58,503 nt of DNA. Origin: Actinomycetes bacterium (lineage in GTDB: Bacteria > Actinomycetota > Thermoleophilia > Solirubrobacterales > Solirubrobacteraceae). Location of the stretch: NCBI GenBank assembly GCA_021792455.1, contig JAJYUP010000001.1:1-58503 (forward strand), given 5' to 3'. The notes under the pieces are model-generated. The model saw nothing but the letters and a program-made list of their open reading frames with translations. It was not told where the DNA came from and did not search any database. Position numbers and translations under genes: made by a program. The stretch's first letter is position 1, and the number at the start of each line of letters is the position of its first letter. Positions 1 to 58,503 of this stretch are shown here, one piece after another.

Positions 1-156
1 GCCAGCCGCACCCGCAGGGCCAGCCACACCCGCAGCGCCAGCCGCACCCGCAGGGCCAGCCACACCCGCAGCGCCAGCCGCACCCGCAGCGCCAGCCGCA
101 CCCGCAGCGCCAGCCGCACCCGCGGAGCCAGCCGCACCCGCGGAGCCAGCCGCCTC
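1..156 (-). repeat. 9/18-bp tandem repeat coding a Gly-Ala-Ala tail of GlpD
   Basis: Degenerate repeats of gccagccgcacccgcagc and its variants fill the first 150 bases. Read on the minus strand in the glpD frame they give (Gly-Ala-Ala)n with occasional Gly-Val-Ala, Gly-Pro-Ala and Gly-Ser-Ala. The array continues past the window edge. There are no spacers, so it is not a CRISPR. Confidence 0.9.
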
Positions 157-1725
157 ACCGGGCACAGGAAGAAGGTCGCGGGCGCACAGCAATGCGAGTC
201 TCGTCCGGCGCAGGAGCACATCACCGATCGTGCGCGCCTGCTCTCTGCGTGCGGCGAAGGCCACCTCTGCGAGCAGGTCTGGCATCCCATCGACGATCGG
301 ATGGGCGAGCGCTTCCGCCTCTGAGGCGATCGAGAGGACCTCGATCGCATCGTGACCGTAGCGGCTCGCGAGCAGAGCACAGGACTCCCTCGAGACACCT
401 CCACGCGCCCACAGCTGCTCTTCGGAGATCGGCTCGCCTATCGGGATCTCATGCGTCCTGCAGGGCGCATCGAGCGCCTCGCGCTCCACTATCCGGTCGA
501 CGGCCATCTTCGCCATGCGCCGCCACGTCGTCAGCTTGCCGCCCGTGATCGTGATCATCCCGCTCGAGCTCTCGTACAGCTCCGCCTTTCGCGAGATGTC
601 GACTGAGCGGCCAGAGTCGCCGGTCGCGATCAGTGGCCGCACCCCCGCAAACGCGCCAGTCACGTCATCGACGCGCAGATCTGTCGCGAAGAAGCGGTTC
701 ACCGCGTCGAGCAGGTACTCGATGTCCTCCTCGGGGGGCCTGACGTGGGAGAGATCACCGTCGTAGTCGCTGTCGGTCGTGCCGATCAGCGCCCGTCCAA
801 GCCAAGGCAGCGCGAAGATCGTGCGGTTCCCACCTGCGGGAACGATCGCGCCCGCGCGGAGCGGCAGCTGCTCGCAGGCAAGCGTGATGTGCGTGCCCCT
901 GCTCGGCCTGATCTTCGGCAGCTCCGCCTCCCGCATCTCCTCAGGACGCAGCTGGTCCGCCCACACCCCGGTCGCGTTCACGACAGATGCCGCCTCGATC
1001 AGGTGCTCCCGCCCGCTCTCGAGATCGAGGGCGACCACCCCTTCGGCGCGGCCAGAGCGTTCGAGCAGCGAGACCGCGTGCATCCTGTTCGCGCAGATCG
1101 CCCCGAAACGCTCCGCCTCCGCGAGGACCGCGAGCACGAGCCGGGCATCATCGGTCTGGCAGTCGTAGAACAGGTAGCCGCTCGTTGGGCGCCTGCCTCT
1201 CAGCGCGGGCAGCAGCTCGCTCACCTCCTCCCCACTGATGGTGCGGTGGCGCTCAGGGCTCCAGGCCGCCCCCTCCGGCGGCAGGCGGTTCCCAGAGCCG
1301 CCGCCCTGCGCGCCTCTGCGCGCGAGGCGCGCCCGCACGCTGCCGGCCCGGACTGACATGACGTCGTAGAGGTTGAGCCCGAGGCCCGTCATCCGGTCTG
1401 GACGGGAGCCTTCGAACGCCGCGACGACAAGCGGCAGCGGACGCACGAGATGGGGAGCGAGCTTCGTGAGCAGCTGCCGCTCGAGCAGCGCTTCGCGCAC
1501 GAGCCCGAGGTCGAAGCTCTGCAGATAGCGCAGCCCCCCGTGCACCAGCTTGCTCGAGCGACTCGAGGTGCCTGAGGCGAAGTCAGCGCGCTCGATCAAC
1601 CCAACGCTGAAGCCGCGCGTCGCCGCGTCGAAGGCGACGCCCGCTCCCGTGATCCCGCCACCGACGACGAGCAGGTCCAGCTCGCCCGCAGTGAGCGCAT
1701 CCACAGCCGCGCTGCGCTGAAGCAT
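1..1725 (-). CDS. glpD: Glycerol-3-phosphate dehydrogenase, 3' end outside window
   Basis: FAD-dependent, membrane-associated oxidation of glycerol 3-phosphate to dihydroxyacetone phosphate, with electrons passed to quinone. The N-terminus carries the dinucleotide-binding motif VVGGGITGAGVAFDAATRGF, followed by the substrate-side segments SGTSSRSSKLVHGGLRYLQ and TTDSDYDGDLSHVRPPEEDI, all family hallmarks. The frame is continuous from the ATG at 1725 to the window edge. After the usual C-terminal helical domain (TIGDVLLRRTRLALL, about codons 500-510) the protein runs into a Gly-Ala repeat that is still open at base 1. An in-frame GTG at 1764 is an alternative start 13 codons earlier. It lies 57 bp after pntB on the same strand. 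Confidence 0.93.
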   Translation of the reverse strand, partial: MLQRSAAVDALTAGELDLLVVGGGITGAGVAFDAATRGFSVGLIERADFASGTSSRSSKLVHGGLRYLQSFDLGLVREALLERQLLTKLAPHLVRPLPLVVAAFEGSRPDRMTGLGLNLYDVMSVRAGSVRARLARRGAQGGGSGNRLPPEGAAWSPERHRTISGEEVSELLPALRGRRPTSGYLFYDCQTDDARLVLAVLAEAERFGAICANRMHAVSLLERSGRAEGVVALDLESGREHLIEAASVVNATGVWADQLRPEEMREAELPKIRPSRGTHITLACEQLPLRAGAIVPAGGNRTIFALPWLGRALIGTTDSDYDGDLSHVRPPEEDIEYLLDAVNRFFATDLRVDDVTGAFAGVRPLIATGDSGRSVDISRKAELYESSSGMITITGGKLTTWRRMAKMAVDRIVEREALDAPCRTHEIPIGEPISEEQLWARGGVSRESCALLASRYGHDAIEVLSIASEAEALAHPIVDGMPDLLAEVAFAARREQARTIGDVLLRRTRLALLCARDLLPVPGEAAGSAGAAGSAGAAGAAGAAGAAGAAGAAGVAGPAGAAGAAGVAGPAGAAG

Positions 1726-1782
1726 CCCCTCAGTGCCTCGAACGGCCGCGGCTGCGCTGCTCACACATCCCGTCGAGGCCGC

Positions 1783-3246
1783 TCAGACATCCGCGAGCGC
1801 ACTGATGATCTCGCTCACGGCGCTCTTCGCGTCGCCAAAGAGCATCGAGGTCTTCGGGTCGAAGTAGAGCTCGTTCTCGATGCCCGCGAAGCCGGGGTTC
1901 ATCGACCGCTTGATGACGATCACAGACCTGCTGTCGGCGACCTCGAGGATCGGCATGCCGTAGATCGGCGAGGAGGGCGTGTTCTTCGCGGCCGGGTTCG
2001 TGACGTCGTTCGCACCGATCACGAGCGCAACGTCGGTGCGCTGGAACTCTGGGTTGATCTCGTCCATCTCCTTCAGCTGATCGTATGGCACATCCGCCTC
2101 CGCGAGCAGCACGTTCATGTGTCCGGGCATCCGCCCGGCGACCGGGTGAATCGCATACTTCACGTCCACGCCGCGACGCTCGAGCTCAGAGGCGAGTTCC
2201 CTGACTGCATGCTGAGCCTGGGCGACCGCCATCCCATAGCCGGGCACGATCACGACCCTGCTCGCATAGCCGAGCTGGATCGCCGCATCCGCTGCGCTGA
2301 TCGAACGCACGACGCCCGCGTGCTCACCAGCGCCTGCCGCCCCAGCAACAGCGCCTGTGCCGCCGAAGCCGCCCGCGACGATCGCGGGGATCGAGCGGTT
2401 CATCGCCTTGGCCATCAGGTTCGTGAGGATCGTGCCGGAGGCGCCGACCATCATTCCGAACACGATGAGCGCAGGGTTGTTCAGCGCCATGCCCGTCGCC
2501 GCGGCGGAGACACCTGTGAACGCGTTCAAAAGCGCGATGACCACCGGCATGTCGGCACCGCCGATCGGCAGGACGACGAAGTTGCCAAGCGCCGCAGCCG
2601 CAACCAGCATGCCGACGAACGGCCATTCAGAGTGAGCCCCGGCTATCAGATACACGCCGAGACCGAGTGCAACGCAGAGCAGCAGGAGGTTGACGAGCTG
2701 CTGCGCTGCGCCAAGCGTGATCGGCCGCCCTGGCAGCACTTCCTGCAGCTTGCCGAAGGCGATGTTCGATCCCCAGAATGACACTGAGCCGATGATCGCC
2801 GCAAGCACCGAGAAGATCGCGACATAGGTCGGCAGGGCGGCGAGATGAGCTCCAGAGGCCGCGCTGTCGGCGCCATATGTGGAGCCATGGCTGCGAAACT
2901 CGACCCAGGCGATCAGCGCGACTGCCCCACCACCGACGCCGTTGAAGAGCGCGACCATCTGCGGCATCGCGGTCATCTTCACCTTCCGCGCCGCAGGAAT
3001 CCCGATCGCCGCGCCGAGCACGATCCCAATCGCGATCAACCCCCAGTTGCCCTCGCCCTTACTCAAAAGCGTCGCGATCACGGCAATCGCCATCCCGACG
3101 GCCGCGATCCTGTTGCCGCGCACAGCCGTCTTCGGGCCGACGAGACCACGCAGGCCCTGGATCATCAGGATGAAAGCGACGATGTAGAGGCTGTAGGTGA
3201 AGCTCGCAGACTGCACGACGCTCGTCGCGACCGGCAGCGAGCTCAT
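1783..3246 (-). CDS. pntB: NAD(P) transhydrogenase subunit beta
   Basis: Beta subunit (487 aa) of the proton-translocating transhydrogenase, which drives NADPH formation from NADH with the proton motive force. About eight hydrophobic segments occupy residues 10-260. The NADP-binding domain III follows, with VPGYGMAVAQAQ near residue 335 and the diagnostic RMPGHMNVLLAEAD near 370. Its ATG overlaps the pntA2 stop by four bases (ATGA), indicating translational coupling. Length and domain order are normal for the family. Confidence 0.97.
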   Translation of the reverse strand: MSSLPVATSVVQSASFTYSLYIVAFILMIQGLRGLVGPKTAVRGNRIAAVGMAIAVIATLLSKGEGNWGLIAIGIVLGAAIGIPAARKVKMTAMPQMVALFNGVGGGAVALIAWVEFRSHGSTYGADSAASGAHLAALPTYVAIFSVLAAIIGSVSFWGSNIAFGKLQEVLPGRPITLGAAQQLVNLLLLCVALGLGVYLIAGAHSEWPFVGMLVAAAALGNFVVLPIGGADMPVVIALLNAFTGVSAAATGMALNNPALIVFGMMVGASGTILTNLMAKAMNRSIPAIVAGGFGGTGAVAGAAGAGEHAGVVRSISAADAAIQLGYASRVVIVPGYGMAVAQAQHAVRELASELERRGVDVKYAIHPVAGRMPGHMNVLLAEADVPYDQLKEMDEINPEFQRTDVALVIGANDVTNPAAKNTPSSPIYGMPILEVADSRSVIVIKRSMNPGFAGIENELYFDPKTSMLFGDAKSAVSEIISALADV

Positions 3247-3626
3247 CCACCGGCCCCCGTCTGCGAAGAGCCTGACCCTGCAGCGCTCCGCTCCGGCTTT
3301 TGTCCGTCGGCGGGGGAGCTCTCCGCAGCTGTCGGCTTCTTTGCCTTGAACATGTCGAGCATCCTGTCCGTCACAAAAAAGCCGCCGACGATGTTGATCG
3401 TGCCAAACATCACCGCGATGACAAGCAGCGCCTCGCTCAGCGCCCCGAGTTTCGCGAGCCCGAGAAGAAGCAGCGCGCCGACGAGCACGATGCCATGGAT
3501 CGCGTTCGTGCCTGACATCAGCGGCGTGTGCAGCGTGTTCGGGATCTTCGAGATGACTATGAACCCGACGAAGCCGGCGAGCACGAGGATCGCGAGGTTC
3601 GTCGTCAGCACGCTCGCGACGATCAA
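3243..3626 (-). CDS. pntA2: NAD(P) transhydrogenase membrane subunit alpha-2
   Basis: Small membrane subunit (about 127 aa) of the three-subunit transhydrogenase. Three hydrophobic helices surround the conserved IPNTLHTPLMSGTNAIHGIV signature, and a polar Lys/Pro/Ser-rich tail follows. The reading frame is open back to 3803, inside pntA1. I chose the TTG at 3626 because GGGGGAG lies five bases upstream and the protein then starts just before the first helix; a GTG at 3656 is possible. It is the middle gene of the operon and overlaps pntB by ATGA. Confidence 0.9.
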   Translation of the reverse strand: MIVASVLTTNLAILVLAGFVGFIVISKIPNTLHTPLMSGTNAIHGIVLVGALLLLGLAKLGALSEALLVIAVMFGTINIVGGFFVTDRMLDMFKAKKPTAAESSPADGQKPERSAAGSGSSQTGAGG

Positions 3627-3714
3627 GAGAGCTCCCCCACCTTCATCGAGAAGCACGCCGTACGACGGCGGAGCCTCTCCGACGGCAGAGATCGCAAGAC
3701 CTGCGCTGTGACGC

Positions 3715-4863
3715 TCAAGACACCCCTCCTGTGATGGCGGCCGCGTCGAGAGCGGCCTTCGCTCCGTCATGGACCACCTCGCCATCGCGGACGATGCAGG
3801 CACCGCTCACGATCTCGTCATCGAAGTCGAGGTGGATCTGCCCGTCCTCGCCGACGATCAGCTCGAGCAGGGCCAGGACGTTGCGCGCGAACAGCTGGGA
3901 GGCGTGCTCAGCCATGCTCGCAGGGAGGTTGAGCGGCGAGACGATCTTCACGTCGTGCCTCACGATGACCTCTCCAGGAGCCGTCAGCTCGCAGTTGCCG
4001 CCAGCCTCTCCCGCGAGATCGATGATCACCGACCCCGCCCTCATGCCCTTCACCGCCTCCTCCGTGATGAGCTTCGGCGCGGGACGCCCTGGAACGAGAG
4101 CGGTGCTGATCACGACGTCGAACTCCTTTATCGCCTCGGTCAGCGCCTGCTGCTGGCGTTCCCGCTCCTGCTCTGTGAGCTCCCGCGCATAACCGCCTTC
4201 GCCGGCAGCCTCGAGCCCGAGGTCGAGCCAGCTCGCACCAAGGGAGGCGACCTGCTCAGCCACCTCTGGACGCACGTCGTAGCCGGTCGTCCGGGCACCA
4301 AGCCGCCTCGCTGTCGCAAGCGCCTGCAGCCCCGCGACACCTGCCCCGAGCACGAGCACCTTCGCGGGCGGGATCGTGCCGGCCGCCGTCATCAGCATCG
4401 GGTAGAAGCGCCCGAGATGCTCCGCGCCCAGCAGCGCCGCCTCGTAACCGGATACGTTCGCCTGTGAGGAGAGCGCATCCATCGCCTGAGCGCGCGATAT
4501 GCGGGGAATCGCCTCCATCGCGATCGCAGTCGCCTTCGCCTGGGCAAGCGCCTTCGTCGTGCTTGGGCTGGTCAGCGGCGCGAGGAACCCGATGAGCAGG
4601 CACCCCTGCCCAAGCATCGCGATCTCCTCCTCGCTTGGTGGTGCGATCTTCAGCACGACATCGCATCTCCACACCTCAGCGGCCTCTCTGCTCAGCTGTG
4701 CCCCTGCCGCAGCGTAGGCGGCGTCTGGCAGCAGGGCACCCTCCCCTGCGCCCTGCTCCACGAGCACCTCGACTCCCATGCCCGTCAACTTTGAGACGAC
4801 CTCAGGGACGAGGGCGACCCTCCGCTCCCCAGCGAGCCGTTCCTTTGGCACTCCGACCTTCAT
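3715..4863 (-). CDS. pntA1: NAD(P) transhydrogenase subunit alpha-1
   Basis: Soluble NAD-binding domain I (382 aa) of the transhydrogenase, related to alanine dehydrogenase. It starts MKVGVPKERLAGERRVALVP, the canonical N-terminus, at the ATG at 4863; an upstream extension of the frame to 4959 has no family similarity. The Rossmann motif VLGAGVAGLQALATARRLGA lies around residues 167-186. It is the first gene of the pntA1-pntA2-pntB operon and is divergent from the cobalamin adenosyltransferase, with about 125 bp between the start codons. Confidence 0.96.
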   Translation of the reverse strand: MKVGVPKERLAGERRVALVPEVVSKLTGMGVEVLVEQGAGEGALLPDAAYAAAGAQLSREAAEVWRCDVVLKIAPPSEEEIAMLGQGCLLIGFLAPLTSPSTTKALAQAKATAIAMEAIPRISRAQAMDALSSQANVSGYEAALLGAEHLGRFYPMLMTAAGTIPPAKVLVLGAGVAGLQALATARRLGARTTGYDVRPEVAEQVASLGASWLDLGLEAAGEGGYARELTEQERERQQQALTEAIKEFDVVISTALVPGRPAPKLITEEAVKGMRAGSVIIDLAGEAGGNCELTAPGEVIVRHDVKIVSPLNLPASMAEHASQLFARNVLALLELIVGEDGQIHLDFDDEIVSGACIVRDGEVVHDGAKAALDAAAITGGVS

Positions 4864-4988
4864 GGTGCGCGACAACGTACCCGATCGCGCTGGAAGGCGA
4901 CGTGCAGGACACCGACGACCGCCGACCTGCAGCGAATGCACGGCAGGATGACACCCCAAGGACGGGATATGCGAGACTCGCAGGTGCT

Positions 4989-5819
4989 TTGACGGTCAAT
5001 CTCACGAGGATCTACACGAGGCTGGGCGACGCGGGGCAGACCCACCTCGGCGACATGAGCAGAGTCTCGAAGCTCGAGCCGCGGGTGGAGGCGTATGGCA
5101 CCGTCGACGAGCTCAACGCGACGATTGGGCTCGCCCTGCTTTCGCCTGCGCTCTCCGACAGGAGTTCCCAGTGGCTGCGGCGCATTCAGAACGACCTGTT
5201 CGACGTCGGCGCCGATATCGCAGTGCCGCCGAGCGCCGACGAGCGAGGCGAGAGCAGCGAGAGCGGAGCGGGCGCGAGTGCCGAGGGAACCGACGTCGAG
5301 GCAAGCGGAGCCGCGAGCAGGCACAAGGCCCCGAGGAGCAGGTTGCGCATCACCCCTCAGTACGTCGCCTGGCTCGAGCAGGCCTGCGATGAGGTGAATG
5401 AGGCGCTGCCGCCGCTGCGTTCGTTCGTCATCCCTGGAGGCAGCGAGGCCGCCGCGCGCATCCACATCGCCCGCACCGTGTGCCGGCGGGCGGAGCGGAG
5501 GGCGCTCGCGGTGCCTGACCTCAACCAAGAGGTGATCCGCTACCTCAACCGGCTCTCCGACCTGCTCTTCATACTCGCGCGGGCGGCAAATGAGCTTTCA
5601 GATCAGACGAGAGGTGACGACGGCGAGGAGAGCGCGGACCGCGGTGAAAGCGGCGCAGCCCGAGCTCTGCGCGGCGCAGACGAGAACCGCACAGGCAGAG
5701 CAGACCACAGCGGTCGGGGTGGCGAGGAGCACGCTCCGCCTGATGCGGATCGCCCCACGACGTCGCTGTGGCAACCTGGCGCCCACGAGGGAAGGGATCT
5801 CCCGCGGCAGGAGGGCTGA
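4989..5819 (+). CDS. pduO: PduO-type cob(I)alamin adenosyltransferase
   Basis: Transfers the adenosyl group of ATP to cob(I)alamin, giving adenosylcobalamin. The N-terminus LTRIYTRLGDAGQTHLGDMS is the family ATP-binding signature, followed by EAYGTVDELNATIGLA and the C-terminal RTVCRRAERR...YLNRLSDLLFILAR. The TTG at 4989 is chosen because it gives the usual short leader before LTRIYTR and has AGGTG just upstream. Two oddities: an acidic Ser/Gly/Glu insertion of about 35 residues in the middle, and a hydrophilic tail of about 75 residues after the conserved end. The tail has weaker third-position GC than the core and overlaps an opposite-strand frame (5598-5897). A neighbouring B12 uptake operon fits its role. 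Confidence 0.92.
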   Translation: MTVNLTRIYTRLGDAGQTHLGDMSRVSKLEPRVEAYGTVDELNATIGLALLSPALSDRSSQWLRRIQNDLFDVGADIAVPPSADERGESSESGAGASAEGTDVEASGAASRHKAPRSRLRITPQYVAWLEQACDEVNEALPPLRSFVIPGGSEAAARIHIARTVCRRAERRALAVPDLNQEVIRYLNRLSDLLFILARAANELSDQTRGDDGEESADRGESGAARALRGADENRTGRADHSGRGGEEHAPPDADRPTTSLWQPGAHEGRDLPRQEG

Positions 5820-5897
5820 TCGGCGCGGCGTCGAGTCTTCGCAGGCTGGCGCCCTGCACCGAGCGCCAGCTGCCTGCGCCTGACTGATCGAGGGCAC
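5598..5897 (-). CDS. Possible small membrane protein overlapping the pduO tail
   Basis: A 99-codon frame (GTG start) begins 21 bp after the stop of the S-component fusion gene on the same strand. It would encode a basic N-terminus and two hydrophobic stretches (around VLLATPTAVVCSACAVLVCA and AAFTAVRALLAVV). By eye its third-position GC is at least as high as that of the opposing pduO extension. The family is not recognised. Either this frame or the pduO tail may be non-functional, so the call is tentative. Confidence 0.3.
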   Translation of the reverse strand: MPSISQAQAAGARCRAPACEDSTPRRSALLPREIPSLVGARLPQRRRGAIRIRRSVLLATPTAVVCSACAVLVCAAQSSGCAAFTAVRALLAVVTSRLI

Positions 5898-5918
5898 CCG
5901 ACGCCCTCCGCCGTGCGG

Positions 5919-7835
5919 CTACGGCCCTGCGCTCTCGCGAAGCAGGGACTTCAGAGCGGCCATCCACCGGACAGCGATCGCCTCCGCCCCCTCGAGAGCG
6001 CGCCTTGCAAGGGTCGCCGCACGCGCAGCTTCACCGCCCCTCGAATGAGCCGCCGGCGGCACCGCCCCCGCCCTCGCTGCACTGCCGCCCTTCGAGGCGC
6101 TGCCGCCCTGGGGGCCGCCGCCGCGCTTCGAGCCGCTGCCCCCCTTCGCGCCGCTGCCCCCCTTCGCGCCGCTCCCGCCCTGGCGGCCGCTCCCGCGCTG
6201 CTTCGTCGCGCTCCCGCGCTGCGAGCCGCTGCCCCCCTGTCGCCCCTGTCGCCCCTGCTCCACTGGCCTCTGCGCTTGCGAGACTGGCAGCGGCTTCTCA
6301 ACAAGGGCGGGAAGCACCTCTGAGGTCACCCACACAGGTGTCTGGGCGCTTGCCTGCGAGTAGCGGATGCTTCCATTTCCAGCTTGAAGGCCCAGCAGAT
6401 AAGCAAGCGGAGAGTGATCCATCTCTGAGAGCGCTTTGACGGCGAGAAGGCCCTGGACGGCCCACGCAGTCGACTGGGCGTTCGCTTCACCGCCGGCCTG
6501 CTGTGGGAAGCCGCCACTTCTCGCCTGGGCTGAGGCCAGGTAGGAGACGGCGCTCGAGACCACGTGGCCCCTCCCAAGCCCAGCGGCGGCGAGCGCCTCG
6601 AGCACCGCGCCTGTGTCATCGACTTCGCTCGATGAGCCCCTGCCTGCAAAGCTGAAGCCTCCGTCTTCGTTCTGCTGCGAGGTCAGCCACCGCGCGGCGG
6701 CGTCGATCGCTCCTGAGCGCGCAGCGATCCCTGCCGCCCTCAGCGCGAGGATCGCAAAGGCAGTCGTGTTCACCTCGCCTTCGAAGGAGCCGCTCGACTC
6801 GCGCGCAGCCATCAGGCGCGCAAGCAGCTCATCGGAGCCCAGCTTTTCGGAGGGCAGCCCGCAGGCGTGCAGGGCGAGCATCGTGCGCTCGATGTCTCCG
6901 GTGGATTCCAGGTGCGTTGAGCTCAGGGAAAGCGCCTGCGCCAACGTCGGTCCGCCGCCGTCGCGCACTTCGCAGCCTTCGCCGCCCGCCGCCGCAAGGC
7001 CGATCGCCGCCCAACCTGTGTAAAGCGAAGTGCTCTCAGCGCCGGGAGACGCGCCGAAGCCGCCGTCAGGCCTCTGCGCAGAGGCGAGATAGCGGACGGC
7101 CGCCTTCACCGCCTCCTCGAGCGACCTGTGCCCTCCCGTGCTCAGGGAGGCAGCAGACGCGCGCTGAGGGGAGACCGACGCGAGAGCGAAGCAGATCAGC
7201 GCCGAAAGCAGACAAGCGCCTGCAGCCCCGCTTCGCCAGTGCACGGTGCTTCTCGCCTGCGCGCGGCGCAGCAGCCGCACGAGCTCAGGGGCGAACGCAA
7301 GCCCGAACAGAAACGTTGAGATGATGTTCGTCAGATCGAAGGGCAGCGCGCTCGCCGCTGTCGCGAGGAACGCCGCTGGCGTGTGGATCGCACCGAGCGT
7401 CCAGGTGTAGAGGTTCATCACTTCATTGGCGATGAACGCCGCAAAGGCGCAGCCCAGGGCGAGTGTCAGTCGTTTCAGGCGGCGGCGGCTCATCTTCGCC
7501 GCTGCCGCGCCGAGCAGCCCGACGATGCCCCAGCCCGTCATCTGCCACGGGGTGTATGGGCCCTGTCCGAAAACCATGTTTGAGGTCAGCATCCCCAGCG
7601 CGCCGACGACGAACCCAGGCAGCGGCCCAAGCGCGTAGCCGACGGCGAACGTCATCGCCGTGATCGGCTTCACCTCGTCGAGCGCTGCGAAGGCGTCCCT
7701 GCCGAGCGCCGCCAATGCGGACAGCGTCGCCACGAGCGCGACCGTCCGCGCTGAGGGCCGTGAGCGCTCATAGGCAAGCCAGCCTGCCAGAAGCGCAGCC
7801 GCTATCACCGCAAAGGATGCGACTGGCCAGCTCAC
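5919..7835 (-). CDS. ECF transporter S component fused to alpha/alpha-toroid domain
   Basis: A 638-aa fusion. Residues 1-190 are a polytopic ECF substrate-binding (S) component with the signature GQGPYTPWQMTGWGIVGLLG (89-108), typical of CbrT-like B12 S components. An extra hydrophobic segment at about 203-222 ends in ASA-AS, resembling an exported-domain boundary. Residues 235-515 resemble the prenyltransferase/squalene-cyclase toroid, with repeats RPDGGF (255-260), NEDGGF (389-394) and ARSGGF (438-443). A Gly/Ser/Lys/Arg-rich linker (525-600) and a short C-terminal helix follow. The GTG at 7835 is chosen because it overlaps the ATPase stop as GTGA and has GGGGGAGA upstream. Inference: the toroid sits outside the cell and helps bind cobalamin, as the toroid domain of transcobalamin does. 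Confidence 0.88.
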   Translation of the reverse strand: MSWPVASFAVIAAALLAGWLAYERSRPSARTVALVATLSALAALGRDAFAALDEVKPITAMTFAVGYALGPLPGFVVGALGMLTSNMVFGQGPYTPWQMTGWGIVGLLGAAAAKMSRRRLKRLTLALGCAFAAFIANEVMNLYTWTLGAIHTPAAFLATAASALPFDLTNIISTFLFGLAFAPELVRLLRRAQARSTVHWRSGAAGACLLSALICFALASVSPQRASAASLSTGGHRSLEEAVKAAVRYLASAQRPDGGFGASPGAESTSLYTGWAAIGLAAAGGEGCEVRDGGGPTLAQALSLSSTHLESTGDIERTMLALHACGLPSEKLGSDELLARLMAARESSGSFEGEVNTTAFAILALRAAGIAARSGAIDAAARWLTSQQNEDGGFSFAGRGSSSEVDDTGAVLEALAAAGLGRGHVVSSAVSYLASAQARSGGFPQQAGGEANAQSTAWAVQGLLAVKALSEMDHSPLAYLLGLQAGNGSIRYSQASAQTPVWVTSEVLPALVEKPLPVSQAQRPVEQGRQGRQGGSGSQRGSATKQRGSGRQGGSGAKGGSGAKGGSGSKRGGGPQGGSASKGGSAARAGAVPPAAHSRGGEAARAATLARRALEGAEAIAVRWMAALKSLLRESAGP

Positions 7836-9469
7836 GCCGCGATCTCCCCCGCCCCAGCCCGCCTCACAGCCTCCGCTCCCTGCTCTGGCAGCAGCGCTCC
7901 TGAGAGCCCTCCGAGGATCCTTGCCGTCTCGGTCGCGAAGTACCAGCCGCCGGCGAGCAGCTCGCTGCTCTGTCCGTCGGCGATCACCTCTCCGTCGGCG
8001 AGCAGGATCACGCGCTCTGCGCACGCAGCCGCAAACTCTGGATCGTGGGTCGCGACGATCACCGTCTGCCCTTCGCGTGCGCGGCTCCTGCACTCGACTG
8101 CGAGGGCAGCCTTGCTCGCGCGGTCCATCCCCCTCGTCGGCTCGTCGAGGGCGAGCACGCTCTGCCTTCGAGCTGGAGGGCTCACGATCGCAAGCGCGAG
8201 GCGCTCACGCTCCCCTCCGGAGAGATCCCTTGGGTGCCGATCCTTCAGGTGAAGCAGCGAAGCCGCCGAGAGCGCCTGCTCTGAGGCTTCGGCGGCGACG
8301 GTGTCCCTCAGAAAGTAGTCCGTCGGGTTCTGCAGAAGCAGGGAGACGGGGCCAGCCGCCTCGATCCTGCCGCGCGTCGGCTTCATCAGGCCCGCGGCGT
8401 GGCGCAGAAGGGTTGACTTGCCAGCACCATTGCGTCCCATGAGTGCTACGGTCTCGCCCGCCTCGAACCTCAGGGTCACTCCGCGCAGGATCGCCGCGCC
8501 CCCCTTCAGCTCATGCCAGACGTTGCGAAACGCAAGCATCGGCTCGCCTGACGATTGCGCTCGCAAGGGCAGCGGCACCCGCCACCGCTTCAGCGCTCCG
8601 CCCGCGCGCGCGTGAGATCTCAGTTGCCGGTTTTCAGGGGTGGCGGCGGGCAGCATGCCCGCCGCCCGGAGTGTGTTGCGCGCAGCCCGCACGCTTCTTG
8701 GTGGAGGCTTCAGATCGAGCAGCCTCAACAGGCGCGCCCCAGGGGTCTCCAGAGACACGCAGTGTGTTGCCGCCCACTCCAACAGCGACGCAGGGTCGCC
8801 GTCCCAGGCGACCCTGCCCCCCTCAACGGCGATGGCGCGATCGGCTGCTTTCAGGCAACGCTCGAGACGGTGCTCTGCGATCAGGATCGTCGTCTCCCAC
8901 TCGTCGTTCAGGCGCGAAAGCAGACCGATCAGCTCGTCTCCAGCGACGGGATCCAGCTGTGAGGTCGGCTCGTCGAGCAGCACCAGCCGCGGCCTGCCTG
9001 CAAGCGCCGCGGCAAGCGCGACCTTCTGCTTCTCGCCGCCTGAGAGCTCAGCGGTGCGCCGGCTCAGCAGATGCTCGATGCCCAGAGCGAGCGCGACCTC
9101 CTCGACGGCACGCGCGACGCTCAGCGGATTGGCGCCCCTGCTCCGGAGGGGAAGCTCGATCTCTGCGCGCACAGAGCTCATCACGAGCTGGCTCTCTGGG
9201 TCCTGGAACAGCGCCCCGACATGCGCGCCGATCTCGCCTGGCCCGTGGCTGCGAGTGTCGAGGCCCGCGACGCTCACCCTGCCTGAGATCTCTCCACCAA
9301 AGAAATGCGGCACGAGACCGCATGCTGCGGCCAACAGCGTCGACTTGCCCTGCCCAGTCAGCCCCGCAACGAGGCAGATCTCGCCCTCGCGTATCTGCAG
9401 GTCCACGCCGCGCAGCGACGGCTGCTCTGCCCCTGGGTAGGTGTATGTCACGTGATCGAAGCGGAGCAT
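7832..9469 (-). CDS. ECF transporter tandem ATP-binding protein
   Basis: Energy-coupling ATPase (545 aa) with two fused ABC domains, replacing the separate EcfA1/EcfA2 subunits. The first domain has Walker A GLTGQGKSTLL (about 36-46), signature LSGGEKQK and Walker B VLLDEPTSQLDP. The second has GRNGAGKSTLL, LSGGERERLALAI and VLALDEPTRGMD. It would power cobalamin import together with the T component upstream and the S-component fusion downstream, whose start it overlaps by 4 bp. The ATG at 9469 starts directly at the first ABC domain. Confidence 0.95.
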   Translation of the reverse strand: MLRFDHVTYTYPGAEQPSLRGVDLQIREGEICLVAGLTGQGKSTLLAAACGLVPHFFGGEISGRVSVAGLDTRSHGPGEIGAHVGALFQDPESQLVMSSVRAEIELPLRSRGANPLSVARAVEEVALALGIEHLLSRRTAELSGGEKQKVALAAALAGRPRLVLLDEPTSQLDPVAGDELIGLLSRLNDEWETTILIAEHRLERCLKAADRAIAVEGGRVAWDGDPASLLEWAATHCVSLETPGARLLRLLDLKPPPRSVRAARNTLRAAGMLPAATPENRQLRSHARAGGALKRWRVPLPLRAQSSGEPMLAFRNVWHELKGGAAILRGVTLRFEAGETVALMGRNGAGKSTLLRHAAGLMKPTRGRIEAAGPVSLLLQNPTDYFLRDTVAAEASEQALSAASLLHLKDRHPRDLSGGERERLALAIVSPPARRQSVLALDEPTRGMDRASKAALAVECRSRAREGQTVIVATHDPEFAAACAERVILLADGEVIADGQSSELLAGGWYFATETARILGGLSGALLPEQGAEAVRRAGAGEIAA

Positions 9470-9498
9470 TCGCCGTGCGCTCGCCTTCTCAGCTCAGA

Positions 9499-10428
9499 TC
9501 ACTGCACAAGCCCTGAGTGGCCGATCAACCCTCTCCCGCCGTCGATCAGCCCCCTGCGGTCGAGCAGAGGCAGCAGCGCAGCGAGCGCGATCGCAGCGCA
9601 GAGCGCAACCGTCGCCGCGGAGATCGGCATGTGGATCAGAGGGTAGGCCTGAAAGCTCAGAGGGTGCGCGAGCGTGCCAAGCAGCGCAAGCGCAAGGATC
9701 GCAAGGGCAGACACAGAGAAGGAGATGTCGTGGCGGGAGAGCGGCCTGCGCCTGCCCGCTGCGCGCTTCGCGCTGCAGAAGCCGCGCAGCTCGAGCGTCG
9801 CCGCAATGTCGAGGGAGCGGTCGAGGGCGCTCGAGAAGCTCGCTCCAAGCAGCAGCGCCCGCCGTCGCATCGATCCCCTCGACGGCATCTCCTGCCTCGT
9901 GCGCTGCGCATCCGCAAACCGCTGCGCATCGGCGGCGAGCAGCGGCAGCATCCGAATCGCCACCGATGCCGTCAGCGCTGAGCGGAAGGAGAGACCCATC
10001 GCGCGAGCGATCAGCTCGTCAGGGTCTATCGCGAGGCTGCCGAGCACGCCGAGCAGGATGAAGATGCTCACCTTCAGCGCGAACACGACCCCATAGACGA
10101 GCGCCTCCACCGTCAGGTCTCCCTGTCCGAATGGCCCGAGATCGCCGAGGCGTGCGAACACTGTCAACCCTTCGCGAGAGACGAGCACGTTTACGAAGAC
10201 GATTGGCAGCGCGACCATTGCGATCAGGCGCAGCACGCCGCGCATCTGTGAGCTCAGGCCGGACATCAGCGCCGTCGCGAGGATGACGAGCAGGATCGTC
10301 GACAGCGCGAGCGGGTGGTCGAGGATCAGCGCCGCCGCCCCGAGGCAGGCAAGCCACAGCGTGCCGACCACAGCGCGAGTCGAGTGCAGTGGGCTTGCGA
10401 TCGGCCTGTAGAGGAGCGCGCTGCGCAA
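9499..10428 (-). CDS. ECF transporter transmembrane T component
   Basis: Energy-coupling membrane subunit (309 aa) linking the ATPase to the S component. Hydrophobic segments occupy roughly residues 20-60, 65-85, 105-130 and 240-295. The cytosolic coupling region holds RSALTASVAIRMLPLLAADA and the conserved ATLELRGF, equivalent to the A-x-x-x-E-x-R-G motif of EcfT. A TTG start at 10428 lies 1 bp beyond the preceding stop, with AGGGG six bases upstream. It lies between the lipoprotein and ATPase genes in one operon. Confidence 0.93.
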   Translation of the reverse strand: MRSALLYRPIASPLHSTRAVVGTLWLACLGAAALILDHPLALSTILLVILATALMSGLSSQMRGVLRLIAMVALPIVFVNVLVSREGLTVFARLGDLGPFGQGDLTVEALVYGVVFALKVSIFILLGVLGSLAIDPDELIARAMGLSFRSALTASVAIRMLPLLAADAQRFADAQRTRQEMPSRGSMRRRALLLGASFSSALDRSLDIAATLELRGFCSAKRAAGRRRPLSRHDISFSVSALAILALALLGTLAHPLSFQAYPLIHMPISAATVALCAAIALAALLPLLDRRGLIDGGRGLIGHSGLVQ

Positions 10429-10429
10429 G

Positions 10430-11398
10430 TCAGCCCCTTCTCAGCGGCAGCGGCAGCACCCGTTCGCCATGACCTTCGGCGGCGCCTTCGATTGCAACGG
10501 CGAAATGGCGCTCGAGCGTCGCTTCGTCGAGGTGGTCGGCTGCAGCGAGCACGCCGGCGGCATCTGCCCCCGTCACGATCCACGTCGGTCCCTCGTCTGG
10601 GTAGCGTGTTGCAGCGATCAGACCAGCGTCGCCGCTGATCACCTTCTCTGCGCTGCCTTCAGCGTCGAGCAGCGCAAAGGACCTGCCTGCCCCAAGCACC
10701 CGAACGTAGACGCCGCTCGCGCCTGGGCCGCCTTCGAGCAGGTGCGCGGCGGGCACGCGCCGCAGTTCTCCATATGTGCCGACGAGAACGGACAGCGTGT
10801 CTTCAGATTCGCCAAGCGGCCCGATCGCCCCCACTCCAGCGGGAACGCCAAGCTTCGCGAGCCGCTGCGTCACCGTCCTGCAGGGCCCCTTCTGCGGGTC
10901 GGCGCACTCCAGGCGCACTGGCAGGCGCCTGCCTTCGAGACCGTTCAGGAAAGGCTCAGGATAGGAACCGACCACGGCGGGAGTGTGCTCCGCCTCACCC
11001 CAGTCGTGCAGGTCCCACCAGATCTGCTCTCCCTGCTTCACGTCGACCTCTGCAGCGCCCTTCGAGGCTTCGACACCGTTCACGTAGTAGAACCAGTCGA
11101 ACGGCTTGCCATGCTCAACGCCGCCGGAGTCACCGTCGATGCTCTCGACGAAGCCACCGCCATAGCGAGTGGTGATGTGCATGTTGCGCATCAGCAGGCT
11201 CATCACCGTTTCTGTGCCGGCGACCTTCGGATTTGCAAGCGAAGCGACTGTCTGTTCCCCGAATTCCTTCGTGACGAGCACCTTCACCCCGCCGACGGGC
11301 GCCCCAGGGCCAAGCCCACACCCCGTCACCAGCGTCGCACTCCCAGCCAGCAGCAGCAGTGGCGCAAAGCGGGCGGGCGCACGAACGCACGATCGCAC
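10430..11398 (-). CDS. DUF4430 lipoprotein, putative cobalamin-binding subunit
   Basis: Exported lipoprotein of 322 aa. From the GTG at 11398 the signal peptide is Arg-rich, then LLLLAG, then lipobox LVTGC with the lipidated Cys at residue 27. The preceding GAGGGCGGGC fits a ribosome site; the longer open frame to 11623 lacks a sensible N-terminus. A DUF4430 domain follows (about 37-135: VKVLVTKEFGEQTV ... DWFYYVNGVEASKGAAEVDV ... IWWDLHDW). The rest (140-322) is less clear. DUF4430 corresponds to the C-terminal beta domain of transcobalamin and intrinsic factor (family knowledge). Its place in an ECF operon behind a B12 riboswitch implies cobalamin capture at the cell surface. Confidence 0.87.
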   Translation of the reverse strand: MRSCVRAPARFAPLLLLAGSATLVTGCGLGPGAPVGGVKVLVTKEFGEQTVASLANPKVAGTETVMSLLMRNMHITTRYGGGFVESIDGDSGGVEHGKPFDWFYYVNGVEASKGAAEVDVKQGEQIWWDLHDWGEAEHTPAVVGSYPEPFLNGLEGRRLPVRLECADPQKGPCRTVTQRLAKLGVPAGVGAIGPLGESEDTLSVLVGTYGELRRVPAAHLLEGGPGASGVYVRVLGAGRSFALLDAEGSAEKVISGDAGLIAATRYPDEGPTWIVTGADAAGVLAAADHLDEATLERHFAVAIEGAAEGHGERVLPLPLRRG

Positions 11399-11549
11399 GC
11401 CCGCCCTCAGCCAGTCGCAAGACGCGCGCGCTGAGGTGAGCGAGCCCCACACCAGGGCGTGAGCTGCGCGCATCACGCCCGAGTCGTCCATCAGACGCGC
11501 AAGCGTGCGCCGCACGCCGCGGCTCGCCCTCAGGCGCACCGTCGCCGCT

Positions 11550-12209
11550 CTAGCGAGCCTTCCGTCTGTCCGCTGGGTCAGTGACCCCAGCGGCCTTGCC
11601 AGCTGGAGGACATGCCTTGCCATAGCAGGCGGGCTTGAAGATCAGCTTCTCGCCGCTTTTCAGGGTGAGCCCGCAGACCCCTGCGCTCGCTTCCCTGCCG
11701 TTCACCCAGATGCTCCAGTACCAGTTCGCTTGCGATTTCGAGTTGAAGGGCAGCTTCAGACCGTCGATCCCAATCACCTCATAGTCGGAGTATTCGGCGT
11801 CCCACTTTCCTGACCACCGGCCGCCTGTGGCGCGTTGCAGGGCGCCAGCCGCGGTGTCACCGGCACAGGAGCCGCCGAACCTCGAGACCTTCGGTCCCGT
11901 CAGACTCACCATCTTCTCGACGAGCAGCTTTTTCGCAGGGGGTCGTCCGAAGACCTCGACGGAAGCCCGCTTGCCCCGCTTCGCCTTCGCGTGGGCATGC
12001 CCGCGCCTGCTGCCCTTCTCGCCCCTCTTCGAGCTCGTATGCACCTGCTTCGCACTTGCAGCGCTGTGCGCAGCCAGCTGCGAGTCGCTCTTCTGAGAGG
12101 AGGCCAGCGCCGGCCCTGAGAGCATCAGCGCTGCGGAGGCGCCGATCGCTGCACCTGCGCCAGAGAGCTTCACGAGCAGGTCGCGTGTGTTCTTCGATTC
12201 GTTCGGCAT
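11550..12209 (-). CDS. Secreted DUF4430 protein, first gene after the B12 riboswitch
   Basis: A 219-aa protein with signal peptide (hydrophobic GAGAAIGASAALMLSGPALA, predicted cut at ALA-SS), a basic Lys/Arg/Gly/His-rich spacer at about 55-90, and a C-terminal DUF4430 domain with WYWSIWVNGREASAGVCG and LKSGEKLIFKPACYGKACPP. Four Cys in the domain could form disulfides. The ATG at 12209 follows AAAGGGGTGG; earlier in-frame codons read through the riboswitch and are not used. Unlike its downstream paralogue it has no lipobox. It is separated from the riboswitch 3' end by about 40 bp, so it is the most directly controlled gene. Confidence 0.87.
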   Translation of the reverse strand: MPNESKNTRDLLVKLSGAGAAIGASAALMLSGPALASSQKSDSQLAAHSAASAKQVHTSSKRGEKGSRRGHAHAKAKRGKRASVEVFGRPPAKKLLVEKMVSLTGPKVSRFGGSCAGDTAAGALQRATGGRWSGKWDAEYSDYEVIGIDGLKLPFNSKSQANWYWSIWVNGREASAGVCGLTLKSGEKLIFKPACYGKACPPAGKAAGVTDPADRRKAR

Positions 12210-12249
12210 GTTGCGCCACCCCTTTCCACGAGGGCTTTTGGGCTTTGCG

Positions 12250-12412
12250 GTCGTCGGCAGGTCTCCTGGCTCCTGGGCCGACCCCCTGCACCTTCCCAAG
12301 CGATCGCGATCGCTCAGTGGCTCGCGCACACGGGCGCGTCGCAGGCGACATCCCCAGTCACAGTGGCGGGTCCGCGCCGGAATCACACCGGCTTCCCTTC
12401 ACCTTCGACCGT
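12250..12412 (-). promoter_or_regulatory. Cobalamin (AdoCbl-type) riboswitch
   Basis: On the minus strand the leader shows the conserved parts in order: GGGAAGCCGGTGTGATTCCG, then CCGCCACTGTGA, then GGAAGGTGCAGGGGG and the 3' B12 box GAGCCAGGAGACCTGCC. Downstream, AGCCCT can pair with AAGGGG of the ribosome site of the DUF4430 gene, suggesting translational control. It sits 40 bp before the first gene of the DUF4430-ECF operon, which ties that operon to B12. Confidence 0.96.
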
Positions 12413-12527
12413 CGTCGGATGGCGGAATACTACTCCCAGGGGGCCAATGGCGCTCTGCTCGCCGGCGAGGGGGACGCAGACGAGCGCACAGCTGACCCGC
12501 TGAGGCGAGGGGCAGGCCAGCTGCCGC

Positions 12528-13781
12528 TCAGGGCCAGATGCTCTTCAGGTCAGAGCTCAGGTCGCCAAGCGCAGCCTTCTGTGTGGCATCGAGCTTCGCT
12601 TTTGAGGCGATCAGGCTCCTTGCGACGTCCAGATCCTCTGAGCGCCCAACGGTCAGGGCCGCGCGCAGCACGCCCTGATCCAGGTACCAGCGCGTGAAGC
12701 TCGCGCCATCTCGATCGCCCCGCAGAATCTCCTCGTCGAAGGAGCTTGCTGGGCCGACGTACTCGAGCTCCGCCCAATCGCCGAGCACAGAGAAGAAGTA
12801 GGGAACGACTTCATGCGCGACTTCGCGGCCAAGCATGTTCAGCGCCGCGGTTTCGCCGTGGTTGAAAGCCACGTCCCAGTGCTCCACCCTCAGCCTGCGC
12901 CCATGCAGCACCGAGTCGTACTCACAGACGTCACCAGCGGCAAAGATCCCCTCGGCGCTCGTCCTCAGCATCGCGTCGCACATCACGCCGCCGCTTTCGC
13001 CGAGACGCAGGCCCGCAGACTTCGCAAGCTGGACGTCTGGACTGACGCCGGCGCCGATCACGACGAGCTCGGCGGGCAGATGGAGGCCCCTGTCGGTCAC
13101 CACGACCCTCACGCCACCATCGCCCTCGAACCGCGACAGACCGTCCTCGCCGTGAATCGTCACGCCGTGGCTTCTCAGCAGCTCTTCGAAGAAGCGCCCA
13201 GCCTCTGCGCCGAAGCCGCGTTCGAGGGTCACCGCCTCCTGCATCACGATCGTCGCCTGCCTGCCCATCATCGAGAGCGAGGCGGCAACCTCGCAGGCGA
13301 TATAGGAGCCGCCGATCAGCACGATGTGCTCCGCCTCTGCAGCCGCCTCGCGTATCGCCTCAGCGTTGCCGAGAGTGCGCAGGTAGTGAATGCCATCGAG
13401 GTTGCACCCCTCCACGTTCAAACGGCGCACGTTCGCTCCAGTCGCGATCAATGCGCTGCCGAAGCTCAGCTCATCGCGGCTCGAGAGCGCCGCTGTTCGG
13501 CTGCGAGGGTCGAGCGCGGTCACGCTCGTGCGCGTGCGCAGCTGCACATCGAACTCCTCCCAGAACTCTGGCGGGTCGACGTATGCCTCCTGCCGCTGCT
13601 CGACGCCGCGCAGAAACCCCTTTGAGCAGTTCGGCCTGTTGTATGGAGGGTCGCTCTCGCGGCCGACGATCAGAATCCTGCCTTCTGCGCCCTGTTCGCG
13701 CAGAGTCCTCGCGCACTTCGCGGAGGCGAGCCCTCCTCCGATCAGCAGATAGTCGATCCTCTCCGCGCTCACCTGATCCAT
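12528..13781 (-). CDS. FAD/NAD-dependent oxidoreductase (ferredoxin-reductase/AIF type)
   Basis: A 417-aa flavoprotein disulfide-reductase-fold enzyme without a redox-active Cys pair. FAD motif YLLIGGGLASAKCARTLREQ at the N-terminus, conserved PPYNRPNCSKGFLRG, NAD motif VLIGGSYIACEVAASLSMMG around residue 160, and the second FAD motif EGIFAAGDVCEY around 290. Such proteins usually pass NADH electrons to a ferredoxin or rubredoxin; the partner is not evident here. The ATG at 13781 is the only start after an in-frame stop. Its stop lies about 115 bp from the riboswitch 5' end on the same strand, so it may be transcribed into that region. Confidence 0.88.
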   Translation of the reverse strand: MDQVSAERIDYLLIGGGLASAKCARTLREQGAEGRILIVGRESDPPYNRPNCSKGFLRGVEQRQEAYVDPPEFWEEFDVQLRTRTSVTALDPRSRTAALSSRDELSFGSALIATGANVRRLNVEGCNLDGIHYLRTLGNAEAIREAAAEAEHIVLIGGSYIACEVAASLSMMGRQATIVMQEAVTLERGFGAEAGRFFEELLRSHGVTIHGEDGLSRFEGDGGVRVVVTDRGLHLPAELVVIGAGVSPDVQLAKSAGLRLGESGGVMCDAMLRTSAEGIFAAGDVCEYDSVLHGRRLRVEHWDVAFNHGETAALNMLGREVAHEVVPYFFSVLGDWAELEYVGPASSFDEEILRGDRDGASFTRWYLDQGVLRAALTVGRSEDLDVARSLIASKAKLDATQKAALGDLSSDLKSIWP

Positions 13782-13807
13782 CTTAGGCGGTGGGAGCGCT
13801 GCGACGG

Positions 13808-13942
13808 GTGCTCAGGCGGCGGGTGCTCAGGCGGCGAGAGCTCAGGCGGCGGACGCTCAGGCGGCGGACGCTCAGGCGGCGAGAGCTCAGGCAGCGAGAG
13901 CTCAGGCGGCGGACGCTCAGGCGGCGGACGCTCAGGCGGCGG
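13808..13942. repeat. Nine tandem 15-bp repeats, intergenic
   Basis: Nine head-to-tail copies of a 15-bp unit, consensus gwgctcaggcggcgg with three-base variation (gtg/gag/acg) at the unit boundary. The array fills the gap between the ABC permease stop and the FAD oxidoreductase start. Every copy contains TGAGC on the minus strand, so one minus frame is blocked in each unit; no coding role is apparent. Confidence 0.92.
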
Positions 13943-13946
13943 GTCC

Positions 13947-15158
13947 TCAGCCCCAGATCGCGTCGAGGATCCGCATCCTCACTGAGCGACCCGCCGGTAT
14001 CCAGGCGGCGAGCACAGCGACGATGCCGAGCAGCACGCCGTCGCGGAGCATCTCGTGGCCACTCGGTCTCAGCGAGACAGGGCCGTTTGGGAAGTGGAAT
14101 GGATGCGCCGCAACGAGCGGCACGATCGCTGCTTCGAAGATCAGGGCGCCGAGCAGCATCGCGAGCGTGGCGTATGCGAGCGCCTTCATGCAGTAGGAGG
14201 CGACGATCGCGCTCGAGCGGATCCCGATCGCACGCTCGATCCCGATCTGCCTGCGCCTGTTCACGAGGTCGACGTAGGTGACCATGAAGATCGTGATCGC
14301 GGCAACGAGCGCGGAGACGACCTTCAGGACGTCGCTTATCAGCCTGTCGCTTCCGAGCTGTTCGTGGATCGGTTCTTCGAGTTCGGCGGCGCTCTCGACG
14401 TCGACAGCGCTCGAGAGCGGCGTGATCTCGCGACGCACCGCTTCGCTTGAAGCGCCTGCGCTCGTCTTCACGAACACCTCGTCGGCCGTGTCGGGCACGC
14501 CGTGCAGCAGCTTCGCAGCCGCCGCATTGGTTGTGAACGCCTTCCCGTCGGCGGCGCTGAATTCGTCGTCGAAGATCCCTGTGACGCGAAAACGATGGCT
14601 GCGCCCGTCGCTCAGGACGACTTCGACCCAGGAGCCGACGTGCACGCTGGACAGCGCGGACCTCAGCTTCGTGAGCTTGCGGCGTCCCCGGCCGACGACG
14701 CTCGCACCGAGCACGATCCCATCGGTTTCCCCTCGCCTCAGCCAGCGGCCTTCAATCATGTCGCGGTACGTCGTGAAGACCCTGTCGTATGCGGCGGGTT
14801 CGGTCGCGTACACAGGCCAACTGCCCCCGCTGCCGCCGGCGAAGGCTTCTCTGCCGACAAGCGTCACCGCTGCGACGCCGGCGACCCCGCGAAGAGAGGC
14901 CACCTCATGCTCGTAGGCTTCGACGTCGGCGATGCCGTGATGGCGGTTCGCAGGGACGATCGCGACATCGCCTGTCGTCGTTTCGCGCAGGCGCAAGAGC
15001 ACGTGGTTCGAGGCGCCCGCGATCAGCGCGGGCAGGAAGAGCATGTTCAGGTAGACGAGCGCCAGCATCGCGATCGTCGCAGCGAGCACCCCCCTGTTGC
15101 TGCGAAGCAGCGAACGGCCGGAGAGGAACAGTGCTACACGCACTCTCGGCGCGCTCAT
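13947..15158 (-). CDS. ABC transporter permease, MacB/FtsX type
   Basis: A 403-aa integral membrane protein with one N-terminal helix (about 22-45), a large extracytoplasmic domain, and three C-terminal helices (about 290-312, 333-358, 375-395): the MacB/LolCE/FtsX layout. VNRRRQIGIERAIGIRSSAIV is the usual cytoplasmic loop between helices 2 and 3. It overlaps the cognate ATPase by ATGA. The substrate is unknown; a lipid, peptide or drug exporter is plausible given the TetR control. Confidence 0.9.
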   Translation of the reverse strand: MSAPRVRVALFLSGRSLLRSNRGVLAATIAMLALVYLNMLFLPALIAGASNHVLLRLRETTTGDVAIVPANRHHGIADVEAYEHEVASLRGVAGVAAVTLVGREAFAGGSGGSWPVYATEPAAYDRVFTTYRDMIEGRWLRRGETDGIVLGASVVGRGRRKLTKLRSALSSVHVGSWVEVVLSDGRSHRFRVTGIFDDEFSAADGKAFTTNAAAAKLLHGVPDTADEVFVKTSAGASSEAVRREITPLSSAVDVESAAELEEPIHEQLGSDRLISDVLKVVSALVAAITIFMVTYVDLVNRRRQIGIERAIGIRSSAIVASYCMKALAYATLAMLLGALIFEAAIVPLVAAHPFHFPNGPVSLRPSGHEMLRDGVLLGIVAVLAAWIPAGRSVRMRILDAIWG

Positions 15159-15973
15159 CCGTGTCCCTCAGAGAGCTCGCCGTCTCGCATGGTCACCGTG
15201 AGCGCCGCGTAGTCGCGATCGTCGGGCTCGTGGGAGACGAAGACGACGGCAACGCGAAGCTCTGCGCTCAGAGCCGCGAGCGTGCGCATCACGACCTGCG
15301 CGGAGGCGGAGTCGAGGTTCGCCGTCGGCTCGTCGGCGAACAGGATCCTCGGCTCGTTCACGAGCGCCCTCGCGATCGCGACGCGCTGCTGCTCGCCGCC
15401 TGAGAGCTCCTTCGGGCGATGGTGCGCGCGCTCTCCCAGGCCCACGAGGTCGAGCTGCTTCAGGGCCCTGCGGCGAGATTGCCGCCTGCTCGCACCACGC
15501 ATCAGCGCGGGGAGAGCGACGTTCTCCTGTGCCGTCAGCTCTTCCAGCAGCGCGTACTCCTGGAAGACGTAGCCCAGCTTTCGCAGGCGCAGCTCCCCTC
15601 GCGCTCGCTGCGACAGCGAGCCGACGTCCTCGCCCTCGATCACGATCCGGCCGGCGTCGGGTGTGTCGATCAGACCGAGTTGGCGCAGGAGCGTCGACTT
15701 GCCGGAGCCGCTGCGGCCGCCGATGCAGACAGTCGCGCCGCTTGCGATCGAGAGCGTCACGTCCCGCAGCGCGGCGACGCTCAGCTTGCCGTGACGGTAC
15801 GTCTTGCACAGATGCTCCGCGACGAGCAGGGGCGGCCTCGAGAAGGCGCTCGTGCTGCTCCTGCACGACGTTCCCCTCGAGGACTCGCGCTCGCCGTCGT
15901 CGCCGCTGTCGCGCTCGCACCGATCCTCACGGCTCGAGCCGCGCCTTCGAGGCAGCTCCGCGTGATCTGTCAT
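15155..15973 (-). CDS. ABC transporter ATP-binding protein, MacB/LolD type
   Basis: Cytoplasmic ATPase of the exporter, 272 aa from the ATG at 15973. Walker A GGRSGSGKSTLLRQL, Q-loop YVFQEYALLEELT, signature ELSGGEQQRVAIARAL, Walker B ILFADEPTANLD and switch His in FVSHEP. The first 40 or so residues are charged and Ser/Arg-rich, so the functional start could lie further in. The open frame extends to 16009 across the palindromic operator, and the ATG at 15973 lies inside the left arm of that palindrome, implying a very short or absent leader. Confidence 0.9.
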   Translation of the reverse strand: MTDHAELPRRRGSSREDRCERDSGDDGERESSRGTSCRSSTSAFSRPPLLVAEHLCKTYRHGKLSVAALRDVTLSIASGATVCIGGRSGSGKSTLLRQLGLIDTPDAGRIVIEGEDVGSLSQRARGELRLRKLGYVFQEYALLEELTAQENVALPALMRGASRRQSRRRALKQLDLVGLGERAHHRPKELSGGEQQRVAIARALVNEPRILFADEPTANLDSASAQVVMRTLAALSAELRVAVVFVSHEPDDRDYAALTVTMRDGELSEGHG

Positions 15974-16008
15974 GTGCGACAGTTTGCCAGAAACTGTCAT
16001 ACATGACA
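15968..16008. promoter_or_regulatory. Palindromic operator between tetR-type gene and ABC exporter
   Basis: Two 18-bp arms (15968-15985 and 15991-16008) match as inverted repeats at 16 of 18 positions around a 5-bp centre; the core half-site is GACAGTTT/AAACTGTC. It fills the space between the divergent starts, so a TetR dimer or pair of dimers bound here would shut off both directions. Confidence 0.88.
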
Positions 16009-16020
16009 AGACGTGCGATC

Positions 16021-16635
16021 ATGCCATTCATGGAGGACAGAGGTGGGCGCCGGGAGGCACGCAAGCTCGCCACGAGGCGCGCCCTGCGCGAGGCGGCATC
16101 GACCCTCTTCGCGCAGCACGGCGTCGAGGCGACGACCGTCCGTCAGATCGCCGCTGCAGCGGGCGTGACAGAGCGCACCTTCTACCGCTACTTCGCTGGC
16201 AAGGAGGAGCTGATCGCAGGGCGCGCACAGGAGTGGATCGAGGCGCTCCACGACGCCGTCGCAGAGCGCCCAGCGGAGGAGGGTCCATTATCTGCAGTCG
16301 AACGGGCGATGTCAGCGCTCGCCCGCGAGGCGGGCGAGCGCGGCTCTGAGGGCGTCTGGCTGTTCGGTGGCGCGGCGCGCCCCCTGCTGCGCGTCAGCGC
16401 ACGGCCCCTCATCCGGGTCGAGCGCGCAATCACGAGCGCGCTGCTCAGCCGCGGCGGCGGATCGCCCGCAGAGGAGGAGCGGTTTCAGGCGGAGCTCCTC
16501 GCTCGCGTCGCCGTCGCGGTTCTCCGCACCGCCCTGCTCTCTCACCGCCGCTTCGGCGACGAAGGAGAGGCCTCGCCAGGGATCGAGGCGCTGATCGGCG
16601 CCGGCTTCGCAGCGCTGCGGGGGCTCGCGAGCTGA
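16021..16635 (+). CDS. TetR/AcrR family transcriptional regulator
   Basis: A 204-aa repressor with N-terminal HTH (about residues 15-65: ALREAASTLFAQHGVEATTV, then QIAAAAGVTERTFYRYFAGK) and a helical ligand-binding C-terminal domain. The start is the ATG at 16021 (MPFMED) or the ATG at 16030; the frame extends further upstream only through the palindrome. Divergent from the MacB-type exporter with a shared 41-bp palindrome, so it most likely represses itself and the exporter until a ligand binds. Confidence 0.93.
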   Translation: MPFMEDRGGRREARKLATRRALREAASTLFAQHGVEATTVRQIAAAAGVTERTFYRYFAGKEELIAGRAQEWIEALHDAVAERPAEEGPLSAVERAMSALAREAGERGSEGVWLFGGAARPLLRVSARPLIRVERAITSALLSRGGGSPAEEERFQAELLARVAVAVLRTALLSHRRFGDEGEASPGIEALIGAGFAALRGLAS

Positions 16636-16641
16636 CGCGAG

Positions 16642-16980
16642 CTAACCCTCTTCCTCGAGCTCACTGGAGCGGATGTGATCGGCCTCGCCGCCATCCAGCG
16701 GCTCGCCCTCCTCGTCGACCATGCTGCGATGATGGTAGGCGGGCCGGGCAGAGTGTTCATCGCCGTGGCTTGCGTGTTCGATGAGATCTTCCTCTGCGAG
16801 CTCAAACCCCTCCGCAACGCCCTGCCCTGACTCGATCAGGGCCCTCTGCGCTGGGTCGACATCGATCTCAGAAGCGGTGCCCCCTCCTATCATCGCCGCT
16901 TCCGCGGCAGCCCGTTCCTCTTCTTCGCGCTCATGCCGTTGCGCGATGCGCTGCAGACGCTGCTCTCGACGCTCGCTCAC
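16642..16980 (-). CDS. Acidic hypothetical protein
   Basis: A 112-aa Glu-rich protein starting VSERREQRLQRIAQRHEREE, with a charged, probably helical first 30 residues, then MIGGGTASEIDVDPAQRALIESG and an acidic end (RSSELEEEG). The GTG at 16980 is chosen because GGAGA lies four bases upstream; the frame is open much further upstream but that part has no protein-like character. No family recognised. It is convergent with the TetR gene (6-bp gap) and lies downstream of moaCB on the same strand. Confidence 0.6.
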   Translation of the reverse strand: MSERREQRLQRIAQRHEREEEERAAAEAAMIGGGTASEIDVDPAQRALIESGQGVAEGFELAEEDLIEHASHGDEHSARPAYHHRSMVDEEGEPLDGGEADHIRSSELEEEG

Positions 16981-17068
16981 TGGATCTCCGATAGCTGATC
17001 GATGGTTTCTGTTTACCCAAAAGCACCCCGTTCCAGCCTGAGCCGGAGCGAGTGGGTGCAGTGGCCCG

Positions 17069-18310
17069 CTAGTGACCGCCAGTGTCAGCGCTCGAAAGCA
17101 GCTGCAGCGCGTGCGGCAGCGCCTCAACGAGCGCATCGGCAGCCTGTCGAACCGCCTTGGGACTCCCAGGAAGGTTGACGATGAGAGACCGACCGCGAAC
17201 CCCGGCGAGACCACGAGAGAGCGCCCAGTGTGGCGTGTGTGCTCTCGAGGCCGCCCTGATCGCCTCAGCAAGCCCAGGGGCCGGCCGCTGAAGCACGGAG
17301 GCCGTCGCCTCCGGCGTGATGTCGCTCGGTGCGAACCCCGTGCCCCCGCTGGTGAGGATGAGCGCGCATCTGTCGAGATCTGCGAGCTGACAAAGGCGCT
17401 GCTGAATCTCCTCGAAGGAGTCTGGCAGCAGCTCCTGCACAGCTGCCTCCAGCTGAAGGCGCGCTGCGATTGAGCGCAGCTCAGCGGCGCAGAGATCCTC
17501 CTGCCCTGACCCGCTCGCGCGCGAGGTGCTGATCGTGAGCAGGGCGGCTGTGGGGGCGGGAGGCGGCAACGCGGAGGGCTGCGGTGGGGCTCGGTGCAGG
17601 CGCGGCGGCGAAGTCGCGGGGGGGTGTTGCAGGGGCGCAAGCGGATCGGCGCGGGGCGGTGGGGCTGGGTCGAGATGCGGCGGCCCTGGGGCGGCTTGTG
17701 AGGCAGGGGCACCGGCGGGACGCCTGCCCCCCTCATCGGAGTCGCGCCTGCCCCCCTCCTCGGAGTCGCGCGTGCCCCCCTCATCGGCGTCGTGCCTGCC
17801 CCCCTCATCGGAGTCGTGCCTGCCCCCCTCATCGGAGTCGCCTCGCCAGTCGCTGCGCCCGCCCTGCTTGCTCAGAAGCCGGATGCTTCTGATCTCGATC
17901 CCCCGCTGGAGCGCCTTCGACATGTCGTAGACGGTGAGCGCCGCGACGGCGCAGGCGGTCATCGCCTCCATCTCGACGCCTGTCGCGTCGGTTGCGCTCG
18001 CCTGCGCTGTGAGCGTGAGGCTGCCCGCTTCGACATCGAAGCAGGCGCGCACGTCTACGAAGCTCAGCGCGATCTGGTGCGCGAGTGGGATGAGCTCAGC
18101 GGTGCGCTTCGCCGCGGTGATGCCCGCAAGTCGCGCGGTCCCGATCACGTCCCCCTTCGGAGCGTTGCCCGCAACGATCGCCGCCGCTGTCTTCGGCGAC
18201 ATCGAAAGCACCGCCTCCGCTTCCGCATGCCTGACGCTGCGGGGCTTGCCGCTGATGTCGACGATCCGTGCCGCCCCCTCTTCGTCGATGTGTGTCAGTC
18301 GTGCATCCAT
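17069..18310 (-). CDS. moaCB: MoaC-MogA/MoaB fusion, molybdenum cofactor biosynthesis
   Basis: Bifunctional 413-aa protein. Residues 1-150 are MoaC (cyclic pyranopterin monophosphate synthase) with KGDVIGTARLAGITAAKRT, ELIPLAHQIALS and TGVEMEAMTACAVAALTVYDM. Residues 258-413 are the MogA/MoaB adenylyltransferase domain with LILTSGGTGFAPSDITPEAT and GRSLIVNLPGSPKAV. The two are joined by about 105 residues: five copies of an eight-residue DSDEGGRH-like repeat, then a Pro/Ala-rich stretch. MoaC-MoaB fusions are known; the repeat linker is unusual. It overlaps moaX by 16 bp. Confidence 0.95.
   Translation of the reverse strand: MDARLTHIDEEGAARIVDISGKPRSVRHAEAEAVLSMSPKTAAAIVAGNAPKGDVIGTARLAGITAAKRTAELIPLAHQIALSFVDVRACFDVEAGSLTLTAQASATDATGVEMEAMTACAVAALTVYDMSKALQRGIEIRSIRLLSKQGGRSDWRGDSDEGGRHDSDEGGRHDADEGGTRDSEEGGRRDSDEGGRRPAGAPASQAAPGPPHLDPAPPPRADPLAPLQHPPATSPPRLHRAPPQPSALPPPAPTAALLTISTSRASGSGQEDLCAAELRSIAARLQLEAAVQELLPDSFEEIQQRLCQLADLDRCALILTSGGTGFAPSDITPEATASVLQRPAPGLAEAIRAASRAHTPHWALSRGLAGVRGRSLIVNLPGSPKAVRQAADALVEALPHALQLLSSADTGGH
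17722..17841 (-). repeat. Five 24-bp in-frame repeats in the moaCB linker
   Basis: Five copies of a 24-bp unit (plus strand core tgcccccctcatcggagtcg) encode DSDEGGRH and variants (DADEGGTR, DSEEGGRR). Copy number is a multiple of three bases, so expansion or loss keeps the moaC and mogA parts in frame. Confidence 0.9.
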
Positions 18311-19047
18311 GCCGCCGCCGAGTCACCTCTGATCTCACGCTTCCAGATCGGGGCCATCGCCTTCACCTCGTCGATGATCTGACTTGCGGCCCCAAACGCC
18401 TGCTGCCTGTGAGCGGCAGAGACGACGACGAGCACGCTTGGGTGTCTGAGAGGCACGATCCCGATGCGATGCTCGACCGCCGCCGCGAAGGCGTCGTTGG
18501 CCTGAAGGCAGCGTCTCGCGATCGCCTCGATCTGGGGCTCAGCCATCTCCACATAGGCCTCATACTGCAGCGAGCTGACTTCTCTCGTCACACCCTGGAA
18601 GGCGACGATTGCGCCGGCGCGATCGTCGCCCACGATCTGAAGCAGCGGGTCCAGGCGCAACGGCTGCGCGCTGATCCGAACGTGCACCTTGCCGGGCAGC
18701 TGCGCCTCCGTCTCGCTGGAGACGAGCTCCTCGCCATCGGCGAGACGCGGCTCCAAAGCGCCCTCGCCGGGCTCTCCCTCATACTCCCTCGCCGGATGAG
18801 CGCCACCGCTCACTGGCGGTATCAAGGCGAGCTCGTCCTCCGCGGAGAGGACGGTCTCTCGCGTCGCATACTCACGGTTGACGGCGATCTGAATGCTGAG
18901 CGCGCGCATCAGCCCCTCGAGTGGGCCGCTGTGGTCGAGCTGCTCGAGCGCGTCCTTCACCGTCGCGCCATCCTCGAGCTCGATCCGAAGGCGCGAAGCC
19001 GCGGCCCTTTCGCGGAGGCCGGCAAACAGCAGGACGCTGATGATCAT
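18295..19047 (-). CDS. moaX: MoaD-MoaE fusion, molybdopterin synthase
   Basis: Both subunits of molybdopterin synthase in one 250-aa chain. Residues 1-82 are the ubiquitin-like sulfur carrier MoaD, ending LALIPPVSGG; the diglycine is at 81-82 and is normally the free C-terminus that is adenylated and thiocarboxylated. A 37-residue acidic linker follows, then MoaE (120-250) with GAIVAFQGVTRE, HRIGIVPL and the catalytic KAMAPIWKRE. In the comparable mycobacterial MoaX the fusion is cleaved after the Gly-Gly to become active, so processing is expected here. It lies between moeA and moaCB. Confidence 0.95.
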   Translation of the reverse strand: MIISVLLFAGLRERAAASRLRIELEDGATVKDALEQLDHSGPLEGLMRALSIQIAVNREYATRETVLSAEDELALIPPVSGGAHPAREYEGEPGEGALEPRLADGEELVSSETEAQLPGKVHVRISAQPLRLDPLLQIVGDDRAGAIVAFQGVTREVSSLQYEAYVEMAEPQIEAIARRCLQANDAFAAAVEHRIGIVPLRHPSVLVVVSAAHRQQAFGAASQIIDEVKAMAPIWKREIRGDSAAAWMHD

Positions 19048-19079
19048 CGTGGAAACCTGCCCATCCGCTCAACCAAAAC

Positions 19080-20351
19080 CTACCAGTGACCTGAGCCGAA
19101 ACCGGCCCAACCTCTCAGCAACTCGATCTCGACCTGCTCGCCGGCGCTGACCCGCGCAGACTCGGCGGGAAGGATCGCAAGCGCGTCGCTGTGGAGGAAG
19201 GAGGTGAGCAGATTCGAGCCCGCAGCCTTCGGTGGATGAGCGATCAGCCCAGAGCGTGCGACCTCGAGTCGACAGGGCAGGACGTCGGCGCGCCCAGGAT
19301 GCTTTGGCCAGTCGCTTGCAAGCAGCGCCGTCGATCGGCAGCGCCCAGGGTCGGCACGAACGCTTGCCAGCAGCGCGGGCAGCACGAAGAGCACGCAGGT
19401 GACGATCGCTGACAGCGGGTTGCCTGGCAGACCGAACACGAGCGTGCGTTCGATCTCCTGATCCGAGATCCGCTCATGGACCCCAAACCACGTCGGCTTC
19501 CCAGGGCGGAGGGCAACACCGAAGAAGCGCTCCTGCACCCGAAGCTCGCGGAGGCTCGCGCGCACGTGGTCGTGCTCGCCAACTGACATGCCGCCGCAGA
19601 CGATCGCGACGTCGGCGCGATCGAGCGCGCGTTCGATCGCATCAGAGGTTGACCGGGGGTCGTCCCCGACACGCTCTGGCGTTCTGAGGCGGGCGCCCGC
19701 GCCGCGGGCAAGCGCGCCGAGGACGTGGCAGTTCGTCTCATGGATCATGCCTGGACGAAGCGGCTGCCCAACCTCGGCGAGCTCATCCCCCGTGCTCAGC
19801 AGCGAGACCCTCGGCCGCGCGGAGCACAGCGGAGCGGCGCAGCCGACTGAGGCGAGGACGCCGATCTCCGCCGGACCGATGAAGGATCCGGCAGCGAGCG
19901 CAAGGGCTCCCGCGGCGAGATCCTCCCCAGCTCGGCGCACATCCTCACATCGACGAAGCGGCCGGCTCACCTCCACGTATCCATCGAGGCGCCGCACATC
20001 CTCGACGCGCAGCACACCGTCAGCGCCTTCGGGGATCATCGCCCCCGTGGAGATCGCGACCGCCTGCCCCTCGCCGACCCTGCGAGGGAAGGGATGGCCA
20101 GCGCGCGACTCCCCGATGATCCGCAGCCTGACGGGTTGCGAGCGCCCAGCTGCGCTCAGATCGCAGGCGCGAGCAGCGAAGCCGTCCATCGCGGAGCTCG
20201 GAAACGGCGGCACGGGGTGCTCCGCATGAACGGGAGCAGAGAGCGTCCTCCCAAGCGAGCGCTCGAGGGGGACCGGCTCCTCAGGGAGCAGACGAACCTC
20301 GTTGAGGACGAGCTCGAGCGCTCGTCGGAGATCGAGGAGATCTTTAGGCAT
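19080..20351 (-). CDS. moeA: Molybdopterin molybdotransferase MoeA
   Basis: Inserts molybdenum into adenylylated molybdopterin. The 423-aa chain shows SSAMDGFA near residue 53, STGAMIPEGADGVLRVEDV, LLSTGDEL, the active-site loop IVCGGMSVGEHDHVR, and FGLPGNPLSAIVTCVLFVLP. Length is normal. First of three same-strand Moco genes (moeA, moaX, moaCB) and divergent from mobA, with fewer than 90 bp between the probable starts. Confidence 0.96.
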   Translation of the reverse strand: MPKDLLDLRRALELVLNEVRLLPEEPVPLERSLGRTLSAPVHAEHPVPPFPSSAMDGFAARACDLSAAGRSQPVRLRIIGESRAGHPFPRRVGEGQAVAISTGAMIPEGADGVLRVEDVRRLDGYVEVSRPLRRCEDVRRAGEDLAAGALALAAGSFIGPAEIGVLASVGCAAPLCSARPRVSLLSTGDELAEVGQPLRPGMIHETNCHVLGALARGAGARLRTPERVGDDPRSTSDAIERALDRADVAIVCGGMSVGEHDHVRASLRELRVQERFFGVALRPGKPTWFGVHERISDQEIERTLVFGLPGNPLSAIVTCVLFVLPALLASVRADPGRCRSTALLASDWPKHPGRADVLPCRLEVARSGLIAHPPKAAGSNLLTSFLHSDALAILPAESARVSAGEQVEIELLRGWAGFGSGHW

Positions 20352-20435
20352 CGCCTCGATAGTGCCAGACTGATCGATGTGACACCTGAAAGCTCCAGCA
20401 GACGGGATGCGCTCTCAGCGCCGCCGCGCCAGGGC

Positions 20436-21107
20436 GTGACGGGGCAGCCTGACGGCGAGGCACACCGACCTCAGCGCGCAAAGGCGCGAGATCAGCGCGC
20501 GGCGCCTCGCCGTGGGCCTGCAGGCCGGCGAGCGCTTGCAGCGATCCTCGCCGGCGGCGCCGGCAGCCGAATCGGAGGCGAGAAGGCATGCGTCAGGCTC
20601 GGCGGGCGGCCGCTGATCAGCTACCCCCTCGCTGCGACGAGATCCGCCGGCCTGGAGGCAGTGGTCGTGAGCAAGCGCGCCACGCGCCTGCCAGCCGTTG
20701 ACTGCGAGATCCTGCTCGAGCCTGACAGTCCAAGCCACCCGCTGTGCGGAGTGATCGCCGCGCTGCGTCACGCGAAGGGGCGGGCGGTGCTCGCGATCGG
20801 ATGTGACATGCCCTTCCTCACCGGCCAGCTGCTGCACTGGATGGCGGGGCTCGAGGGGACTGTCGCCATCTCACTCGATGGCCGCCTCGAGCCTTTGCCT
20901 GCGCGCTGGGCCGCGGCGCATCTGACTGAGCTCGAGCAGGCTTTGGAGCACGGTGCGCCGATGCGAAGGGTCCTGGAAAGCCTGCCTGCGCGAACGGTTG
21001 GACGGAGCGCTCTGCGCCGATTCGGCGATCCTCACACCCTCTGCTTCAACGTCAATGACAACGTCGACCTCGCCCATGCCGACGCACTGCCGAGAGCAGC
21101 GCCGTGA
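20436..21107 (+). CDS. mobA: Molybdenum cofactor guanylyltransferase
   Basis: Nucleotidyltransferase of the MobA family (about 223 aa), which attaches GMP to Moco to form the bis-MGD used by nitrate reductases and formate dehydrogenases. The GTP-binding signature is AAILAGGAGSRIGGEKACVR, followed by GRPLISYPLA and the metal-binding AIGCDMPFLTG. The start is uncertain: GTG at 20436 is nearest to the domain, GTG at 20379 is an alternative; both leave a basic N-terminal extension of 35 or more residues. Clustered with the other Moco genes. Confidence 0.88.
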   Translation: MTGQPDGEAHRPQRAKARDQRAAPRRGPAGRRALAAILAGGAGSRIGGEKACVRLGGRPLISYPLAATRSAGLEAVVVSKRATRLPAVDCEILLEPDSPSHPLCGVIAALRHAKGRAVLAIGCDMPFLTGQLLHWMAGLEGTVAISLDGRLEPLPARWAAAHLTELEQALEHGAPMRRVLESLPARTVGRSALRRFGDPHTLCFNVNDNVDLAHADALPRAAP

Positions 21108-21223
21108 CCGCGGGCGGACTGCTCTCCGGGGGCCCCCTGTGAGTGGGGAGCGGACATCCTCTCACTGTCGTGCGCGGGGAGGCAGGCGCCGATCATCTGG
21201 GCGAGTCGACTGGCGCCACGGCC

Positions 21224-21463
21224 CTACATCGCGCCATCGGCTGGCCCGCCCCCGCCTGCCGATATGCGCCGCGCCGCCTCGAGCAGCTGCTGCCCAGAGA
21301 GCGACGAGCGACGAGCAACCCAGCACGCGAGGGGCGCCGCTGGGCGCTCTGATGCATGTGCCGCGACGGCGGCGAGCGCAAGCAGCTCGTCGATCTGCTC
21401 TGCGCTCGGCGGCTGCACGCCGACCTCAGGGGCAAACGCCGCTGTCCATTCCTCTCGTCTCAT
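21224..21463 (-). CDS. DUF6457 family small protein
   Basis: A 79-aa helical protein, MRREEWTAAFAPEVGVQPPS at the N-terminus, then IDELLALAAVAAHASERPAA and PLACWVAR, a pattern typical of DUF6457 proteins. Function is unknown, but members are commonly found beside mobA or moaA in actinobacteria, as here between mobA and moaA, so a Moco-related role is a reasonable guess. Its start is about 106 bp from that of divergent moaA. Confidence 0.75.
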   Translation of the reverse strand: MRREEWTAAFAPEVGVQPPSAEQIDELLALAAVAAHASERPAAPLACWVARRSSLSGQQLLEAARRISAGGGGPADGAM

Positions 21464-21569
21464 CTCCTGTCACCTCCTGTGTCTGGGGCAGCGATCGCAG
21501 GGCCTGCGCTGCACGCATTGCCAGCGCTGTACTGCCAGGTGCCCCCATGTGGCTTGGCGGATCTCGAGC

Positions 21570-22589
21570 ATGACGCCGATACTCGACCGCCTCAACCGCC
21601 CTCTTCATGATGTTCGGATCTCCGTCACAGACCGGTGCAACCTTCGCTGCGGCTACTGCATGCCCCGAAGCGTCTTCGGCGAGGGCTTTCAGTTCCTTCC
21701 GCACAGCGAGCTTTTGAGCTTCGAGGAGATCACGCGCGTGTGCCAAGCGCTCCTCGCCTGTGGGATGAGGCGGGTGAGGCTGACGGGAGGAGAGCCGCTG
21801 CTGCGTCGTGACCTTCATCGTCTCGTCGCGATGCTCGCGGCGCTCGAGGGCATCGAGGAGATCTCGATGACGACGAACGGCACGCTGCTGCGCTCGAAGG
21901 CGGCGATCTTGAAGGAGGCTGGGCTCTCGCGCGTCACCGTCAGCCTCGACGCGATCGACGAGAAGGTCTTTCAATCGATGAGTGACAGCCGGATGCCGAT
22001 CGCAAAGGTGCTCGCCGGCATAGAGGAGGCGACCGCAGCCGGCCTTGCGCCCGTGAAGGTGAACGTCGTCGTTCGCCGCGGCGTCAACGATCACTGCGTG
22101 CTCGATCTCGCTGAGCGGTTTCGGGGCAGGCCGGAGACGGTGCGATTCATCGAGTACATGGATGTCGGCGAGACGAACGATTGGCGAGCAGATGAGGTCG
22201 TCCCCGCCTCAGAGCTGATCGCGGCGATCAACGCCCGCTGGCCGCTCACTCAAGTCAGTCGTGCTCGTCCAGGCGAGGTTGCGAGTCGATACCGCTACCT
22301 CGACGGCGCCGGGGAGGTGGGCTTCATACACTCGATCAGTCAACCGTTCTGCGGCAGCTGCGACAGGATCAGGCTCTCCTCCGACGGCAAGCTTTACACC
22401 TGCCTGTTCGCGCGCAGCGGGCACGACCTCAGGGCAGCTGTGCGCTCGGGAGCGAGCGATGCGCAGCTGGTGCGCGAGATCGAGTCGATCTGGAGGGGCC
22501 GGGTTGACCGCTACTCCGAGCTGCGGAGCGAACGAGCCGGCGGGGACGAGGTCGGGCGGCGCCTCGAGATGTCCTACATCGGAGGATGA
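21570..22589 (+). CDS. moaA: GTP 3',8-cyclase MoaA
   Basis: Radical SAM enzyme (339 aa) for the first step of Moco synthesis. N-terminal cluster motif VTDRCNLRCGYCMP, then LTGGEPLLRRDL. The second 4Fe-4S site is in the C-terminal half: FCGSCDRIRLSSDGKLYTCL. It ends DVGRRLEMSYIGG; many MoaAs end in a Gly-Gly, which matters for activity. The ATG at 21570 matches the canonical N-terminus PILDRLNRPLHDVRISVTDR. The stop overlaps the fdhD start within GGAGGATGATGG. Confidence 0.97.
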   Translation: MTPILDRLNRPLHDVRISVTDRCNLRCGYCMPRSVFGEGFQFLPHSELLSFEEITRVCQALLACGMRRVRLTGGEPLLRRDLHRLVAMLAALEGIEEISMTTNGTLLRSKAAILKEAGLSRVTVSLDAIDEKVFQSMSDSRMPIAKVLAGIEEATAAGLAPVKVNVVVRRGVNDHCVLDLAERFRGRPETVRFIEYMDVGETNDWRADEVVPASELIAAINARWPLTQVSRARPGEVASRYRYLDGAGEVGFIHSISQPFCGSCDRIRLSSDGKLYTCLFARSGHDLRAAVRSGASDAQLVREIESIWRGRVDRYSELRSERAGGDEVGRRLEMSYIGG

Positions 22590-23386
22590 TGGCAGCGCAG
22601 ACACATGCCCTCCATCGCGAGATGAGCGCGCCTGCGACGAGCGTGTCCCTGCAGCGGATCGTCAGAGACGGCGAGGAGGATCTCGTTGCCGTCGAGGAGC
22701 CGCTCGAGATTCGCGTGAACGGCGAGCCGATTGCGGTGACGATGCGCACCCCAGGCCACGACGAGGAGCTTGCGGCGGGCTTCCTCTACACCGAGCAGCT
22801 GATCGACGAAGCGCCTCAGGTCCGCCTCACCGATGATCTCGCCGCGAACATCGTCGAAGTGCGCGCGAAGCTGAGGCGCCACCCAGCGAAACGCCACTTC
22901 TACACGACCTCCTCCTGTGGGGTCTGCGGCAAGGGCGCGATCGAGCAGGTGCTCGCAGACGTGCCTTCGCTGCCGGCGGGCCCCATCTGTGAGCGCGGAA
23001 CGGTCGCGCGCCTGCCAGAACGACTGATCCAGCCTGGGTTCACGCGCACTGGAGGGCTGCACGCGACGGGCCTCTTCGATCCCGACGGACAGCTTCTGAT
23101 CGCACGCGAGGACGTCGGCCGGCACAACGCGATGGACGAGGTGGTCGGCGCCGCACTGCTGAGCGAGATGCTGCCGCTGCATCAGCGCCTGCTGTGCGTG
23201 AGCGGCAGGCTGTCCTTCGAGCTCGTCCAGAAGGCGGCGGTCGCAGGGGCTCCGATCCTCGTCGGCGTCGGCGCTCCGAGCTCGCTTGCGATATCGCTCG
23301 CGCGCGAGGTGAACATGAGCCTGTGCGGATTCGCACGACACGGGACGATGAACGTCTACACCGGCCCTGAGAGGCTGAGGGGCTGA
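22586..23386 (+). CDS. fdhD: Formate dehydrogenase accessory sulfurtransferase FdhD
   Basis: Carries sulfur from a cysteine desulfurase to Moco/bis-MGD before insertion into formate dehydrogenase. The 266-aa protein has EEPLEIRVNGEPIAVTMRTP, the sulfur-carrying SSCGVCG (about residues 109-115), and REDVGRHNAMDEVVGA. The start ATG at 22586 overlaps the moaA stop and uses GGAGG ending at 22585, though an ATG at 22589 or 22622 could also serve. No formate dehydrogenase gene is in the window. Confidence 0.95.
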   Translation: MMAAQTHALHREMSAPATSVSLQRIVRDGEEDLVAVEEPLEIRVNGEPIAVTMRTPGHDEELAAGFLYTEQLIDEAPQVRLTDDLAANIVEVRAKLRRHPAKRHFYTTSSCGVCGKGAIEQVLADVPSLPAGPICERGTVARLPERLIQPGFTRTGGLHATGLFDPDGQLLIAREDVGRHNAMDEVVGAALLSEMLPLHQRLLCVSGRLSFELVQKAAVAGAPILVGVGAPSSLAISLAREVNMSLCGFARHGTMNVYTGPERLRG

Positions 23387-23580
23387 GCGGCTGAGCGGCG
23401 GACCCGCGAGGACCTCGCTCGCAGGGCTGGGGCCGATCATCGCGCGTCTCGCGGATGCGCATCGCACAACGCTCATCAGCTCGAGACAGCTGCTGCCGCC
23501 TCGCATCGACGATACGCTGCGAGCAGCGCTCCCGCCGCGTCTGGGCAGCCGACTGCGCCGGCGGCGCCAGCAGGAGCTCG

Positions 23581-26004
23581 ATGCCTCCGAGAGGGACACA
23601 CGAACAGCCGCCGCCGATCGACACGGAGGATGCGCCTCGCGGTCCGGAGGGCGCGCTGAGCGATGTCGCCGCGGACCTGTTGATCGAGGCTGGCGCCGTG
23701 CTCGCCACCTCGCTCGATCCAGCGACAACGATGGACCAGGTCGCAAGGCTCACGGTTCCCCGCCTCGCCGATCTGTGCATCATCGACCTGCTCGAGCAGG
23801 ACGGGTCCGTGAAAGGAGTTGGCATCGCCGCCGCTGAGGAGGCGATGGGAGCGCGCCTGCGGCAGCTGCGCGAGCAGCACCCGATCGAGGCGGCCAGCGC
23901 CCATCCTGTTGCAGAGGCGATCCGCAGCGGCGAGCCGCGACTGCTCAGCGAGCTCGATGAGGACCAGCTGAGGAGGTTCGCCTCCCACCCCCAGCACGCG
24001 CAGTTCATGATCGACGCTCGCTGCAGCTCTGCGATCGTCGCGCCACTCACGGCGCGCAACCGGATCCTAGGCGCGATATCGCTGCTGCGCTGCGGGCAGG
24101 GGGCCCGCTACAGCCGCTCTGATCTCACGCTCACGGTTGAGCTCGCATGCAGAGCCGCGCTTGCGATCGACAACGCGCGGCTGTACTCCGACCTCCGCAG
24201 CCTCGAGCGGCGCCTCGAAGCGATCCTCGTAGAGCTCGCCGAGGCGGTGACCGTCGTCGATCGCGACGGGGCAACGATCTTCGCCAACCGCGCGGCGGAG
24301 CGCCTGCTTGGCCTCGGAAGCGGGCAGTCGATCGCGCACCAGCAGAACCCTGCTCTGCGGCAGCGTGCTGAGGGAGGCTCCGTTCTGCAGCACTCGCCGA
24401 AGGGGCAGGCCCCGTTCGAGACGCAGGGCGAAGCGGAGGCAAGGAGCCTTACGATGTTCGACGAGGCGGGAGGGCAGCTGGCGCTGCAGGACATGCCGGC
24501 CTCGCGCCTGCTGCGCGGAGGGCGGCCCGCGCCGCTGATCATGCGTGCGGTCAAGGACGGGGGCGAGGAGCGGTGGCTGATCGTGCGCGCCTCACCGGTC
24601 GCCGATCCCGACAGCGGGCAGATCGCCTTCGCGGTGAACGTCTTCGAGGACATAACGGAGCTCAAGCGCGCCGAGATCGCGGAGAGCTTTCTCGCGGACA
24701 CGAGCACGGCGCTCTCCTCCTCGCTCGACGATCACGAGGTGCTCAGGACGATCGTCGAGCTCGCGGTCCCACGGATCGCCGATCTGTGCTTCGTCACCTC
24801 CCGCGATGCACGCGGAGAGCTTGCGGCACGTGCACTGCGTCACGTCGATCCTGGGAGGTCGAGCATCGCGCGCAGGCTCGCGGACGCCTGGTGCGCACAG
24901 GCCGGCGAGGAGGGCCCCTTGGCAGAGGTCAGCCGCACGGGCCAGCCGGTCCGCCTCACCTGCCGGCAGGAGACGATCGGAGATCAGGGGTCCGCTGCGG
25001 CCGACGCTGCGCTTCTGCGCGAGCTTCGCCTCGACAGCACCGTCATCGTGCCGATGAGCGCGGCTGGAAGGACGATCGGGGCGATCGTCCTCGGCTCAGA
25101 GCAGGGCCGCAGGCGTCTCAGCCCCGCCGATCTCAGCCTCGCCGTCGAGCTTGGCAGGCGCGCAGGCGTCGCGCTCGAGAACGCCCGGCTGTACACCGAG
25201 CGAGCGCGGATCGCAACCGCCCTGCAGCAGGCTCTGCTCCCTGAGGCGCTCCCTCACATACCAGGCGCTGAGCTCGCCGCAAGGTACGCCGCCGCAGGTG
25301 AGCTGAACGAGGTTGGCGGCGACTTCTACGACGTCTTTCAGCACTTCGACGGACGGTGGGTCCTCGCGATTGGCGACGTGTGCGGCAAGGGTCCAAGGGC
25401 GGCCGCAGTCACGGCGCTCGTCCGCCACACGCTGCGCGCCGCGGCGATGAGTGGGCAGGCGCCGCGGGTGCTGCTGATGTCTGTCCACCAGGCGTTGATG
25501 AGCCAGCCCGCAGGGCTCGACATGTGCACCGCAGGCCTGATTCTCGCCGATGTGAGGCCACCTGAGGCGCACCTGACGATCGTGCTCGCGGGCCACCCAC
25601 ACCCGCTGCTCGTCAAACCTGACGGAAGCGTCGTGCGCGTCGGTCGTCCAGGGACGCTGCTTGGCGTGATCGATCCACCGAGCATCGAGCAGGACGAGGT
25701 TCGCCTCAGGCCTGGCGAGACGATCGTGCTCTACACAGATGGCGTCTCAGAGGCAGGCGCTCCTGGACGCCAGCTCGGCGAGTCTGGCCTCCTCGAGATC
25801 TGTGCGCAGGCGCCAAGGCTCTCGCTGCACGAGCTGCTCACCTCGATCGAGCGCGCCGCGATCGAGCGCACACGAGGCGCGGCGCGCGACGACATCGCTC
25901 TGCTCGCTCTGCGGCTGCGAGCCCAGGGGCAGCAGCGCCAGGGCGTGGCTGGCATGGGAAACGAGGCTCTCGAGATCGCCGTCAGCAGAGACGGAGGGTC
26001 GTGA
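23581..26004 (+). CDS. GAF-PAS-GAF-SpoIIE serine phosphatase
   Basis: An 807-aa RsbU/SpoIIE-type PP2C phosphatase expected to act on an anti-sigma-factor antagonist in a partner-switching pathway. Order: GAF (about 30-195), PAS (about 210-360, DGATIFANRAAERLLGL), second GAF (about 370-530), then SpoIIE (about 545-790) with metal-binding GGDFYDVF and AIGDVCGKGPRAA, LYTDGVSEA and ARDDIALLAL. The ATG at 23581 is selected; the frame is open to 23455 but that segment is not protein-like. No cognate antagonist or anti-sigma gene is adjacent. Confidence 0.9.
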   Translation: MPPRGTHEQPPPIDTEDAPRGPEGALSDVAADLLIEAGAVLATSLDPATTMDQVARLTVPRLADLCIIDLLEQDGSVKGVGIAAAEEAMGARLRQLREQHPIEAASAHPVAEAIRSGEPRLLSELDEDQLRRFASHPQHAQFMIDARCSSAIVAPLTARNRILGAISLLRCGQGARYSRSDLTLTVELACRAALAIDNARLYSDLRSLERRLEAILVELAEAVTVVDRDGATIFANRAAERLLGLGSGQSIAHQQNPALRQRAEGGSVLQHSPKGQAPFETQGEAEARSLTMFDEAGGQLALQDMPASRLLRGGRPAPLIMRAVKDGGEERWLIVRASPVADPDSGQIAFAVNVFEDITELKRAEIAESFLADTSTALSSSLDDHEVLRTIVELAVPRIADLCFVTSRDARGELAARALRHVDPGRSSIARRLADAWCAQAGEEGPLAEVSRTGQPVRLTCRQETIGDQGSAAADAALLRELRLDSTVIVPMSAAGRTIGAIVLGSEQGRRRLSPADLSLAVELGRRAGVALENARLYTERARIATALQQALLPEALPHIPGAELAARYAAAGELNEVGGDFYDVFQHFDGRWVLAIGDVCGKGPRAAAVTALVRHTLRAAAMSGQAPRVLLMSVHQALMSQPAGLDMCTAGLILADVRPPEAHLTIVLAGHPHPLLVKPDGSVVRVGRPGTLLGVIDPPSIEQDEVRLRPGETIVLYTDGVSEAGAPGRQLGESGLLEICAQAPRLSLHELLTSIERAAIERTRGAARDDIALLALRLRAQGQQRQGVAGMGNEALEIAVSRDGGS

Positions 26005-26182
26005 TCCCGCTGCTCCGCGGCGAGCTGAACATCGGAGGCGCAGAAGGCCTGACATCCGATCTGTCGTGAGATGGAGCGCTGCCAGGGCGTTCCCGGACGC
26101 CCGTGCCGAGCGATTCCATCGAGATCGCCCCCACAGGTGGTCCCATTGCCCACCCAGGCGGGAACCGAGCGCCTGAGGCCAT
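26005..26182. other. Intergenic, nothing recognised
   Basis: A 178-bp gap between the SpoIIE-type phosphatase gene and the rnpB terminator. No ORF with a ribosome site and no clear promoter element was seen. Confidence 0.5.
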
Positions 26183-26210
26183 AGAAAAACCCCGCGTCAG
26201 CGGGGCTTTT
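26183..26210 (-). terminator. Rho-independent terminator of rnpB
   Basis: On the minus strand, AAAAGCCCCGC-TGAC-GCGGGGTTTTT: a GC stem closed by an A/T-rich base and followed by a T tract, directly after the 3' end of rnpB. Confidence 0.9.
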
Positions 26211-26213
26211 CCT

Positions 26214-26541
26214 TAGCAGGCCGATAAGCCGGATCCTGTCGTTGGGTGACCATCCATCTGAGCGGCCTACCTGGACCTCGGCGGGCAGCCTGCATGCGGT
26301 CCTGCTTGGCCTTGCATCGGGTGGGGTTTACCCAGCCGCCGCGTCGCCGCGACGCTGGTGCGCTCTTACCGCACCATTTCACCCTTGCCTGCAGCATCTC
26401 GGGGGAGCTGCATCGGCGGTATGTTTCTGTGGCACTTTCCCTCGGGTTTCCCCGGGTCGGTTCCCCGACCACCCTGCCCTGCGATGTCCGGACTTTCCTC
26501 TGGGACGTCAGGCGCCCCAGCGGCCACCTGGCCTGCGCCTG
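26214..26541 (-). ncRNA. rnpB: RNase P RNA, bacterial type A
   Basis: Catalytic RNA of RNase P, which matures tRNA 5' ends. On the minus strand the conserved elements appear in order: GAGGAAAGTCCGGAC, GAGGGAAAGTGCCACAGAAA followed by CATACCGCC, AAGGGTGAAATGGTGCGGTA followed by AGAGCGCACC, and the 3' segment GACAGGATCCGGCTTATCGG. GCAGGCC near the 5' end can pair with GGCCTGC at the 3' end to form P1. The 5' end is estimated from P1 and from TAAATT just upstream (possible -10 box). At about 330 nt it is somewhat short for type A. Confidence 0.95.
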
Positions 26542-26682
26542 CAAATTTAGCGGGTATCCCCCCTTCGACGAGACTTCGGGGCATTGGCCGCGGGACCCAC
26601 CGGGCCACGCTCGACCCACGACGGGCCGTCGAGCACGCCCGCGGTCAGCAGCGCGGTCGCAGACGGCAGGCAGACGGACGCT

Positions 26683-27306
26683 TCACACGCTTCTCATCAC
26701 CCCGACAACCCGACCGATCACCCTCGCCTCGTCGGTGCGGATCGGCTCCATCGCACTGTTCTCAGGCTGAAGTCGCACGTGGTCTGCTTCGCGGTAAAAC
26801 CGCTTGACGGTGGCCTCCTCCCCAAGCAACGCGACGACGATGTCGCCGTTTGCGGCAGTCTCCTGTGGCCTGACGACGACGAGGTCCCCCTCGAGGATGC
26901 CCGCTTCCTTCATCGAGTCCCCCCTGACGCGCAAAAGGAACCGTCCGTCGCGACCACCCGCGACGTCGGGGACAGAGACGTACTCTTCGATGTTCTCCTC
27001 CGCGAGCACAGGCGCGCCGGCGGCCACTGCGCCGACGACCGGCAGCACACGGCCAGCGAGATGGCTGCGCATCCCCTCGACCGCCCCAGTGATCGCTCTG
27101 TCGAGCAGCTCGATCGCCCGCGGCTTCGCCGGGTCGCGCCGCAGCAGACCGATCTTCTCGAGGTTCGCGAGGTGGGCATGCACCGTCGATGAGGAAGCGA
27201 GTCCCACGGCCTTGCCGATATCGCGCACCGTCGGCGGGTAGCCGTTCTTCGCGGAGTACCTGCGGATGAAGTCGAATATCTCCTGCTGGCGTTTCGTCAG
27301 GTCCAT
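26683..27306 (-). CDS. lexA: SOS repressor LexA
   Basis: Represses DNA-damage genes and self-cleaves when RecA is activated. The 207-aa protein has an N-terminal winged helix (LTKRQQEIFDFIRRYSAKNG ... PTVRDIGKAVGLASSSTVHA), cleavage site Ala-Gly in GAVAAGAPVLAEENIEEY, catalytic Ser in RGDSMKEAGI and Lys in EEATVKRFYRE. The ATG at 27306 gives the canonical MDLTKRQQ start; the longer open frame runs through the operator. The upstream SOS box shows autoregulation. Confidence 0.97.
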   Translation of the reverse strand: MDLTKRQQEIFDFIRRYSAKNGYPPTVRDIGKAVGLASSSTVHAHLANLEKIGLLRRDPAKPRAIELLDRAITGAVEGMRSHLAGRVLPVVGAVAAGAPVLAEENIEEYVSVPDVAGGRDGRFLLRVRGDSMKEAGILEGDLVVVRPQETAANGDIVVALLGEEATVKRFYREADHVRLQPENSAMEPIRTDEARVIGRVVGVMRSV

Positions 27307-27340
27307 CGGTTCTCTCCTCGTCGCTCGCGGGAATGCGAAA

Positions 27341-27354
27341 CGAACACGCGTTCG
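27341..27354. promoter_or_regulatory. LexA-binding SOS box
   Basis: CGAACACGCGTTCG is a perfect match to the actinobacterial/Bacillus-type SOS consensus CGAACRNRYGTTYG. It lies 35 bp upstream of lexA. Confidence 0.9.
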
Positions 27355-27424
27355 CACTCTAGCGCGGACTGCGGACGGAGTCAAGGCCCACGTATGGAAG
27401 CGCCGGCTATACTCGCCGTTCTCT

Positions 27425-27510
<86 letters not shown>

Positions 27511-27513
27511 TGG

Positions 27514-27543
27514 AGAAAAGCCCTGCTAATGCGGGGTTTTTCT
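27514..27543 (+). terminator. Terminator after tRNA-Leu
   Basis: AAAAGCCCTGC-TAAT-GCGGGGTTTTT forms a six-base GC stem with a four-base loop and a T tract. It is almost identical to the rnpB terminator at 26183-26210, including the following CTATG. Confidence 0.88.
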
Positions 27544-27576
27544 ATGTCCGCGGCCGGGCGCGCTATACTTCTCGGC

Positions 27577-27696
27577 ATGGACGTAATGTTGCCATATGGC
27601 AAATACGTCCCTTCGGTACGTCCATGTGGCGTTGCCGGGGACGTACTCGGGTGGCGTGCGTGCGCTCTGGCCGGCGGGGCGGCGGTGCGCGGATGA
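27577..27696 (+). CDS. Possible 39-aa leader peptide coupled to integrase
   Basis: An ATG at 27577, eight bases after a good -10 box (TATACT, 27564-27569), opens a 39-codon frame (MDVMLPYGKYVPSVRPCGVA...) whose TGA overlaps the integrase ATG as ATGA. There is no ribosome site, so translation would be leaderless. It could couple integrase expression, or be fortuitous within the inverted-repeat region. Confidence 0.35.
   Translation: MDVMLPYGKYVPSVRPCGVAGDVLGWRACALAGGAAVRG
27579..27646. repeat. Nested inverted repeats before the integrase gene
   Basis: GGACGTA (27579-27585) and TACGTCC (27604-27610) flank the perfect 14-bp palindrome TTGCCATATGGCAA (27589-27602). A further GTACGTCC (27616-27623) and GGACGTAC (27639-27646) form a second inverted pair. 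Such arrays are typical of integrase/excisionase arm sites or of an operator for the integrase gene. Confidence 0.8.
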
Positions 27697-29024
27697 GCGT
27701 GCGCTTTGATCGCGGCGGCTGGGAGGTTCGTTGGCGCGACGAGTCGGGGCGGCGGCGGGCGAAGCGCTTCGAGGATGAGAAGCTGGCCCGCTCCTTCGAT
27801 GAGGTCGTCCATGAGCTCGACCGCGGGGAACGAGGCGCGAGCAAGGCAGCCTACGGCTCCAGGGGCGGCGTCTATGAGTACCAGACCAAGGACGGCGCGC
27901 GGTGGCGCTATGTCGCGCGCCGCTCGGACGGCAAGCAGACGAGCAAGCGGGGCTTTACGAGCCCGATGGCGGCGCGGGCGGCGTTTCGGCGTGTCTGCGA
28001 GCAGGTGGAGCGCGGCGAGGTTCGCCACAGCACCCATACGTTCGGCAGCTGGTGGGAGCAGTGGCTGCGGAGCCGCAAGCCGCACGTTCAGGCCGGCACG
28101 TGGAGCGCCTACGAGGTCGACGGGCGCAAGCGGCTGCTGCCGGCGTTCCGGGAGGTTCCCCTGCACGGTCTGAGTGGGGAGGTGATCGCGGCGTGGATGG
28201 AAGAGCAGGCGGAGGCGGTCGACGCCGGCGAGTACGCGCCGAAGACGATCAACAACACGCTGGGGACGTTGGTGGTGTGCTTGAACGCGGCGGTCAAGCA
28301 GCGGCTGATGGCCGGCAACCCGGCGCTTGAGGTCGAGCGTCTGGCGCCGGCGCATATTGAGCGTGAATACCTGCGCCTGCAGGAGATCCCGGTCTATCTG
28401 GATGCTTGCAGCGAGACCTACCGGCCGTTGGCGGAGGTGCTGGTCGGGGCCGGGCTGCGTATCTCGGAGGCGTTGGCGCTGAAGGTGCGTGATTTGGAGC
28501 TTGCCGGGGACGGCGGCGCGATCGTGGTGTATCGCTCACGCAAGGGCGATGGGGACGGTTTCACGAAGTCGCAGCGCTTCAGGTCGGTGGAGATCGGGCC
28601 GAGCCTGTCGCGCGGCCTGGCTGAGCAGGTTTCGCGTCGGGCGAAGATGAGCGGCAGCGATCCGGGCGGCGCCTACCTGTTCGTGATGCCGACGCGGACG
28701 GTGAAGGGCGAGCACGGTCGCTGGCACGGCAAAGGCGACGGTGAGCGTATGAATCGCAACACGGTCTCCCGCGACTGGCACAAGGAAGCGCTGCAGGACG
28801 CGGCGCTGCGGGACATGCCGCTGCACGCGCTGCGCCACACCGCGGCGGCCGCGTGGCTGGCGGGCGGCAACTCGCTGATGTATGTGCAGCGCCAGCTCGG
28901 CCACTCCGACATCGCGACCACGGAGCGCTACTACGGGCATCTGGAGCGGCGCGTGCTGGCGGCGGGAGCGGTCGCGACCGAAGAGGCGATCGCGCGGGCG
29001 GTGGCCGAGCACGCCAAGCGCTGA
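27693..29024 (+). CDS. int: Tyrosine-type site-specific integrase
   Basis: A 443-aa phage/ICE-type recombinase. The N-terminal half contains the arm-binding region and SAM-like core-binding domain (RHSTHTFGSWWEQWLRSRKP ... GEVIAAWMEEQ). The catalytic half has Arg in VGAGLRISEALAL, the HALRHTAAAAWLAGG box with His and Arg, and LGHSDIATTERYYGH with the nucleophilic Tyr. The ATG at 27693 is used; the frame is open back into the tRNA. It is placed 180 bp from tRNA-Leu, its probable target. Confidence 0.94.
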   Translation: MSVRFDRGGWEVRWRDESGRRRAKRFEDEKLARSFDEVVHELDRGERGASKAAYGSRGGVYEYQTKDGARWRYVARRSDGKQTSKRGFTSPMAARAAFRRVCEQVERGEVRHSTHTFGSWWEQWLRSRKPHVQAGTWSAYEVDGRKRLLPAFREVPLHGLSGEVIAAWMEEQAEAVDAGEYAPKTINNTLGTLVVCLNAAVKQRLMAGNPALEVERLAPAHIEREYLRLQEIPVYLDACSETYRPLAEVLVGAGLRISEALALKVRDLELAGDGGAIVVYRSRKGDGDGFTKSQRFRSVEIGPSLSRGLAEQVSRRAKMSGSDPGGAYLFVMPTRTVKGEHGRWHGKGDGERMNRNTVSRDWHKEALQDAALRDMPLHALRHTAAAAWLAGGNSLMYVQRQLGHSDIATTERYYGHLERRVLAAGAVATEEAIARAVAEHAKR

Positions 29025-29035
29025 CCGGCTGGCGG

Positions 29036-29350
29036 CTACCGTCGGCGGGCGGTGCGGGTGCGCGCGTGGGCGGCTGTTTGTGCGGGCTCGAGGCGGCTGC
29101 GGAGCGTGGAGCGGGTGGGATGTGCCGGCCTGCCGGGGCTCCAGCGTTCGCGTGCGTCGTCGATCCAGCGTTGCAGGTCCTCGGCGACGAAGCGCAGCGG
29201 CCCGTGCTGGCCGCCGATGCGGATGCAGGGGATGCGGCCGTGCTTGGCGGCGTCGTAGAGCCAGCTGCGGGAGACGCCGAGCCGTGTGGCCACCTCGGAG
29301 GGCGTGAGCAGCACGCCGGGGTCGTTGTGATCGTGCTCGATCGAACTCAT
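29036..29350 (-). CDS. Excisionase-like helix-turn-helix protein
   Basis: A 104-aa protein with a MerR-like/HTH_17 excisionase fold: LLTPSEVATRLGVSRSWLYD, then AAKHGRIPCIRIGGQHGPLR and FVAEDLQRWIDDARERW. A long Arg/Pro-rich tail follows. The ATG at 29350 (MSSIEHDHND) is chosen over the longer open frame. Convergent with the integrase gene (11-bp gap); such proteins direct integrase towards excision. Confidence 0.82.
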   Translation of the reverse strand: MSSIEHDHNDPGVLLTPSEVATRLGVSRSWLYDAAKHGRIPCIRIGGQHGPLRFVAEDLQRWIDDARERWSPGRPAHPTRSTLRSRLEPAQTAAHARTRTARRR

Positions 29351-29438
29351 GCAGCCTCTTACCGCGAGCGCCGCGAATGCGCCACATCGCCGCCGTGGCG
29401 TCTGATCGCGGAGGGGGCGGCGGGCCGGCGCGATCACT

Positions 29439-30329
29439 CTACGGCCTTCCGGTTGGTACGGCCGTCCGGTTGGGCTGTGGATCGGGTTGGCCGCGGTTGC
29501 GGGTGGCCCACTCGAGTTGTGCGCCCTTGATGGTGAGCTTCCAGGCGTTGGGCTGGCCTGTTTGGTGCGCGCCGCGGCGGGTGTTTGCGATCAGGCCGTG
29601 GCGGGAGAGGCGGGCGAGCAGCTTGGATGCTTGGCCGTAGTCTGCGATGCCGGCCTGCTCGGCGAGCTTGCGGTTGGAGGCTCCTGGAGATGCGGCGAGT
29701 GCGCGCAGCACGCGGACCGTGCGGCTAGTGATCCGCACACCGGCGTTGGCGAGCACGTCGGCGTGCTCGGCGCGGCGCGCGAGGTCGGGTGTGGGGCGGC
29801 GGAGCTGGCGGGTGGCGGCGACGGGCCCTTGGTATGGGAGGATCACCATTGCGGTCAGCTGCCCGGTGAGCGGCGCGAGTGGCGCGTTCGGCTCGGTCAT
29901 CAAGCGGGCGTGCAGGATGAAAAGCACAGCTCCGACGGCGCCCTGGGCGTTCGTCCTGGTCAGGCAGCTGGGTGCCCGCGCGTATTCGCGGCCGCGGTCG
30001 ACAGCGTCGCTGAGACGCTCAAGTACCTGCGCGCGACGGGCGAGCACTGCCGCCCCGGCGCACAGCGAGTCGACGATCAGCAGCCGCCCCAAGCTGCGGT
30101 CCTCGTCGAGCAAGATCAGCAGCTGCTCGATCCCGGCGCGGATCGCCGCGGCCCACCGTCGCTGGGCATGGTAGGCGGGGATGATCGGTTCGGCGGCACT
30201 GTGCAGCGCCTGCTCGAAGGCCGTGATCGTGAGATGCTCGCCGGCAGCCAGGCGCCGCCCGGAGAGGTCAGGGCTTGCGGCCACGTCGCCGAGCCGAGAC
30301 GCGGACTGTCGCCGCTGCTGGCCTGCCAC
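29439..30329 (-). CDS. Transcriptional regulator: TetR-type C-terminal region plus winged helix
   Basis: A 296-aa protein. Residues 35-185 (AFEQALHSAAEPIIPAYHAQ, RLLIVDSLCAGAAVLARRAQ, GAVLFILHARL, MVILPYQGPVAATRQLRRP) resemble the ligand-binding half of a TetR group seen in Solirubrobacterales. Residues 200-285 form a MarR-like winged helix (VRVLRALAASPGASNRKLAE, QASKLLARLSRHGLI). The TetR HTH expected before residue 35 is missing or degenerate (only RLGDVAASPDLSGRRL), so DNA binding may rely on the winged helix. Start GTG at 30329. It could be a decayed gene. Confidence 0.65.
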   Translation of the reverse strand: MAGQQRRQSASRLGDVAASPDLSGRRLAAGEHLTITAFEQALHSAAEPIIPAYHAQRRWAAAIRAGIEQLLILLDEDRSLGRLLIVDSLCAGAAVLARRAQVLERLSDAVDRGREYARAPSCLTRTNAQGAVGAVLFILHARLMTEPNAPLAPLTGQLTAMVILPYQGPVAATRQLRRPTPDLARRAEHADVLANAGVRITSRTVRVLRALAASPGASNRKLAEQAGIADYGQASKLLARLSRHGLIANTRRGAHQTGQPNAWKLTIKGAQLEWATRNRGQPDPQPNRTAVPTGRP

Positions 30330-30625
30330 TGGCAGCGACGGCCGTCGGGAGAGGCGTGACTACCGTTGGCCGCTCTCTCTGAGCATGAGCTCGCAGATTC
30401 GCGCTCAAGCTTGGGGGCTCCGCGGCTCGGAGAGATCAGAAGCTGCGGCGCGTCGATTAAGTCGCCGGGTCAAGGCTTCGGCTTCCTTCGAGCACCGCAG
30501 TGAGAGCAACGAGCGACGCCCGAAATGGGGTTTCCCTCGACGGCGTGCATGGTCGCGTTTCTCCCTGATGGCTCTGCTTGTCTGTCGATGCACGCCGAAG
30601 CTCGCCTTGCACACACGGCGTCTGC
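30330..30625. other. Intergenic, no gene supported
   Basis: Open frames of 60-75 codons exist on both strands but none has a ribosome site, a recognisable domain or consistent codon use. AT content is slightly higher than in the flanking genes. It may contain the edge of the integrated element. Confidence 0.5.
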
Positions 30626-31429
30626 TCACCGTCCTCGATTAGAGGTTGAGTCGACCGATCGGGCGTCACGCTCTTCTTGCCCGGGCTGCCACACCTTCGG
30701 TGTGGGCTCGTAGCGGTCGCTGGCTACGCTTGAATTTGCCTCGCCTCTCCTCGTATCCGAAGCGCGAGGAGTTGGGCTGAGCTTGATCACGCAGCCGGCC
30801 TCGTCGGGATCGTGCGGGAGGAACTCGGCGAGCGTGGCGTGTTGACGCAGCATGTCGACCAGGCCGCGCGTGATGCCCTTGTGCATGGCGCAGACGACTG
30901 GCTGATTCTCGCGGACAGCGTCGCGATAGGGACAGTTGCCGACGCAGAACGTCAGGTGCTCGTTCTGACGCGACTGGAGTCGTGGTCGGAACCCGAGGGC
31001 CGTCAACGCCGTCTCGAACGAGTCCTCTCTTGCTGCGTCCTGGTGTGAGGCAAGTTGCTGTCCGATTTCGCGGCCGGTGGCTTCGACGCCCCGCAGGCTG
31101 TGATCTCGGGATCCGGCTGCGCGTGCGAGCCAGCGGGCTAGATCGGTGTACGCGCGTGGCGCATGTCCGCCAGGGTGGGCGTCGGGCGCGATTCTCCAGA
31201 TGTCACGCGGCCGGCCTCTCGCCTGGGGCTGGCTCGCACGTACGAGCAGTCCGGCCTGCTCCAAGCGCTCCAGGTGCAGCCGCACGCCGTTGTGGTGCAG
31301 GCCGAGATGTTCGGCCAGCTCGACGGTGCCTGCGGGGCGCGCGAGCTCGCCAAGCAGCGCGAACAGCCGCGCCCTGGTGTGCTGGGCGAGAGGGTCGGCA
31401 GAGCTGGCGGGGCGAGGCTGATCGATCAC
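30626..31429 (-). CDS. SufR-like Fe-S-sensing regulator (ArsR-type HTH)
   Basis: A 267-aa regulator. N-terminal winged helix: HTRARLFALLGELARPAGTV, then ELAEHLGLHHNGVRLHLERL. The C-terminal half holds CVGNCPYRDAVRENQPVVCA followed by MHKG, a C-x3-C-x13-C arrangement that in related SufR/DeoR-like proteins binds an Fe-S cluster. A polar tail of about 50 residues ends the protein. The GTG at 31429 follows GAGGAAGA. A 25-bp dyad lies 12 bp upstream, suggesting autoregulation. Likely senses redox state, iron or NO; the target genes are inferred from shared upstream elements only. Confidence 0.83.
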   Translation of the reverse strand: MIDQPRPASSADPLAQHTRARLFALLGELARPAGTVELAEHLGLHHNGVRLHLERLEQAGLLVRASQPQARGRPRDIWRIAPDAHPGGHAPRAYTDLARWLARAAGSRDHSLRGVEATGREIGQQLASHQDAAREDSFETALTALGFRPRLQSRQNEHLTFCVGNCPYRDAVRENQPVVCAMHKGITRGLVDMLRQHATLAEFLPHDPDEAGCVIKLSPTPRASDTRRGEANSSVASDRYEPTPKVWQPGQEERDARSVDSTSNRGR

Positions 31430-31440
31430 TCTTCCTCATA

Positions 31441-31465
31441 TTTTACATAGGTGAGCTAGGCAAAA
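31441..31465. promoter_or_regulatory. Dyad operator upstream of the SufR-like gene
   Basis: TTTTACATAG (31441-31450) and CTAGGCAAAA (31456-31465) form an inverted repeat (8 of 10 pairs) around a 5-bp spacer, immediately before the regulator's ribosome site. Confidence 0.72.
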
Positions 31466-31503
31466 CGGGTGTTGCGTGGTGTCTCATCGACCGTGTCGAT
31501 CGC

Positions 31504-32811
31504 TCAATTCACGGTCGCATGTTGGTAACGCCCTGTCAGCCCAGTTGCCCGTAGGGCCAGGAGAAGGATCCGGCTGACGATCGCCCCAGCGACGACGAGC
31601 ATCAGGACAGCCGCGGGAGCCGCAATGGGGCCCATGCCGGGGACGTGCGCCAGCGCCAAGGCGGTGATCGAGACAGCGGCGGAGATGGTGAGAGCTCGAT
31701 CACGGACGGGTCGGGCAACGGGCATAGCGAGTGTGAGGTGCCGGACGCGGGACAGCACCGCGAGCAGGTGCAGGAGCGATCCGGCCACGGTCGTGGCGAT
31801 GCAGCCGACGAGCAGGAGAGTGCCCAGCGGCGCAAGGATGGGCGGGGCAAACGGTGCCTCCGCGCCGTTGGCGAGGGTGGCGATGAGCGCCAGCATCAGC
31901 CCTGCGGGCAGAAAGCCTTGGGCGAGCGTGACGAGGCGGGCTGCTAGCGAGAGCGTGATGGATCTGGCATGCAGCGATGCGGTGAGGTTGATTGCGAGCA
32001 GCGTTGCGGCGGCCGTAAGCTCGATCCACGCGCCGATCATTGCGGGCTCGGCTGCAAAGGCCGCGGCGAGCGCCAGCTCGCACACGCCTAGCAGCCACAG
32101 CGCCAGGGTAAGCCCCTGCAGCCGCGGGAACCGCAGCCGGGTGCCGGTCAGAGAGGGGAAGAATGTATGCAGCGTGCCGAGGATCGCGGTCCCCAGCCAG
32201 CCGGCTAGATTGAGCGCGAGGTGCGCGCCAAGCAGCGAGCCGTAGGACCATTTGACGCCACCGGCGAGCAGGACACCAGCCAGCGTCCCGAGCACCAGAC
32301 AGCCGGCGGAGGCCTGATACCAGCGTACCGCCCATCGCGCTCGCTGCAGCGAGCGGCGCTGCATCGCATACAGGACACCGGAGAACAAGCCCAGGCCGAT
32401 GACGATCAGCGCCCCACCGGCGTCGATCATGGCGCTGATGGCAGTGGGCACCCCGACGGCGACCAGCAGCGTTCCGGTGTTCCACACCGACAGCTGGGTG
32501 ACCATGAGCCGTCGCGGTGGAGGGCTCGTAGCCAGGAACGCGCAGACAAAGAACTGGCCGGCACCGAGCACGAGCTGGGACACCCCACCCAGCAGCGCGA
32601 GGTGCAGCGCGAGCCAGTGAAGCCGTTGATCGCCGTCGGCCGCATAGGCAATAGCGGCGGCTGCGGCTGCGATCAGCATGACCAAGGCCGCGGCGAAAAA
32701 GGCTGCGAGTAGGTCACTCGGCCTTGGTCCCGAGAGACCGAAGTGTCGCCCGCGGCAGCGCCGCTCGGAGCCGCCGGCCATCGGCGCGCGTTGTGGTGTC
32801 CCGGTGCTCAT
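31504..32811 (-). CDS. Polytopic membrane protein resembling haem-copper oxidase subunit I/NnrS
   Basis: A 435-aa protein with about 12 hydrophobic helices. Several carry His at positions like those of haem-copper oxidase subunit I relatives: WLALHLALLGGVSQLVLGAG, LLGAHLALNLAGWLGTAILG followed by TLHTFFPSLTGTRLRFPRL, and GSLLHLLAVLSRVRHL. Such subunit-I-like proteins without known partners occur near denitrification and copper genes in actinobacteria. A haem-binding, NO- or redox-related role is suggested but not proven. The ATG at 32811 is the only good start. Downstream on the same strand lies the SufR-like gene. Confidence 0.68.
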   Translation of the reverse strand: MSTGTPQRAPMAGGSERRCRGRHFGLSGPRPSDLLAAFFAAALVMLIAAAAAAIAYAADGDQRLHWLALHLALLGGVSQLVLGAGQFFVCAFLATSPPPRRLMVTQLSVWNTGTLLVAVGVPTAISAMIDAGGALIVIGLGLFSGVLYAMQRRSLQRARWAVRWYQASAGCLVLGTLAGVLLAGGVKWSYGSLLGAHLALNLAGWLGTAILGTLHTFFPSLTGTRLRFPRLQGLTLALWLLGVCELALAAAFAAEPAMIGAWIELTAAATLLAINLTASLHARSITLSLAARLVTLAQGFLPAGLMLALIATLANGAEAPFAPPILAPLGTLLLVGCIATTVAGSLLHLLAVLSRVRHLTLAMPVARPVRDRALTISAAVSITALALAHVPGMGPIAAPAAVLMLVVAGAIVSRILLLALRATGLTGRYQHATVN

Positions 32812-32907
32812 CGAAGCTCGTCGGTCAGCGCCGACCGATAAGCGGCCGTGGGCTGAGAGAGCTCGTCACCGAGGCTGGATACGGACCGCCTAGCCATCGC
32901 CGCATAA

Positions 32908-32917
32908 GTTTACACAG
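32908..32917 (+). promoter_or_regulatory. TTTACACAG half-site upstream of ferredoxin-metE
   Basis: GTTTACACAG matches the half-site found at 31442 (TTTACATAG) and 57167 (TTTACACAG). It lies in the 184-bp divergent region between the membrane protein gene and the ferredoxin gene. Confidence 0.5.
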
Positions 32918-32995
32918 GCGGCATAGGAAAAGCAGGCGAGGCATGGTACGGTCTGTTGCAGCGGCGATCTGCAACGACCAAAAGGAGCTCGCCCC

Positions 32996-33268
32996 GTGAC
33001 CTATGTGATCAATGAGCCTTGCATCGGCACAAAGGACTCCTCCTGCGTCGAGGTCTGCCCGGTCGACTGCATCCACCCAACGCCGGATGAGCCGGGTTTC
33101 GCGGAGGCCGAGCAGCTCTACATCGATCCAGCCGAGTGCATCGACTGCGACGCATGCGTCGAGGCGTGCCCTGTGGACGCGATCACCGCGGAGGATGCTG
33201 TACCACCCGAGTGGCAGAAGTACATTCAGATCAACGCCGCCTACTACGAGCGGGTTGGCAGCTCGTGA
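32996..33268 (+). CDS. fdxA: 7Fe-type ferredoxin
   Basis: A 90-aa ferredoxin with one 3Fe-4S and one 4Fe-4S site: CIGTKDSSCVEVCPVDCIHP (first, extended spacing) and CIDCDACVEACPVDAI (second). Low-potential electron carrier in the cytosol. The GTG at 32996 follows AAAGGAG at an eight-base spacing. Its TGA overlaps the metE GTG as GTGA, so the two genes are translated together. Confidence 0.95.
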   Translation: MTYVINEPCIGTKDSSCVEVCPVDCIHPTPDEPGFAEAEQLYIDPAECIDCDACVEACPVDAITAEDAVPPEWQKYIQINAAYYERVGSS

Positions 33269-35616
33269 GCGCCAGGTGCTTGCCCACCCGTACGCGGCCG
33301 CGACCAGAGCCACTGAAGCGACGGGCCGCCGACGGGCTCACAAGCGCGGTCTTGGGTATGCCGCGCATCGGCAAGGGCCGCGAGCTGAAGGCGGCGCTCG
33401 AGTCCTATTGGGATGGACGGATCCCCGCCGCCGAGCTTCAGCGAGTGGCGAGCGACCTGCGCCACCAACACCTTACGAGTGCGGCGACTACGGGAGTGGA
33501 CGTCCTGCCTTGCAACGACTTCTCCCTCTACGACCACGTGCTTGATACCTGCGTACTGGTCGGTGCGATCCCGGAGCGCTTCATGAGGCTGGAGATGTCC
33601 TCGCTTGAGCGCTACTTCGCGATGGCGCGAGGCTCGGGCGAGGTGCGTCCGCTGGCGATGACCAAGTGGTTTGACACCAACTACCACTATCTCATACCCG
33701 AGATCTCCCCCGACACGCAGTTCAAGCTCTGCGCGGAGAAGCCGCTCTCAGACTTCCGTGAGGCTCTGTCATGGGGGTTCTGCGCCCGGCCCGTGCTGCT
33801 GGGGCCGGTCTCGTTTCTGCTCCTGGCCAAGCCCGACCGACCGAGCGGCCGGCCGCTGGATGCCTTGGAGAGGCTGCTGGCAGTGTATGAGCAGCTGCTC
33901 GGGGTGCTCGAAGCCGCGGGCGCGCGGGCGTTGCAGATCGACGAGCCCTTCCTGGCCACCGACATGGACGACGTCCAGATGGCGGCTGTCGAGTGGTCCT
34001 GGGCGCGCCTGGCTTCGGCGGCGCCCGCGGTCGACCTCACCCTGGCAACTTACTTCGGCGGGGTCGGTGAGAACCTCGAGCGCGTGCTCAGGTTACCCGC
34101 CAGCGAGTTCCACCTCGACCTCGTCCGTGCACCCGAGCAACTCGAGGCGGCGACTGCCGCGCTAGCACCGGCCGCGCGCCTGTCGCTCGGGGTCATAGAC
34201 GCACGCAACGTCTGGGCTGACGATCTGCAGGCGACCATGCGCCTCGTCGAGCCCGCGCTCGTTCGACTCGGCCATGATCGCGTGCGCCTGGCGCCCTCCT
34301 GCTCGCTGCTGCACGTTCCCTACTCGCTCGCACACGAGCGGCGGATGGATCGCGACCTGCGTAGCTGGCTTGCCTTCGGCGAGGAGAAGCTGGGAGAGCT
34401 GCAGACGCTCAAGGAGGCGCTCGCCGCAGCGCCGACCCGTTGGCGCGAGGTGCTCGATGCCAACCGTGAGGTGCTCCAGGCGCGCGGCACCTCGCGGCGC
34501 GTGCACGATCCTGACGTGGCAGCCCGGCTTGCGAGTCTCGGCAATGTCGATATTGCGTGCCGCTCGTCCTATGCCACGCGCGCTCAGGCCCAGGCGCAGC
34601 GGCTGAGCCTGCCAGATCTGCCGACCACCACGATCGGCTCCTTTCCGCAAACCCAAGAGATACGAGCCGCACGGCGCGAATGGACCGACGGCACGCTTGA
34701 CCCGCAGGAGTACGAGCACACGCTGGAGGAAGAGATTCGCACGACGATCGCACGTCAGGAGCGCCTGGGGTTGGACGTGCTCGTGCACGGCGAGGCCGAG
34801 CGCAACGACATGGTCGCCTACTTCGCCGAACAACTACGAGGCTTCGCCGTGACCGAGCACGGGTGGGTGCAGTCCTACGGGTCGCGCTGCGTCAAGCCGC
34901 CGATCTTGTTCGGCGACGTCTCTCGTCGGCACCCAGTCAGCATTCGCTGGTGGCGCTTTGCCCAGGGCCTGACCAACCGCCCGGTCAAGGCAATGCTCAC
35001 CGGGCCGGTGACGATGTTGGTCTGGTCTTTTGTCCGCGACGACCAGCCGCGCGAGCTCACCGCCCGCCAGCTCGCCCTGGCGATCGGTGAGGAGGCGCTT
35101 GACCTCGAGCGCGCCGGCGCAGCGATCATCCAGATCGACGAGGCGGCGTTGCGTGAGGGGCTGCCCCTGCGCCGCGCCGCCCAGCCAGACTATCTGCGCT
35201 GGGCCGTGGACTGCTTTCGCCTGGTGTGCGCTCGTTTGCAGGACTCGACCCAGGTGCACGCGCACATGTGCTATTCACAGTTTGACGAGATCATCGAGCA
35301 TATCCTCCGCATGGACGCAGATGTCCTCTCAATCGAGGCATCGCGGTCGGATATGCGTCTGCTCCAAGCGTTCGCCGATGCCGCTTACCCCAACCAGCTC
35401 GGTCCCGGCGTCTACGACGTCCACTCGCTGCGCCAACCCAGCGCTCACGAGATTGAGGCGCTGCTCGCGCGCGCAGAGCGTCATATCCCGCGCGAGCGCC
35501 TGTGGGTGAACCCGGACTGCGGCCTGAAGACCCGCACCTGGGAGCAGGTGCTGCCCGCTCTCGAGCATCTTGTGACCGCCGCCAAGCGTCGCCGTGCCAG
35601 CACTGACGGGACTTAG
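33265..35616 (+). CDS. metE: Cobalamin-independent methionine synthase
   Basis: Transfers a methyl group from 5-methyltetrahydropteroyl-triglutamate to homocysteine. 783 aa. N-terminal barrel starts TSAVLGMPRIGKGRELKAAL; the C-terminal catalytic barrel starts TTTIGSFPQTQEIR. Zinc ligands are visible: His and Cys in VHAHMCYSQFDEI, Glu in DVLSIEASRSDM, Cys in NPDCGLKTRTW. The GTG at 33265 is chosen since an ATG at 33358 would cut off the conserved TSAVLG strand; the resulting N-terminus is about 30 residues longer than usual. No B12 riboswitch precedes it. Confidence 0.96.
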   Translation: MSARCLPTRTRPRPEPLKRRAADGLTSAVLGMPRIGKGRELKAALESYWDGRIPAAELQRVASDLRHQHLTSAATTGVDVLPCNDFSLYDHVLDTCVLVGAIPERFMRLEMSSLERYFAMARGSGEVRPLAMTKWFDTNYHYLIPEISPDTQFKLCAEKPLSDFREALSWGFCARPVLLGPVSFLLLAKPDRPSGRPLDALERLLAVYEQLLGVLEAAGARALQIDEPFLATDMDDVQMAAVEWSWARLASAAPAVDLTLATYFGGVGENLERVLRLPASEFHLDLVRAPEQLEAATAALAPAARLSLGVIDARNVWADDLQATMRLVEPALVRLGHDRVRLAPSCSLLHVPYSLAHERRMDRDLRSWLAFGEEKLGELQTLKEALAAAPTRWREVLDANREVLQARGTSRRVHDPDVAARLASLGNVDIACRSSYATRAQAQAQRLSLPDLPTTTIGSFPQTQEIRAARREWTDGTLDPQEYEHTLEEEIRTTIARQERLGLDVLVHGEAERNDMVAYFAEQLRGFAVTEHGWVQSYGSRCVKPPILFGDVSRRHPVSIRWWRFAQGLTNRPVKAMLTGPVTMLVWSFVRDDQPRELTARQLALAIGEEALDLERAGAAIIQIDEAALREGLPLRRAAQPDYLRWAVDCFRLVCARLQDSTQVHAHMCYSQFDEIIEHILRMDADVLSIEASRSDMRLLQAFADAAYPNQLGPGVYDVHSLRQPSAHEIEALLARAERHIPRERLWVNPDCGLKTRTWEQVLPALEHLVTAAKRRRASTDGT

Positions 35617-35627
35617 CGCGCGCGCCT

Positions 35628-36491
35628 CTACGACCCCGTCGCGACGGGTACACCAACCAGGCTCCCCCACTCGGTCCAAGAGCCATCGTAGTTCTTGACA
35701 CGGTCCTGGCCGAGCAGCTCGTGCAGGACGAACCAGGTGTGTGCGGAGCGCTCGCCGATACGACAGTAGGCGATGATGTCCTCCCCACCGAGCACACCCT
35801 TGTCCGTGTACAAATCGCGCAATTCCGCGGCCGACTTGAACGTACCGTCGTCGTTGACAGCCTGCGACCAGGGCACCGATGCGGCACTCGGGATGTGCCC
35901 GGCGCGCTGCGCGCCCTCCTGCTCGTAGCCGGAGGGCGAGACGATCTCTCCCGTGAACTCCGCTGGTGAGCGGACGTCGACAAGCCGAGTGGGAGCATCG
36001 ATCGCCTCGAGCACCTCGTCGCGGCGTGCGCGGATCGTTTCGTCGCCGGGCTGAGCCATGAAGCCCGCGGGCGGATAGCCGGACATCTCGGCGGTCGTCG
36101 GCCGCCCGTCGGAGATCCACTTTTCGCGTGGCCCGTTGAGCAGCAGCACCTTTTGGTGCCCGTAGTACTTCAGGTACCAGTACGTGTAGGCGGCGAACCA
36201 GTTGCTGCGGTCACCATATAGGACGATCGTGTGGTCGTTGGAGATGCCGCGGCCGCCGAAGAGCTCGCCGAACGCTTGCGCGTCGAGGAAGTCACGCCTG
36301 AGCGGATCCTGCAGATCCTGCTTCCAGTCGAAGCCGATTGCACCTGGAATGTGCGCCTGTGCGTACAGCGCTGGGTTCTCGTCGACCTCCACGATGCGGA
36401 TGCTCTGGTCGTTCAGGCGCTGCTCAAGCCACTCCGCCTCCACGAGGACGTCCTTCGCGTAATCAGACACTGGTAGATCTCGCTTTCTCAT
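35628..36491 (-). CDS. sseA: Thiosulfate/3-mercaptopyruvate sulfurtransferase (tandem rhodanese)
   Basis: A 287-aa protein with two rhodanese domains. The first (to about 145) lacks the Cys (LYGDRSNWFAAYTYW) as usual for an inactive domain. The second has the active-site loop YCRIGERSAHTW with Cys243; CRxGERS points to a thiosulfate-preferring rhodanese. The ATG at 36491 lies inside the end of the sigma factor gene (29-bp overlap), so the two are co-transcribed. Convergent with metE. Confidence 0.93.
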   Translation of the reverse strand: MRKRDLPVSDYAKDVLVEAEWLEQRLNDQSIRIVEVDENPALYAQAHIPGAIGFDWKQDLQDPLRRDFLDAQAFGELFGGRGISNDHTIVLYGDRSNWFAAYTYWYLKYYGHQKVLLLNGPREKWISDGRPTTAEMSGYPPAGFMAQPGDETIRARRDEVLEAIDAPTRLVDVRSPAEFTGEIVSPSGYEQEGAQRAGHIPSAASVPWSQAVNDDGTFKSAAELRDLYTDKGVLGGEDIIAYCRIGERSAHTWFVLHELLGQDRVKNYDGSWTEWGSLVGVPVATGS

Positions 36492-37170
36492 TTGATGGGA
36501 TCGGAATTTCGTGAGGCGACGCGACCCGGCTTCGCTGGGGTCCGTCTGGCGCCCCGTCGCGGAGCTGCTGTCTGAGCTTGCGCCGGGCATCGTGGAGCGT
36601 CTTGTACAGGGCGCCTGGTGTAGAGTCGAGCTGCGCCGCGAGCTCCTTAGGCTCCACCCCATTGATCGCCAGCGCCACCAGCACATCACGCTGGTGGGGC
36701 GTCAGCTTGTGCGCGATCAGATGGCTGAGCGTGCACGTCAGTTCGCTGGCTTCCCTGTGCGCGCTCGATTCTTCCTCGCCGATGAGGTGCGCCGGCCAGC
36801 GCTCAATGTCGATCGGGGTGTCCCGTGCGTGGCCGAGGCGCCTTCGGATCTTCCCGGGCACCTCGAGTTGGGCGAACCGCTTTGCCCAGGTGGTGAAGAG
36901 CGCGTCGCCGCGAAAGTCGTCCAGCTTGCCGAGGATCGCGAGGAGCGCATCATCGGCTGCCTGCAGCGCCAGATCGTCGAGATCGCCCCCCGATGGGTGC
37001 GCAAGCGCGACAGTGCGCCGCCGGACCTCGTGGCGGGCCTCGGTCAGCAGCAGCGCATGCAGGCGGCCGAGTGCCGCTTCACGTACCCACCCGTCGGCGT
37101 GCAGTTGCCGCAGCCACGCGCGCGACTCCGAATCCAGCCGGGGTATAACCCCGGCACGCGGCGCGCTCAT
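36463..37170 (-). CDS. ECF-like sigma-70 family factor
   Basis: A 235-aa sigma factor. Region 2: DDLALQAADDALLAILGKLD then DFRGDALFTTWAKRFAQLEV. Region 4: LTPHQRDVLVALAINGVEPK then ELAAQLDSTPGALYKTLHDA. An N-terminal extension of about 60 residues and a basic C-terminal tail flank these. ATGA overlap with the upstream 180-aa gene and a 29-bp overlap with sseA place it in the middle of a three-gene operon. No zinc-type anti-sigma factor is encoded next to it. Confidence 0.88.
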   Translation of the reverse strand: MSAPRAGVIPRLDSESRAWLRQLHADGWVREAALGRLHALLLTEARHEVRRRTVALAHPSGGDLDDLALQAADDALLAILGKLDDFRGDALFTTWAKRFAQLEVPGKIRRRLGHARDTPIDIERWPAHLIGEEESSAHREASELTCTLSHLIAHKLTPHQRDVLVALAINGVEPKELAAQLDSTPGALYKTLHDARRKLRQQLRDGAPDGPQRSRVASPHEIPIPSNEKARSTSV

Positions 37171-37709
37171 CGCAGACCCCAGAGGAGGCTGGCGAGCCGT
37201 GGGCGGCGCCTGCCCGCAGCCCGGCCAAGCCGAGCGCTCGGCTCTTCGCGCGTTGCAGCGCTCGCCCGGCCGGGCGAGACGACCGTTGGATCGAGCCGGT
37301 GCGCGGCGGCAGCGGCACGCAAATGCCAGTCATGGATGAACCACGACGGCGGGTTTCCCCACGTCCGCGCCTCGAGCACCCAGTGCCCCTCGCTCGTGCC
37401 GTGCTCCAGGAAGAGGCCGGAGTAGAAGTCGATGCGCGTGAAACCGGGGTGGACAGCGCTGGGATGCAGCTTTGGATGCATGTCCGTCGTGAGGTCGAGC
37501 TCCCGCGTAAGGAGCGCGACGTCGGCGTCGCTCATCGCACTCGCGAACGGGACACGAAACAGCGTGGACGCCGTGGGCACCCCTGCGTTGGAGGCGAGCG
37601 TGGACGCTCGCGTGCTGCGCTGGCTCGACGCTGACGCAGGACGAGCGGCGACCTGACGCGATATGGACCGGCCCTTCAAGATTGCCACGTGCGGAGCTGT
37701 GGTGCCCAC
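37167..37709 (-). CDS. Hypothetical protein, first gene of the sigma factor operon
   Basis: A 180-aa protein of unknown family. The GTG at 37709 is favoured because GGAGG lies five bases upstream; an internal ATG at 37535 would leave only the more structured part (SDADVALLTRELDLTTDMHP ... FTRIDFYSGLFLEHGTSEGH ... WGNPPSWFIHDWHLRAAAAA). The first 55 residues are Ser/Ala/Arg-rich. Not membrane-bound, and no Cys/His anti-sigma motif. Co-translated with the sigma factor, so a regulatory role is possible but unsupported. Confidence 0.72.
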   Translation of the reverse strand: MGTTAPHVAILKGRSISRQVAARPASASSQRSTRASTLASNAGVPTASTLFRVPFASAMSDADVALLTRELDLTTDMHPKLHPSAVHPGFTRIDFYSGLFLEHGTSEGHWVLEARTWGNPPSWFIHDWHLRAAAAAHRLDPTVVSPGRASAATREEPSARLGRAAGRRRPRLASLLWGLR

Positions 37710-37748
37710 TGCCGCCTCCGGTCAACGACTCTTTTCTATAGCTTCAAT

Positions 37749-37766
37749 GTAAATAACCTAGCACAC
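37749..37766 (-). promoter_or_regulatory. Shared upstream element before the sigma factor operon
   Basis: GTAAATAACCTAGCACAC on the plus strand matches GTGAATAAGCTAGCACGC at 57183-57200 at 15 of 18 positions. Each copy lies 34-40 bp upstream of its minus-strand gene, in the same orientation. Confidence 0.65.
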
Positions 37767-37912
37767 CTTGCGAGGCATGCCCGAGACCACCCGGCTGGGC
37801 TTCATCCGGATGCTCGACCAGAGATGATGTGGCCGCGCCCTCGGCGCCAGTTCGCTGCAGACGCAGATGAGGCGCAGCGATGGTCATGCGAGATGAGGCG
37901 CCTTCCGAACCC

Positions 37913-38419
37913 CTATGGTCCTCGCAGGCGCGACCACAGCCAGTTGAGCGCGCGCCAGCGCTGGGATGCGTCATGCTCATGCGCCGGATCGTGACCGGAT
38001 CCCTCAGCGAGCGGAAGGGCGCTCATCAACCACAGGGCGATGTTCCCGTCGCAGAGCACAAACCCAGCGTGCTCAAGACACGCGACGATCTCATCGCAAA
38101 ACGCCCGGCACACAAGGGTCGTTGGTTGGTGTTCGGTCGCGTGCGCGAGCAGCGAGAAGGAGAGCTCCAGCGCGCCGGGGGTCGAGCGGCCCCAGTCGAA
38201 CGCCGCGGTGCTCCGGTAGCCCAGATGTGGCAGGGGCTCGACGGCGGTACGGCTAACCACGTACACCTCGGTGCTTCCCGGACGTCGGCCGACATAGCGG
38301 CGCTCTGATTGACGGGGGCTCGAAGGGCGCGTGAACGACGGCAGGGTGCCGAACATCTGGAGCGGACGCGGCCCCACGGCGATCACGGCGCCCGCACGCC
38401 TGAGGGATACCTCACGCAT
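37913..38419 (-). CDS. DUF6166 domain protein
   Basis: A 168-aa protein: RRYVGRRPGSTEVYVVSRTA, then PLPHLGYRSTAAFDWGRSTP and LVCRAFCDEIVACLEHAGF. This pattern matches DUF6166 proteins, whose members usually carry YxGRR...VYVV and FDWGY-like blocks. The role is unknown. The first 35 residues may lie upstream of the real start. Same strand as the sigma factor operon, separated from it by about 200 bp. Confidence 0.68.
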   Translation of the reverse strand: MREVSLRRAGAVIAVGPRPLQMFGTLPSFTRPSSPRQSERRYVGRRPGSTEVYVVSRTAVEPLPHLGYRSTAAFDWGRSTPGALELSFSLLAHATEHQPTTLVCRAFCDEIVACLEHAGFVLCDGNIALWLMSALPLAEGSGHDPAHEHDASQRWRALNWLWSRLRGP

Positions 38420-38830
38420 GCTCTCCCAGCGTCCGACGGGCTGTGCCTCTTACGTGCATGACCTCGACCGAGGATCGCGCGTAAGGGACTCCGCGGGCCT
38501 CGCGGCCCGACACGACTGCGGCGCATCCGCGCGGTCGTAAGAAGCTGCAGCACGCTCGACGCTGAAGAGATATGAGCAGCCTGCAATCAACCCGCTCCAC
38601 AAGATGAGGCTCCAGGCGACAGCGGTCCCGGCCGCGCCGGCGAACGTCAGCCCCGAGGTCCGGCGGACGCGCGTCGCCGCGGTACGCAGCGCCATGCGTT
38701 TGCGTGACCAGCGCAGCGTCGCGTCGCGTCCGCGAGCCGGGGTCGTACCCTCGTCTCCTAGTGCCAGAGGCGATGAGCTGACAGCTCGCCGCAGACCGTT
38801 CGCCAAGCGGGAAAGCGAGGACTGAACGCC
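38420..38830. other. 411-bp region with only one doubtful small frame
   Basis: Between the DUF6166 gene and the plus-strand FAD oxidoreductase. The only frame with protein-like content is at 38450-38806 on the minus strand. Nothing else was recognised. Confidence 0.5.
38450..38806 (-). CDS. Possible small single-pass membrane protein
   Basis: A 118-codon frame with a basic N-terminal half, one hydrophobic segment (TFAGAAGTAVAWSLILWSGL) and a polar C-terminus. No family and no convincing ribosome site. Listed because the hydrophobic segment followed by a charged boundary looks protein-like. Confidence 0.28.
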   Translation of the reverse strand: MANGLRRAVSSSPLALGDEGTTPARGRDATLRWSRKRMALRTAATRVRRTSGLTFAGAAGTAVAWSLILWSGLIAGCSYLFSVERAAASYDRADAPQSCRAARPAESLTRDPRSRSCT

Positions 38831-40204
38831 ATGCCCAACGACTCGGGACGTCGTTCCGGCCGGCCACGCGTGGTGATTGCCGGTGCAGGTGTCGCGGGGC
38901 TGGAGACACTGCTGGCGCTGCGCGCGCTGGCCGCGGATCGCGTTGAGATCACGATCCTCGCGCCGGAGACGAGATTCATAAACCTGTCAATGTCCGTCGA
39001 CCAGCCCTTCAAGCCCAAGCGCGAACGCGGCCTTCGGCTGCAGGACATCGCGGCGGAGATGGGAGCGCATTGGCACCGCGGGGTGCTCGACCGCGTCGAG
39101 CACGAACGCCACCGGGTAGTGAGCAGGGACGAGCATGAGCTTCCGTACGACATGCTTGTGCTCGCGATCGGCGCCCGCCCGAACCGAGAGTGGACGTCCA
39201 CCGACGTGCTGACCTATCACGGTGGTCACGACGGGCCCGCTTACCGGCTGCTGCTCGCCCAGTTGCGCGCAGGACAAATCAATAGGGTGGCGTTCGTCAA
39301 GCCCGCCGGGGCGAGCTGGCCATTGCCGCTGTATGACCTGGTGTTGATGACCGCGGCGTCATGCGCCGCGCAGGGGAAATCGGCGGCACAGCTGAGCCTC
39401 ATCACCCCCGAGCAGGAACCGCTCGCGATCTTCGGCAAGTCCGCCAGCGCGAAGGTCCGCCAGCTCCTACAGGATGCCCGCGTTGGCCTGCACACAAGCA
39501 GCTATGGCGTGCCTATCCGCTCGGGACGGCTTGTGATCTCCCCCGGCGGGCATCGCATGAGAGTTGACCGTATCGTCACTCAGCCGCGCATCGTTGGGCC
39601 TCGCCTTCGTGGCATCGCCTGCGCAGAGGACGGGTTCATACAAACCGACGCCCACGGTCGGCTTCCAGGCCTGGACGGGGTGTTCGCCGCAGGCGATATG
39701 ACGACATTCCCGGTCAAGCAGGGGGGTCTGGCCGCCCAGCAGGCCGACGCGGTCGCCGAAGCGATCGCGGCCTCCGTAGGCGCCGAAATCGATCCCCAGC
39801 CCTTCCGTCCGGTACTGCGGGGGCTGCTGTTGACCGGGGGTGCGCCGCGCTACGTGCGCGCGGACATCAGCGGCGGCGCGGGCGATGACTCGATCATCTC
39901 CGGGCAGGCACTGTGGTGGCCGCCGGATAAGATCTGCGGGCGCTACCTGGCGCCCTACCTCTCGAGCCAGGCCGGCGAGGCGCTTGACGTCATGCCTCGG
40001 GATGAGCATGCGCTCCCTGTCGAGTCGGTGCTCGACCATCTTGATCTGAGCGCGGGCGGCCTCGGCGAGCTCGTTGACGTTGAGCCCCCGGCCGCCCCGG
40101 ACCAGGCGCCGCCCCGGCGGAGCAGGCGCCACGAGGAGCGCTCCATCGGTGCCGCTGATCCTGACGGCGGCTGGTTGCGTAAGCGACGGCCTGAGAACGC
40201 TTGA
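38831..40204 (+). CDS. FAD-dependent oxidoreductase, sulfide:quinone reductase/NDH-2 group
   Basis: A 457-aa flavoprotein. FAD motif VVIAGAGVAGLETLLALRAL at the N-terminus, YDMLVLAIGARPNREW, and the second FAD motif LDGVFAAGDMTTFPVKQGGL followed by AAQQADAVAEAI, typical of sulfide:quinone reductases and type II NADH dehydrogenases. The Cys pattern of true sulfide:quinone reductases is not clear, so the substrate is open. First gene of a tight four-gene operon (1-bp gap to the next). Confidence 0.85.
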   Translation: MPNDSGRRSGRPRVVIAGAGVAGLETLLALRALAADRVEITILAPETRFINLSMSVDQPFKPKRERGLRLQDIAAEMGAHWHRGVLDRVEHERHRVVSRDEHELPYDMLVLAIGARPNREWTSTDVLTYHGGHDGPAYRLLLAQLRAGQINRVAFVKPAGASWPLPLYDLVLMTAASCAAQGKSAAQLSLITPEQEPLAIFGKSASAKVRQLLQDARVGLHTSSYGVPIRSGRLVISPGGHRMRVDRIVTQPRIVGPRLRGIACAEDGFIQTDAHGRLPGLDGVFAAGDMTTFPVKQGGLAAQQADAVAEAIAASVGAEIDPQPFRPVLRGLLLTGGAPRYVRADISGGAGDDSIISGQALWWPPDKICGRYLAPYLSSQAGEALDVMPRDEHALPVESVLDHLDLSAGGLGELVDVEPPAAPDQAPPRRSRRHEERSIGAADPDGGWLRKRRPENA

Positions 40205-40205
40205 G

Positions 40206-41627
40206 ATGGCTGGGCGTGCAACTCAGCCGGCCGTCCAAAGCAAGCGCGAGCGCGCGCCTACGCTGGTCGAGCGGCTGGCAGCGTTCGTCTGCCGCGCTTC
40301 TTGGAAGGAGATCTCTCAGCCGGCGCGCGAGCAGCTGAAGCTCCGTGTCCTCGACTCGTTGGGCTGCGCAGTGGGTGCGCTGGGCGCGGAGGTGCCCGCG
40401 ATCGTGCGTGCGCAGGTGCAGGAGTTCGGCGGCGCGCCGCTGGCGAGCTTGATCGGCGCCGGCAAGAGCGCGCCCGATCGCGCCGCGCTCTACAACGGCG
40501 CGCTCGTGCGCTACCTGGACTTCAACGACTCCTACCTCGCGCCGGGCGAGACGTGCCACCCGAGCGACAACCTGGCCGCGGTGCTCGCGGCCTGTGAGTA
40601 CGCTCATGCGGATGGCCGCAGACTGTTGACCGCGCTCGCGGTCGCCTACCAGGTCCAGAATCGCCTCAGCGATCTCGCGCCGGTACGCGCCAAGGGTTTT
40701 GACCACACGACCCAGGGTGCGTACGCCGCAGCGGCCGGGGTCGCGCGGGCGCTCGGCCTGGATGAGCGGCGGACCGCGAATGCGATCGCGGTTGCGGGGA
40801 CCTCGCTGAATGCGCTACGCGTGACCCGTACCGGTGAGCTCTCGCACTGGAAGGGGCTCGCCTATCCGGCAACGGCGGCGGGCGCAACCCAAGCCGCGTT
40901 CCTAGCGAGGCGCGGCATCACCGGTCCACGGGAAGTCTTCGAGGGCAACAAGGGCTTCATCGACACGATCGCCGGCCCATTCGAGATCGACTGGTCCCAG
41001 GAGGATCTCGAGTCGGTGCGCGGCACCATCCTCAAGCGCTATGACGCCGAGATCCACTCCCAGTCGGCAATCGAGGCGCTGCTGGAGTTGCGCGCCCAGC
41101 ACGAGATACACGCGGGCGCGGTGGAGAGGATCGAGCTCGACACGTTCCAGGTCGCCTACGACATCATCGGCGGCGGACAGGAGGGCGGGAAGCGCTCCGT
41201 CACCACCAAGGAGCAGGCCGACCACTCGCTGCCCTACCTGCTCGCGGTCGCCCTCCTGGACGGACAGGTTCTGCCCGAGCAGTATGAGCCGCAGCGCATC
41301 GCCGCACATGACGTTCAGGAGCTGTTGCGCCACGTCGAGGTGCGCCCGGACGCCGAGCTCTCGCGACGCTTCCCGCAGCAGCACAGCGCCCGTGTGCGAC
41401 TGCATCTACACGACGGGCGCCTGCTGGAGCGCGAGCAGCACGACTACGAGGGCTTTCACACCCGACCGATGGGCTGGGATGCGGTCGCGGCGAAGTTCGA
41501 CCGGCTCTCCGCGGGACAGATCGATCGCGAGCGCCGCGCCCGGATCAAGGAGACCGTCGGCGACTTGGAGCAGCTGACCGTCGAGCAGCTGGCGCGGCTG
41601 CTTGCGATGCCAGGAACACGAGAGTGA
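40206..41627 (+). CDS. MmgE/PrpD family protein
   Basis: A 473-aa member of the MmgE/PrpD family, which includes 2-methylcitrate dehydratase and cis-aconitate decarboxylase. Features: RVLDSLGCAVGALGAEVPAI, RYLDFNDSYLAPGETCHPSD followed by NLAAVLAA, KGFDHTTQGAYAAAAGVARA, SHWKGLAYPATAAGATQAAF and KRYDAEIHSQSAIEA. The ATG at 40206 lies 1 bp after the previous stop. The substrate cannot be told from sequence; the neighbouring phosphosulfolactate synthase suggests an organic acid or sulfo-acid. Confidence 0.93.
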   Translation: MAGRATQPAVQSKRERAPTLVERLAAFVCRASWKEISQPAREQLKLRVLDSLGCAVGALGAEVPAIVRAQVQEFGGAPLASLIGAGKSAPDRAALYNGALVRYLDFNDSYLAPGETCHPSDNLAAVLAACEYAHADGRRLLTALAVAYQVQNRLSDLAPVRAKGFDHTTQGAYAAAAGVARALGLDERRTANAIAVAGTSLNALRVTRTGELSHWKGLAYPATAAGATQAAFLARRGITGPREVFEGNKGFIDTIAGPFEIDWSQEDLESVRGTILKRYDAEIHSQSAIEALLELRAQHEIHAGAVERIELDTFQVAYDIIGGGQEGGKRSVTTKEQADHSLPYLLAVALLDGQVLPEQYEPQRIAAHDVQELLRHVEVRPDAELSRRFPQQHSARVRLHLHDGRLLEREQHDYEGFHTRPMGWDAVAAKFDRLSAGQIDRERRARIKETVGDLEQLTVEQLARLLAMPGTRE

Positions 41628-41631
41628 GGAT

Positions 41632-41835
41632 ATGAGCGCCGAGATCCTCACGATCGACCGCTTGGAGGAGTGGGTGCGCTCAGGTGGGCACTGGCGCGTC
41701 GTGGACATCTCAACCGAGCATGTCACCGTCGACCTGTGCGCCTGCACCGGCGAGCCGATGCAACGCCTTGGCTCAGACGACCCAACGGTGATCGGCTACC
41801 TGCGCACCGCGCCCTCGGACCTGGACCAGGATTGA
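41632..41835 (+). CDS. 67-aa acidic protein between PrpD-like and ComA-like genes
   Basis: A small acidic protein (MSAEILTIDRLEEWVRSGGH ... VDLCACTGEPMQRLGSDDPT ... DLDQD) with a Cys-x-Cys. It starts 4 bp after the PrpD-like stop, and its stop is 17 bp before comA. The family is not recognised. The tight placement argues it is real and acts with its neighbours, perhaps as a metal-binding or stabilising subunit. Confidence 0.72.
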   Translation: MSAEILTIDRLEEWVRSGGHWRVVDISTEHVTVDLCACTGEPMQRLGSDDPTVIGYLRTAPSDLDQD

Positions 41836-41852
41836 AAGCAAGGAGACCGAAA

Positions 41853-42701
41853 ATGCCGACCGAGACATCAACCCACACAGACGAGCTGGCGTTCGCGTTT
41901 CTGCGCGCCAGCCATCGCCCAGCCAAGCCGCGCACGCGCGGGGTGACCGAGATCCGCGGCCCCTACTACTCGGTCATGGGACCGCGCTACCTGCGCGACG
42001 TGCTGGAGACGATGGGCGAGCATGTCGACGCGCTGAAGTTCGCGGGTGGCTCGTTCACGCTGATGCCCGAGACGGCGCTGCGCGAGATCATCGAGATCGC
42101 GCACGAGCACAACGTGCTGGTCTCGACCGGCGGCTTCATCGAGCACGTGCTGACGCAGGGGCCCGACACGGTCGAACGCTACATCGACGCGGTCGCGCGC
42201 GTGGGCTTTGACATCCTCGAGGTCTCAGCCGGCTTCATCAGCATCCCCACCGACGACATCCTGCGGCTGGTCGAGCGGGTGAAGCGCGCCGGCTTGAAGG
42301 CCAAGCCGGAGGTCGGCATCCAGTTCGGCGCCGGGGGCGCCAGCACCCCTGCGGAGCTCGAGCAGGAGGGCACGCGCGATGTCGGCTACGCGATCGACCT
42401 CGCGCGGCGCTGCCTGGACGCCGGCGCGTACATGATCATGATCGAGTCCGAGGGCATCACCGAGGAGGTCGCCAACTGGCGCACCGACGTCGTCGCGACG
42501 ATCGCCCGCGAGCTCGGCCTGGAGAAGGTGATGTTCGAGGCCGCCGACCCCGAGGTGTTCGGCTGGTACGTCAAGAACTACGGGCCCGAGGTCAACCTGT
42601 TCGTCGACCACTCCCAGATCGTGCAGCTCGAGTGCCTGCGCCGCGGCATCTGGGCCACCAAGAGCCTCTGGGGCCGCGTCGTCACATACCCTGAGCAGTA
42701 G
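41853..42701 (+). CDS. comA: Phosphosulfolactate synthase family protein
   Basis: A 282-aa TIM-barrel protein of the ComA family, which adds sulfite to phosphoenolpyruvate to give (2R)-phospho-3-sulfolactate, the first step of one coenzyme M route. Matches include GVTEIRGPYYSVMGPRYLRD, DALKFAGGSFTLMP, STGGFIEHVL, DILEVSAGFISIP, KPEVGIQFGAGG, AYMIMIESEGIT and NLFVDHSQIVQLECLRRGIW. The ATG at 41853 has AGGAG upstream. Many bacterial homologues have unproven function, so the reaction is inferred from family. Confidence 0.9.
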   Translation: MPTETSTHTDELAFAFLRASHRPAKPRTRGVTEIRGPYYSVMGPRYLRDVLETMGEHVDALKFAGGSFTLMPETALREIIEIAHEHNVLVSTGGFIEHVLTQGPDTVERYIDAVARVGFDILEVSAGFISIPTDDILRLVERVKRAGLKAKPEVGIQFGAGGASTPAELEQEGTRDVGYAIDLARRCLDAGAYMIMIESEGITEEVANWRTDVVATIARELGLEKVMFEAADPEVFGWYVKNYGPEVNLFVDHSQIVQLECLRRGIWATKSLWGRVVTYPEQ

Positions 42702-42724
42702 AGCGCTCACCGTCGAGCCACCGA

Positions 42725-44422
42725 TCAGGTGATCTGATACAGCGGGCCATCGCCCCCCTCGGGTGGGGTCAGACGCCCGCCCTTTGCGGTGATCGCGCCG
42801 CATTGCACGCAGTTGGTGTAGTTGACGATGACATCAACGTCGCCGCGCTCGGGAGCGTCCTCGGGGATCTCATACACTCCCGCTGGGCACATCCAGCGCC
42901 AGGTTTCGGCGAGCTCGCGCGGCACGTGGCGCTGGATGCGGATGTGATTGGGAGCGCCATCGCGCGTGGCGTTGCCGGTCATGAACACGCTTGAGAGCTT
43001 GTCGAAGGCGTACTTGCCGTCCGGCTTCGGGTAGCCGTCCTTCTTGGTGCCGATCGACATCGGCGCGTCCGCGTCGCGGTGGTTGGTCCAGCGCCCGCCC
43101 GGCAGCCGCCCCCTGCTGATGAGCATCGCGTTCGCGGTCGCGCCGCCGATGAAGAAGTCCCTGGCGAACGGCTGCCTCATGTTGCGGCTCTCATACAGCT
43201 CCCTGCCGATCAACGAGTCCTCCACCCGCCGCTCGTAGGACCGCAAGTCGCTGGAGCAGACCTTCAGCGCCTCGACGATCTCCTCCGCCGCCATGATCCC
43301 GGCGTGTATCGCGTAGTGGATCCCCTTGAGGATCGGCACGTTGACCATCCCTCCCGCGTCCCCGCAGATCACCATCCCCGGAGCGGAGAGCTTGGGCATC
43401 GCCCAGTAACCCCCCTCGGGGATCGCCTTAGCGCCCCATGCGACACGTTCGCCGCCCTCGAGGATGCCCCGCACCAGCGTTGACTGCTTGAACTGCTGCA
43501 GCAGGTCGTGCGCAGAGACGGTCGCGTCGGTGTGGTCGAGGCCGATCACGAAGCCGAGCGAGACGCGCTCGGCGCCCATCGGGTAGATCCACGAACCGCC
43601 GAACTCGCGGTGCTTGGCGCGGTAGCGCAAGGGCCAGCCAAGCGTGTGGATCACACGATCAAGCGGCCTCGGCACCTTCCACACCTCCTTGACCCCCAGC
43701 GACCAGACCTGCGGCTCGTTGTTGGCCGCCAGGTCGAACTCGCGTATCGCCACGCCCGTCAGGTGTCCCCAGCAGCCCTCGGCCAGCACTGTTGTCTGCG
43801 CCGTCACATCGCAGCCGGGCTGGAAGGTACCCAGCTGCTGGCCGTCCCTGCCCCGACCCCTATCGCCCGAGCGCACCCCTCTGACGACACCATCGCTCAC
43901 GAGCAGCTCGGCGGCGGCCGTCTCGGTGAGGATGTACGCCCCGGCCTGCTCGGCCTTCTCGGCCATCCAGCGCGAGAGCTCGGCGACCGACACCATGTAG
44001 TTGCCGTGGTTACGAAACGGGGGCGGCGTCGGTTTCAACGGCACCGCCATGTTCGCGGTGAGCATCCAGTACACCGAGTCCTTGTCCACCTGCCCGTAGG
44101 TCGGCCAGTCCTCGGGGTCGAGCTGCGGGAATAGCTGGCGCAGGCCAGATGGACGCATCATCGCGCCCGACAGGTTGTGCGCGCCGCAGACCTTGCCCTT
44201 CTCGATCACCGCCACCGGCACTTCGCCGAGACGCTCGCTGAGCTCGGGCTCTCCGGCCAGCAGCTGCAGTAGGCGGTTGGCGCACGCCAGTCCGGCCGGA
44301 CCGCCGCCGACGATCGCGATGCCAACCTCGACGCGCTCATTCTCGGGATCGGACTGTCTTCTCACGAACTCCTTCACCGGGTCCACCGGCGGCGGGAAAT
44401 CGGCGGGAACCACCCGCCTCAT
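42725..44422 (-). CDS. Electron transfer flavoprotein-ubiquinone oxidoreductase
   Basis: A 565-aa membrane-associated flavoprotein passing electrons from ETF to quinone. FAD motif VGIAIVGGGPAGLACANRLL, GKVCGAHNLSGAMMRP, GCDVTAQTTVLAEGCWGHLT, LGFVIGLDHTD, SAPGMVICGDAGGMVNVPIL and GIHYAIHAG. The C-terminal cluster region reads MCPAGVYEIPEDAPERGDVD then VNYTNCVQCGAITAKGG: three of the usual four cluster Cys are present, and the last (C-x2-C-x2-C) is Ile. No etfA/etfB is nearby. Convergent with comA. Confidence 0.93.
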   Translation of the reverse strand: MRRVVPADFPPPVDPVKEFVRRQSDPENERVEVGIAIVGGGPAGLACANRLLQLLAGEPELSERLGEVPVAVIEKGKVCGAHNLSGAMMRPSGLRQLFPQLDPEDWPTYGQVDKDSVYWMLTANMAVPLKPTPPPFRNHGNYMVSVAELSRWMAEKAEQAGAYILTETAAAELLVSDGVVRGVRSGDRGRGRDGQQLGTFQPGCDVTAQTTVLAEGCWGHLTGVAIREFDLAANNEPQVWSLGVKEVWKVPRPLDRVIHTLGWPLRYRAKHREFGGSWIYPMGAERVSLGFVIGLDHTDATVSAHDLLQQFKQSTLVRGILEGGERVAWGAKAIPEGGYWAMPKLSAPGMVICGDAGGMVNVPILKGIHYAIHAGIMAAEEIVEALKVCSSDLRSYERRVEDSLIGRELYESRNMRQPFARDFFIGGATANAMLISRGRLPGGRWTNHRDADAPMSIGTKKDGYPKPDGKYAFDKLSSVFMTGNATRDGAPNHIRIQRHVPRELAETWRWMCPAGVYEIPEDAPERGDVDVIVNYTNCVQCGAITAKGGRLTPPEGGDGPLYQIT

Positions 44423-44504
44423 TGCGGGCCCATCCAGAAGAGCCGGGGTCGCTTCGCATCGGTGGCCGACGCACCGCGATCCTCAAGGCTCGCGCGCCAC
44501 GCCA

Positions 44505-45479
44505 TCACGCCCTCACGAGGCCCATCTCTGAGAGCGAGTCGAGCAGCAGATGGAGATAGACGACTCCGGCGTAGGGGCGCCAGCGGTCCAGAACACGTGC
44601 CACCCCCTCGTAGTCAAGCTTGCTTTCGATATCGAGGAAGCGCTCGAGCTTGTTGCGGGCACCGATATCATCTCCGGGAAAGATGTGCAGCCGACCCAGG
44701 CCGCGAAGCATCACGTACTCCGCAGTCCAGCGGCCCACACCGTAAAGGCCCATCAGCCGCTGGATCGCCTCCTCGTCGTCAACCAGCGTCAACGACTCGA
44801 GATCAATCTCACCCGCGACGATCGCTTGAGCGGCCCCGACGATCGTGCGTGCCTTGGTCAAGCTGAACCCCAGGAGCTTGAGCTGCTCCGGCTCCAGGCG
44901 GGAGAGCTCCCGCGGACCTGGGAACGCCCTGGCGCCGGCAGGGACCCCCGGCACCGCTCGGCCGTGCGCGGCGGCGAGGCGATTGAGCAGGTGGATCCCG
45001 ACGGTGATCGAGAGCTGCTGGCAGGCGACGGCATTGACGAGCGCCTCAAAGACGGTCGGAAAGCGCGGCGGCTTGAGCCCGCGCATACGCGCGGCCAGCC
45101 CGCCGAGCACCGGGTCCTGCGCCGCCATCGTCGCGAACCCCGAAAGGTCGACCGTGAGACCCAGCAGCCTGTTCAGCATGCTGCGAGCAAGCGCCTCCGA
45201 GCCCGGAGCGGTCGGTCCGCCCGCGAGCGCGACGGCGACCCGCGGCGCCTCGCGCGAGCCGCTCTGGGTCACGGAGACCGCGACCGCCTCTTCGTCGAGC
45301 AACAGCACGCGGGCGTAGACGTGCCCGTCCCAGCGGTCGATCGCGTTATGGGCCCGGCGGCGCAACGCCCACACCGTGAGGTCGAGGCGAAACGGCGCGT
45401 CCAGCTCGGTCTCGAGCTGGCGTCCCAGCCCAGGGGCCTGGGCGTCGTCGAGCTCTACCGGTTTCAGAGTGGCGTCCAT
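44505..45479 (-). CDS. alkA: DNA-3-methyladenine glycosylase II (AlkA type)
   Basis: A 324-aa base-excision repair glycosylase of the HhH-GPD superfamily. PPRFPTVFEALVNAVACQQL is the conserved entry to the domain, the helix-hairpin-helix is LMGLYGVGRWTAEYVMLRGL, and the catalytic Asp is in FPGDDIGARN. The N-terminal region is longer than in short AlkA homologues. Probably independent of its redox neighbours, which flank it on the same strand. Confidence 0.92.
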   Translation of the reverse strand: MDATLKPVELDDAQAPGLGRQLETELDAPFRLDLTVWALRRRAHNAIDRWDGHVYARVLLLDEEAVAVSVTQSGSREAPRVAVALAGGPTAPGSEALARSMLNRLLGLTVDLSGFATMAAQDPVLGGLAARMRGLKPPRFPTVFEALVNAVACQQLSITVGIHLLNRLAAAHGRAVPGVPAGARAFPGPRELSRLEPEQLKLLGFSLTKARTIVGAAQAIVAGEIDLESLTLVDDEEAIQRLMGLYGVGRWTAEYVMLRGLGRLHIFPGDDIGARNKLERFLDIESKLDYEGVARVLDRWRPYAGVVYLHLLLDSLSEMGLVRA

Positions 45480-45530
45480 TCCCCTCCCGCGTCGCTCGAT
45501 CCGGCGTTCTTACGGTCGAGTCGGCGACGA

Positions 45531-46430
45531 TCAGGTGCTCGCGCCGATGACCGCGGTCGCCCAGTCGATCACCGATGCGGGGCGCACGATGTGCTTGCTC
45601 ATGCCGAGCTGCCTAGGCTCGAGGCCGAGCGCGAGCCCGACGAGTTGGGGCAGGTGCAGCACTGGCATGCCGAGCTTGCGACCGACGACCCGCTCCGCGA
45701 GCGGCTGTTGCAGATCGAGGTTCAGGTGGCACAGCGGGCAGGGCGTGACGAGGCAGTCCGCGTCGGCGTCGAGCGCGTCGCCGAGGTGGCGTCCGGCCTG
45801 GCGCAGCGAGGCGTCCCTGTTCATGGTGATGATCGGAAAGCCGCAGCACTTGTAGACGCCGGCGTAGTCCACGACGGTGCCGCCGAGCGCCTCGATCACC
45901 CACTGCAGGTAGCGGTGCCGCGGATGCTCGTCGTCGATTGCCAGCTGGTCCATCGGGCGCACGATGTAGCAGCCGTAGAAGGGGCCGACCCTAAGGTTGC
46001 TCAGCGGCCGAGCGACCTTGGCCTGAAGCGCGGCCAGACCGATCTCCTCGACCAGCAGCCAGAGGAAGTTCTTGTTGGTCAAGCCGCGCTCGTAGCGCAG
46101 GTCCTCGCCGGCGAGCGTTGCGTTGACATGGTCGCGGTAGGCGTCGTTGGCATCCAGGCGCTGCTGGCACTCGGTCTGCGCGCCCTGGCAGGTCGAGCAG
46201 ATGTTCATCATCAGCTCGCCGTCGGTCTGCTGGGCAAGCGCGAACGTGCGCGCGTTCAGCGTGTCCGCGAGCTCCTGGTTGTGCTCGGCGATCACGCCGG
46301 CGCCGCAGCACGCCGCGCGGTCGAGTTCGATCAGCTCAATGTCGAGCAGCGGCGCGACCTTCGCCATCGATCCGTGCAGCTCCGGCGTGAAGCCCCGGCT
46401 GACGCAGCCGGGCCAGTAGGCGACTCTCAC
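45531..46430 (-). CDS. HdrB/SdhE-like CCG-domain subunit
   Basis: A 299-aa protein with two cysteine-rich (CCG) domains: first YWPGCVSRG...AACCGAG...CSTCQG, second GPFYGCYIV...YKCCGFP...CPLCHLNLD. These bind unusual 4Fe-4S clusters in heterodisulfide reductase subunit B and in the SdhE subunit of non-classical succinate dehydrogenases. It overlaps the upstream SdhB-like gene by ATGA, so they form one complex. No flavoprotein subunit is adjacent. Confidence 0.9.
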
Positions 46431-47581
46431 CGATCTTCCCCTTGACGGCGCGGAGCGTGGGTGGTGTCGAGACCGCTCGCACCGGTGGCGACCATCGCCG
46501 GGCCGCTCCCGGCGACCTCCGCGGGCTCACCGCTGTCGTAGCCGCTGACGTAGAGGTTCAGCTCGTAACGCGACTCCCGGCGCTGAATCGAATCGAAGAG
46601 GCGATGTAGGCCTTTGAAGCGTCTGCGATGTGGGTGCAGGAGCGCGTTTCCGAAGGTGATCTTGCGCCGCGCCAGCGCTCTGAGGATCACCGGCAGCGAG
46701 TAGAGCAGAACCGGCACCGCGCGCGGGTTGAGCTTGCCTCCGTAGGAGTCCGGCAGCACGTCGGCCTCATGCAGCAGACCGTTGCGACGGATGTTCTCCG
46801 TGAAGGCGTGCTCGTGGCGGTGGCCGTTGTTGTGGTCCTCGATGTGGTGATCGGAGCCGGCGAGGCGGCGCAGGCGCATGATCTGGCTCATGGGCGCGAC
46901 GCCCTTCGGACAGGCATCGATGCACATCCAGCAGTGGCTGCAGTCATACAGGCCATGCGGGTCCTCGGAGAGATCCTTCAGGCGCTCGTAGTGCCACGCA
47001 TCGCGGGGGTCACCGACGAAGCGGTATGCCTTCGCGAGCGCCGCCGGGCCGATGAACTCGGGGTCGACCTCCATCGAAAGACAGTCCGAAACGCACGCGC
47101 CGCACTGGATGCAGGCCATGGTCTGCGTGACGTCGATCATGCTCTGGCGCGGCACGATGTGCTCACGTTCGGGAGTCGGCTGCCTGTTGATGAGCCACGG
47201 TGTGACGCGGTGGACCTTCTTCCAGTGAACCGCGTCCATGTCCACGATCAGATCCTTCATCACCGGCATGTTGCCCATCGGCTCGACCTGGATGACCCTG
47301 CTGCCCTCGCGGGCGGCCTGCGCCGCCCGCTCGAGGTGCGTGTGGCAAGCCAGCCCGGGCTTGTCGTTGATCCTCACGCCACAGGAGCCGCAGATCGCTT
47401 GCCGGCAGGAGCAGCGGATCCCGATCGAGCCGTCGACTTCGTCACGCAGCTTGAGGATCGCGTCGAGCACCGAACGGTGACCCTCCAGCTCGACCTTGAA
47501 GTCCTGCCAGTAGGGCATCTCGCCGGACTCCGGGTTGAAGCGACGTAGCCTCAGCGTGTATTGGAGCGGCGACTTGATCAT
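46427..47581 (-). CDS. Succinate dehydrogenase/fumarate reductase-type iron-sulfur subunit
   Basis: A 384-aa SdhB/TfrB-like protein. N-terminal [2Fe-2S] ferredoxin domain with [20 protein letters not shown] then LAC; C-terminal dicluster domain with [11 protein letters not shown] and [14 protein letters not shown]. An extension of about 130 residues after the second cluster is not found in ordinary SdhB. The SdhB-HdrB pair resembles archaeal and proteobacterial thiol:fumarate reductase or type-E succinate dehydrogenase, but the flavoprotein gene is missing here. Confidence 0.9.
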
Positions 47582-47973
47582 CGGGGAGCCGGCGTCGCAG
47601 TCTCACCCGGTCCAAGCGGGTGGAACTTCGCCGCCACGAGCCCAACTGCGGCGATATCAGCGGTCACGATCGAAGCCCTCCTTCTACGGCTCGACATTTC
47701 GATGCACTCGCTCAATCAGCGTCAGCGAGGCCCCGGGTTCTTACCTCCGCAATCGGCGCGCCCGCCTTCCGTGAGCATGCTGGCGGGCACCGGCCGACGG
47801 TAGGCTCGGCTCTGGGTAAGAAGCGGCCGTCGCAGCGCGCTGAGGGGTATGAGCACCGCAACCCCGACCCTCGTCGCTCTGCAACGCGGACTGCCCTTGG
47901 GACGCCGCATGCGGCGTCCCGGTCGTTGGGGCCCGGCTGGGCTGCCGGCTGGACGACAAGAAGGAGGCAGGTC
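47582..47973. other. 392-bp divergent intergenic region
   Basis: Separates the SdhB-like gene (minus) from the OsmC gene (plus) and must hold promoters for both. Other than the OsmC ribosome site (AAGGAGG, about 47960-47966) no element stood out; the open frame upstream of OsmC has no protein character. Confidence 0.5.
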
Positions 47974-48492
47974 ATGAACGACATGAGCTTTGAGGTGGAG
48001 CTGGCGTGGTCGGGAACGGGACGCGATGGGGTGGGCGAGATCCGTACCGACGATCTGTCGATGGAGCTCTCCGGCCCGGAGGCGATGGGTGGTCGCGGCA
48101 TCGGCACGAACCCGGAGGAGCTGTTGGTGTGCGCCGTCTCCTCGTGCTACACGGCTACGCTGTTCGGCGTGCTGAGCACCCGCGGGTTGCCTGCTGCCTC
48201 GCTGGCTGTGAGTGCGACGGGGACGGTCAGCGGCTTTCCCGGCCACGCGCGCTTCGCGCGTCTGGTGGTGAGCCCCACGATCGTGGGTGCGGACGTGGGG
48301 CGACGCGCGGAGTACGAGCAGGCGGCTGGTGTGGCGCACGAGCGCTGCTTCATCGGGCGTACGCTCTCACCCGAGGTCGCCTATGAGGTCGGATCGGTGC
48401 GGCTGCGGGGTGGCGCGCCAGAGCATGCGGCGCAACAGTCGACCCCCAGCAGGCCCGCCCCTGAGATTACCGACCAACCCTCCCCGGCGTGA
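47974..48492 (+). CDS. OsmC/Ohr family peroxiredoxin-like protein
   Basis: A 172-aa OsmC-fold protein that would reduce organic peroxides. The two reactive Cys positions are seen in LLVCAVSSCYTATLFGVL and AHERCFIGRTLSPEV. GIGTNPEELL is the usual lead-in to the first Cys. The ATG at 47974 follows AAGGAGG; an ATG at 47983 is also possible. The last 30 residues are Pro/Ala-rich and extend beyond the normal family end. Confidence 0.9.
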   Translation: MNDMSFEVELAWSGTGRDGVGEIRTDDLSMELSGPEAMGGRGIGTNPEELLVCAVSSCYTATLFGVLSTRGLPAASLAVSATGTVSGFPGHARFARLVVSPTIVGADVGRRAEYEQAAGVAHERCFIGRTLSPEVAYEVGSVRLRGGAPEHAAQQSTPSRPAPEITDQPSPA

Positions 48493-48630
48493 CGTTGGTA
48501 TGAGGGACGGCGATCAGCTTGGGGGCGATCACGCCCCGATGACCGGAACGAGCCGGACGCAGACTTCTGAATGGCTCCCGGGTTGCTGAGGCCGCGCCAG
48601 TAACGGCGCACCGCCAACTCCCGCTCTCCC

Positions 48631-49938
48631 CTATGAGGCCGCGGACGGGCCGGGCTCGTCGGTGAGAGGGTCGGGCTCGATGCGGGTGATCATGCGTATC
48701 GGGCGGTCCTTGCGTAGATAGTTCCACGCCCAGTTCACGAGCACGACGGTCCGGTTGCGAAACCCGATCAGGTAGTAGAGATGCACGGTGAGCCAGGCGA
48801 TCCAGCCTGCCCACCCGGTGAGACGTAAGCGCCATATGCTTGCGACCGCGGCGTTGCGTCCGATGACCGCCATCGTGCCCTTGTCGCGATATCGGAACGG
48901 CGTGCGAAGAGGTCTTGCCCTGAGCTCACCGAGGATCGCGTCTGCGACATATCTGCCCTCCTGCTTCGCTGGCGGGGAAAGCATCGGCAGCTCGCCGCCA
49001 TTGGTGGCCACTGAGGCGAGGTCGCCAACGGCGAACACCTCCGGACGCCCCGGCAAACGCAGGCGATCGTCGGTCTGCAGGCGCCGGGTGCGTGTCCTCT
49101 CAGCGCCGGACACTCCGGCCAGCTCGGTCGCGCGGATGCCGGCAGACCAGATGATCGTTCTTGAAGCGATCTCAGCCCCGTTTGAGAGCAGGACCGCCTC
49201 CGGCGTGGCGCGATCGACGAGGCTGCGTGTGAGGACCTCGACGCCACGACGTCTCAGGATCGTATTCGCGTAGCGGCCAAGCCGTTCGGGAAACGCCGGC
49301 AGGATGCGATCGGCTCCCTCGATGAGCACGATGCGCGCCAGTGTCGGCGCCAGCTCAGGGTACTCGCGTCCGAGGACCAGCTTGAGCAGCTCTATCAGGG
49401 CCCCGGTGAACTCGACGCCCGTCGGCCCGCCACCGACCACGACGAACGTCAACCACGCCCGACGCTCACTCTCCTGTGAGGCTTGTGCTGCGCGCTCCAG
49501 GCACGCGACGATGTGGTTGCGCAGCCGTTGCGCTTGCGGCAACGTCTTCATGCTGAGCGTGTGTGCGGCGAGGCTGGCGTTCTCAAAGTAGTTGTTCTCG
49601 CTGCCTGTCGCCAGGACGAGATAGTCGTAGAAAATGTCTCCGGCACCCTGCGTATGAACGATGCGCCGGTCGAGGTCCACCGAGCTGACGGTCGAGTGGC
49701 AAAAGCGCACGTTGGCGGCGCGGCGGAACGCGGCGCGAAACGGATATGCGATGTCCGGAGCGGTCAACAGGGCGCTTGCGACCTGGTAGAGCAGCGGGGT
49801 GAACTGGTGGTAGTCGTGACGGTCGACGAGCACGACTTGGAGCGCCTTGCCCGCGAGCGCACGTGCGCACGCCAGCCCACCAAAGCCGCCCCCGACGATC
49901 ACCACCTTCGTGGGCGACACGGTCCCATCCCCCGCCAT
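48631..49938 (-). CDS. ndh: Type II NADH dehydrogenase
   Basis: Single-subunit NADH:quinone oxidoreductase (435 aa), non-proton-pumping. FAD motif VVIVGGGFGGLACARALAGK, then HDYHQFTPLLYQVASALL, NAD motif TFVVVGGGPTGVEFTGALIE, FAVGDLASV, and PPAKQEGRYVADAI, with C-terminal amphipathic helices for membrane attachment. The start is ambiguous: ATG at 49938 is nearest the domain, ATG at 50016 has GAGGA upstream, and GTG at 49920 has GGGGGA upstream. Downstream of transketolase on the same strand. Confidence 0.93.
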   Translation of the reverse strand: MAGDGTVSPTKVVIVGGGFGGLACARALAGKALQVVLVDRHDYHQFTPLLYQVASALLTAPDIAYPFRAAFRRAANVRFCHSTVSSVDLDRRIVHTQGAGDIFYDYLVLATGSENNYFENASLAAHTLSMKTLPQAQRLRNHIVACLERAAQASQESERRAWLTFVVVGGGPTGVEFTGALIELLKLVLGREYPELAPTLARIVLIEGADRILPAFPERLGRYANTILRRRGVEVLTRSLVDRATPEAVLLSNGAEIASRTIIWSAGIRATELAGVSGAERTRTRRLQTDDRLRLPGRPEVFAVGDLASVATNGGELPMLSPPAKQEGRYVADAILGELRARPLRTPFRYRDKGTMAVIGRNAAVASIWRLRLTGWAGWIAWLTVHLYYLIGFRNRTVVLVNWAWNYLRKDRPIRMITRIEPDPLTDEPGPSAAS

Positions 49939-50104
49939 CGGTTGGCGTCGGCGCCCGGCGGGGGAGTCGCGCGCTCGCCGGCGCGTCCGCGTCAGATGTC
50001 GAGCTTGGATTGACATGCCGATCCTCTGCTGCGCGTGAGATTGCTCATCCATCCACCTGTGCCCCGCCGGGACGTATGCTCGCCAGCACCAGGAGTCGCA
50101 GGGT

Positions 50105-51955
50105 TCACGCTCTCCTCCCACGCGCACCTATGAGTACGCGCACCGCACGCGCGATGTGCTCGCGGTCGATACCGGCCTGCTCGAGCAGCTGCCCCGGCGT
50201 ACCGGATGTCGGCATCTCACGCACGGCGAGCGTGACGATCCGCGGCCGCGAGGCGCTGCCGGCGAAGACCTCGAGGGCAGCCTCGCCGATCCCGCCCTCT
50301 GGACGATGGTCCTCGACGGTGACGATCGCGCCGGTCGCCTCGGCGGCGTCGATCAGCGTTTGCTCGTCGAGTGGCTTGACGGAGTAGAGGTCGATGACCC
50401 GGGTGTGGATGTCTTCGCGTGCGAGCTGCTCGGCGGCAGCGAGCGCCTCGTGCAGGGTGATCCCTGCCGCAACGATCGTGACTTCGTCGCGATCCGAGCA
50501 GTGCACTACCCGTGAGCCGCCGATCTGGAAGCTTTCCTGGGGCCCATAGAGCGCCGGTGTCGATGCCCGGGTGGTGCGCAGGTAGACGATCCCAGGCCGA
50601 TCGACCATCGCCGCGACGAGCTTGGCGGTCTGGTTGGCGCAGGAGGGGTAGAGGACCGTGCTGCCCTGCACGGCGCGCAGCGCCGCGATGTCCTCGAGCC
50701 CCATCTGTGACGGTCCATCCTCGCCTATCGAGACGCCACAGTGCGAGCCGACGAGCCGGATGTCGGCGGCACTGACCGCCGCCATCCGGATGAAGTCATA
50801 GGCGCGCGAGAAGAACGCCGCGAAGGTCACGGCGAACGGCACCCAGCCGCGCACCTGCAGACCCACGGCGGCCGCGACCAACTGCTGCTCGGCTATGTAC
50901 ATCTCGAAGTAGCGCTCGGGATGCGCGTCGGCGAACAGCCCGGCATAGGTTGAGTTGCCCACCTCGCCGTCGAGAACGACTATCCGCCCGTCTGACGCTC
51001 CGAGGGCTACAAGCGCCTCGCCGAACGCCCGGCGCGTGGCGAGCATCTCGCCCACCTCCCAGCTCGGCGTAAGCGCGTGCTGGGCCTCAAACCGGTGCGG
51101 CGCGGCGTCATGCGCCGGCGATCTCACCCGCACTGTGAGGTTGCGTTGCCCGCCGAGCTCGCGGATCGCGGCTTCGGGATCCTGCAGCGGCTTGCCGTGA
51201 AAGCCGTTGCGGTTCTCGACCGCGGCCACGCCCTTGCCCTTGATCGTGCGTGCAACGATCGCGACCGGCCGTCCGTCGCTGGCCAGCGCCTGCTCGTAGG
51301 CGCGATCGATGTCTCGCACGTCGTGCCCGTCGGTCTCGAGCGCCCGCCAGCCGAATGCCTCGGCCCGGCGCACATAGGCGGCGGTGTCCCAGCCGAGCGT
51401 CGTCTCGCCGCGCTGGCCCAGGCGGTTGACGTCGATGATCGCGATCAGGTTCCCGAGTGCCTCGTGGCCTGCATGGTCGAAGGCCTCCCACATCGACCCC
51501 TCCGCCATCTCGCTGTCGCCGCAGAGCACCCACACGCGGTAGCCCAGGCGCTCGAGCCGCTTCGCCGACAGCGCGATGCCGACGGCACACGGCAGCCCCT
51601 GCCCCAGCGACCCGGTCGCGACATCGACCCACGGGAGCCCGGGCGTCGGGTGACCCTCGAGCCGGCTCCCGAGCTTGCGGAAGCTCAGCAGCTCCTCGTC
51701 GGAGATCGCGCCGGCGGCCTTGTAGAGCGAGTACAGCAGCGGCGAGGCGTGGCCCTTGGAGAAGATCAGGTGGTCGCCCAGCGCCAACTCGGGTCGGTCG
51801 AAGTCATACCGCAGGTGCTTCGCCAGCAGGACCGCCATCAACTCCGCCGCCGACATCGAGGATGTCGGGTGCCCCGAGCCCGCGGCAGCGGCCGCGCGCA
51901 CCGAGTCCGCGCGCAACTGCTGAGCCAGCTCGCGCCAGTGCTCCTGCTCGCTCAT
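50105..51955 (-). CDS. tkt: Transketolase
   Basis: Thiamine-diphosphate enzyme of the pentose phosphate pathway, 616 aa, of the shorter animal-like class. SGHPTSSMSAAELMAVLL, SKGHASPLLYSLYKAAGAIS, the TPP-binding stretch VLCGDSEMAEGSMWEAFDHA ending IIDVNRLGQ, KGKGVAAVENRNGFHGKPL, and the catalytic Glu region FEMYIAEQQLVAAAVGL. The motif begins GDS rather than the standard GDG. Complete in one polypeptide, with no partner half needed. Confidence 0.95.
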   Translation of the reverse strand: MSEQEHWRELAQQLRADSVRAAAAAGSGHPTSSMSAAELMAVLLAKHLRYDFDRPELALGDHLIFSKGHASPLLYSLYKAAGAISDEELLSFRKLGSRLEGHPTPGLPWVDVATGSLGQGLPCAVGIALSAKRLERLGYRVWVLCGDSEMAEGSMWEAFDHAGHEALGNLIAIIDVNRLGQRGETTLGWDTAAYVRRAEAFGWRALETDGHDVRDIDRAYEQALASDGRPVAIVARTIKGKGVAAVENRNGFHGKPLQDPEAAIRELGGQRNLTVRVRSPAHDAAPHRFEAQHALTPSWEVGEMLATRRAFGEALVALGASDGRIVVLDGEVGNSTYAGLFADAHPERYFEMYIAEQQLVAAAVGLQVRGWVPFAVTFAAFFSRAYDFIRMAAVSAADIRLVGSHCGVSIGEDGPSQMGLEDIAALRAVQGSTVLYPSCANQTAKLVAAMVDRPGIVYLRTTRASTPALYGPQESFQIGGSRVVHCSDRDEVTIVAAGITLHEALAAAEQLAREDIHTRVIDLYSVKPLDEQTLIDAAEATGAIVTVEDHRPEGGIGEAALEVFAGSASRPRIVTLAVREMPTSGTPGQLLEQAGIDREHIARAVRVLIGARGRRA

Positions 51956-52260
51956 CCTGCTCCCTCGATCGGGGAGACGGCGGGGTTGGGCATCTGCCCT
52001 TGAATGTCTCGACAGCGGTCATCGGCGACGTCCGCTGGTCGCAGCCCACAACCTCGGCGAGGCGAGCTCGATTCAGGTGAAGGGCGCTGGGCGCCTGCGT
52101 CTCGGTAAGAAAGCGCTCGTCGGTGACGCTGGGTGATCTGAGGCGCGTTCGGTGCGCTTGGCCAGACGCGGCAACGGGACTGCTCGGCTGATGGCTTTGG
52201 GTTCTCGCCGTGAGCAGTGTGTCTCGCTCGCCGTCCACAGGTAGCAGAATGGAGAGCAGC
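51956..52260. other. 305-bp divergent intergenic region
   Basis: Lies between tkt (minus) and the AhpD-like gene (plus). A long minus-strand frame crosses it into the AhpD-like gene but has no recognisable domain. No repeat or clear promoter was seen. Confidence 0.5.
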
Positions 52261-52749
52261 ATGAGGATCGATTATCGCCGTGTATTCCCACAGGCCGTCC
52301 GTGCGATGGGCGGGCTGGAGCAGGCCGTGCAGGAGAGCGCGCTGGAGTCCGAGCTGCTCGAGCTTGTGCGCATGAGGGCCTCGCAGCTCAACGGCTGCGC
52401 GTACTGCCTTGACATGCACTCGAAGGACGCCCGTGCGCGTCGCGAGTCCGAGCAGCGGCTGTATGTGCTGAGCGCTTGGCGCGAGGCTCCCTTCTACAGC
52501 GCTCGCGAGCGTGCCGCGCTGGCCTGGTGTGAGGCGCTGACGCTGCTGGCTGGCAGCGGCGCACCGGGCGACGTGTTCGAGGAGCTGGCGCGGCAGTTCG
52601 ATGAGCAGGAGATCGTCGCGCTGACGCTCGCGGTCGTTGCGATCAATGGCTGGAACCGGTTCGCGGTGGGTCTTCGCTCGCCGGTGGGCGACTACGTCTC
52701 GCCCCACGCCGCCGAGCAGCCGGCCGTGGCGAGCCGAGACGGGAAGTGA
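52261..52749 (+). CDS. AhpD-like carboxymuconolactone decarboxylase family protein
   Basis: A 162-aa alkylhydroperoxidase D-like protein. The core motif ELLELVRMRASQLNGCAYCL then DMHSKDA has the Glu/CxxC/His arrangement used for peroxide reduction. The ATG at 52261 has GGAGA five bases upstream. Stands beside other stress genes (universal stress protein, OsmC proteins). Confidence 0.92.
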   Translation: MRIDYRRVFPQAVRAMGGLEQAVQESALESELLELVRMRASQLNGCAYCLDMHSKDARARRESEQRLYVLSAWREAPFYSARERAALAWCEALTLLAGSGAPGDVFEELARQFDEQEIVALTLAVVAINGWNRFAVGLRSPVGDYVSPHAAEQPAVASRDGK

Positions 52750-52769
52750 TCGCGCCGGCGTTTTGCTGC

Positions 52770-53141
52770 TCACGGCCGCTTGCCGCTCTTCGGCAGCCCG
52801 CGTTGCAGGACCTCCGCGAGGACGACCGCGTCGTTGTGCTCGCTGTCGCGTGCCGAGTAGACGAGCGTGAGCGTGCCCTGCCGTGCCCGGCGTCGAAGCT
52901 CGCTGATCCGAGGACGGTGGTGGCGAAGCTCGTCGATGTAGCGTAGGCGGAACTCCTCGAAGCGGCTCGGATCGTGCCCGAACCACTGTCTGAGCTCGGT
53001 GCTCGGCGGCAGCTCGCGCTCCCACTGATCGAGCTTGGCGCGCTCGCGCGGAACCCCGCGCGGCCACAGCCGGTCGATCAGCACCCGGTAGCCATCCGAA
53101 GCTGCCGCGGGCTCGTATGCGCGCTTGAGGCGAACGTCCAT
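52770..53141 (-). CDS. DUF488 family protein
   Basis: A 123-aa DUF488 protein: VRLKRAYEPAAASDGYRVLI, DRLWPRGVPRERAKLDQWER, ELPPSTELRQWFGHDPSRFE, TLVYSARDSEHNDAVVLAEV. The family has no firmly established activity. Its ATG overlaps the stop of the universal stress protein gene (TGATG), so they are coupled. Confidence 0.93.
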   Translation of the reverse strand: MDVRLKRAYEPAAASDGYRVLIDRLWPRGVPRERAKLDQWERELPPSTELRQWFGHDPSRFEEFRLRYIDELRHHRPRISELRRRARQGTLTLVYSARDSEHNDAVVLAEVLQRGLPKSGKRP

Positions 53142-54022
53142 CAGGACGCCACCTTCGCTTGCTCCGCTGCGCTTACCAGTCCTGTGGCGGGCTCGGTGGC
53201 GACACGAGGAAGGACCAGCAGCGGGCAGCGCGCGCTGCGAGTGAGGTGCTTGGAGGTGCTGCCGAGCATGAGGTGCCGTGCGGGCCCGTAGCGGCGTGAG
53301 CCGACGAGCAGCAGATTGACCTCCTCGCCGAAGGCCGTCAGCTCCTCGACGGGCAATCCGTAGGCGACTCGGCCTTCCACTCCGTCGAGTTCGCTCAGGC
53401 GAGCGCGGGCTTCGCTCATGAGCGTGTCGATCCGGGTGTTTAGGTACGTCGTCGGGGGACTGGCGTAGGCGGCGGACAGGGCCGGGACGATGCTCAGCGC
53501 ACGAATCTTGACGTCGCTGTCAGCGGCCAGGGTGCGCGCCAGAGCGAGTGCAGCATCGCTCTCGGGCGAGCCGTCATAGCCGACCCCGATGAGCGCGATC
53601 GGTCGTGATATGTCGGCGTATCCGGCAGGCGCGATTCCTACCGGGCATGGTGCGCCGTCGAGAGAGGCACGTGTGTCGTCGCCCAGCAGCACGCGACCAA
53701 CAAGGCCATGGCGACTTGTACCCACGATCAGCAGATCCGCGGCGTCTTGCTCGGCGAGGCGGTGCAGTCCGGCGCCCACCGACGGCGCCGCGATGCTCAC
53801 CGACTTGGCCTCTGGCCCGGCCGATTCCCGCTCGCCCTCCAGCAGCCACTGGGCTTCGTCTCGTGCCGCCGCGTCAAAGTCGTGGACGACGATGCCCGTT
53901 GTTTCCTCATGGACATGGACGAGGGTTAGTCGGCGTGGGGAGTCTACGAGGCGGCGGGCGAGGGCAACGGCGTCGTGACCGCCGCTCCTCCCGTCAACAC
54001 CGACCAGTACGTTCGTCAGCAT
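53141..54022 (-). CDS. Tandem-domain universal stress protein
   Basis: A 293-aa protein with two UspA domains. First: NVLVGVDGRSGGHDAVALAR ... LLIVGTSRHGLVGRVLLGDD. Second: IALIGVGYDGSPESDAALAL ... LLLVGSRRYGPARHLMLGST. G-2x-G-9x-G(S/T)-like ATP-binding loops are visible in both. The ATG at 54022 begins directly at the first beta strand, with GGGA upstream. Such tandem proteins are often induced by hypoxia or NO in actinobacteria, which fits the neighbourhood. Confidence 0.93.
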   Translation of the reverse strand: MLTNVLVGVDGRSGGHDAVALARRLVDSPRRLTLVHVHEETTGIVVHDFDAAARDEAQWLLEGERESAGPEAKSVSIAAPSVGAGLHRLAEQDAADLLIVGTSRHGLVGRVLLGDDTRASLDGAPCPVGIAPAGYADISRPIALIGVGYDGSPESDAALALARTLAADSDVKIRALSIVPALSAAYASPPTTYLNTRIDTLMSEARARLSELDGVEGRVAYGLPVEELTAFGEEVNLLLVGSRRYGPARHLMLGSTSKHLTRSARCPLLVLPRVATEPATGLVSAAEQAKVAS

Positions 54023-54262
54023 CGCGGGTTCCCTTTCTGAGTAGGTGCAGGGCAATGCGCCAGCGAGGCAACCAAACGTGGAGTAGCCCGATCGCGTAAC
54101 GCAGTGATCTAGCGTCCGCTCGATCGCGGTTCTTACGCAGCGCGTCGAGTCTGAGACAGCCGCGTGTGCCGGACTGCTCGGCGTGCATCGTCGCGTCCTA
54201 CCGAGCGCCGGAGGCGTGGTTGGCGCGAGACGGTCCCGGGCCTTGTCCTCGATGCGGCGGCG

Positions 54263-55003
54263 TCATGGCCAGCGATAGTTTGCGCTGCGCTGCCGAGCCC
54301 GGTCGGTGACAGTGACAGGCAATATCCGCCGCTCGAGCGCAGGCCACTGGCGCCGCAGCGCGCGCACGAGCGCAGCGCTCAGGCGAGCATGCAGATCCGG
54401 CTGGCTGGGCAGTGCCGCCGCGAGCTCGCCGTGCGCCGTCTCGCGCCCGGGAATGTCGAGCAGCTCATGGACACGCCGGCTGAGCAGCATCAGTGTCGGT
54501 GGGCGTTCGATGACGATCAGGGCCTCGCACCAGGCTGCGCCTGCGATCTGCCGTTGCGCAAGGCCCGCCAGCTTTCCGTTCGGCCCTTGCACACTCCAGG
54601 CGCCTGGGCACCACTCCCCTGGAGCTTCCCCCAGCGAGCCGTCGATTCCGAGATCGCCAAGCGCGGTGATGATCGCGTCGGCGAGCAGCTGGTAGCGAGC
54701 GCTGGATTGCTGCAGGCGCGCGTGCGGCTGTGCCCAGCCGAGGCACAGGCAGCCGCCGTCCAGCGTGGCCGCCCGCCCGCCCGCCAGGCGCCTGACGACG
54801 CTCACCCCCGCGTCGCGTGCCAGCGCCACCAGCTGCGGGGAGCGCCTGTCGCGGATGTCGAGGCGCCCGAGCGAGAGCGCCGGCCGCAGGGGGTGCCACA
54901 GCATCAGTGCCCCCACGCCCGTTTGTGCGGCGCGCTCGAGCAGCGCATGAGCAACGCCAACGTCGAGCAGCGGATCGGCCTCGGCGCGGGTGTATAGCTC
55001 CAT
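54263..55003 (-). CDS. Lipoate-protein ligase/octanoyltransferase family protein
   Basis: A 246-aa BPL/LplA/LipB-fold protein. LWHPLRPALSLGRLDIRD, VVRRLAGGRAATLDGGCLCL (RRxxGG-type loop), EWCPGAWSVQGPNGKLAGLA with a Cys-Pro-Gly and a conserved Lys as in LipM-type octanoyltransferases. The exact role (ligase or transferase) is not resolved. About 240 bp lie between it and the universal stress protein gene. Confidence 0.85.
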   Translation of the reverse strand: MELYTRAEADPLLDVGVAHALLERAAQTGVGALMLWHPLRPALSLGRLDIRDRRSPQLVALARDAGVSVVRRLAGGRAATLDGGCLCLGWAQPHARLQQSSARYQLLADAIITALGDLGIDGSLGEAPGEWCPGAWSVQGPNGKLAGLAQRQIAGAAWCEALIVIERPPTLMLLSRRVHELLDIPGRETAHGELAAALPSQPDLHARLSAALVRALRRQWPALERRILPVTVTDRARQRSANYRWP

Positions 55004-55034
55004 ACGTCGGACTATCGCGTAAGGGCGAGGGCGC

Positions 55035-55514
55035 TCAGGTGCCGGTCATGCTCGCTGCGTGACAGACCCATCCATCGGGCATCTGGCCAGTCTCGAGAAA
55101 CGCCTGCAGCTCCACGCTCGCCGACGGTGTCAGCGAGCTGTCGGCCTGGGTGTAGAAGATCGGCTCCTCCTTGGCGTTGTGACGCTCAAGCTGCGACAGG
55201 AGCTCACGACTCATGTCGCGCACTGCGGCGCCGGCGCCGTTGTGGCGCAGCTGGCCTTCCAGCACGTCCAGTGTCTTCCATATTTCCCCGTGCTCGCGCA
55301 GCATCACGCCCATCGGAATCGCAAGCTCCTCCCGCATTGCGGGAAACAGGATCTGCTCCTCGAGGTAGATGTGGCGGCGCAGCGCCTGCATCGCGCCCGT
55401 CAATGACTCGATTGCCGCCGCACCCTGCGCCTGCCCTGTGCTGAACGCTTCGATCCCCGCGTCAATCTCGTGGTGCTCACGCTCCAACGCTGCTCCCAGC
55501 GTCCCGTCGTCCAT
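55035..55514 (-). CDS. Hemerythrin-like HHE domain protein
   Basis: A 159-aa di-iron four-helix protein. Iron ligands: LEREHHEIDAGIEAF, ALRRHIYLEEQILFPAM, REHGEIWKTLDVL and ERHNAKEEPIFY. It could bind O2 or NO or buffer iron. The ATG at 55514 has a perfect GGAGG four bases upstream, preferred over the open frame to 55595. Same strand as the lipoate ligase-like gene, which starts 31 bp further on. Confidence 0.92.
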   Translation of the reverse strand: MDDGTLGAALEREHHEIDAGIEAFSTGQAQGAAAIESLTGAMQALRRHIYLEEQILFPAMREELAIPMGVMLREHGEIWKTLDVLEGQLRHNGAGAAVRDMSRELLSQLERHNAKEEPIFYTQADSSLTPSASVELQAFLETGQMPDGWVCHAASMTGT

Positions 55515-55761
55515 GCCGCCTCCTTTTCTCATGTGATTTCGCCAGTCATATTGTAAGAAAGTGTATGGCGAGCTGCCTGCTGTCGACGCCCACACGTAAG
55601 ACCGCCGCGACAGTGGACGCTAGAGGCGTGACGCACAGGCGTGCTGAGACGCGGCGCGCCGCGCGAAGTCCGACAGTGCGCACCGCGATCACGGCCAGCG
55701 CGCTCACCGCAATCCAAAGCCGCACCACGACCGCGATCCGTCTAACGCAAGGGAGTTGACG

Positions 55762-56220
55762 ATGGCCATAGCAACAAGGCAAGCGGAGATCGACTGGGAG
55801 GGGACGCTCACCGCTGGGACGGGCACGCTGTCGAGCGGCAGCGGGGCGCTCGACCGGATGCCCGTGACCTGGGCGGCGCGAACCGAGCAGCCAAACGGCA
55901 AGACAAGCCCCGAGGAGCTGATCGCGGCCGCCCACGCAAGCTGCTTCGCGATGGCTCTCGCGCTCGTGCTGGGCGAAGCCGAAGCTCCGCCCGATCGACT
56001 GGCGATCACCGCAAAGTGCACGCTCGACGAGATCGAGGGCGCTCCGCGGATCACCTCCGTCGAGCTCAACATCCATGCCCGCGTGGGCGGGCTCGATGAG
56101 GCTGGCTTCCAGGGTCACCTCGCGCACGCTGGCGAACTCTGCCCGGTCTCAAACGCGCTGCGTGCCGCGGTCGAGATAAGCGTGCAGGGACAGCTCGAGT
56201 CAGACGTGGCCGCCGCTTGA
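55762..56220 (+). CDS. osmC: OsmC family peroxiredoxin
   Basis: A 152-aa OsmC protein, closer to classical OsmC than the copy at 47974. WAARTEQPNGKTSPEELIAA, AHASCFAMALALVLGEAEA with the first reactive Cys, and LAHAGELCPVSNALRAAVEI with the second. The ATG at 55762 follows AAGGGAG. Divergent from the hemerythrin gene. Confidence 0.94.
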   Translation: MAIATRQAEIDWEGTLTAGTGTLSSGSGALDRMPVTWAARTEQPNGKTSPEELIAAAHASCFAMALALVLGEAEAPPDRLAITAKCTLDEIEGAPRITSVELNIHARVGGLDEAGFQGHLAHAGELCPVSNALRAAVEISVQGQLESDVAAA

Positions 56221-56407
56221 CGGATGCGTCTCCGCCTGGTGGCTCTGCCGAGCGATCCCGCCCCGCTGGTTGGAGCGGAGCGGGCGGGTTTGACGAGGCG
56301 GGTCGGCGGCTGGGAGATGGCGTAGGCGCCGTGTCTGCTCAGCGATCCAGGCCTGACAGCATGGGGGTAGTGGCTCGGCGTGGGTCTGAGGATTGCTTGT
56401 GGCGGGG

Positions 56408-57148
56408 TCACTCATCCTGGCCCGCACGTTCTTCGCGCGCCGGGTGCGCGCGCTCGTTCAGCTTGCGGGCGCGTACCAGCAGCACGTTGTTCTCCTCGTG
56501 TATGTGTTGGTGCAGCCCCCGCTCGAGGGCCGCGAGCGCCTCGAGTAGCGCACGGTGCGTCCCGCACAGGGCACGGCTGGTGTCGTAGCCGTCGGCGAGC
56601 TCACGCAGCGCGGCAAGGCTCTCACCGACGTCTTGATGGTCGTGTTCGTGCGCGGCGATCAACCCGTCCTCGATCGCGGTGCCGCCTAGCTCGAGTGCGA
56701 CGCAAGCCGGGAAGAGCACCTCCTCCTCGCTTTGCAGATGCGGTTCCAGTCGCGTGCGGATCGTGTTGAAGGAGCGTTCAAGGTCGCGCAGCTCCGGGTG
56801 GCTTGCGGCATGGACGCGCACGGTCCTCGACAGCAGTTCGTCGATGCGCGGCAGTTCGCTGCGCAGGCCATCGTGGTGGGTGGCGACGATGTGTGCGCAC
56901 AGCTCCTCCAAGCTGACCCGGCGCAAGTCGACCTCCCCGAAGCTGCGGCTATCGGGTGTGTCCGCGTCGAGCGCCTCGAGCACGGTGCGGACGGTCTCCA
57001 CATCGAGGCCGCGCTCGGCGCACGCCTGAGCCAGCGTCTGCGCCCCGCCACAGCAGTAGTCGAGGTGCAGCCGCTCGAACAGCGACGCGCGCGCTGATCG
57101 CTCGGCGACCAGCGAGCCCAGCGTGGCGGTTGAATCGATCGCGCTCAA
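56408..57148 (-). CDS. ric: Iron-sulfur cluster repair di-iron protein (RIC/YtfE/ScdA)
   Basis: A 246-aa protein repairing Fe-S clusters after NO or oxidative damage. N-terminal ScdA_N/DUF542 domain: TLGSLVAERSARASLFERLH then LDYCCGGAQTLAQACAERGL. C-terminal hemerythrin-like domain: VATHHDGLRSELPRIDELL, HLQSEEEVLFPA, HEHDHQDVGESL, HQHIHEENNVL. TTG at 57148 is chosen since GAGGAG lies six bases upstream; the frame opens further to 57217 but crosses the regulatory element. Confidence 0.92.
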   Translation of the reverse strand: MSAIDSTATLGSLVAERSARASLFERLHLDYCCGGAQTLAQACAERGLDVETVRTVLEALDADTPDSRSFGEVDLRRVSLEELCAHIVATHHDGLRSELPRIDELLSRTVRVHAASHPELRDLERSFNTIRTRLEPHLQSEEEVLFPACVALELGGTAIEDGLIAAHEHDHQDVGESLAALRELADGYDTSRALCGTHRALLEALAALERGLHQHIHEENNVLLVRARKLNERAHPAREERAGQDE

Positions 57149-57166
57149 TGGGCACTCCTCGCATGG

Positions 57167-57200
57167 TTTACACAGTGATCGTGTGAATAAGCTAGCACGC
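57167..57200 (-). promoter_or_regulatory. Dyad and shared element upstream of ric
   Basis: TTTACAC (57167-57173) and GTGTGAA (57181-57187) form an inverted pair (6 of 7) spaced by 7 bp. Overlapping it, GTGAATAAGCTAGCACGC (57183-57200) matches the element at 37749-37766. It lies 19-52 bp upstream of the ric start. Confidence 0.68.
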
Positions 57201-57261
57201 ACGCACGCCTCCGGCAAGTGTCACGGCGGACACGTCCTGGGACGGGCGGAGTGACTATGGA

Positions 57262-58272
57262 TCAGCCGACAGGGCGGGACGGACGCGACTGGTGGTGGCG
57301 GAGCGCGCTGGCGATCGTGCGAATGGCCGCACGGTTCAGGCCGCAGGCCACCACAGCCCACACGGCCAGCGCGACCCAGACCCAGACGCGGGCGAAGCTC
57401 GTGATGGCGGCTGCGGAGGCGATGTCGCCGACGACGAAGCTGCAGGCTGCGTACATGCCGACCGGGAAGACGGTCGACCAGCGGCGCACGTAGTAATCTC
57501 GTCGTGGCCAGCGCGCCTCCGCGAAGAGCAGGACCGGCAGCCACGCCAGCGCCAGGATCCACAGCGCGAGCGAGACCGCCTTGAGCGTCCCGACCGCATC
57601 GTGCAGCAGGCGAAGATGCTCGGCGGCGAGCGTGATCCGCCCGGCCGCCACGGTGGAGATCGCCAACGCCCCGCCGGTGACCCAGTGATCGCCTTGGCCC
57701 CTCGCCAGCTGCGTCCAGTCGAAGCTGCGCAGGACGAAGGCGTAGAAGCCGAGGCCGAGCACGAACGCGGGAAGCGACGCGCCCAGCATCCAGTCGGCGT
57801 GGTATGCAAGCGCGAGCGCGGCCGCCAGCAGCGCGAGCGACTCGGTGCCGACGGTGAGGATGAACGAGGCGCCGACGGTGGGAGTGCTCCAACGGTGCAG
57901 CACCGGCCCGACCAGCCCGAGCCAGACCACGAGCGCGATCACGAGCAGGGCGTTGGCGGCCCAGGTCCAGCCGAGCAGCGTGAGGCGTGTGCCGAGCACC
58001 GCCGTGCCCGCGACGGCAGTGAACGCGGCCGGCAAACCGATGTCGCCGCGGAAACGGGGGCGGTCGCGCAGCGCGCGGGCCGGCAGCAGCACCGCGAGGG
58101 TCACCCAGGCCAACACATCGAGGACTAGCAAAAGGACAGAGAGCGTCTCCTGGCCATCCAGCGAGAGGGCGATCGAGACGATGCCGGTGCCCATGACGAC
58201 CGCGCCAGAGGCCGGCGGAATCGCGTCGAGGATCAGGTCGAGCGCAACGGGTGCCCCGCGCCGTCGGGGCAT
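57262..58272 (-). CDS. TDT family transporter (tellurite resistance/dicarboxylate)
   Basis: A 336-aa, ten-helix membrane protein of the TehA/SLAC1 superfamily: IPPASGAVVMGTGIVSIALS at the N-terminus, TWAANALLVIALVVWLGLVG, GFYAFVLRSFDWTQLARGQG DHWVTGGALAIS region, and WSTVFPVGMYAACSFVVGDI. TehA relatives move anions such as C4-dicarboxylates, sulfite or nitrate. The ATG at 58272 overlaps the narI stop (TGATG), so it is the last gene of the nitrate reductase operon; anion transport linked to nitrate or nitrite is an inference. Confidence 0.9.
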   Translation of the reverse strand: MPRRRGAPVALDLILDAIPPASGAVVMGTGIVSIALSLDGQETLSVLLLVLDVLAWVTLAVLLPARALRDRPRFRGDIGLPAAFTAVAGTAVLGTRLTLLGWTWAANALLVIALVVWLGLVGPVLHRWSTPTVGASFILTVGTESLALLAAALALAYHADWMLGASLPAFVLGLGFYAFVLRSFDWTQLARGQGDHWVTGGALAISTVAAGRITLAAEHLRLLHDAVGTLKAVSLALWILALAWLPVLLFAEARWPRRDYYVRRWSTVFPVGMYAACSFVVGDIASAAAITSFARVWVWVALAVWAVVACGLNRAAIRTIASALRHHQSRPSRPVG

Positions 58273-58503
58273 CAAGGGATCGTGCGGTAGCGGCGCCGAT
58301 AGAGGATGTAAGGCCGTCCGACATACTGCAGCGGGATACTCCAGGCATGCACGAGCCGGCTGAATGGGAACGTGGCCCAGAAAGCCCAGGAGATGATCGC
58401 GTGCAGCTGGTAGATGAGCGGCGCCCCCGTGGCCGCCGTGACGTTCGGATTCAGGTAGAACAAAGAGCGCCACCAGACCGCGATCGTGTCACGGTAGTTG
58501 TAC
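58272..58503 (-). CDS. narI: Respiratory nitrate reductase gamma subunit, 5' part outside window
   Basis: C-terminal 76 codons of NarI, the membrane cytochrome b that feeds quinol electrons to NarGH. The visible sequence (YNYRDTIAVWWRSLFYLNPN ... HAIISWAFWATFPFSRLVHA ... YVGRPYILYRRRY) is the highly conserved end of the family, including the His in LHAIISW and LVHAWS that serve as haem ligands. The rest of narGHJI should lie to the right of the window. Confidence 0.95.
   Translation of the reverse strand, partial: YNYRDTIAVWWRSLFYLNPNVTAATGAPLIYQLHAIISWAFWATFPFSRLVHAWSIPLQYVGRPYILYRRRYRTIP

What the first reader, a model, noticed from the sequence alone, without database searches (positions are those of the whole stretch)
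5919..12412. Bacterial transcobalamin-like B12 capture system coupled to an ECF importer
One operon behind a clear cobalamin riboswitch contains both structural halves of animal B12 carriers: an alpha/alpha toroid (fused to an ECF S component) and DUF4430 domains (two exported proteins), plus ECF T and ATPase subunits. Transcobalamin and intrinsic factor hold B12 between an alpha/alpha barrel and a DUF4430-type beta domain (family knowledge). The inference is that bacteria here assemble the same sandwich from separate surface proteins, handing B12 to the membrane S component.
Basis: partly seen in the sequence, partly recalled or inferred. Interest (0 to 1): 0.92.

Follow-up and report, generated by a model that had tools for sequence, protein, structure and literature searches.

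The report
Transcobalamin-like bacterial vitamin B12 importer
An actinobacterium carries a B12-switched gene set that joins a vitamin B12-type membrane importer to exported protein parts resembling those that animals use to carry B12, which supports and extends a prediction made in 2007.

Summary
A minus-strand operon lies behind a cobalamin riboswitch (79 bits): two DUF4430 proteins, ECF T, fused ECF ATPases, and an S component fused to an alpha/alpha toroid. (1) The S part matches CbrT (6FNP), a characterised B12 S component (E 1.7e-19). (2) A D1-type DUF4430 profile finds transcobalamin-2 first among PDB sequences (E 1.9e-5); the D2 model resembles transcobalamin, haptocorrin and intrinsic factor. 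(3) The layout recurs: riboswitch in 38 of 40 chosen class loci; S and toroid in one ORF in 50 of 53 named loci showing an S.

Weaker points: the toroid is an ordinary toroid-superfamily domain, closest to terpene cyclases; DUF4430-toroid fusions are rare (L034 clear, L176 weak); each domain also occurs without the other; the genome has the B12-synthesis gene CbiC. The B12 sandwich and the hand-over are inference. Burroughs et al. (2007) already predicted bacterial toroid plus transcobalamin-type domains in CbiO/CbiQ operons for B12 scavenging, so this is a new variant of a known, untested kind; the toroid-CbrT tether is the new element.

The parts
12239..12428 (-). Cobalamin riboswitch (RF00174), upstream of the operon
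   Evidence: 79.2 bits, E 6.8e-18
11550..12209 (-). D1: predicted secreted protein (signal read by eye) with a divergent DUF4430 (transcobalamin beta-type) domain near its C-terminus; ATG at 12209
   Evidence: Pfam 20.7 bits, 23.8 bits with neighbours; first row of profile A8, whose best PDB hits are transcobalamins
10430..11623 (-). D2: predicted lipoprotein (lipobox cysteine at residue 102, read by eye; true start uncertain) with a DUF4430 domain and an unassigned C-terminal half
   Evidence: Pfam 50.1 bits; Cys102 invariant in the 20 sequences first aligned, window included; AF2 model pLDDT 93.3; Foldseek rows for 3u7z, TC, HC, IF
9499..10428 (-). ECF T component (CbiQ family)
   Evidence: PF02361 54.6 bits
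7832..9469 (-). Fused pair of ECF ATPases
   Evidence: Two ABC_tran stretches; ECF ATPase models 251 bits, below the equivalog cut-off
5919..7835 (-). S component fused through an extra hydrophobic stretch to an alpha/alpha toroid, probably exported (GTG start at 7835, 638 aa); low-complexity Gly/Ser/Arg/Lys tail
   Evidence: S part matches 6fnp_A, CbrT, E 1.7e-19; model; hydrophobic stretch
6276..7136 (-). Toroid segment of the fusion as used in alignment A5
   Evidence: Prenyltrans 53.7 bits
4635..5819 (+). Neighbouring convergent gene: cob(I)alamin adenosyltransferase (PduO type); the listed TTG start is probably too early
   Evidence: PF01923 200.6 bits; TIGR00636 174.8 bits, over cut-off

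Best explanation
The operon encodes a riboswitch-controlled, dedicated ECF importer for B12-type corrinoids with exported capture domains. The membrane core is a CbrT-type S component, a T component and a fused ATPase pair. Outside the membrane, D2 (lipoprotein) and D1 (secreted) each carry a transcobalamin beta-type DUF4430 domain, and a toroid is tethered to the S component by an extra hydrophobic helix. Inferred, not shown: a DUF4430 domain closes over B12 held at the mouth of the toroid, as in transcobalamin, and the tether brings the vitamin to the S component, which then carries it inward when the ATPases fire. I put B12-family uptake at about 0.9 and the sandwich with direct hand-over at about 0.45.
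For: Riboswitch in the window and in 38 of 40 class loci; the two without (L038, L061) also show no T or S gene. Of 19 stretches scanned from elsewhere in the phylum (20 fetched, chosen for DUF4430 or toroid hits), 12 have a B12 riboswitch, of three Rfam families (RF00174, RF01482, RF01689). S part: 6fnp_A E 1.7e-19, next S component (folate) E 1.5; 6FNP is ECF-CbrT (PMC5997447 passages). DUF4430: with the D1 profile the 7 best of 11 PDB rows are transcobalamin-2 or -1, E 1.9e-5 to 0.11; the L034 fusion alone finds transcobalamin-2 at E 0.0024; D2 model: TC and HC at Foldseek probability 1.00, IF 0.99 (no row reaches E 0.001). Toroid and DUF4430 go together: one ORF in L034 (both over the Pfam cut-offs) and in L176 (DUF4430 16.9 and toroid 23.3 bits, both below cut-off); riboswitch-led D1-toroid pairs in L057, L058, L059 and L065. 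DUF4430 is commoner in genomes without CbiC: 71 of 112 against 11 of 37, Fisher p 5e-4, relatedness not corrected for.
Against: The window's genome itself has CbiC, so it may make corrin. RF00174 occurs in 145 of 149 class genomes anyway, so only its place counts. Toroid: no specific affinity to transcobalamin alpha. DUF4430-toroid fusion is rare: by my profiles L034 alone of 140 loci. Separable domains: S without toroid in the stretch fetched in 7 of 31 class loci with an S (three of these genomes have a toroid at a second site) and in 4 of 16 phylum loci with an S; toroid without recognised DUF4430 in 5 of 14 phylum loci with a toroid. Four of those five have an SCO2322-like segment (L186, L187 by NCBIfam; L189, L190 by alignment only; for L190 neither Pfam nor NCBIfam sees it). 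In the D2 Foldseek list, BcsB and glycosidase rows stand among the transcobalamin rows. No complex with ligand could be modelled.
Confidence: 0.68

Rival explanations
1. B12 importer, but no sandwich: DUF4430 proteins and toroid are independent capture or spacing modules. Each binds corrinoid (or cell wall) alone and raises the local concentration near a CbrT-type S component that does its own binding.
For: The domains are separable: S with DUF4430 but no recognised toroid in L171, L172, L175, L177; toroid without recognised DUF4430 in L186-L190. No such partners appear in the passages read on CbrT (PMC5997447). The toroid shows no specific transcobalamin likeness.
Against: Fusions of the two domains (L034, weakly L176) and riboswitch-led D1-toroid pairs. 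SCO2322-like partner beside or behind the toroid in four of the five loci where DUF4430 was not recognised.
Confidence: 0.3
2. The imported substrate is a corrinoid precursor or related cobamide (for example cobinamide) rather than complete B12.
For: CbrT supports cobalamin- and cobinamide-dependent growth (PMC5997447, passages). The host has CbiC and an adenosyltransferase next door, so salvage is plausible.
Against: Nothing here separates the two; DUF4430 is enriched in genomes without CbiC.
Confidence: 0.2
3. The toroid is an exported class II terpene-cyclase-like enzyme and is in the operon for another reason.
For: Best Foldseek and sequence hits are drimenyl diphosphate synthase and squalene-hopene cyclase; the middle Asp of the DXDD-like site (motif recalled) is present in 50 of 50 fusion proteins.
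Against: Full DXDD in only 33 of 50 fusions and 7 of 29 of the wider toroid set; the window has EVDD. The toroid travels with the ECF genes or a B12 riboswitch in the loci studied.
Confidence: 0.04
4. A cobalt importer, as the CbiQ/CbiO names suggest.
For: T and ATPase families are shared with cobalt ECF systems.
Against: The S component is CbrT-like and no CbiM family match was found; DUF4430 domains point to corrinoids.
Confidence: 0.03

Closest known systems
Transcobalamin-like (SLBB, DUF4430) B12-scavenging operons predicted by Burroughs et al. 2007 (PMC1796856)
   Same: Exported transcobalamin-type beta-grasp domains, alpha/alpha toroid, CbiO-like ATPase and CbiQ-like T component, often a second paralogous exported domain protein; B12 scavenging proposed.
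   Different: Here the toroid is fused to the S component, which proves to be of the CbrT kind; riboswitch evidence and a survey in Actinomycetota are added. The parts of the 2007 paper that I read do not mention S components or riboswitches. (That Pfam's DUF4430 is the transcobalamin-type SLBB domain is my reading.)
ECF-CbrT of Lactobacillus delbrueckii (PDB 6FNP, PMC5997447)
   Same: Homologous S component, T plus two ATPase domains, a pduO adenosyltransferase gene nearby.
   Different: No exported capture domains are mentioned in the passages read; the ATPases are fused here and the operon has its own ECF module.
Animal transcobalamin, haptocorrin and intrinsic factor
   Same: DUF4430-type beta domain (sequence profile and fold) together with an alpha/alpha toroid.
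   Different: Separate proteins here, the toroid membrane-tethered; toroid not recognisably of the PF01122 family.
SCO2321/SCO2322 protein families of NCBIfam (NF053823, NF040672)
   Same: Toroid plus small protein beside T, ATPase and S genes in L186 and L187; a 4-row SCO2322-like profile aligns to the D1 profile (hhalign 92%, E 6.5e-7).
   Different: The window toroid is far below the SCO2321 cut-off (69 of 300 bits); the SCO2322-like profile finds no transcobalamin in PDB.

Membership tests
Transcobalamin-like SLBB B12-scavenging operon (Burroughs 2007) | Exported domain of the transcobalamin beta type | tested here: met
   export read from the sequence
Transcobalamin-like SLBB B12-scavenging operon (Burroughs 2007) | alpha/alpha toroid linked to it in the same gene set | tested here: met
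   fused in L034 and weakly in L176
Transcobalamin-like SLBB B12-scavenging operon (Burroughs 2007) | CbiO-like ATPase and CbiQ-like T gene in the operon | tested here: met
Transcobalamin-like SLBB B12-scavenging operon (Burroughs 2007) | Host usually lacks key B12 biosynthesis genes | tested here: inconclusive
   Own genome has CbiC; over 149 genomes DUF4430 is enriched where CbiC is missing; one marker gene only
ECF-CbrT type importer | S component homologous to CbrT rather than to other S families | tested here: met
   6fnp_A E 1.7e-19; folate S component E 1.5
ECF-CbrT type importer | T component and two ATPase domains | tested here: met
ECF-CbrT type importer | Cobalamin binding and transport | not testable with these tools
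   Needs protein and uptake assays
Animal transcobalamin/intrinsic factor family | DUF4430-type beta domain homologous to that of transcobalamin | tested here: met
   (D2-only sequence profiles did not find it)
Animal transcobalamin/intrinsic factor family | alpha domain of the Cobalamin_bind family (PF01122) | tested here: not met
   Window toroid: not among its matches listed up to E 10; 4 of 29 toroids weak, best E 0.032; 0 of 149 genomes over cut-off
Animal transcobalamin/intrinsic factor family | Both domains in one chain | tested here: not met
   Separate genes in the window; fusions only in relatives
Animal transcobalamin/intrinsic factor family | B12 held between the two domains | not testable with these tools
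   No complex or ligand modelling on hand
Class II terpene cyclase | Conserved DXDD acid motif (recalled) | tested here: not met
   33 of 50 fusions, 7 of 29 wider toroids; EVDD in the window

The most novel reading that the evidence does not exclude
A transcobalamin-type sandwich is built here in parts on the cell surface, with its toroid half covalently mounted on the CbrT-type S component. The toroid is then the receiving dock: the DUF4430 lipoprotein brings or clamps B12 on it and the vitamin passes directly into the S component. I met no ECF transporter with such an extracellular receptor domain fused to its S component in the literature searches made, none of which asked for that fusion by name.
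Probability: 0.35. Interest if true: 0.78.

Novelty: new variant of a known kind. Interest (0 to 1): 0.52.

Why it matters
Animal B12 carriers were proposed in 2007 to descend from bacterial capture proteins; I found no tested bacterial member in the searches made. This system offers named carriers of the operon with genome sequences (Conexibacter, Solirubrobacter, Svornostia), a likely substrate class and an S component of a characterised kind, so the proposal becomes testable. If the tether works as a dock, it adds an extracellular receptor step to ECF transport. It also suggests a role for the uncharacterised families DUF4430, SCO2321 and SCO2322.

Tried and rejected
Rejected or unhelpful: (a) The D profile and alignment A3 contained segments read from the wrong strand, because genome-search loci are not turned to the match; both were dropped and redone. 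(b) D2 profiles A1 and A4 against PDB sequences gave no transcobalamin; only the D1 profile and the L034 fusion did. (c) A specific toroid-transcobalamin link: PF01122, hhalign, and a profile of intrinsic factor, haptocorrin and transcobalamin alpha domains against 13,683 ORFs of the loci (no significant hit; 8 of 36 hits at E up to 100 were toroids, 78 of the ORFs being toroids). In a shuffle test 41 of 78 toroids, and 3 of 78 reversed toroids, scored above the 99th percentile of shuffles. I take this as superfamily-level likeness only. (d) SCO2321-2325 gave one paper, unrelated by its listing. (e) The 4-row SCO2322-like profile found nothing relevant in PDB. (f) In some searches three of the proteins (L186, L187, L189) were out-of-frame ORFs of mine and their empty results mean nothing; L186 and L187 were redone in frame, L189 was not. 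(g) Passages of PMC2667541 gave nothing on this system.

Dropped rows: phylum locus L188 was left out of the Rfam scan for size (19 of 20 scanned); A6 uses the window and 49 of the 50 named fusions; A7 uses the window and 75 of the 80 D2 segments; A8 uses 44 of the 62 secondary-DUF4430 segments listed plus the window, L057 and L058. The 40 class loci come from 37 genomes and were chosen by hand from the 82 with DUF4430 before the riboswitch search.

Literature searches. No preprints and few subscription papers are held; Rodionov et al. 2009 (cited in the PMC5997447 passages) was not read.
Full report
What is there. The window belongs to a 3.15-Mb, 242-contig draft genome, 83% complete; most named relatives of D2 are Solirubrobacterales (record titles). 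On the minus strand a cobalamin riboswitch (12428-12239, 79.2 bits) precedes five genes that overlap or lie close together: D1 (12209-11550), D2 (11623-10430), T (10428-9499), fused ATPases (9469-7832) and an S-toroid fusion (7835-5919). A convergent PduO-type cobalamin adenosyltransferase lies next to it (4635-5819). D1 scores just under the Pfam cut-off for DUF4430 (20.7 of 23.8 bits), D2 well over it (50.1). D2 has a lipobox-like cysteine that is invariant in the 20 sequences first aligned, window included.

The S component is of the B12 kind. A profile of 50 S-toroid proteins searched against PDB sequences finds 6fnp_A over profile positions 36-205 (E 1.7e-19); the next S component, for folate, has E 1.5. 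6FNP is the ECF-CbrT transporter reported to restore cobalamin- and cobinamide-dependent growth (PMC5997447, passages read).

The DUF4430 domains are of the transcobalamin kind. A profile of 47 D1-type domains gives 11 PDB rows up to E 10; the first seven are transcobalamin-2 (six) and transcobalamin-1, E 1.9e-5 to 0.11; 3u7z, a small Ruminococcus gnavus protein, follows at rank 9. The natural fusion protein of L034 finds transcobalamin-2 with E 0.0024. The AF2 model of D2 (pLDDT 93.3) matches 3u7z, TC:CD320, haptocorrin and intrinsic factor with Foldseek probability 0.99-1.00; E-values are 1.2e-3 and weaker, none reaches 0.001, and BcsB and glycosidase rows stand among them. Profiles of D2 alone did not find transcobalamin by sequence. 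A 2014 paper already notes DUF4430 in the C-terminus of vertebrate transcobalamins (PMC4350170, one passage).

The toroid is real but unspecific. Its part of the model has pLDDT mostly over 90 (522 residues, mean 86.8). Foldseek and sequence searches put terpene cyclases and prenyltransferases first. PF01122 reaches 4 of 29 toroids weakly (best E 0.032), the window's not among them, and none of 149 genomes over its cut-off. Profile comparison with the alpha domains of intrinsic factor, haptocorrin and transcobalamin is not significant. As a group the toroids score above their shuffles with that profile (41 of 78 above the 99th percentile; reversed 3 of 78), which fits distant superfamily kinship.

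Conservation and genome context. DUF4430 occurs in 82 of 149 genomes of the class. Of 40 loci that I chose from these (37 genomes), 38 carry the riboswitch, on the same strand and upstream of the DUF4430 or toroid gene (coordinates). The riboswitch itself is in 145 of 149 genomes, so its place is what counts. Of the 40 loci, 31 show an S component: 12 have it fused to the toroid, 12 have the toroid in another ORF, and 7 lack it in the stretch fetched. In three of those seven genomes (G007, G113, G122) a toroid lies at a second riboswitch-led site with a DUF4430 gene before it (L057, L065, L058); L059 has such a pair behind a second riboswitch in the same stretch. In 80 named loci, 53 show an S and 50 of these have S and toroid in one ORF; two of the other three are cut by a contig end (L116, L138) and one is L125, Solirubrobacter soli. 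The 50 aligned fusions (window included) all have a hydrophobic segment between the parts, which should place the toroid outside; flanking charges did not decide the orientation. DUF4430 is commoner where CbiC is missing (71 of 112 genomes against 11 of 37; Fisher p 5e-4, relatedness not corrected for), but the window's own genome has CbiC and six B12-binding-domain matches.

Beyond the class. A sample of 119 genomes of the phylum, six of the class with the own genome included in the hits, has DUF4430 in 22. Of 20 stretches fetched, seven (L178-L184) show D2, T, ATPases, S and toroid in that order. L176 has DUF4430 and a toroid in one ORF (16.9 and 23.3 bits, both below cut-off), then a second DUF4430 protein, T, ATPases and S, behind an AdoCbl riboswitch. 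L171 and L172 have DUF4430 repeats with a beta-propeller and no recognised toroid. L186 and L187 carry a toroid (SCO2321 family, over cut-off) followed by an SCO2322-family protein; a small profile of SCO2322-like segments from L186, L187, L189 and L190 aligns to the D1 profile with hhalign probability 92%, E 6.5e-7. In L190 such a segment follows the toroid in one ORF, the domain order of transcobalamin, but neither Pfam nor NCBIfam recognises it there. Of 19 of these stretches scanned, 12 have a B12 riboswitch of one of three Rfam families. By my profiles L034 is the only DUF4430-toroid fusion in 140 loci.

Mechanism. Shown by sequence or model: CbrT-type ECF core, B12-type gene control, transcobalamin-type beta domains, an alpha/alpha toroid attached to S. 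Inferred: that DUF4430 and toroid hold one B12 between them, and that the tether passes it to S. For: fusion and pairing of the two domains, and the precedent of animal carriers. Against: each can be missing, fusions are rare, and the toroid lacks a specific likeness. I give about 0.9 to B12-family uptake and about 0.45 to the sandwich with hand-over.

What is known. Burroughs, Balaji, Iyer and Aravind 2007 (PMC1796856; abstract, sections 5, 8 and 10, and the first of two parts of section 7 read) described this clade. They reported bacterial fusions to an alpha/alpha toroid on either side, operons with CbiO-like ATPases and CbiQ-like proteins, a second paralogous exported protein, hosts usually lacking B12 synthesis, a fusion to a beta-propeller, and a proposed transfer to animals. 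What I did not find in the searches made is the toroid-S fusion, the CbrT identity of the S part in such operons, the riboswitch survey, or the link to SCO2321/SCO2322. Hence a new variant of a known kind.

Noticed in passing
L171:4833-9446, L172:3514-9171, L173:6864-10103; also L178-L180 between riboswitch and D2: Beta-propeller-like proteins are fused to DUF4430 repeats (Pfam) or, by my reading of the sequence, stand in the D1 position. A beta-propeller may replace the toroid or D1 in some lineages; compare the beta-propeller B12 binder BtuG of Bacteroides (recalled).
   Followed up: partly
L186:7706-13688, L187:8050-13841: SCO2321 (toroid) and SCO2322 families sit beside T, ATPase and S genes; SCO2322 looks like a divergent transcobalamin beta-type domain.
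   Followed up: partly
window 10430-11000 (C-terminal half of D2): D2 has a confidently modelled C-terminal half of unknown role. The D2 Foldseek list also holds BcsB and GH67/GH115 enzymes; the list gives no aligned ranges, so that these match this half is my guess.
   Followed up: no
window 5922-6270: Gly/Ser/Lys/Arg low-complexity tail behind the toroid, then a short helix-like end; perhaps a cell-wall spacer (reading of the sequence).
   Followed up: no
L039:12918-13306: Two divergent cobalamin riboswitches whose matches overlap by about 35 bases, one leading this operon.
   Followed up: no
L096, L128, L140: Three records titled Bifidobacterium breve MAG carry this operon's D2; the titles look wrong or the bins mixed.
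   Followed up: no
window 12528-13781, 13947-16009 (minus) and 1783-4959 (minus): Neighbours: a ferredoxin-reductase-type flavoprotein, and by reading of the translations a MacB-like ABC pair and a pntAB-like transhydrogenase.
   Followed up: no
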